This document shows positions 1 to 25,723 of a DNA stretch of 25,723 nt, one piece after another. Source of the DNA: a virus. Under the pieces are notes generated by a model. That model ran no database searches and was not told the DNA's origin. It saw only the letters and a program-made list of their open reading frames with translations. Made by a program: the position numbers and the translations under genes. The stretch is from positions 1 to 25,723 of the IMG/VR virus record IMGVR_UViG_3300009507_000110; one strand, given 5' to 3'. Position 1 is the stretch's first letter, and each line of letters starts with the position of its first letter.

Positions 1-1
1 A

Positions 2-187
2 GAGGAAACAACTGATATATTAAAAGAAGAAATTAAAATAACTTCAGCTATGATACAAGATGGTACTGAAGCTGACGCTATGTTAGAAGAACTAAACAGA
101 CAGCTAGAAGAGTTACAGAACAAAAAGCCTAGTACTAGAGTTATAGTTAAAGAAATAAAAGTAGATAAAAAAGGTAGAAAAATATAA
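2..187 (+). CDS. C-terminal part of an acidic coiled-coil-like protein (5' truncated)
   Basis: An open frame enters from the left edge and ends at TAA 185-187, giving 61 visible residues. The frame has no internal stop and finishes three bases before the next ATG, as expected in this tightly packed operon. The visible part is rich in Glu, Lys and Leu, with an EELNRQLEELQNK-type heptad pattern that suggests a coiled coil, and ends in a basic tail. I do not recognise the family and the N-terminus is outside the window, so no function is assigned. Position among small genes upstream of the terminase suggests a phage accessory or structural protein. Confidence 0.6.
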   Translation, partial: EETTDILKEEIKITSAMIQDGTEADAMLEELNRQLEELQNKKPSTRVIVKEIKVDKKGRKI

Positions 188-190
188 ATT

Positions 191-532
191 ATGGGATTTG
201 CAAGCGACGCACAAAGAAAAGCAGTATGGGCTAGCAAGAACGAAAAAGGTATAGCTATGTCAGATAAAGTAGACAAAAAAGCTATGGCTTGTAATAAACC
301 TAGAAGAACACCAACTCATAGAACTAAATCACATATAGTAAAAGCTTGTGAAGGTGGTAAAGAAAAGATTATTAGATTTGGCCAACAAGGAGCATCAACA
401 GCTGGCAAACCTAAAAAAGGTGAATCATCTAAAATGAAAGCTAAAAGAAAAAGCTTCAAAGATAGACACGGTAAAAATATAGCAAAAGGTAAAATGTCTG
501 CGGCCTATTGGGCGGACAAAGTTAAATGGTAA
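191..532 (+). CDS. Small basic phage protein of unknown function
   Basis: A 113-residue, very Lys/Arg-rich protein. It opens with MGFASDAQRKAVWAS, a type of start I know from small proteins of phages and their hosts (F-x-S-x-x-Q-R-x-x-x-W/L-A), and ends with a conserved-looking R-H-G-K-N-I-A-K-G-K-M-S-A-A-Y-W-A-x-K-V-K-W block. Similar proteins are common next to packaging genes in marine phages, but their role is not established to my knowledge. High basicity would allow DNA binding or a virion-internal location (inference). Two Cys residues (about 34 and 53) are visible but form no clear metal site. The start follows the upstream stop by three bases. Confidence 0.75.
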   Translation: MGFASDAQRKAVWASKNEKGIAMSDKVDKKAMACNKPRRTPTHRTKSHIVKACEGGKEKIIRFGQQGASTAGKPKKGESSKMKAKRKSFKDRHGKNIAKGKMSAAYWADKVKW

Positions 533-535
533 AAC

Positions 536-682
536 ATGGAAACAGTTGGACTTGGAGATGTAGTGGAAAAATTTACTAAAGCTACTGGTATAAAAAAATT
601 AGCTGATAAAATACCGGGAGGCTGCGGTTGTAAAGGTAGAAAAGAATTACTTAACGGAATTAAAGTTCCAAAAATAATATAA
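536..682 (+). CDS. Short Cys-x-Cys phage protein (48 aa)
   Basis: A 48-residue frame from ATG 536 to TAA 680-682 fills the gap between its neighbours exactly, with a three-base spacer upstream and four bases to the next ATG. The protein reads METVGLGDVVEKFTKATGIKK, then a Gly-Cys-Gly-Cys-Lys segment followed by a basic RKELLNGIKVPK tail. Short proteins with a 'GLGD-x-V-E-K-F-T-K-A-T-G-I-K' start and a C-G-C-x-x-R-K-E-x-L-N block recur beside packaging genes of Bacteroidota phages as far as I recall. The paired cysteines could bind metal or bridge to a partner, but no function is known to me. Its exact fit in the gap and its recognisable sequence argue against a chance frame. Confidence 0.72.
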   Translation: METVGLGDVVEKFTKATGIKKLADKIPGGCGCKGRKELLNGIKVPKII

Positions 683-686
683 AGAT

Positions 687-1841
687 ATGGGTTTTAAATT
701 AAGACAACCAATAAAAATTGATCCGGTAGCTAGGTACGAAGTTCCTTTTACTCCAGACAATATACCAGATAATAGCGGTTTAGTAGCTAGAGCAAATGAT
801 AACGGCAATATGATTGTTAATAAGAATATTCCTAAAAACTCTAAGCTTAGAAAAGTTGCAGAATCTCACGAAGACAATCATTTAAGAGCAATGATGGATA
901 ATAAACTAGCTTATGATAACGATGCTGTTTATCACAACATGGACGGAAAAGGTATGAAAAAAACCCCTAGATCTGAGTTTGATGAAAGTGATAGAACAAC
1001 ACCGTGGGAAGCACCAGCTTACAAAGCGGGCGAAAGTATGGCCAAGATAGATATGAGACCAAAAAAAGATAAACTTAATAGATCTAGTGACGTTAAATCT
1101 GGTAATTTTGCTTTTGCTTTTAGAGAGATAAACAAACCCATGAGAAAGCAAGATCAAGAAACAGTATCTATGTCTGAGAACTTTGGTTCTGCAATGGTTA
1201 AGAAATTTGGTAAAGGTTTTAATTTTGAAACAAAAGAAGGAGGACCAGGAGACAAAAAGAAAGAAACAGATGTAAGTGGAAACGAAACTGCTACAGGTGT
1301 TAAAATGGGAGAGTGGGGGTCATGGCAACCAGATCCTAACAATCCTAAAAGAGAAGTTAGATATAGAAAAGGAGAAAATAGTTCTAATTCAAAACCTGAG
1401 TATAGGGTTAAAGCCGCTATTAGCGGAGGTAAAGCTGGTGCTGGATATGATCAAACAATGATCAAGATGCTAGAAGCTGGAGCTACATATGAAGAATTAG
1501 CTGCTAAAGATCACGGTACAGTAGCTGGTTTAAAAGCTAGATTTGAAGGTAAGTTTACACCGCCATCAAGTGATATAGTAGAAGTTAATGAAGAGGAAGA
1601 AAGATTTAAAAAAGATCCAACAGAAACTCCACCAGAAAATCCACCAGAAACACCAACAAAAACTCCAATACTGAAAATTGGTGATCCAGGAACAGATTGT
1701 GGAAAAGGAATGAGATGGTCTAATCACTACCAAAAGTGTGTTGAAGAGAGAAAACCAACAAAAGCAAAGAAAACAAAGGGAAGCAAAGTAGGAAAAATGT
1801 TATCAACTTGTGTTAAAGGCCAACCTTGCCCTCAATTCTAG
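687..1841 (+). CDS. Multidomain phage protein with HExxH metalloprotease-like N-terminus
   Basis: 384 residues in three visible parts. Residues about 20-116 resemble a compact metalloprotease-like domain: H61-E-D-N-H65 (HExxH), a downstream YDNDAVYHNMDG segment, and PWEAPAYKAGE at 106-116, whose Glu108 could be a third metal ligand. I know this HExxH...Y-x-x-D...PWE-x-x-A arrangement from proteins beside packaging genes in marine phages. A lysine-rich middle follows, then residues about 247-290 (Y-D-Q-T-M-I-K-M-L-E-A-G-A-T-Y-E-E-L-A) look helix-turn-helix-like. A Pro/Thr-rich linker (about 310-327) leads to a C-terminal part with four cysteines (338, 351, 375, 381), possibly metal-binding or disulfide-linked. 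Activity is inferred only. It could be a prohead or host-wall peptidase, or a virion protein with an inactive fold. The start follows the 48-aa gene by four bases. Confidence 0.6.
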   Translation: MGFKLRQPIKIDPVARYEVPFTPDNIPDNSGLVARANDNGNMIVNKNIPKNSKLRKVAESHEDNHLRAMMDNKLAYDNDAVYHNMDGKGMKKTPRSEFDESDRTTPWEAPAYKAGESMAKIDMRPKKDKLNRSSDVKSGNFAFAFREINKPMRKQDQETVSMSENFGSAMVKKFGKGFNFETKEGGPGDKKKETDVSGNETATGVKMGEWGSWQPDPNNPKREVRYRKGENSSNSKPEYRVKAAISGGKAGAGYDQTMIKMLEAGATYEELAAKDHGTVAGLKARFEGKFTPPSSDIVEVNEEEERFKKDPTETPPENPPETPTKTPILKIGDPGTDCGKGMRWSNHYQKCVEERKPTKAKKTKGSKVGKMLSTCVKGQPCPQF

Positions 1842-1846
1842 TATTA

Positions 1847-2296
1847 ATGGAAAAGAAAACTTTTAAAGAAACAAAAATAGGAGCCTTTTTATCAAGTAAA
1901 GCTCCTAAGGTATTACAAGCTCTTGGAGACGTACTACCTAATCAAGGAACACTAGGTGTAGTAAAAAATCTTATAACAAGTGATAATAAGATTAAGGCGG
2001 TTGATAAAGAACAAGCTATGAAGCTTATAGATCAAGATATAGCTGAAATGAAAGAAGTATCTAGCAGATGGAGATCTGATATGAAGTCAGACTCTTGGTT
2101 AAGTAAAAACACTAGACCTTTAGCTTTAATATTTTTAACTGCATCAGCTGTTTTTATGATGGCTGTAGATTCTTTTCATTTACAATTTGACGTAGATGAA
2201 GCTTGGATAAACTTATTAAAAACATTGCTGGTAACAGTTTACGTAGCATACTTCGGAAGTCGTGGTGCTGAAAAAATAACAAAAATAAATAAATAA
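1847..2296 (+). CDS. Holin-like small membrane protein
   Basis: I place the start at ATG 1847; the frame is also open from TTG 1826, but that start would overlap the preceding gene. The resulting 149-aa protein has a soluble N-terminal half and two hydrophobic segments, about 91-110 (PLALIFLTASAVFMMAVDSF) and 120-137 (WINLLKTLLVTVYVAYFG). Between the halves sits R-W-x-S-D-x-x-S-D-S-W-L-S-K-N-T-R-P, a signature I associate with the 3TM holin family of gene transfer agents and phages. The known role of that family is to permeabilise the inner membrane at lysis. Only two clear membrane spans are visible and no endolysin is recognisable nearby, so the lysis role is inferred. Initiation is five bases after the preceding TAG. 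Confidence 0.7.
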   Translation: MEKKTFKETKIGAFLSSKAPKVLQALGDVLPNQGTLGVVKNLITSDNKIKAVDKEQAMKLIDQDIAEMKEVSSRWRSDMKSDSWLSKNTRPLALIFLTASAVFMMAVDSFHLQFDVDEAWINLLKTLLVTVYVAYFGSRGAEKITKINK

Positions 2297-2298
2297 AC

Positions 2299-2853
2299 AT
2301 GAGAGGTTTAGAAGGAAATATGATGGCTCAACCAAGAGTGTTTGGCCACGACGCTGTAGTAGTTACAGCTGGAGCGATAAACATAAGAATACCAGCAATA
2401 GAAGCTGTTAGTATAAGTGTTGTTGGATCTGGTTATGATCAATCAGATGTTGGCGATACATTAACTCAAGCGTCTACGACTGGAAGTGGATCAGGTATAC
2501 AAGTTAACATAACTGAAGTTTCATCAACTGGTACAGTAACAGGTGTAGATATTATAACTTCAGGAAGTGGATACCAAGGTGGCGAAGTTATAACTTTAAC
2601 AGCTGCAACAAGTGGTGGTACTGGAGCTAAATTAGCTGTAAAAGCACAGGGTTTAACATTACCTAATCAAACAATTGAAGATAGAGGCGCTGTTATATAT
2701 AATGGTGGTTCAGCACAAAACATTACTTTATATACTGAAAGTTATAATGTAATTCAGTTTAAAAATGTACAACCAGGAACTGTTGTAGGAGATAAAGTTC
2801 CAATATTAGCAAAAGCTGTTACAGTCGGTACAGACTTAATAGCTGTTTATTAA
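2299..2853 (+). CDS. Beta-rich virion-type protein with two GSGY repeats
   Basis: 184 residues, rich in Gly, Thr, Ser and Val and almost free of charged residues, as usual for phage fibre or head-decoration proteins. Residues about 37-116 hold two copies of a short module of the type G-S-G-Y-x(4)-G-D/E-x-L/I-T-L-x-G-x-G-A (GSGY at 43-46 and 89-92), common in phage tail and adsorption proteins. The flanking halves (11-36 and 117-184, including EDRGAVIYNGGSAQNITLY) look like one small beta-sandwich into which the repeats have been inserted. Initiation at 2299 leaves two bases after the upstream stop; in-frame ATGs at 2320 and 2323 are credible alternatives. Position before the packaging genes would suit a capsid decoration or head-fibre protein, but this is inference. 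Confidence 0.6.
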   Translation: MRGLEGNMMAQPRVFGHDAVVVTAGAINIRIPAIEAVSISVVGSGYDQSDVGDTLTQASTTGSGSGIQVNITEVSSTGTVTGVDIITSGSGYQGGEVITLTAATSGGTGAKLAVKAQGLTLPNQTIEDRGAVIYNGGSAQNITLYTESYNVIQFKNVQPGTVVGDKVPILAKAVTVGTDLIAVY

Positions 2854-2862
2854 ATAAACAAA

Positions 2863-2886
2863 CAAAATCAAATCAAATCAAATAAA
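2863..2886 (+). repeat. Short TCAAA tandem repeat in the leader
   Basis: The 33-base gap between the beta-rich protein and the next gene holds three to four near-tandem copies of a five-base TCAAA unit just before ATG 2887. It contains no C-poor hairpin or promoter I recognise. It could have arisen by replication slippage or act as an unstructured translation leader. Confidence 0.5.
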
Positions 2887-3156
2887 ATGTCAAATATAAA
2901 AAATAGACCTCTTGGTAAGGTTACTGAAGAAGAACTAAAAACTATTCAAGAGCAACAGCAAAAAGTAAATAATATTTTAGTAGAAATAGGTTACCAAGAA
3001 TCAAAGAAGCATTCTTTGTTACACCACTTAGGTGATGCTAACGCTACAATAGATGCAACTAAAAAAGATCTTCAAGAAAAATATGGTCATGTAGATATAG
3101 ATCTATCTACTGGTGATTGGAAAAGAAATAAAGATGTCAATAATAAGAAAGATTAG
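2887..3156 (+). CDS. Small coiled-coil-like phage protein of unknown function
   Basis: 89 residues. The central part (about 12-65) is helical and Gln/Glu/Lys-rich (EEELKTIQEQQQKVNNILVEIGYQ, quoted only by motif E-E-E-L...Q-Q-Q-K-V) and ends in L-Q-E-K-Y-G-H-V-D-I-D-L-S-T-G-D-W. Proteins with this 'helix pair then K-Y-G-x-(I/V)-x-I-(D/N)-L-x-x-G' arrangement occur in packaging-gene neighbourhoods of Bacteroidota phages, to my recollection without known function. The frame ends at TAG 3154-3156 and overlaps the next gene's probable start (3134) by 23 bases, indicating translational coupling. A role as a small chaperone or virion accessory is possible but unsupported. Confidence 0.65.
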   Translation: MSNIKNRPLGKVTEEELKTIQEQQQKVNNILVEIGYQESKKHSLLHHLGDANATIDATKKDLQEKYGHVDIDLSTGDWKRNKDVNNKKD

Positions 3157-3358
3157 TATTGGTTCCGATTATAAAAATGATGCAATGCATTATTCTTTAG
3201 ATCAAGAAGTATATGGTGGTCACACAATATCTAATATACTATTTGATGATAAAGACAATTCATATAACATATTTATAAGTAAGTCAAAAGAAATTTTGCC
3301 TTGGAAAAAATTCAATAGTAATATGGCTATTTCTGTTGAATATGATTTAAAGTACTAA
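3134..3358 (+). CDS. Conserved small phage protein (ISIG-DYK family)
   Basis: 74 residues if initiated at ATG 3134. The frame also opens at ATG 3113, but the product from 3134 begins MSIIRKISIGSDYKNDAMHY, which matches how I remember relatives in flavobacterial phages beginning (I-I-K-K-I-S-I-G-x-D-Y-K-x-x-A-M-H-Y-x-V-G-Q-x-V). The rest alternates short strands (HTISNILFDD, SYNIFISK, MAISVEYDL), giving the look of a small all-beta protein. Its role is unknown. The stop overlaps the next start by one base (TAATG at 3356-3360), so the genes are very likely translated together with the GroES-like protein downstream. Confidence 0.7.
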   Translation: MSIIRKISIGSDYKNDAMHYSLDQEVYGGHTISNILFDDKDNSYNIFISKSKEILPWKKFNSNMAISVEYDLKY

Positions 3359-3951
3359 TGAACAGTTTATACCACTTTATTGTTAAACCATTAGATAAAA
3401 GATATGAAAACACTAAGTTAATTGGTGATAAAGAGTTAATTATTAATTCTAATATAGAAAGTCATATCTTTGTAAGTAAAAAAGCAGTTGTAGTTTCAAC
3501 TCCAGCTGCTTATAATACAAAAGTAAAAATTGGTGATGAAGTTTATATACATCACAATATAATGCGTAGATGGTACGATCAAAAAGGTAGAGAACGTAAT
3601 AGCTCAACTTTTTTTAAAGACAACTTATACTTTGTATTACCTGATCAAATTTATATGTACAATTTAAAGTCACATTTAAATTATTGTTTTATAAAGCCTG
3701 TAAAAAATAAAAACATATTAGACAACGAAAAAGAACAACCTAATGTTGGTATAGTAAAATATAGTAATAGTTCTTTAGAAGCCTTAGGAATAACACCTGG
3801 GACACTTATAACGTTTACACCAAACTCTGAATTTGAGTTTATTATTGAAGATGAACGTTTATATTGTATGAAATCAAATGATATAGTATTAACTCATGAG
3901 TACGAAGGAAACGAGAAAGAATATAATCCAAGCTGGGCGAAAGGCAGTTGA
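3358..3951 (+). CDS. GroES-like double beta-barrel protein
   Basis: 197 residues that appear to contain two consecutive GroES-type barrels: residues about 31-101 (VVSTPAAYNTKVKIGDEVYIHHN, motif K-x-G-D-x-V-x-x-H-x-N) and about 105-182 (CFIKPVKN at the start, then G-I-V-K-Y...G-I-T-P-G-T-L-I-T-F-T-P and M-K-S-N-D-I-V). GroES proteins cap a chaperonin; phage versions can assist capsid-protein folding. Here the HH-x-N...W-Y-D-x-K-G-R stretch may form the loop equivalent, but a mobile GroEL-binding loop is not obvious. I recall similar proteins upstream of the terminase in marine Bacteroidota phages. A capsid-folding co-chaperone is the leading idea. A purely structural beta-barrel protein is the alternative. 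The gene begins one base inside the previous stop and overlaps the next gene by 56 bases. Confidence 0.55.
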   Translation: MNSLYHFIVKPLDKRYENTKLIGDKELIINSNIESHIFVSKKAVVVSTPAAYNTKVKIGDEVYIHHNIMRRWYDQKGRERNSSTFFKDNLYFVLPDQIYMYNLKSHLNYCFIKPVKNKNILDNEKEQPNVGIVKYSNSSLEALGITPGTLITFTPNSEFEFIIEDERLYCMKSNDIVLTHEYEGNEKEYNPSWAKGS

Positions 3952-4171
3952 TGAGCTAATTAAAGTTGCTAAAGAAAAAATAATTACGCATACCCAAGAT
4001 GATGTATCTACTGACAGACTTAAGAACGCAGCAGCTACAAAAAAGCTTTGTATAATGGACGCTTTTGAAATACTACAACGTATAGAAGAAGAAGAAGAAA
4101 GAATTAACGACAAGCCAAAACAGGTTAAAGAGAAAAGAGTACTTAAGTTTGCGGAAGGGAGAAGCAAGTGA
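3896..4171 (+). CDS. Probable terminase small subunit
   Basis: 91 residues, helical and charged. It sits immediately upstream of, and overlapping by four bases, the terminase large subunit, the usual place for TerS, which selects phage DNA for packaging and regulates the motor. The core, D-E-L-I-K-V-A-K-E-K-I...D-R-L-K-N-A-A-A-T-K-K-L-C-I-M-D-A-F-E-I-L-x-R-I-E-E-E, resembles small proteins preceding TerL in flavobacterial phages as I recall. It is short for a TerS (often 130-200 aa) and shows no separate DNA-binding helix-turn-helix, so assignment rests mainly on position. The start at ATG 3896 lies inside the GroES-like gene in another frame; the N-terminal STKETRKNIIQAGRKAVDEL reads naturally, supporting that start. 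Confidence 0.55.
   Translation: MSTKETRKNIIQAGRKAVDELIKVAKEKIITHTQDDVSTDRLKNAAATKKLCIMDAFEILQRIEEEEERINDKPKQVKEKRVLKFAEGRSK
4155..4161 (+). promoter_or_regulatory. Possible Shine-Dalgarno sequence for the terminase GTG start
   Basis: AAGGGAG lies six bases before GTG 4168, an acceptable spacing. It is the clearest purine-rich site of this kind in the window, where most other starts follow A/T-only leaders. It also codes within the preceding gene, so the match may be accidental. It nevertheless supports the GTG start over a later ATG. Confidence 0.3.
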
Positions 4172-6390
4172 GTTACGAACAAACTCTTTGGAAAGAATTA
4201 AAAGATATTGTAAACCCAAAAATACTATCTAAAAACAATAGATTTAAAAAATGGGAATATGGTTACAACGTAGAATACGATTTTATAGTAATAAGCAAAA
4301 CTGGAAAAATTGGACAAATCATTGAAATACAAAATCTCAGGATTGCTTTACCAGCAACAAATGAACCGTTTAAACGAAGCGAAAAAAAAGCAGAGCAATA
4401 TTGGGAAAAACAAAATTACCCAAAAGACTTAAGCAGAATTAAAAGCAGGTTTGACTGGGAAGAGTATCCATTATATTTTAAAGAAAAATGGTACGATTAT
4501 ATTGATGATGAATTTACTAGACGGGAACAAGGATTTCACTTTTATAACAATGGCACTCCTACTTACATTACTGGCACTCATTACATGTACTTGCAATGGT
4601 CAAAAATTGATATTGGAGCACCGGAATATAGAGAGTCAAATAGATTATTTTTTATATTTTGGGAAGCATGTAAAGCAGACCACAGGTCATACGGAATTTG
4701 TTATCTTAAAAACAGAAGATCTGGATTTTCTTTTATGTCGTCAGCGGAACTTGTTAACCAAGCTACAATATCTAGCGACTCCAGATTCGGTATACTTTCA
4801 AAGTCTGGTGCAGATGCCAAAAAAATGTTTACCGATAAAGTTGTACCTATATCAGTTAACTACCCTTTCTTTTTTAAGCCCATTCAAGATGGTATGGACA
4901 GACCAAAAACTGAATTGGCATATCGTGTTCCGGCATCAAAGCTTACTAGAAGAAAACTTGAGTCTAATGAGCAGTTACAAGAATTAGATGGTCTTGATAC
5001 GACTATTGACTGGAAAAACACAGGTGACAACTCTTATGATGGTGAGAAGCTAAAAATACTAGCTCATGATGAAAGTGGTAAATGGGAAAGACCTGATAAT
5101 ATATTAAACAACTGGAGAGTTACAAAAACTACATTAAGACTGGGATCTAGAATCGTAGGTAAGTGTATGATGGGCTCAACTTCAAATGCTTTAGATAAAG
5201 GTGGAGAAAATTTTAAAAAACTATACAATAATTCAGACGTTACTAAAAGAAATAAAAACGGACAAACAGCTTCTGGACTCTATAGCTTGTTCATACCTAT
5301 GGAGTGGAACTACGAAGGATTCATGGATACTCATGGATTACCTATCTTCGTTGGAGGATCAAGTCCAATCAAAAGTATCGATGGTTCAACAATTACGACA
5401 GGAGTTATTGAACACTGGGAAAACGAAGTCGAAGGTTTAAAGCATGATCAAGACGCTTTAAATGAATATTACAGACAATTTCCAAGAACTGAAAAACACG
5501 CTTTCAGAGATGAAACAAAAGATAGTTTATTTAATCTGACTAGAATATATCAACAAATAGATTATAACGAAGAAATGAACCATAAAGTAGGTGTTACTAC
5601 TGGTAATTTTCAATGGACAAATGGTATAAAAGATACTCAAGTTATTTTTTATCCAAATAAAAAAGGTAGATTTAATATTTCTTGGATACCACCTGTTAAT
5701 TTACAAAATAGTGTAATAATAAAAAATGGAATTAAATATCCAGCTAACGAACACATTGGAGCTTTCGGATGTGATAGTTATGATATTTCTGGTACTGTTG
5801 ACGGTAAGGGCTCTAAAGGAGCACTTCATGGATTAACAAAGTTTACAATGGATGAAGCTCCATCTAATATGTTTTTTTTAGAATATGTAGCTAGACCTGA
5901 TACAGCTGAAATATTTTTTGAAGATGTATTAATGGCTTGTATATTTTATGGTATGCCTATACTTGCTGAAAACAATAAGCCTAGATTGTTATATTATTTT
6001 AAACGTAGAGGCTACAGAGGTTTTTCAATGAATAGACCTGATAAGTTATTTAACAAGTTGTCTCCAGCGGAAAGAGAAATAGGTGGAATACCAAATACTA
6101 GTGAAGACATTAAACAAGCACACGCAGCAGCGATTGAATATTATATTGAAAATCACGTAGGCGCTTTAGAACAAGGATATGGAAATATGTATTTCCAGAG
6201 AACACTAGATGACTGGAGTAGGTTCAATATAAATAATAGAACAAAATACGATGCTTCTATTAGTTCTGGTTTAGCAATAATGGCTTGTAATAAAAACAAG
6301 TATAGACCTATACCAATTAGAACTAAAAACGAAATTAACTTAGGAATAAGAAGATACAACAACGACGGATCTATGTCACAAATAATATAA
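4168..6390 (+). CDS. terL: Terminase large subunit (packaging ATPase and nuclease)
   Basis: 740 residues, typical of TerL in crAss-like and related phages. TerL docks on the portal, drives DNA into the prohead with its ATPase and cuts the concatemer with its RNase H-like nuclease. The ATPase half has a Walker A-like segment at about 180-189 (L-K-N-R-R-S-G-F-S-F) lacking the canonical G-K-S/T, a good Walker B at 295-302 (L-K-I-L-A-H-D301-E302) and an S-T-S-N coupling motif at 337-340. The nuclease half begins near 530 with H-I-G-A-F-G-C-D536-S-Y-D, followed by E601 and acidic residues at 681-682 or 695 as candidate metal ligands. The N-terminal about 100 residues are an extra domain with Tyr/Trp-rich surface. 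The start is GTG 4168, overlapping the small-subunit stop (GTGA). The portal gene follows after three bases. Confidence 0.9.
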   Translation: MSYEQTLWKELKDIVNPKILSKNNRFKKWEYGYNVEYDFIVISKTGKIGQIIEIQNLRIALPATNEPFKRSEKKAEQYWEKQNYPKDLSRIKSRFDWEEYPLYFKEKWYDYIDDEFTRREQGFHFYNNGTPTYITGTHYMYLQWSKIDIGAPEYRESNRLFFIFWEACKADHRSYGICYLKNRRSGFSFMSSAELVNQATISSDSRFGILSKSGADAKKMFTDKVVPISVNYPFFFKPIQDGMDRPKTELAYRVPASKLTRRKLESNEQLQELDGLDTTIDWKNTGDNSYDGEKLKILAHDESGKWERPDNILNNWRVTKTTLRLGSRIVGKCMMGSTSNALDKGGENFKKLYNNSDVTKRNKNGQTASGLYSLFIPMEWNYEGFMDTHGLPIFVGGSSPIKSIDGSTITTGVIEHWENEVEGLKHDQDALNEYYRQFPRTEKHAFRDETKDSLFNLTRIYQQIDYNEEMNHKVGVTTGNFQWTNGIKDTQVIFYPNKKGRFNISWIPPVNLQNSVIIKNGIKYPANEHIGAFGCDSYDISGTVDGKGSKGALHGLTKFTMDEAPSNMFFLEYVARPDTAEIFFEDVLMACIFYGMPILAENNKPRLLYYFKRRGYRGFSMNRPDKLFNKLSPAEREIGGIPNTSEDIKQAHAAAIEYYIENHVGALEQGYGNMYFQRTLDDWSRFNINNRTKYDASISSGLAIMACNKNKYRPIPIRTKNEINLGIRRYNNDGSMSQII

Positions 6391-6393
6391 TGC

Positions 6394-8823
6394 ATGAAGA
6401 TAACAAATACTTATAGTTCTTTTCCAGATCAGGTTGTACCTGATGAGGTTAAAAAAAGCCTTGATTATGGAAAGCAAGTTGGTCAAGCTATAGAAGGCGA
6501 TTGGTTTAGTGGTACTAGATCTGGGGTTGAAAATAGATTTAATAGCAATTACAACAACTTTAGAATGCGTAGATTATACGCTAGAGCAGAACAACCTGTA
6601 CAAAAATACAAAGATGAAATGGCTATAAATGGTGATTTGTCTTATTTAAACTTAGACTGGAAACCAGTACCTATAATACCTAAGTTTGTAGATATAGTTG
6701 TTAATGGCATGGATGACAAGTTGTACGACATAAAGGCTTATGCTCAAGATCCTGAATCAAGAAAAGTTAGATCTAAATATGCAGAAGACATATTAAGAGA
6801 TATGCAAGCTAAAAAATTCTTACAGTCTTTACAACAAGATTTAAGTTTGAATATGTTTAACTCAACTAATCCAGCTGAGTTACCAGAAAACAAAGAAGAA
6901 TTAGATTTACACATGCAACTTAGTTATAAGCAAGCTTCAGAAATAGCTTGTGAAGAAGCTATAAACAACACGTTAGCTTATAACAAATACGACTTAACAA
7001 AGAAAAGAATTATTGAAGACTTAGTAGTGTTAGGTATTGGAGCATCTAAAACAAGTTGGAATAAATCAGAAGGTGTTACAGTAGATTACGTTGATCCTTC
7101 AAGAATGGTTCATTCATATAGTGAGGATCCAAACTTTGAAGACTTGTGGTATTGTGGAGAAGTAAAACCTTTATCATTAGCAGAGTGTAAAAAGCAGTTT
7201 CCAGATTTAAATAATGAACAACTAGAAAGGTTAGAACAATACCAAGGTAATAGTAGTTTTTTATATAATTGGAATGGTAGAAGAGATGGAAATGCTATAT
7301 ACATATTATTTTTTGAATACAAAACTTATAGTGAACAAGTCTTTAAAATAAAAAGAACTTCAACTGGTTTAGAAAAATCTTTAGAAAAACCTGATACTTT
7401 TAATCCTGAAGAAAATGATAATTTTGATAGAGTTAGTAGATCAATAGAAGTTTTATACAGTGGTGCAAAAGTTTTAGGATACGACATGATGTTAGAGTGG
7501 AAAATGGCAGAGAACATGACAAGACCTAAATCAAACTTAGTTAAAGTTAACATGAACTACAATATATGTGCTCCTAGAATTTATCAAGGTAGAGTAGAGT
7601 CTTTAGTTAGTAGAATGATGGGTTTTGCAGACATGATACAGTTAACTCATTTAAAAATACAACAAGTAATATCTAAAGTAATACCTGATGGCGTTTATTT
7701 AGATGTAGATGGTTTAGCAGAAGTAGATTTAGGTAATGGAACTAATTACAATGCTAAAGAAGCTTTAAACATGTATTTCCAAACAGGTAGTATTTTAGGT
7801 AGATCAATGACTACTGAAGGAGATCCTAATAGTGGAAGAGTACCTATACAAGAACTTGTTAAAAGTGATGGTGGTAATAAAGTAAATTCTTTAATATCTA
7901 CATATCAATACTACTTACAAATGATTAGAGACGTCACCGGACTTAATGAAGCTAGAGATGGTAGTGTTCCTAATTCTGATTCTTTAGTAGGTTTACAAAA
8001 ATTAGCAGCGGCTAATTCTAACACAGCCACTAAACATATTCTAAATGCTTACTTATATCTAACTGTCAAAACATGTGAGAACATAGTTTTAAGAACAGCT
8101 GATAGTATAGAGTTTGATTTAACTAAAGAAGCTTTAAAAAATAGCATATCGACCTGGAACGTGGGTCAATTAACTGATATTTCTCAAATACACTTAGCTG
8201 ATTTTGGCATATACTTTGATTTAATACCAGATGAAAGAGAAAAAGAACAATTAGAAGCTAATATACAAGCTGCTTTATCTAGCGGTAGTATAAACTTAGA
8301 AGATGCTATAGATATTAGACAAATTAACAATCTTAAGTTAGCTAACCAAATGATTAAGCTAAAGCGTAAGAAAGCTGCTGAAGCTGCTCAAGCTGCACAG
8401 CAAGCAAACATAGCTGCTCAAGGTGAAGCTAATGCAAAAGCTAGTGAAGCTGCAGCAATGTCAGAAGTTCAAAAGCAACAAGCTGTATTAGATACAAAAC
8501 TTAAGTTTGAAAAAGGTAAGTCAGGTTACGAAATAGAAAGAATGAGAGTTGAATCTCAAATAAAGCGTGAGCTGATGGAACTTGAGTTTAATTACAACAT
8601 GCAACTAGGCGAACAAAAAGTTATAAAAGAATCACAGCGAGAAGCTGATATAGAAGAAAGAAAAGATAAACGAGCTAGAATAGTAGGCACTCAACAGAGC
8701 GCGATGATAGACCAAAAGAAAAACGATCTATTACCAATAGATTTTGAAAAACCAGATGCAGGAAGTGATGTTCAACCATTGAGTGGTATTAGTAATCCAC
8801 CTTTAGCACCTGAAATTATGTAA
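6394..8823 (+). CDS. Portal protein
   Basis: 809 residues, matching the large portals of crAss-like and related podoviruses. The portal forms the dodecameric ring at one head vertex, through which TerL packages DNA and onto which neck and tail assemble. The size, the place between terL and the scaffold/capsid genes, and sequence features (D-P-S-R-M-V-H-S-Y-S-E-D-P-N-F-E-D-L-W-Y near 240, D-V-T-G-L-N-E-A-R-D-G-S-V-P-N-S near 515, the latter a common portal motif) support it. The region about 640-780 is a long Ala/Glu/Lys-rich coiled coil, probably the barrel that extends into the head. The end (residues about 785-809) is Pro-rich and flexible. The start is three bases after the terL stop. Confidence 0.88.
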   Translation: MKITNTYSSFPDQVVPDEVKKSLDYGKQVGQAIEGDWFSGTRSGVENRFNSNYNNFRMRRLYARAEQPVQKYKDEMAINGDLSYLNLDWKPVPIIPKFVDIVVNGMDDKLYDIKAYAQDPESRKVRSKYAEDILRDMQAKKFLQSLQQDLSLNMFNSTNPAELPENKEELDLHMQLSYKQASEIACEEAINNTLAYNKYDLTKKRIIEDLVVLGIGASKTSWNKSEGVTVDYVDPSRMVHSYSEDPNFEDLWYCGEVKPLSLAECKKQFPDLNNEQLERLEQYQGNSSFLYNWNGRRDGNAIYILFFEYKTYSEQVFKIKRTSTGLEKSLEKPDTFNPEENDNFDRVSRSIEVLYSGAKVLGYDMMLEWKMAENMTRPKSNLVKVNMNYNICAPRIYQGRVESLVSRMMGFADMIQLTHLKIQQVISKVIPDGVYLDVDGLAEVDLGNGTNYNAKEALNMYFQTGSILGRSMTTEGDPNSGRVPIQELVKSDGGNKVNSLISTYQYYLQMIRDVTGLNEARDGSVPNSDSLVGLQKLAAANSNTATKHILNAYLYLTVKTCENIVLRTADSIEFDLTKEALKNSISTWNVGQLTDISQIHLADFGIYFDLIPDEREKEQLEANIQAALSSGSINLEDAIDIRQINNLKLANQMIKLKRKKAAEAAQAAQQANIAAQGEANAKASEAAAMSEVQKQQAVLDTKLKFEKGKSGYEIERMRVESQIKRELMELEFNYNMQLGEQKVIKESQREADIEERKDKRARIVGTQQSAMIDQKKNDLLPIDFEKPDAGSDVQPLSGISNPPLAPEIM

Positions 8824-8828
8824 TTACT

Positions 8829-8845
8829 AATTATTATATTATATT
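8829..8845 (+). promoter_or_regulatory. A/T-only leader shared with the 266-aa gene
   Basis: The last 17 bases before ATG 8846 form a TATTA-rich string that is repeated, with one extra TATTA unit, immediately before ATG 11948. No G or C occurs in it and no Shine-Dalgarno sequence is present. It may be a translation-initiation leader recognised in AT-rich Bacteroidota mRNAs; the promoter consensus TTTG...TAnnTTTG is not seen. Confidence 0.45.
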
Positions 8846-10003
8846 ATGTCAAAAGTAGAAAACGAAGAGGCTAGTAAAGGCTCTTTAAAAATAGAAAAAA
8901 AGAAACCTGGTAGACCTAGAAAAATGGTAGAAAAACCAGAAGTAACAAAAGTAGAATTAAAGAAAAAAGAAGAGGATACCGTTTCAAAGCAAAGCACAAC
9001 AGTCGTGGATGAAAATAAACAAACCACACCTTTGGAAAAAGTGGAGGAGAGAACACCCGAACCAAAACCTGAAAAACCTACCGAAGAGAAAAAACAAGAA
9101 ATAATTATAGAAGCTGTACAAGAAGAAGCTAAAGATTTAAAGAAAGAAGCTGCAGAAGCTATTAGAGACGAAAAAGTTTCAGGAATAACACTACCTGAAA
9201 ACGTTGAAAAGTTAGTAAACTTTATGAAAGACACTGGCGGATCTGTTGAAGATTACGTGACTCTAAATAAAGACTATACTAAATATGATGATAAACTACT
9301 TATAAAAGAGTATTATAAAAAGACTAGACCACATTTAAACGAAGAAGAAGTTAGTTTCTTAATGGAAGATAACTTTACTTTTGATGAAGAAGTGGACGAA
9401 GAAAGATTTGTACGTAAGCAAAAACTAGCGTACAAAGAAGAAGTTGCGAAAGCCAAGGACTTTTTGGAGCAAATGAAGAGTACATATTATGATGAAATCA
9501 AGTTGAGGCCATCTGTTACCAATGAGCAGAAAAAAGCTATGGAATTTTTCCAACGATACAACAATGAACAACAACAATTAACACAAGCTAGGAGTGAGTT
9601 TGTAAATAAAACTGAATCATTTTTCAATACTGAATTTGAAGGTTTCAATTTTGAAGTAGGAGATAAAAGATTCAAATATAAAATATCAAACCCTTCCGCA
9701 ATGGCAGAAGCTCAAAATGATGTTTCTAAAATTATTGGTAAGTATACTGATAAAACTGGCAACATTGTAGATATGAATGGATACCATAAAGCATTATACG
9801 CTGCTAGAAACGTTGATAGATTAGCTGAACATTTTTACGAGCAAGGTAAAGCCGACGCAACTAGAGATATTGTAGCAACATCTAAAAACATTAATAGTGA
9901 TCCAAAACCTTTAGACGCAGGGGAAACTTTGCCAAACGGTTGGAAGGTCAGAGCTATAAGTGGAGTTGATAGTTCTAAGTTGAAAATTAAAAAGAAAAAA
10001 TAA
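8846..10003 (+). CDS. Probable head scaffolding protein with AT-hook-like N-terminus
   Basis: 385 residues, highly charged and predicted helical. It lies between portal and major capsid protein, where scaffolds sit; a scaffold directs capsid subunits into a closed prohead and is then removed. The N-terminal about 120 residues are disordered-looking and rich in Lys, Glu, Pro and Thr. Within them residues 18-26 read K-K-K-P-G-R-P-R-K, an AT-hook-like motif for the minor groove of AT-rich DNA. A helical region (about 130-240) with many Glu/Lys and Gln runs follows, and the C-terminus is basic (K-L-K-I-K-K-K-K), as in scaffolds that bind the capsid protein's charged surface. No protease motif is visible. 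Capsid assembly or an internal core are both possible roles. Preceded by an A/T-only leader and followed by an 18-base gap. Confidence 0.7.
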   Translation: MSKVENEEASKGSLKIEKKKPGRPRKMVEKPEVTKVELKKKEEDTVSKQSTTVVDENKQTTPLEKVEERTPEPKPEKPTEEKKQEIIIEAVQEEAKDLKKEAAEAIRDEKVSGITLPENVEKLVNFMKDTGGSVEDYVTLNKDYTKYDDKLLIKEYYKKTRPHLNEEEVSFLMEDNFTFDEEVDEERFVRKQKLAYKEEVAKAKDFLEQMKSTYYDEIKLRPSVTNEQKKAMEFFQRYNNEQQQLTQARSEFVNKTESFFNTEFEGFNFEVGDKRFKYKISNPSAMAEAQNDVSKIIGKYTDKTGNIVDMNGYHKALYAARNVDRLAEHFYEQGKADATRDIVATSKNINSDPKPLDAGETLPNGWKVRAISGVDSSKLKIKKKK

Positions 10004-10021
10004 CATACAAAAAAATAAAAC

Positions 10022-11500
10022 ATGAGTTTTACAACAGGAGGTTCGTTCCCTGCAAGTATTGTACCAATGCCAAATCAAGTAACTGTACAAGACAATTACA
10101 TCGATTTTAATGACGGTGCATTCAATCAGTGGGCGCAACAATATCTACCTGAGCTTTATGAGCAAGAGGTAGAAAGATACGGAAACAGAACATTATCTGG
10201 TTTCTTAAGAATGGTTGGTGCTGAGATGCCAATGACATCGGATCAAGTAGTTTGGTCTGAACAAAATAGATTACACATAGCTTATGATAATGCCGCTGTA
10301 GCAGCTAACGCTGGTTCAGGTATTACTATAACGATTACACCAGGTGCTGGTAACCCAGCTACTTCTGCTATTAGAGATGGTAACACTATATTAATAACTG
10401 ACAACGCAACAGGTTTATTATCTGCAAAAGCTTTAGTAACTGACAGAACTTCTGGTGGTACTACTAACGGATATACAATTGACTGTGTGTTATATGAGTC
10501 AACTTCTGCTGCTTTACCAGCTGGTATTACAGGTGGAGCATGTAGCTTATTTGTATATGGTTCTGAATTTCCAAAAGGAAGTAACGGGATGCAAGGTGCA
10601 ATTGAGCCAGGTGTTACAACTTTTACTAACTCACCAATTATCCTTAAAGATAATTATGAGTTAAGTGGTTCTGATGCTGCTCAAATTGGTTGGATCGAAG
10701 TTGCTACTGAAGATGGTACTTCTGGATACTTATGGTATCTAAAAGCTGAGTCTGAAACTAGATTAAGATTTGAAGACTATTTAGAAATGGCAATGGTTGA
10801 AGGTGAACTTCAAGCTAACACTGTAGCTTTTGGTGGAAACTTTGGACCAGGTGGTGCTGCTCAAAACATCAAAGGAACTGAAGGTTTATTTGCTGCTATC
10901 GAATCAAGAGGTAATGTATACTCTGGTTTTGCTGGCGCTGCTGCTCCTGGTTCAGGTGCATTAGGAGATTTCGATGAGATCTTAAAGCAACTAGATAAGC
11001 AAGGTGCAATTGAAGAAAACATGTTATTCTTATCAAGACAAACTGCTCTTGATTTTGATGATATGCTAGCTGCTACTAATGGTGGTTATGCTTCAACAAA
11101 CGCTGCTTCTTACGGATTATTTGATAACGAAGCTGAAATGGCACTTAACTTTGGTTTTTCAGGTTTTAGAAGAGGTTCTTATGACTTCTATAAGACTGAT
11201 TGGAAATACTTAAACGATGCTACTACAAGAGGTATGTCTAGCGCTATTGATGGTGTTATGATACCAGCTGGTACATCTACAGTATACGATCAAATGTTAG
11301 GATCAAATATCAGACGTCCTTTCTTACACGTAAGATTTAGAGCTTCTGAGACTGAAGACAGAAGATTCAAAGCATGGATCACTGGATCTGTTGGTGGTGC
11401 TTACACTACTGATTTAGATACATTGAGAGTTAATTTCTTATCTGAAAGATGTTTAGTAACTCAAGCTGCTAATAACTTCGTGTTATTCAAAGGAGCTTAA
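10022..11500 (+). CDS. Major capsid protein (HK97 fold)
   Basis: 492 residues, the size of crAss-like and related flavophage major capsid proteins. Placed right after the scaffold, it should be the most abundant virion protein. The N-terminal arm (10-83) with Q-W-A-Q-Q-Y-L-P-E-L-Y-E-Q-E-V-E-R-Y is followed by a Gly/Thr-rich beta domain at about 84-200 that looks like an insertion of the kind that decorates the capsid surface. After F-V-Y-G-S-E-F-P-K-G (about 177-186) comes the conserved shell core (about 205-480), with G-W-I-E-V...L-W-Y-L-K-A-E-S-E-T-R-L-R-F-E-D-Y-L and the C-terminal V-R-F-R-A-S-E-T-E-D-R-R-F-K. Apparently uncleaved, as no clear protease site or preceding prohead protease gene is visible. 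The start is ATG 10022 after an A/T-rich gap. Confidence 0.87.
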   Translation: MSFTTGGSFPASIVPMPNQVTVQDNYIDFNDGAFNQWAQQYLPELYEQEVERYGNRTLSGFLRMVGAEMPMTSDQVVWSEQNRLHIAYDNAAVAANAGSGITITITPGAGNPATSAIRDGNTILITDNATGLLSAKALVTDRTSGGTTNGYTIDCVLYESTSAALPAGITGGACSLFVYGSEFPKGSNGMQGAIEPGVTTFTNSPIILKDNYELSGSDAAQIGWIEVATEDGTSGYLWYLKAESETRLRFEDYLEMAMVEGELQANTVAFGGNFGPGGAAQNIKGTEGLFAAIESRGNVYSGFAGAAAPGSGALGDFDEILKQLDKQGAIEENMLFLSRQTALDFDDMLAATNGGYASTNAASYGLFDNEAEMALNFGFSGFRRGSYDFYKTDWKYLNDATTRGMSSAIDGVMIPAGTSTVYDQMLGSNIRRPFLHVRFRASETEDRRFKAWITGSVGGAYTTDLDTLRVNFLSERCLVTQAANNFVLFKGA

Positions 11501-11529
11501 TTAATTATTAACATTTAAAAAATAAGAAA

Positions 11530-11883
11530 ATGGGTTTATTAAAAATCACACAAGATCAAGTTATAATGGCCGAAGGCGTATTACAACTTACAGCAGTACT
11601 ATCAAGCAACACGCTTACAATTGATGTTATTTATGCCTTAGACATGGGATCAAGCAAATTAGCTAAAGCTAATATTGTTTATACCAAAGGCGGATCTAAC
11701 TCTTTTGTTTTAACTGAAGCTCAATATTTAGCTGAATTTGCAGAAGCGTTTAGCTTAGCAATAGGAACAAGTGGACCAGCGTTAGTTGGACCAATTGTTG
11801 AACAAAAAGTCACAGCTACTGGAGTACTAGTAGGAACAATTAAACCTGTAGTTACATTAAAGCTTTCATCAGTTTTAAGTTAA
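11530..11883 (+). CDS. Small capsid-associated protein candidate
   Basis: 117 residues, rich in Val, Leu, Ser and Thr, with little charge and no cysteine, suggesting a compact beta-sandwich or strand-rich shell protein. It follows the major capsid protein by 29 bases and is closed by a strong terminator, so the two are presumably expressed together at high level. Such a small neutral protein beside the capsid gene is often a cement, decoration or head-fibre protein. I do not recognise the family, so this is positional inference. The central segment has A-N-I-V-Y-T-K-G-G-S-N-S-F-V-L-T-E-A-Q-Y-L, and the start at ATG 11530 follows an A-rich leader. Confidence 0.6.
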   Translation: MGLLKITQDQVIMAEGVLQLTAVLSSNTLTIDVIYALDMGSSKLAKANIVYTKGGSNSFVLTEAQYLAEFAEAFSLAIGTSGPALVGPIVEQKVTATGVLVGTIKPVVTLKLSSVLS

Positions 11884-11898
11884 CTAAGGTTATATTTA

Positions 11899-11925
11899 AG
11901 ATCCCGCTTAGGCGGGGTCTTTTTT
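11899..11925 (+). terminator. Intrinsic terminator after the capsid gene pair
   Basis: A nine-base-pair stem (AGATCCCGC against GCGGGGTCT, with one G-U pair) closes on a four-base TTAG loop and runs straight into six T (the T run begins within the right arm). It is far richer in G/C than its surroundings and lies 15 bases after the stop at 11883. It should end or attenuate transcription after the capsid genes. Confidence 0.87.
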
Positions 11926-11947
11926 AATTATTATATTATATTATATT
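11926..11947 (+). promoter_or_regulatory. TATTA-repeat leader of the 266-aa gene
   Basis: From just after the terminator to ATG 11948 the DNA is A/T-only, with TATTA units repeated. It matches the leader of the scaffold gene (8829-8845) with one extra five-base unit. There is no room for a conventional -35/-10 promoter between terminator and ATG. A leader for translation is the likelier function. Confidence 0.45.
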
Positions 11948-12748
11948 ATGGAAGAAACAAAATCAAAAAAGGCTCAAGTCAAAAAGGCTGTGCCTGTAGA
12001 AAAAAAGCCAGTAGATAACTGGGAATATAAAGATAGAAATTACTATCTTGTAGGTAACAAAAAACCTTTAACATACACTTTACCTAGTAGGCACTCTAAA
12101 AGATACCCACTAGTTTGGTTTGATAAAGATTTAGGTTATGAAAGAGAATTAAGATATGCAACTAATCAAAAAAGCATTTTTGTAGATCAGCAAGATGGTC
12201 AAGTAACAATGAAGCATATTATATTTGATTCTGGACATATATTTGTTCCTAAAGAAAAAAGAAATTTACAAGAATTTTTAGAAAAACACCCACATAATGG
12301 TGTTGTATTTAAAATGTTTGATCCAATAGTAGAAGCTGAAGATCAGTTTGACTATTTAGAAGTTGAAATAGAAGCTATGAATATGGCGTATGAAATGGAC
12401 ATAGACCATGCTGAAGCTATATTAAGAGTAGAAGTAGGATCAAGCGTTGGTAAGTTATCTTCTAAAGAATTAAGAAGAGATTTACTATTATTTGCTAAAA
12501 GAAATCCTCAATTGTTTATTGATCTTGCAGAAGATGAAAATGTACAGTTAAGAAACTTTGCTATTAGAGCTGTTGAAGAAAAAATAATAAACTTAAGCAG
12601 TGATAATAGATCTTTTTTATGGGCTAGTAATAGTAGAAAACTCATGAATGTTCCTTTTGATGAAAACCCTTATTCAGCTATGGCCGCTTGGTTTAAGACT
12701 GATGAAGGATTAGAAGTTTATCGATCAATAGAGAAAAAATTCAAATAA
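11948..12748 (+). CDS. Conserved phage protein of unknown function, between two terminators
   Basis: 266 residues. The N-terminal 20 are Lys-rich and probably disordered. Residues about 25-115 look like a beta domain (Y-Y-L-V-x-N-K-K-P-L-T-Y-T-L-P-S-R-H, then V-W-F-D-K-D-L-G-Y). The remainder is helical, with M-D-I-D-H-A-E-A-I-L-R-V-E-V-G-S-S, L-L-L-F-A-K-R-N-P-Q-L-F and E-D-E-N-V-Q-L-R-N-F-A-I-R-A-V-E. The C-terminus has P-F-D-E-N-P-Y-S-A-M-A-A-W-F-K-T-D-E-G. I recall similar proteins beside capsid and neck genes in marine Bacteroidota phages, without known function. The placement suits a head-completion or neck-associated protein. It is bracketed by terminators at 11899-11925 and 12764-12792, an unusual setting. 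Confidence 0.7.
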   Translation: MEETKSKKAQVKKAVPVEKKPVDNWEYKDRNYYLVGNKKPLTYTLPSRHSKRYPLVWFDKDLGYERELRYATNQKSIFVDQQDGQVTMKHIIFDSGHIFVPKEKRNLQEFLEKHPHNGVVFKMFDPIVEAEDQFDYLEVEIEAMNMAYEMDIDHAEAILRVEVGSSVGKLSSKELRRDLLLFAKRNPQLFIDLAEDENVQLRNFAIRAVEEKIINLSSDNRSFLWASNSRKLMNVPFDENPYSAMAAWFKTDEGLEVYRSIEKKFK

Positions 12749-12760
12749 CAAGTGATTATA
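12747..12760 (+). repeat. Intergenic 14-base motif, first copy
   Basis: AACAAGTGATTATA begins at the last base pair of the preceding stop and ends four bases before the terminator stem. An identical copy occurs at 19191-19204 just before the second nozzle gene. I know no function; a phage transcription-signal or mRNA-processing element is conceivable. Confidence 0.4.
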
Positions 12761-12763
12761 ATT

Positions 12764-12792
12764 AAAGGTGGTTTAATCGCCACCTTTTTTTT
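12764..12792 (+). terminator. Intrinsic terminator after the 266-aa gene
   Basis: An eight-base-pair stem (AAAGGTGG against CCACCTTT) closes on a TTTAATCG loop, with eight T overlapping and following the right arm. It is 15 bases after the stop at 12748 and 12 bases before the next start. The stem has five G/C or G-C-rich pairs, fewer than the upstream terminator, so partial read-through into the tail genes seems likely. Confidence 0.83.
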
Positions 12793-12804
12793 AAATATAT
12801 AAAT

Positions 12805-13551
12805 ATGGCAATTAACGTTAACACTGTATACACAACTGTATTAAGTATTCTTAATAAAGAGCAAAGAGGTTATTTAACTCCTGATGAATTTAACAAGGTA
12901 GCTACACAAGTTCAATTAGAAATATTTGAAAGTTACTTTGAAAATTTAAATCAACAGTTAAGAAGTCCTCAAAACAATACTGAGTATGCGAATCGCGTTA
13001 AACTGCTAAGAGAAAAAATAGCTACATTTGAAACATCAGCAGTCGCTACTGTAGCTTTATCAGGTATATTTGGCCAAGCGACTTTACCAGCAGATCTACA
13101 TAGATTTGGTATGTTAGAATATACTAATAGTTCTAAACTACCAGTTGAAGTAGAGAAATTATCACGCCACATGGTTCTACAAGCAAGGCGTTCTCAATTA
13201 ACATCTCCATCACAAGATTATCCTATATGTTATATAGAGGGAAATAAATTAAACATATTACCAGGTATAGCCACAGCGGCAGCTAACGTCGGCAATGGCA
13301 CAGGTGCTCAAAGCTATATGGTAGAATATGTTAAAAAACCTACATCTCCACAATGGGCTTTTACAATTAATAGCGTAGGTGGTTATATTTACAATGGACC
13401 TGGATCTGTAGATTTTGAAATATCAGATGTAGATCAAACAGAGCTTATTACAAAAATACTAATGTATACTGGAGTTATAATAAGAGATCCAGAATTAATG
13501 CAAGCCGCAGCTGGAGCATCTGCTGCACAAGATCAACTAGAACAAAGCTAA
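12805..13551 (+). CDS. Candidate neck or head-completion protein
   Basis: 248 residues. The N-terminus is helical (V-N-T-V-Y-T-T-V-L-S-I-L-N-K-E-Q-R-G-Y-L-T-P-D-E-F-N-K-V-A-T-Q) and about residues 60-85 carry another charged helix. The second half includes Y-C/I-E-G-N-K-L-N-I-L-P-type strand segments (C-Y-I-E-G-N-K-L-N-I-L-P) and an Y-M-V-E-Y-V-K-K-P-T-x-P-Q-W-A motif, like the barrel regions of ring or adaptor proteins that attach to portals. The C-terminus ends D-P-E-L-M-Q-A-A-A. I associate this type of protein with head-tail connection in related phages, mainly through position between capsid and tail-nozzle genes. Specific role (adaptor, ring or cement) cannot be decided from sequence. 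It starts after the terminator and a short A/T leader. Confidence 0.6.
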   Translation: MAINVNTVYTTVLSILNKEQRGYLTPDEFNKVATQVQLEIFESYFENLNQQLRSPQNNTEYANRVKLLREKIATFETSAVATVALSGIFGQATLPADLHRFGMLEYTNSSKLPVEVEKLSRHMVLQARRSQLTSPSQDYPICYIEGNKLNILPGIATAAANVGNGTGAQSYMVEYVKKPTSPQWAFTINSVGGYIYNGPGSVDFEISDVDQTELITKILMYTGVIIRDPELMQAAAGASAAQDQLEQS

Positions 13552-13557
13552 TAAGAT

Positions 13558-14775
13558 ATGACTAAAACAGCAGCTACAATACCTATAACAGAAAACGATC
13601 AACAATACTATGCCGGGCAATATGGTCCATTAGGAAATACCACTGGTGGCACTAAAGATGTATGGGAGTTTCCAGATTTAAACACAACACTTATAAGTAA
13701 TTTTGATACTATAGGAGGGGATCAAGTAAGAGATACTGGCAACTTTGTTGTTCATGCTTTAGCTACAGCTACTACTTTACCTAGTAATGCTAATTTAATT
13801 ACATCTAGTAATGTTATTGTAACTGACACTACTAACAACACTATAAAAATAAGCCCAGCTATTGCTAATGGTGCTTTTATTTTTTTACAATTAACTGACA
13901 TAGCTAGAGGAGATAATTGGGGTAGTTACAGAAATTTAACATTAAATAATGTTATTAGTAATTTTTTACTTGCATATACTGGAGAAGGTCAAATACTAAC
14001 TACAGTAAGTAGAACACAGGTATTATTTCATGCTAGAAGAGCTATGCAAGAGTTATCTTATGATACATTAAAAGCTTTTAAAGCTCAAGAATTAACAGTT
14101 CCAACAGGTCTTTCTGTTCCTATACCAGTTGATTATGTAAACTACGTAAACGTATGTTATGCTGATTCTAATGGTATATTACATCCTATATACCCACTTG
14201 ATGGACTTAGTGGAAACCCAACTGAACTACCTATTCAAGATGGCGCAACTGGCATACCTACTCAAAGTTCTTATGATACTAACTTAGAAGCATCTCAATC
14301 AGTAATAGAAGATAGATGGAATAAAGCAAATCAAAATGATATTAATGGTGATTATGATATTTTTGCTCAAAATGGAGTTTACGATTACACTTGGTGGAAA
14401 CAAGCATACGGACAGAGATATGGGTTAGAACCTCAATACTCTCAAAGTAACGGTTATTTTAGCATTAACGAAAGAACAGGTACTTTTAGTTTTAGTAGTA
14501 ATTTAGTTAATAGAGTTGTAGAATTAAAATACATTTCTGATGGTTTAGCTTATGATCTTAACTCTCTAGTACCTAAGTTCATAGAAGATGCTTTATATTC
14601 AAAAATAATGTACAACATATGCGCATCCAGAAGAGACGTAGATGGTGGAACAAAACAATTCTACAAGAGAGACTCATACGTTAAAACAAGAAACGCAAAA
14701 ATAAGATTATCAAATTTAAAGCTTGAAGAAATAACTCAAGTTTTTAGAGGTCAATCTAAATGGATTAAACATTAA
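13558..14775 (+). CDS. Candidate neck/tail ring protein with inserted beta domain
   Basis: 405 residues. Residues about 120-200 contain Y-R-N-L-T-L-N-N-V-I-S-N-F-L-L-A-Y...F-H-A-R-R-A-M-Q-E-L-S-Y-D-T-L-K and V-P-I-P-V-D-Y-V-N-Y-V-N-V, a block I recall in neck/ring proteins of flavobacterial phages, functionally comparable to the tail-adaptor proteins of podoviruses. The C-terminus (N-A-K-I-R-L-S-N-L-K-L-E-E-I-T-Q-V-F-R-G-Q-S-K-W-I-K-H) is also characteristic. Residues about 40-115, rich in Thr, Asn and Val, look like an inserted beta domain between the start and the core. The protein probably makes a ring linking portal and nozzle (inference). It starts six bases after its upstream neighbour's stop and is followed five bases on by the first nozzle gene. 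Confidence 0.65.
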   Translation: MTKTAATIPITENDQQYYAGQYGPLGNTTGGTKDVWEFPDLNTTLISNFDTIGGDQVRDTGNFVVHALATATTLPSNANLITSSNVIVTDTTNNTIKISPAIANGAFIFLQLTDIARGDNWGSYRNLTLNNVISNFLLAYTGEGQILTTVSRTQVLFHARRAMQELSYDTLKAFKAQELTVPTGLSVPIPVDYVNYVNVCYADSNGILHPIYPLDGLSGNPTELPIQDGATGIPTQSSYDTNLEASQSVIEDRWNKANQNDINGDYDIFAQNGVYDYTWWKQAYGQRYGLEPQYSQSNGYFSINERTGTFSFSSNLVNRVVELKYISDGLAYDLNSLVPKFIEDALYSKIMYNICASRRDVDGGTKQFYKRDSYVKTRNAKIRLSNLKLEEITQVFRGQSKWIKH

Positions 14776-14780
14776 ATTAA

Positions 14781-17700
14781 ATGCAACGTAAATTTAACCA
14801 CACATTTACTAAGTCTAAAATGAACAAAGACTTAGACGCTAGATTGTTAGGGGCTGATGAATATAGAGACGGTCAAAACGTTGCTGTATCCAGATCAGAG
14901 GCTGATGACGTAGGTGCATTAGAAAATATTTTAGGTAATTTACTTTTCAATCAACTAACTTCTGACACTTCAGGAGATACTAATAGTGTTTATTTACTAC
15001 AATTTATAGGTTGGTTTATAAACGAAAACACTAACAAAGTGTATATATTTGCAACTGACTTTCAAGATAGTTCATCAGATCAAATATCTTTATTTGCTTC
15101 ACCAAATAGCTCACATAAAATAATTGTAGCAGATTTAACATCTAACACTGTAAACACTATCGTTTCTGGTAGGTTTTTAAATTTTTCATATAATAGTCCT
15201 ATCTTAGATACAGCTATGATAGAAAACCAGTTGTTTTGGACAGACAACAGAAATCAACCTAGAAATATAAACGTTGAAACAGCAGAGTCAGATCCTAATT
15301 ACTATTTTAATGAAGATCATGTATCACTAGCTAAATATTATCCTCATAAGCCAATACAGCTTTTTGAAGAGTACTCACAATCTGCTTTTCTTACTACAAC
15401 AACAGCTGGAAGAGTTGAAGGTTATATTACATTTGATTCTATATATCCTTATTTTTTGTTTAACAAAAGCGTAATGAGTGCTACTATGATAAACGCGCTT
15501 GAAGATAATATTGGCTTGCAAGGTTATGTTAAAGGTAATGATAATAACACTTGGGAGTTTAAAGTAGCTTATGTTCAAACGTTCAATAATTATCCAGGAA
15601 ACCCGTTTACAGGTGGTGGTATTGCTTTAGCTGTATTTATTGATAGAGATATAAGCGCTCAAGTAACTACACAGTCAGATCCTGATGGAGCCGCGTTTAA
15701 CTATACGGTTCATTTTGTAGATCAAACATCGAAAGATGTATCATCTCCTTGGTTAAGAGAAGATCAAGTTAAACTTAAACTTGATAGTGTTAGTGCTAGC
15801 TCAGGTGGATATGTATACACTAGCGGAGCGTCTGGAAACTATGACTACGCACAAGCACTGTACAGGTACGGTACGCGATCGCCTTATAACTATTTAGAAA
15901 AAGTAACAGGTGGTGGTAATTGGGAATCATTTCAAATAGCAAACCATTTTCCTAAAAACACTGGCTTGGCAGCGGTAGGTTATGCTAGAATAACACACCC
16001 TAGTTTAAACCCTAATAAGTACTACGTAATAACAGATGTTTTAAATCCTGCTTCGGCTGCTAAAGGTTTTGTTGTATCAGAGCTTAGCGGATTTGTTGGA
16101 GGTACTTTAACACCTGTAAATGCTAACCAAATACTTTCACAAGGTGATATTGTTACAGTACATTGGCCTAATAAATATTATAATTATAATTTTCCAGGTG
16201 ATCCAAAATTTTTAGAAGATAAGTTTGTAAGATTTTCATATAGGTTTAGATATGACGATGGACAATATTCTGTTATAGCTCCTTTTACTCAAGAAGTTTT
16301 TATTCCAAAACAAAAAGGATATTTTTTAAAAGATATTAATAAGCAAAAAAGCACAGGTACAGATGACAATAATTATGTTCCACAAGAAAATACTGCAGGT
16401 CAAAACACTATAGTAGATTTTATGGAAAATGAAATTACTGAAGTTAAACTAAGAATACCCTGTGAATACAACATAAACACTTTAGCTAATAATTTAAAAG
16501 TAAAAGAAATAGACATACTATATAAAGAGTCTATGGGTTTAAGTATTAAAATTGCTGAAACAATAGACGTAGATGATACATCTATAACTTCTAACTCAAC
16601 TAATTTTTTAGAATATATATATCAGTCTAAGCAACCTATAAAAACTCTTAGATCTTCTGAAACTACTAGAGTATACGATAACGTACCTATCAGAGCTAAA
16701 TCATTAACATCGTCAGGTAATAGAGTTTTATTAGCTAACTACTTTGATAGACATACTTCGCCTGAAAGTTTAGCTTATTATGTTTCAGCTGGTAGAAAAC
16801 TAACGCCAGGCAGCACTTCACAAAATCAGTCAAATGCGATAAGCAGTAATTTACCTGGTAAATTTAGTAATATAACATATCCTAATCATAGTTTAAAGCA
16901 AAACAGAACATATCAAGTAGGTTTAATACTTCAAGATAGATATGGTAGATCATCTGATGTTATATTATCAAGTTTCTCTGATACTAACTTTACTTTAGCA
17001 ACAGGTACATTTGCTGATGATCCACAAACTTTTTATGGATCAACACTGTTTCATGGTTATTTACCTTCTGTAACGACACCTTTAACAGCTAGTCCAGCTA
17101 GTAAAAATGTAGTTAATTCTGGTATTGTTAACTGGCCAGGTGATTCGTTAAAAGTTTTATTTACAGAACAAATACCTAGAACTATAAACTACGCAAGTGG
17201 TTATCCAGGTTTATATGAAGATCCTTTAGCAACAACCGCTATAGTTACATCTGATACTACTAATAAGTTTATTCAAGTAGCAACTGGAGGTGCTAGAGAC
17301 TCAATACAACCAGGAGATATTATGAAGTGGACTGCTTCAGGCGTTGATTACGAAGTAGTAGTACAATGGGCTATTGCACCATATCCTTTTAGCACTAATA
17401 ATAGATACGGTATAGTAACTCAAGATGGAGAAGATCCAGCTGTATATCCAGCTGTTGCACAGTCTGTAGATTTTATCACTGCTGGTAACGCTACGGGGTG
17501 GTACAGTTATAAAGTTGTAGTAAAACAATTAGAACAAGATTATTTTAATGTTTATTTACCTAGTTTACTAAATGGAACACCAGTTATTAAGCCTTTCAAT
17601 TTAACATGTAGCTTTGTTATTGGTAGTAAAATAGTTACTGTGGATCCTATAGGAACCATTGAATACTTAACTTTTCCACTTTTAGAAGGTATGAAAATTG

Positions 17701-19175
17701 TTACGCCTGGTAGTAAAACATATTTCATAAACAATGTATTAAACTATACTCAATTTGAATTAACAGAAACAGCTAAAGCTACAGAAGCAGCTGCAGATTC
17801 TGTATTTAGTACAGAGTCTAGCAATGGCGTTTTAAATGTTACTACTTTATTAACTGATAATGCTAATAAGGTTCCACCTGCTTTAATGGAGACAACTCCT
17901 GTACAACAGCAATACTCTACTAGTAATGTAAGATTAATACCTAGAGTAGGTAAACTAAACAGTTCTTTTATTACTGATAGACCTTATTTTCCCTTAGCTA
18001 CAACCGCTTCAGGTCCTGTATTTCCAGGATTACAAACAATGAAAGTACAATCTATAGGTAATTTTGATAACTTATTTAAAAGAGGTAGCTACAATGGTTT
18101 ATATAATGCAGACACAGATCCACCTACAGCGATAATACAAAATTCTTTTAATATAGGTTCAGATTCTCAAACTGCAAAACCTTCTTCTCAAACAGAGTTT
18201 TTACCTTCAATATATGAAACTAATCCTACGATAAGTAATATAGAGATATATTATGAAACAAGCACGTCTGGAACTGTAAAAGAATTAAACACTTTAATAA
18301 GAGATAATTTAACTGTGCCAACACAGTTTGTAACATACCCATCAAGTGGCGGTGGTACTGGTACGTCTCCTTTGGGTATTGTAAGTTTTAATGAGTCTTT
18401 ACAATATTCTGCTGGCGCTACTATAGCTAAGTTTCAATTAGTAGATCAAAATGGTGCTTTAATAACTTACGCAAGTGCTATAGACTTTGCTGTTAGCACA
18501 GCTTTTTATCAAAATGGAACTTCAATAAGTCAATCTCCATTTACTGTAACACAATCATCTGTTACGAGTGAGCAAGCTGATAGTGTTTATTTATTAAAGC
18601 CAACAGCTACAAACCCAATGTATAGCTCAGGTAATGCTAATTTAGATAATGTTAATTTTAATATCAATTTTAACTTTTTACAATTTGGAATACTACCAGT
18701 GCCTTACAGTATTAATATACCTACTTTTGTAACAAACACAGCACCAGTGTTTAATACTAGCAGGGTAAACGCATCAGGTACTGTTTATTATGTAACAGAA
18801 AAACTAGGAACTGGAGCACCTGTAGCTCCAGGACCTACTAATTGGGGTAACGACGACGGTAGTAACACCACTAAAACTAAAGCAACAAACGGTGGTAATA
18901 CCAGCAATTTTGGTGCTGGAACAGGCATTACTTGGGATTTATTTGTTAAAAGTCCAACAATTTTTGGAACAAGTGGATATGTATTAGCTAGTTTAATAGA
19001 AGGATTATCGTTGAGTCTAATTGTGCAACAAGATTCTTGTAACCTAAACGTTGGCAAATTTAGTGAAGAGTATGTATCAGCTAACATAGAAGTAGAAATA
19101 AGAGCTACAGATCAAAATGGCAATGGGTTAACAAGTACAATTTCTAGATTTGATTTAAGACTAAAAGAAAACTAG
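14781..19175 (+). CDS. Large tail-nozzle (muzzle-like) protein
   Basis: 1464 residues, the largest complete product. The N-terminus (10-53) contains F-T-K-S-K-M-N-K-D-L-D-A-R-L-L...E-Y-R-D-G-Q-N-V-A-V-S-x-S-E-A-D-D-V-G-A-L-E-N-I-L-G-N, a signature I recognise from tail-nozzle or stabilisation proteins of crAss-like and related podoviruses; the first strands of a beta-propeller in such proteins have this form. The middle is beta-rich with propeller-like repeats. Near residue 940-1000 (bases about 17600-17780) a small insert reads G-S-K-I-V-T-V...L-L-E-G-M-K-I-V-T-P-G-S-K-T-Y-F-I-N-N-V, a compact beta module common in tail proteins. The last about 200 residues are adhesin-like, ending E-I-R-A-T-D-Q-N-G-N-G. 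In known relatives the nozzle closes the head, delivers DNA and may bind fibres. Here the G-I-S-K-N-P-E-S-F motif is missing and occurs in the next gene. Confidence 0.75.
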   Translation: MQRKFNHTFTKSKMNKDLDARLLGADEYRDGQNVAVSRSEADDVGALENILGNLLFNQLTSDTSGDTNSVYLLQFIGWFINENTNKVYIFATDFQDSSSDQISLFASPNSSHKIIVADLTSNTVNTIVSGRFLNFSYNSPILDTAMIENQLFWTDNRNQPRNINVETAESDPNYYFNEDHVSLAKYYPHKPIQLFEEYSQSAFLTTTTAGRVEGYITFDSIYPYFLFNKSVMSATMINALEDNIGLQGYVKGNDNNTWEFKVAYVQTFNNYPGNPFTGGGIALAVFIDRDISAQVTTQSDPDGAAFNYTVHFVDQTSKDVSSPWLREDQVKLKLDSVSASSGGYVYTSGASGNYDYAQALYRYGTRSPYNYLEKVTGGGNWESFQIANHFPKNTGLAAVGYARITHPSLNPNKYYVITDVLNPASAAKGFVVSELSGFVGGTLTPVNANQILSQGDIVTVHWPNKYYNYNFPGDPKFLEDKFVRFSYRFRYDDGQYSVIAPFTQEVFIPKQKGYFLKDINKQKSTGTDDNNYVPQENTAGQNTIVDFMENEITEVKLRIPCEYNINTLANNLKVKEIDILYKESMGLSIKIAETIDVDDTSITSNSTNFLEYIYQSKQPIKTLRSSETTRVYDNVPIRAKSLTSSGNRVLLANYFDRHTSPESLAYYVSAGRKLTPGSTSQNQSNAISSNLPGKFSNITYPNHSLKQNRTYQVGLILQDRYGRSSDVILSSFSDTNFTLATGTFADDPQTFYGSTLFHGYLPSVTTPLTASPASKNVVNSGIVNWPGDSLKVLFTEQIPRTINYASGYPGLYEDPLATTAIVTSDTTNKFIQVATGGARDSIQPGDIMKWTASGVDYEVVVQWAIAPYPFSTNNRYGIVTQDGEDPAVYPAVAQSVDFITAGNATGWYSYKVVVKQLEQDYFNVYLPSLLNGTPVIKPFNLTCSFVIGSKIVTVDPIGTIEYLTFPLLEGMKIVTPGSKTYFINNVLNYTQFELTETAKATEAAADSVFSTESSNGVLNVTTLLTDNANKVPPALMETTPVQQQYSTSNVRLIPRVGKLNSSFITDRPYFPLATTASGPVFPGLQTMKVQSIGNFDNLFKRGSYNGLYNADTDPPTAIIQNSFNIGSDSQTAKPSSQTEFLPSIYETNPTISNIEIYYETSTSGTVKELNTLIRDNLTVPTQFVTYPSSGGGTGTSPLGIVSFNESLQYSAGATIAKFQLVDQNGALITYASAIDFAVSTAFYQNGTSISQSPFTVTQSSVTSEQADSVYLLKPTATNPMYSSGNANLDNVNFNINFNFLQFGILPVPYSINIPTFVTNTAPVFNTSRVNASGTVYYVTEKLGTGAPVAPGPTNWGNDDGSNTTKTKATNGGNTSNFGAGTGITWDLFVKSPTIFGTSGYVLASLIEGLSLSLIVQQDSCNLNVGKFSEEYVSANIEVEIRATDQNGNGLTSTISRFDLRLKEN

Positions 19176-19190
19176 TAAATTATTCAATAA

Positions 19191-19204
19191 AACAAGTGAT
19201 TATA
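19191..19204 (+). repeat. Intergenic 14-base motif, second copy
   Basis: AACAAGTGATTATA, identical to 12747-12760, ends four bases before ATG 19209 in the 33-base gap between the two nozzle genes. Both copies are intergenic, which makes chance less likely but not excluded in such AT-rich DNA. Confidence 0.4.
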
Positions 19205-19208
19205 TATT

Positions 19209-21140
19209 ATGGCAAACAAACTACCGTTAATAGAAGTAGATTACTATAATTCTATTTGGAATAAAAGAATTTTAACGCCTCAACCAGTGAGGCAGACAGG
19301 AACAGCAGACGCAGTACTAGGCGGTGCTGGATCAGCTGCTAATTTAGGAACGTGGCCAATTAACAATGTGTTTGCACCACCACTAACATTTAATCCTGGT
19401 TTTGATACTGATGGACCTGACACCGTTAGCACTACTGAATCTGTTAGTCCACAGAACTTCTATATTGAAGAAATGTACATTAGAGGAGGTTTTAATAACA
19501 ACTCCATGTCTTATGGTGTAAGAGCTTATTTAGATGAAGACGAGCCGTTACAACAACATAGATTTAACACTATAATATATTCAGGTGTATTTAATTCTAG
19601 AACAGGCACAAATAGAACTAATGAGTTTCCTGTAGGAACTAACTTAACAAGATCTGCAAATCCTCAATATGGTTCTATACAGAAAATATTTGCTGATGAA
19701 AATGACGTAGTTGTTTTACAAGAGAATAAATGTAGCAGAGCTTTAATAGATAAAAATGCTATATATAATGCTGAGGGCGGTGGTAGTGTTACTAGTCAAA
19801 GGCAAGTACTAGGTGAAATAGTACCTTATGCTGGTGAATATGGTATAAGTAAAAATCCTGAGTCTTTTGCAGTATACGCTTTTAGAAAGTATTTTGTTGA
19901 TAGAAACAGAAATGCAGTATTAAGATTATCTGGAAATGGTATAACTGAAATATCAGAATATGGTATGCGAGACTTCTTTAGAGATAATCTAGCTACAATG
20001 AACGATAATTATACAAATGAATATACTCAAGATCTAAATATAACGCAAATCAATACAAGCCAAGGTAATAATGTAAGTTATTTTACAGTTTTTGCAACTC
20101 CTGCATTAAATAAGTCTACTGTAATACCAGGTTCTAAAATATTTTGGTCTAGTGATTCTGGTGCTACTTATATAGATACTACAGCTACCGCGATGGGATT
20201 GGCGCCCCTAGGAGGTTTTGGAAGTGCTTTAGTATTGTTTACTGATAAAGTGTTAGATAGTACATTTATGAATCCATTTACTAATGGTAGATTAAAATTA
20301 ATAGCTCCATATAGAAGTAGAGCTTATGGTGGTTGGGATGCTTATAATAAACAATATGTTGTTTCTTTACAGTATAATAATGCAAGAACAGGTGATCCAG
20401 TAGGAATATCAAGCTCATTACCTAATCGTGATACTACATTTTATACTTTAGGTTTTGATGATTCTGTTAATGGTTGGCCAAGTTTTTATAGTTATATGCC
20501 AGCAGCTATAGGTAGTTTAAAGAGTAAAATGCTAACTCTTAACAACCAACCATATGCGCCTGGTATTTACACGGGTGGCGCTACACAGTTAACTGGATTA
20601 TATACACATTATGAAATTAGTTCTTCACATGGAACTTTTTACAACACATCAAATGTTTCTACAGTATCAATAGTAGCAAACTCTCAGCCTTCACTACAAA
20701 AGAATTTTTTAACTATAGACTACGAGGGTGACAGTGGCTGGAAAGCTAGCGTAATAACTTCTGATCGAACAGGTAGAGATATAAACAGAACAACTGGTGG
20801 AGCTTTGTCAGGTGGTTTTAGTTTTAGTGACGATAACGCTAACATTATAAACAGTTACGTAGAAGGAGCATATGATAGCTTAGGTAACGTTGGTACTGCA
20901 GCTAATCCAATAAACACACCTTTATTAAGAGCTGGTTTTGATAGAAAAGAAAATAGATACGTAGCAAACTTTATTAATACTTCAACACAAGCACCAGGAG
21001 AAATAATATTTGGAAACTCTATGAGTGGTTTAAAAGGTTATTATTTAGATATAACTTTTTCAACTGATACTAACACAGACCCAGGTGGTATGAAGGAATT
21101 ATATTCAATAGGAGTAAATTACAACGTATCGTCAAGATAA
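19209..21140 (+). CDS. Second tail-nozzle protein (beta-propeller-like)
   Basis: 643 residues. Residues 151-260 include N-P-Q-Y-G-S-I-Q-K-I-F-A-D-E-N-D-V-V-V-L-Q-E-N-K, then S-R-A-L-I-D-K-N-A-I-Y, and E-Y-G-I-S-K-N-P-E-S-F-A...R-K-Y-F-V-D-R-N-R-N-A-V-L-R-L-S-x-N-G-I-T-E-I-S-E-Y-G-M. I recognise this block from stabilisation/muzzle proteins of crAss-like and other marine phages, where it can occur in the same chain as the M-N-K-D-L-D start found upstream. The rest is strand-rich and could make propeller blades. It probably assembles with the upstream protein in the distal tail tube, and the two are separated only by a 33-base gap with its own ATG. A remnant of a single ancestral protein is possible. 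The start follows the shared 14-base motif by four bases. Confidence 0.75.
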   Translation: MANKLPLIEVDYYNSIWNKRILTPQPVRQTGTADAVLGGAGSAANLGTWPINNVFAPPLTFNPGFDTDGPDTVSTTESVSPQNFYIEEMYIRGGFNNNSMSYGVRAYLDEDEPLQQHRFNTIIYSGVFNSRTGTNRTNEFPVGTNLTRSANPQYGSIQKIFADENDVVVLQENKCSRALIDKNAIYNAEGGGSVTSQRQVLGEIVPYAGEYGISKNPESFAVYAFRKYFVDRNRNAVLRLSGNGITEISEYGMRDFFRDNLATMNDNYTNEYTQDLNITQINTSQGNNVSYFTVFATPALNKSTVIPGSKIFWSSDSGATYIDTTATAMGLAPLGGFGSALVLFTDKVLDSTFMNPFTNGRLKLIAPYRSRAYGGWDAYNKQYVVSLQYNNARTGDPVGISSSLPNRDTTFYTLGFDDSVNGWPSFYSYMPAAIGSLKSKMLTLNNQPYAPGIYTGGATQLTGLYTHYEISSSHGTFYNTSNVSTVSIVANSQPSLQKNFLTIDYEGDSGWKASVITSDRTGRDINRTTGGALSGGFSFSDDNANIINSYVEGAYDSLGNVGTAANPINTPLLRAGFDRKENRYVANFINTSTQAPGEIIFGNSMSGLKGYYLDITFSTDTNTDPGGMKELYSIGVNYNVSSR

Positions 21141-21149
21141 TTAAATTAA

Positions 21150-21554
21150 ATGAAAATAAGAAAAATAACAAAGTCTGATTATAAGACTTTAGAAAAATGG
21201 TGGAAAGGTTTTAATTGGAAATCAGCACCAAGAAAAGATATATTACCAGAGAATGGCACAGGCGGATTAATGATAGAAAAAGAAAATAAAAGTGTAGCTG
21301 CTGTTTTTATATATAATACTAATTCTAGTCTATCTTGGATAACTTGGCTTGTTTCAGACCCTAACTATAAGAAAAGAGATAAAGCATTGCTTATTGAAAC
21401 TCTTGTAAAAGGCGCAGAACAAGTTAGTAGAAATATGGGTAAAAAAGGTATGTTTGCTTTTGGAAAAACTAATTCAATAGTTAACATACATAAAAAATTA
21501 GGTTGGTTTATAGACGAAGATAAACCAGGAAAAGAAATGATAAAATTAATATAA
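21150..21554 (+). CDS. GNAT acetyltransferase-like protein
   Basis: 134 residues. The order of elements fits a GNAT fold: an N-terminal M-K-I-R-K-I-T-K-S-D-Y-K-T-L-E-K-W-W, a strand with S-V-A-A-V-F-I-Y, a W-I-T-W-L-V-S-D-P-N-Y strand, then a helix, and a late N-S-I-V-N-I-H-K-K-L-G-W-F segment that resembles the family's motif B. GNAT enzymes transfer acetyl groups from acetyl-CoA. The usual acetyl-CoA pyrophosphate-binding Q/R-x-x-G-x-G/A is replaced by K-K-R-D-K-A (about residues 72-77), so catalysis is uncertain. Similar GNATs sit between tail and internal-virion genes in related marine phages, so they may modify a virion or host protein or have become structural. The start follows the nozzle stop after nine bases. 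Confidence 0.65.
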   Translation: MKIRKITKSDYKTLEKWWKGFNWKSAPRKDILPENGTGGLMIEKENKSVAAVFIYNTNSSLSWITWLVSDPNYKKRDKALLIETLVKGAEQVSRNMGKKGMFAFGKTNSIVNIHKKLGWFIDEDKPGKEMIKLI

Positions 21555-21559
21555 AAATT

Positions 21560-22249
21560 ATGGGAGAAGCAGCAGGTGCTATTACTGGAGCGGTTACAGC
21601 AGTAGCAGGAGTAACAACAGGTGCAATAGCAGCAAATAAAGCTAAAAAAGAAGCGCAAAGACAAGATGACATAGCTGCCGAACAACAAGCAGCGTTATCA
21701 GCTTTAGAAGCTGATAGACCAGTTATGACAAACCCGTATGAAAATATGCAGAATCAGTTTGAAGATTTAAGTAACCCTTATGCTAATTTAACTGTTGCTA
21801 CTGAAGCTTTTAAAATGCAAGCAGAACAAGCTGATCAAGCTCTTGCTAACAGTTTAGATGTTATGATGGAAACTGGACAAGCTGCCGGTGGTGCAACAGC
21901 GCTAGCTCAAGCTGCTCTTCAAAGTAAGAGAGGTATAGCTGCTAGTATTAACGCGCAGGAAGCTAGTAATAATAAGATGAGAGCAGAAGGTCAAGCTAGT
22001 GTTGAAAAAGCAAAAGCTCAAGGAGCTCAAAGATTACAAGAAATGATGGGGCAAGCAGATATGACAGTTCAAAAAGATGCTATAGCTTTTCAAGAGTCTA
22101 AAATGGATAGAGCTGCTACTTTGGCAGACAATGCCATGCAAAATGCAGCCGATGCAAGAGGTGCTAGAATAGCTGCAATATCTGGAATAGGACAATCAGT
22201 AGTTTCAGCAGCTGGAAGTATAGCAGAAACTTCTATGGAGGGAGAGTAA
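21560..22249 (+). CDS. Internal virion protein candidate (T7 gp14-like character)
   Basis: 229 residues, 5 bases after the GNAT gene. The N-terminus (about 4-24) is a Gly/Ala/Thr/Val-rich hydrophobic stretch, A-G-A-I-T-G-A-V-T-A-V-A-G-V, which could insert in the host membrane. A long Ala/Gln/Glu/Lys helix follows (A-K-K-E-A-Q-R-Q-D-D-I-A-A-E-Q-Q...), then more helix to the end, with a second Gly/Ser/Ala-rich part near 205-223. Short proteins with a hydrophobic start and Ala-rich helices downstream of the tail are ejected with DNA in T7-like podoviruses (gp14 type). The match here is of character and position only. It might alternatively be a cargo or core protein. Confidence 0.6.
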   Translation: MGEAAGAITGAVTAVAGVTTGAIAANKAKKEAQRQDDIAAEQQAALSALEADRPVMTNPYENMQNQFEDLSNPYANLTVATEAFKMQAEQADQALANSLDVMMETGQAAGGATALAQAALQSKRGIAASINAQEASNNKMRAEGQASVEKAKAQGAQRLQEMMGQADMTVQKDAIAFQESKMDRAATLADNAMQNAADARGARIAAISGIGQSVVSAAGSIAETSMEGE

Positions 22250-22266
22250 ATTAAAAAATAAAAACA

Positions 22267-23928
22267 ATGAGTTATAGTAATCCACAAAGAGTAATAAACA
22301 AAGAATTTGGTGCAGCAGTAAAAGGCGCTGGTGACATACAGAGATCATTAGAAAACACTTCTGCTAACATAATGAATATTGTTAAAAAGCAAAAAAAAGA
22401 AACTAAACAAATTGAAGAAAATAATATTCTTAAAGAATCTCAGTTAAGAGACAAGGTAAATGAATTTACAAAGCCAGGCGCTGGTAATATGGACAATAGT
22501 ATTGTTGGATTTTGGGACGAAAAAATAGAAGCTTACGTTAACAATATGAACATGGCTGCTAACGGAGAAATAACAAATAGAGAAGCTATGATCCGTAACA
22601 AGCAAATAGAAAATTTAATACCTCAGTTTAAAAGTGGAGCTGGAATAATTGCTACTAATATTTCTGGATTAGATGATGCTGTTGAAAACGGTACTCTTTC
22701 TAGCACTGGATCTGTGTCTTCTAAAATAGTATTAGATAGAATAAAAAATAATGGTGATGTTCAAATAGTAGAACAAAATGGAACTATATATTACTGGGCT
22801 CCAGACAGAGACGAAAATGGAGATATTATAGGAGAGTTTGATCCAAAGTCTTCAAACTTTATTAACGGTACTGTAATGGCTGCTAATCCAGAAAAACAGT
22901 TGTTTAATGAAAAAGCAGATATAAGTGGCATAATAAGTCAAGGTTATACTAAGTTTAGTCAAGAAGAAACTGGTTTTAGTGAATATTATAAAGATATAGC
23001 TGTTACGAATGGTGACATTGATCCAAGAGATCCAACTGGTAAAACAAAAATATCAGGCATGGAAGATGGTTACGAACAATTAATTAGAGTGCCAAGTTCA
23101 GATCCTAACGCTAAAAATAAATTTGTAAATGAAGTTGAATCTAGCGCTTATCTTAATAATATAATAGGTAATCAAGATAAAATGTTAAGTGTTTGGCAAG
23201 ATGAAATACCTGATGGTGAACCAGATGAAAATGGTCAATATCCACCTAACTCACTTGGTTTCTATGCTAGTGGAGGTGATCCTACTTTAGACATTAATTT
23301 AGAAGAAATGGGATACGTTGGCCCAGATGCAATGGAAGAATGGCAAAATTCTGTATATGGTGAATATCCAAGTAATGCTACTCCAGAGCAACAGGCGTTA
23401 ATAGATAAAAATCAAAAAGCAGTATCTAAAAGATATATGGCAGACCAAATGTGGGATCAAAACGCAATAACAGTTCCAAAAACACTTAAAGGTAAAAGAA
23501 AAATAGAAAAGCCAGCAGGAAATTCTGGTTCTGGAAAAAAAGATGATACTAAAACCATGTGGCAGTTAACTAAGAACAATAGAGAAGATAGAACTGAATT
23601 TGAAGTTACAGCTAAAAAAAGAGATGATTTACAAAATAAGTTTCAATTTCTACCAGAAAAAATAGATCAAGCAACAATAGATAAAGTCGAAGCTGATATG
23701 GGATTTGCTCCTGGGGATTTTGCTGATCAAGAAGGCGCGAGCAAAGCAGAATTTGAAAAGTTCTTAATGGAGCAAATCGGTGTAGATGAAAAGTTTAAGT
23801 TAATTGAAGATAGCAAAATAAGAGAAGATGTTAAAAAAGCTAAGCCAGGATCTACTATGATTATTGCTGGCAAGAGTTACAAAGTAACAAATAAAAACGG
23901 TAAAAATCAATTAGTTCCAGTAAAATAA
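22267..23928 (+). CDS. Probable internal/cargo virion protein
   Basis: 553 residues, largely hydrophilic, with many Asn, Lys, Glu and Gly and no membrane segment or catalytic motif I recognise. It starts S-Y-S-N-P-Q-R-V-I-N-K-E-F-G-A-A-V-K-G-A-G, and residues about 30-60 are helical. Central repeats of short polar turns (D-P-R-D-P-T-G-K, S-S-D-P-N-A-K-N-K) suggest an irregular, extended protein. It sits between the gp14-like gene and a still larger protein, in the position where podoviruses encode proteins ejected with DNA. In crAss-like phages large cargo proteins lie after the tail genes. The role is inferred from context; the family is unrecognised. Confidence 0.6.
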   Translation: MSYSNPQRVINKEFGAAVKGAGDIQRSLENTSANIMNIVKKQKKETKQIEENNILKESQLRDKVNEFTKPGAGNMDNSIVGFWDEKIEAYVNNMNMAANGEITNREAMIRNKQIENLIPQFKSGAGIIATNISGLDDAVENGTLSSTGSVSSKIVLDRIKNNGDVQIVEQNGTIYYWAPDRDENGDIIGEFDPKSSNFINGTVMAANPEKQLFNEKADISGIISQGYTKFSQEETGFSEYYKDIAVTNGDIDPRDPTGKTKISGMEDGYEQLIRVPSSDPNAKNKFVNEVESSAYLNNIIGNQDKMLSVWQDEIPDGEPDENGQYPPNSLGFYASGGDPTLDINLEEMGYVGPDAMEEWQNSVYGEYPSNATPEQQALIDKNQKAVSKRYMADQMWDQNAITVPKTLKGKRKIEKPAGNSGSGKKDDTKTMWQLTKNNREDRTEFEVTAKKRDDLQNKFQFLPEKIDQATIDKVEADMGFAPGDFADQEGASKAEFEKFLMEQIGVDEKFKLIEDSKIREDVKKAKPGSTMIIAGKSYKVTNKNGKNQLVPVK

Positions 23929-23934
23929 TAAAAT

Positions 23935-25723
23935 ATGGGTTGGGAAGATTTAATAGTAGGCTCTGAGACAGAAACAAACCAAGACACAAATGGTAATACA
24001 GGTGGTGATTCTTGGCAAGATTTAATTGTTCAAGAAGAAGAAGTACTTTTACCAGATGAACAAGGCGCTATTGAAGATGAAGTTGTTGATAAAACTGTTG
24101 AAATAGAAGAACCTGAAGATGAAACTATTATACCTGTTAAAGTTGCTGATTTCATAACTAACGAACTAATAAATGAAAAGATGCTATACACTTGGAATGG
24201 TGAAAAAACTGTAGATGAGTTATTAGCAAAAGAAGACAACTTCAGAGATTTATCTAGCGACGATAGAGTTAAAGAATTAGAACAAGCTAAAAAAGAACAT
24301 GGTATAGCTAGTCAAAAATCTCATGAAAAAGACGCTTCTGATAGAGCTGTTCAAAAAGAAAAAGATAAAAAAGATTTAAATAGAGATGACTTTGAATTAG
24401 AAGAAACTGACTTTGTAAAAGTAATGAATCAAAAGTATGCAGATAGAGGTATTACTTTTGAAGAAGCAAACGTAGGTAATGGAGTTAGTGTACTAAAAAT
24501 TGATCCTGAAACTGGTAAAGAAATTAGAAAAGATTTTGATCTTGGTGGATTTGATTTTCATATAGGTGATTTTGGTAGACAAGATAAAGATGCTGACTTT
24601 GATAAACTAAAAACTTATGTAGATTCTATATCTGGCAAGCCAGCTGAAGAGCTAACTGAAGTTGATAAATTAATGAAAGGTAGACAACCTGAAATGCAGT
24701 CTACAGAAACACTAGAAGAACAGCAAGAGCAGTACATGAGTTCTGTTAGTCGTATTGAACAATCAAACTTAACTCCAGAACAAAAATGGGCTAAAATTAG
24801 CAATTTAGCAAAACCTAGATATAGTAATATAGATTTTGATAAAGAATCAGAAAAGTACAAATTTAAACCTACTGAAGAATTTCAAGCAAAGATTAATGAT
24901 AGCTTTAAAGATATTATAGGTGGAGCGGGTTTTGCTGGTTCAAGCAAGTACGAAAGTGAAGCTCAGTTAATCGAAGATATAAAAAAGAGAAGAGAAGAGG
25001 TAATAGCTAACGATCCTATATTAAATAGGCAAGCTAAAAATATTCAATTAAAGTTAGAGCCAGATTTTAAAAAAATGGCAGAAGAAATATCTTCTAAGTA
25101 TGATATGTCTAACGCGGAAGATGTCGAAGCTGCTAATAAAGAGTTTGAAAAAGCTAGAAGAGATCTTTTCAATAAAAATTTAAGAGAAAACAAAGTGTAT
25201 AGACACGTTGTTACTGACATTGATAATGCTATAGATGTTGCTGCTAACACAGCTAATATAAAATATAAAAGAGCTAACACTGGTAGTACATTTGATAATC
25301 TTGTATTTGCAGGAGGAGACTTATTAAGGCTAAAAGGAGCTGATACTTTAGCTGGCGGTTTAGAAGCTTTAACAACTGGTTTTAAAGCTCAAACAGGTAA
25401 AGCATGGAATGCCACGCAGATAGCTATGCAACAATTTGATGTTGACACTGCTCAAAGTAATATTGATGAAACTGCTTTACTTAGTGATAAACAGAAGATA
25501 GTTGTTAATGCAGATGGGTCTATAAATCAAGACAAATCAAAAGAACAGTTTGGTACTGACAATTTTCAAGCTACATTAAAAGAAGCTCCAGCAACTCCTA
25601 GAGATGCTAAGTATAATTTAGATGGAACTATAGATACTAAAAAAAGAGATGTTTACGGTGGAGAAATGAAAACCAAAGAAATGACTGTTGGTGAGTATAG
25701 AAAATACCAAGAACATAGAAAAG
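23935..25723 (+). CDS. Large internal/cargo virion protein, 3' truncated
   Basis: The frame opens at ATG 23935 six bases after the previous stop and stays open to the window end: 596 complete codons. The N-terminus reads M-G-W-E-D-L-I-V-G-S-E and near residue 27 S-W-Q-D-L-I-V-Q-E-E, so the W-[EQ]-D-L-I-V motif occurs twice in a very acidic start. A moderately charged helical body follows; about residues 440-500 contain small Gly/Ala-rich segments (F-A-G-G-D-L-L-R-L-K-G-A-D-T-L-A-G-G-L-E-A). The size implies a very long product. I infer an ejected core protein, which in podoviruses can carry lytic transglycosylase or channel activity; in crAss-like phages such genes may encode RNA polymerase subunits further on. 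Neither is visible in this part. Confidence 0.65.
   Translation, partial: MGWEDLIVGSETETNQDTNGNTGGDSWQDLIVQEEEVLLPDEQGAIEDEVVDKTVEIEEPEDETIIPVKVADFITNELINEKMLYTWNGEKTVDELLAKEDNFRDLSSDDRVKELEQAKKEHGIASQKSHEKDASDRAVQKEKDKKDLNRDDFELEETDFVKVMNQKYADRGITFEEANVGNGVSVLKIDPETGKEIRKDFDLGGFDFHIGDFGRQDKDADFDKLKTYVDSISGKPAEELTEVDKLMKGRQPEMQSTETLEEQQEQYMSSVSRIEQSNLTPEQKWAKISNLAKPRYSNIDFDKESEKYKFKPTEEFQAKINDSFKDIIGGAGFAGSSKYESEAQLIEDIKKRREEVIANDPILNRQAKNIQLKLEPDFKKMAEEISSKYDMSNAEDVEAANKEFEKARRDLFNKNLRENKVYRHVVTDIDNAIDVAANTANIKYKRANTGSTFDNLVFAGGDLLRLKGADTLAGGLEALTTGFKAQTGKAWNATQIAMQQFDVDTAQSNIDETALLSDKQKIVVNADGSINQDKSKEQFGTDNFQATLKEAPATPRDAKYNLDGTIDTKKRDVYGGEMKTKEMTVGEYRKYQEHRK

Follow-up and report, generated by a model that had tools for sequence, protein, structure and literature searches.

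Two adjacent viral genes that probably each encode one chain of a two-chain nozzle (muzzle) protomer

The window analysed here, meaning the whole stretch of 25,723 nucleotides that makes up IMG/VR virus record IMGVR_UViG_3300009507_000110, carries the features described below on its + strand. Two adjacent open reading frames, both starting with ATG, are separated by a 33-base intergenic stretch (19,176..19,208): P0001 (14,781..19,175; 1464 aa), the putative N-terminal nozzle/muzzle chain, whose TAG stop is followed at once by an in-frame TAA, and P0002 (19,209..21,140; 643 aa), the putative C-terminal chain. Residues 1-1171 of P0001 (14,781..18,293) form the portion homologous to one-chain nozzles and end with a conserved YETSTSG..LN tail, while residues 1172-1464 (18,294..19,172) constitute a C-terminal extension of 293 aa beyond this joint, referred to here as arms. 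P0002 opens with a conserved start (IEV.YYN) and first segment (residues 1-138; 19,209..19,622) and carries a match to the Pfam family PF25729 (crAss_MUZ_C) at residues 474-584 (20,628..20,960; E 3.2e-6). The motif MNKDLD lies at 14,820-14,837 (P0001 residues 14-19) and GISKNPESFA at 19,842-19,871 (P0002 residues 212-221); the earlier note thus described the separate genes, their ATG and the gap between them correctly, whereas its placement of MNKDLD at the very start of the protein did not hold.

The two genes stand in a run of packaging, head and other virion genes that includes TerL, portal and virion structural proteins, along with the genes of a 248-aa virion structural protein (12,805..13,551, +; PHROG 14543), a conserved neighbour later used as control, and of P0003, a 405-aa virion structural protein directly upstream of P0001 (13,558..14,775, +; PHROG 13977), with a 134-aa gene directly downstream of P0002. 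In crAss001 the gene of the muzzle protein gp44 directly follows that of the ring protein gp43, just as P0001 directly follows P0003, and by this gene order P0003 may be the ring protein. Among phage records, the TerL of the window is closest to that of ctfjg026 (64.6%), then to Elemovirus (44.7%).

Comparison with PHROG 14478 (1474 columns) revealed that this family is matched by P0001 and P0002 jointly, collinearly and at different places: P0001 residues 7-200 align with columns 3-185 (E 3.5e-45) and P0002 residues 87-267 with columns 920-1100 (E 6.9e-40). In Cellulophaga phage phi38:1, both matches of this type occur in the same order in a single 1324-aa protein, gp097, where the P0001 family profile covers residues 3-401 and the P0002 family profile residues 876-1165. 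The alignment with single-chain nozzle proteins proposed in the earlier note therefore places both chains collinearly on gp097, and its statement that the MNKDLD and GISKNPESFA blocks belong to one nozzle-type protein in related phages is supported by gp097 and by PHROG 14478. A tblastn search of 50,697 phage records returned P0001 in 20 and P0002 in 87, and phi38:1, ctfjg026, Panino, elemoF, Gundel_1, phi19:3, elemoA, phi13:2, phi46:3 and crAss001 were inspected. N-terminal, middle and core matches fell within one ORF in phi38:1, ctfjg026, elemoF, elemoA, Gundel_1 and phi19:3; phi13:2 and phi46:3, judged by annotation alone and not by profiles, share the layout of phi19:3. The nozzles of the Pervagoviridae phage phi38:1 and of Elemovirus, both in PHROG 14478, hold homologues of both chains in order and lie in a similar gene neighbourhood, yet are single chains (phi38:1, 1324 aa; two Elemovirus records, 1470 and 1493 aa), in contrast to the two chains of the window.

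The relation to crAss001 is more distant. Its gp44 is a single chain of 1371 aa that scores 1250 bits against PF25731 (crAss_MUZ) and has very low sequence similarity to the window proteins; the P0001 family profile aligned gp44 residues 1-151 with a probability of 81%. In the two-chain window, PF25731 was matched by neither P0001 nor P0002 (Pfam, E 1e-3), P0001 had no Pfam match at all, and P0002 matched PF25729 alone, with 27.9 bits narrowly over the cut-off of 27. Searching the PDB by sequence (P0001, P0002, A1 and A2) gave no match, and the muzzle was found through models only. By homology, P0001 and P0002 correspond to portions of a single muzzle/nozzle protein.

Domain profiles (N-terminal, middle and core) were used to classify loci from IMG/VR scans, which partly overlap and repeat some contigs and of which four comprise the best 80 loci each. 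At least 393 loci fell into 262 split, 125 single and 6 partial ones. Requiring both N-terminal and core hits left at least 258 split loci including the window, with 192 distinct N proteins and 191 distinct C proteins, and in all of them two ORFs take the place of one polypeptide with the ring-joining domain and the whole propeller. Several candidates were rejected as splits. In Maribacter phage Panino (L003), homologous sequence resumes in another frame while its relatives L195 and L196 are single-frame, which marks a frame break; L213, L237 and L383 are broken elsewhere or are single broken copies; and in L390 the N gene is broken. L213, L237, L383 and L390 were left out of the final set. 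The break in L383 lies close to the window-type joint, while in L382 the gene is whole at identical locus coordinates. The earlier note had held that relatives with two separate full-length proteins throughout the group would speak against its reading; such pairs are indeed what the clade contains as sampled, with one-chain relatives outside it. The two-gene state throughout the sampled clade indicates that it is old and stable and no peculiarity of this genome.

On a tree of the N-terminal, middle and C-terminal muzzle domains (135 rows), the split state costs 3 changes, and the same number on one built from the 405-aa gene upstream (133 rows), which was flagged for joined long branches; in both trees, four rows with odd breaks were uncounted and L390 was scored as split. 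A more careful tree, built from 1198 columns of 39 rows chosen by hand and with the arms excluded, again required 3 changes and placed the splits in one clade of 31 rows (27 split, 4 single; support 100/100). Nested in it is a clade of 15 rows (100/100) that holds single-chain L282 with split L048 and L049, a group of L290, L050 and L281, and the nine split rows of the window, branching in no settled order. A single change sufficed in 0 of 200 bootstrap trees of this set, and AU tests rejected both a split clade from which the four rejoined rows are kept out (p 2e-8) and the union of these four rows in a single clade (p 8e-55). On the quick 135-row tree, the AU test did not reject a split clade lacking the rejoined rows (p 0.705), the free search there having missed a better tree.

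L050, L281 and L282 run in a single frame from an ETSTSG-like tail to an IEV/IEF start across 13-17 residues, and their proteins fall 216-277 aa short of the combined length of the two gene products in L048 and L049. As the ends can be joined in this way, the two chains plausibly sit together. Since the split loci form one clade amid one-chain relatives, fission is the simplest origin, and the simplest reading of the sequence trees as a whole is one fission followed by two re-fusions in two small lineages near the window; one re-fusion with two new fissions is one step costlier and demands that the arms be regained. Of the explanations offered in the earlier note, gene fission is accordingly the best reading of the muzzle and 405-aa gene trees, whereas fusion of the gene in other lineages is a less parsimonious account, although real re-fusions exist inside the split clade; its third suggestion, a two-component nozzle, would be consistent with the data.

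The strongest rival holds that two genes are ancestral and that the one-chain proteins elsewhere are fusions. The trees are unrooted and have long outer branches, two real fusions occurred within the clade, and a second kind of split exists in outer lineages, all of which speak for it; but crAss001 and the sampled outer lineages are one-chain at the joint, isolated breaks aside, and the arms would have to be lost at every fusion. We regard this history as improbable and retain fission.

The arms themselves accompany the split throughout. A profile made from the final homologous segment ahead of the joint matched all 192 distinct split N proteins and was used in place of a regular expression for the joint tail, which found only 100 of the 192. 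Past the joint, these proteins continue for 231-1008 residues (median 571.5; 293 in the window), whereas rejoined rows span 79-106 residues from homologous tail to core, and five outer one-chain rows with a weak tail match 17-32. In the split C proteins, the core begins at residue 43-196 (median 56), which leaves hardly any space for an arm there. Behind the nozzle, the genes of L281 and L282 agree in size and order with those of split L284 (+ strand ORFs >110 aa), and no + strand ORF >110 aa stands in place of the arm; the rejoined proteins lack arms.

The last two 61-residue bins of P0001 are its least conserved part among five close relatives (68-69% identity, against 74-92% in other bins). 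A profile of the window-clade arm matched 39 of 263 split-class loci, all of the window's own clade, and 0 single-class loci. Profile-profile comparison linked arms of other clades to the window arm unevenly, with probabilities of 98.0 for L049, 82.9 for L027, 82.0 for L162, 52.9 for L064 and 11.0 for L135, while L027 and L049 reached 0.5 with each other. Pfam searches of seven arms and one whole N protein gave no match.

Structure prediction linked P0002 and a relative of P0001 to the solved muzzle. The AF2 model of P0002 (mean pLDDT 74.5) is folded over most of residues 140-643; residues 1-32 and 34-138 fall below 50, although a large part of residues 1-138 is conserved within the clade, and their low confidence may reflect poor data only. 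The model most closely resembles 7qok_A, the muzzle of crAss001 (Foldseek E 8e-9; Z 13.7 over 320 residues), followed among nozzles by GP4 (Z 11.5), SU10 (10.9), Pa223 (10.8) and P22 gp10 (10.5), with unrelated propeller proteins reaching a Z of up to 10.6. The fold of the N chain was assessed on an AF2 model (mean pLDDT 78) of the L027 homologue, 35-36% identical to P0001 (1464 aa), whose residues 53-794 match gp44 54-934 of 7qok_A with Z 12.4-12.7. TM-scores to 7qok_A are low by query length (0.37 for the P0002 model, 0.21 for the L027 model). The top structural match of both models is crAss001 gp44 (7qok, 7qol; described in PMC10172136).

Directly after the muzzle-like part, residues 801-1048 of the L027 model resemble the tandem cadherin domains of 5szq_A (Z 9.7, rmsd 8.8 over 202 residues), and a single-domain fit to the GspB Siglec domain 6efb gave Z 9.0 (rmsd 2.7 over 99 residues). 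The first part of the arm in this relative is therefore predicted to be cadherin-like, and the profile comparison with the L027 group (82.9) suggests the same for the window arm.

The position of the joint on gp44 is bounded by residue 934, from structure, and by about residue 1049, which a weak alignment of the one-chain proteins with gp44 reaches at a profile comparison probability of 1.9. According to PMC10172136, IG2 of gp44 comprises residues 318-1021, two insertions (453-904 and 940-1012) included, and propeller blade 4 bears the gate loop. Because the N chain matches up to 934, the cut, at a tip-region loop, most likely falls in the second IG2 insertion, the G-H insertion (gp44 940-1012), in which case IG2 and the propeller would be split between two chains.

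Taken together, we propose, with a probability of about 80%, that P0001 and P0002 are two chains of one nozzle (muzzle) protomer in which the cut loop serves as an arm mount. How the chains assemble, their stoichiometry, the exact place of the cut and the position and binding role of the arms are inferred. Presumably six copies of each chain would stand at the tail tip. The ring-joining domain would begin in P0001, which would also hold the first propeller blades, the Ig-like domains and the greater share of the crass-type tip domain. P0002 would contribute the end of the tip/Ig region, the other blades and the C-terminal muzzle domain, and with the blades shared in this way it would take two polypeptides to close the gate-forming propeller. 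Arms borne on the C-terminus that the cut created in P0001 would hang outside the tip, where they most likely contact the host surface.

A different assignment would make P0002 a small nozzle in its own right and P0001 a separate protein of the tail tip. It draws on the resemblance of P0002 to the shorter nozzles of GP4, P22 and Pa223, but the P0001 family is collinear with both gp44 1-934 and the phi38:1 gp097 N-terminus, and the rejoined forms are single chains, which makes this assignment even less probable than the ancestral two-gene history. The nozzles P22 gp10, SU10, GP4 and Pa223, whose fold was found by comparison with the P0002 model, and T7 gp12 consist of one chain each; none of them is known to have a crass-type tip or arms of the window kind.

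Among 136 distinct gene pairs, 91 have gaps of 29-41 nt, and the others range from -13 to 91 nt, apart from one of 459 and one of 110 nt (Panino L003), so the gap, called regular in the earlier note, varies among relatives outside a main class. The three frame relations occur 38, 44 and 54 times, and the downstream start is ATG in 133 of the 136 pairs (Panino included). This variation in gap length and frame argues against both a copied error and recoding. That a single protein is still produced by stop readthrough or frameshifting across the joint is highly improbable: a related gut phage does recode TGA, its muzzle gene included (PMC12386605), but the window has TAG followed by in-frame TAA, all three frame relations occur, and 293 residues of P0001 lie past the homologous part. 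An artefact from a sequencing error, broken gene or assembly join in one contig is refuted, for although isolated breaks do exist (Panino L003, L213, L237, L383, L390), the same joint recurs with differing gap and frame in at least 258 loci with 192 distinct N proteins.

Mean-field couplings, computed with a reduced alphabet between P0001 and P0002 with co-inherited genes as controls, assigned 70 of the top 200 pairs to P0001-P0002, against 0 in nine shuffles. In draws of 110 columns, the top 100 contained 16-29 pairs with P0002, 10-13 with the 134-aa gene, 2-18 with the 405-aa gene and 1-7 with the 248-aa gene; with 258 loci, P0002 reached 16-17 against 5-11 for the controls, and the strongest single coupling was that of the 248-aa gene. 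As control genes inherited together came close, the couplings are mostly shared descent and were rejected as proof of association.

A second, different split was encountered in ctfjg026-like phages and in Baltivirus/Bacelvirus (phi19:3 by profiles; phi13:2 and phi46:3 by annotated layout), which also have two nozzle genes and an extended upstream chain, but whose cut, in the ctfjg026-like phages and phi19:3, lies further downstream than that of the window, before the C-terminal muzzle domain. When the single-class loci were scanned with a profile of P0002 408-643, the match fell in a separate ORF in 63 (ctfjg026-like, phi19:3) and in the same ORF in 39, while 23, some of them truncated, had none. 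In 60 complete loci of this kind, the upstream chain extends 282-797 residues beyond the core, against 1-16 residues between core and C-terminal domain in one-chain proteins not belonging to the window clade, and a gene of its own (241-282 aa) encodes the C-terminal muzzle domain. The tails of the phi19:3 and ctfjg026 types are related (99.4) and have no relation to window-type arms detectable by profile comparison; that of phi19:3 contains the bacterial Ig/cadherin-like domain Big_9 (E 4e-21), and three further tails gave no Pfam match above the cut-off. This trait changes twice on the muzzle tree. With two loops, unrelated arms and the loss of arms on re-fusion, we lean, with modest confidence, towards nozzle cutting at tip loops as a recurrent and reversible route to tail-tip arms, by which the DNA-gating propeller comes to be built from two polypeptides.

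No split muzzle or nozzle was found in the titles and abstract beginnings of the open-licence papers listed, and the text on nozzle, muzzle and split in PMC9965538 and PMC10136315 describes none. The gate through which DNA and protein are ejected sits in the nozzle, and a two-chain protomer would show its tolerance of cutting; in this large group, annotation models built on one chain can overlook half the nozzle. A nozzle-type protein of a Vibrio phage is reported to bind a receptor (PMC7241545); if the arms bind hosts, a free chain end would explain how tail tips gain adhesive domains outside tail fibres. The split group is known here from metagenome contigs alone, with one-chain forms in related cultured phages. 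A Flavobacteriaceae MAG contig carries a relative of P0002 (57% identical) in a 634-aa ORF behind a 1509-aa ORF; hints to the host come from relatives only, namely this MAG and the related phages of Flavobacteriia.

Within the clade of loci that carry the nozzle as two genes, one-chain nozzles were found nested at L050 (4990-10686), L281 (5353-11079), L282 (5470-11055) and L290 (5518-10176). Reading of the junctions in L050, L281 and L282 revealed an in-frame join at the very joint where the chain is cut in the split clade, while the nozzle of L290, which runs off its contig end, was grouped with these three. All four rejoined nozzles lack the arms, i.e. the extra C-terminal residues that the split N protein carries past the joint. 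Elsewhere, the N gene tails of L341, L343 and L346 were observed to encode arms of more than 900 aa, comprising a conserved part of about 210 residues followed by an additional variable part; a Pfam search of two of these three arms (L341 and L346) returned no match.

A nozzle split of another kind, at a different place, was present in L002 (13212-14015), L033 (10107-10832), L197, L199 and most of L200-L279. Here, the C-terminal muzzle domain (PF25729, crAss_MUZ_C) forms its own gene of 241-282 aa, often separated by an extra gene from the upstream chain, which ends in an unrelated C-terminal extension. In the deposited record of Maribacter phage Panino (L003), a reading-frame change at 10150-10450 breaks the nozzle gene; the nozzle of its relatives, contigs L195 and L196, lies in a single frame, that of L196 leaving the contig end.

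The two-gene layout also occurs at 3983-10441 of L396, a 12.9-kb contig whose binning with a Flavobacteriaceae MAG provides a hint of the host.

Directly 3' of the nozzle pair, the window carries a small gene (21150-21554) whose protein had no match in a Pfam search; a gene in the comparable neighbourhood of the related phage record ctfjg026 is annotated as N-terminal acetyltransferase subunit, and L281, L282 and L284 likewise have a gene of 133-134 aa behind the nozzle. Further downstream, preceded by a 553-aa gene, an ORF (23935-25722) leaves the window end. The ORFs found in its place in L281, L282 and L284 span 2071-2095 aa or more and possibly encode a large internal virion protein.
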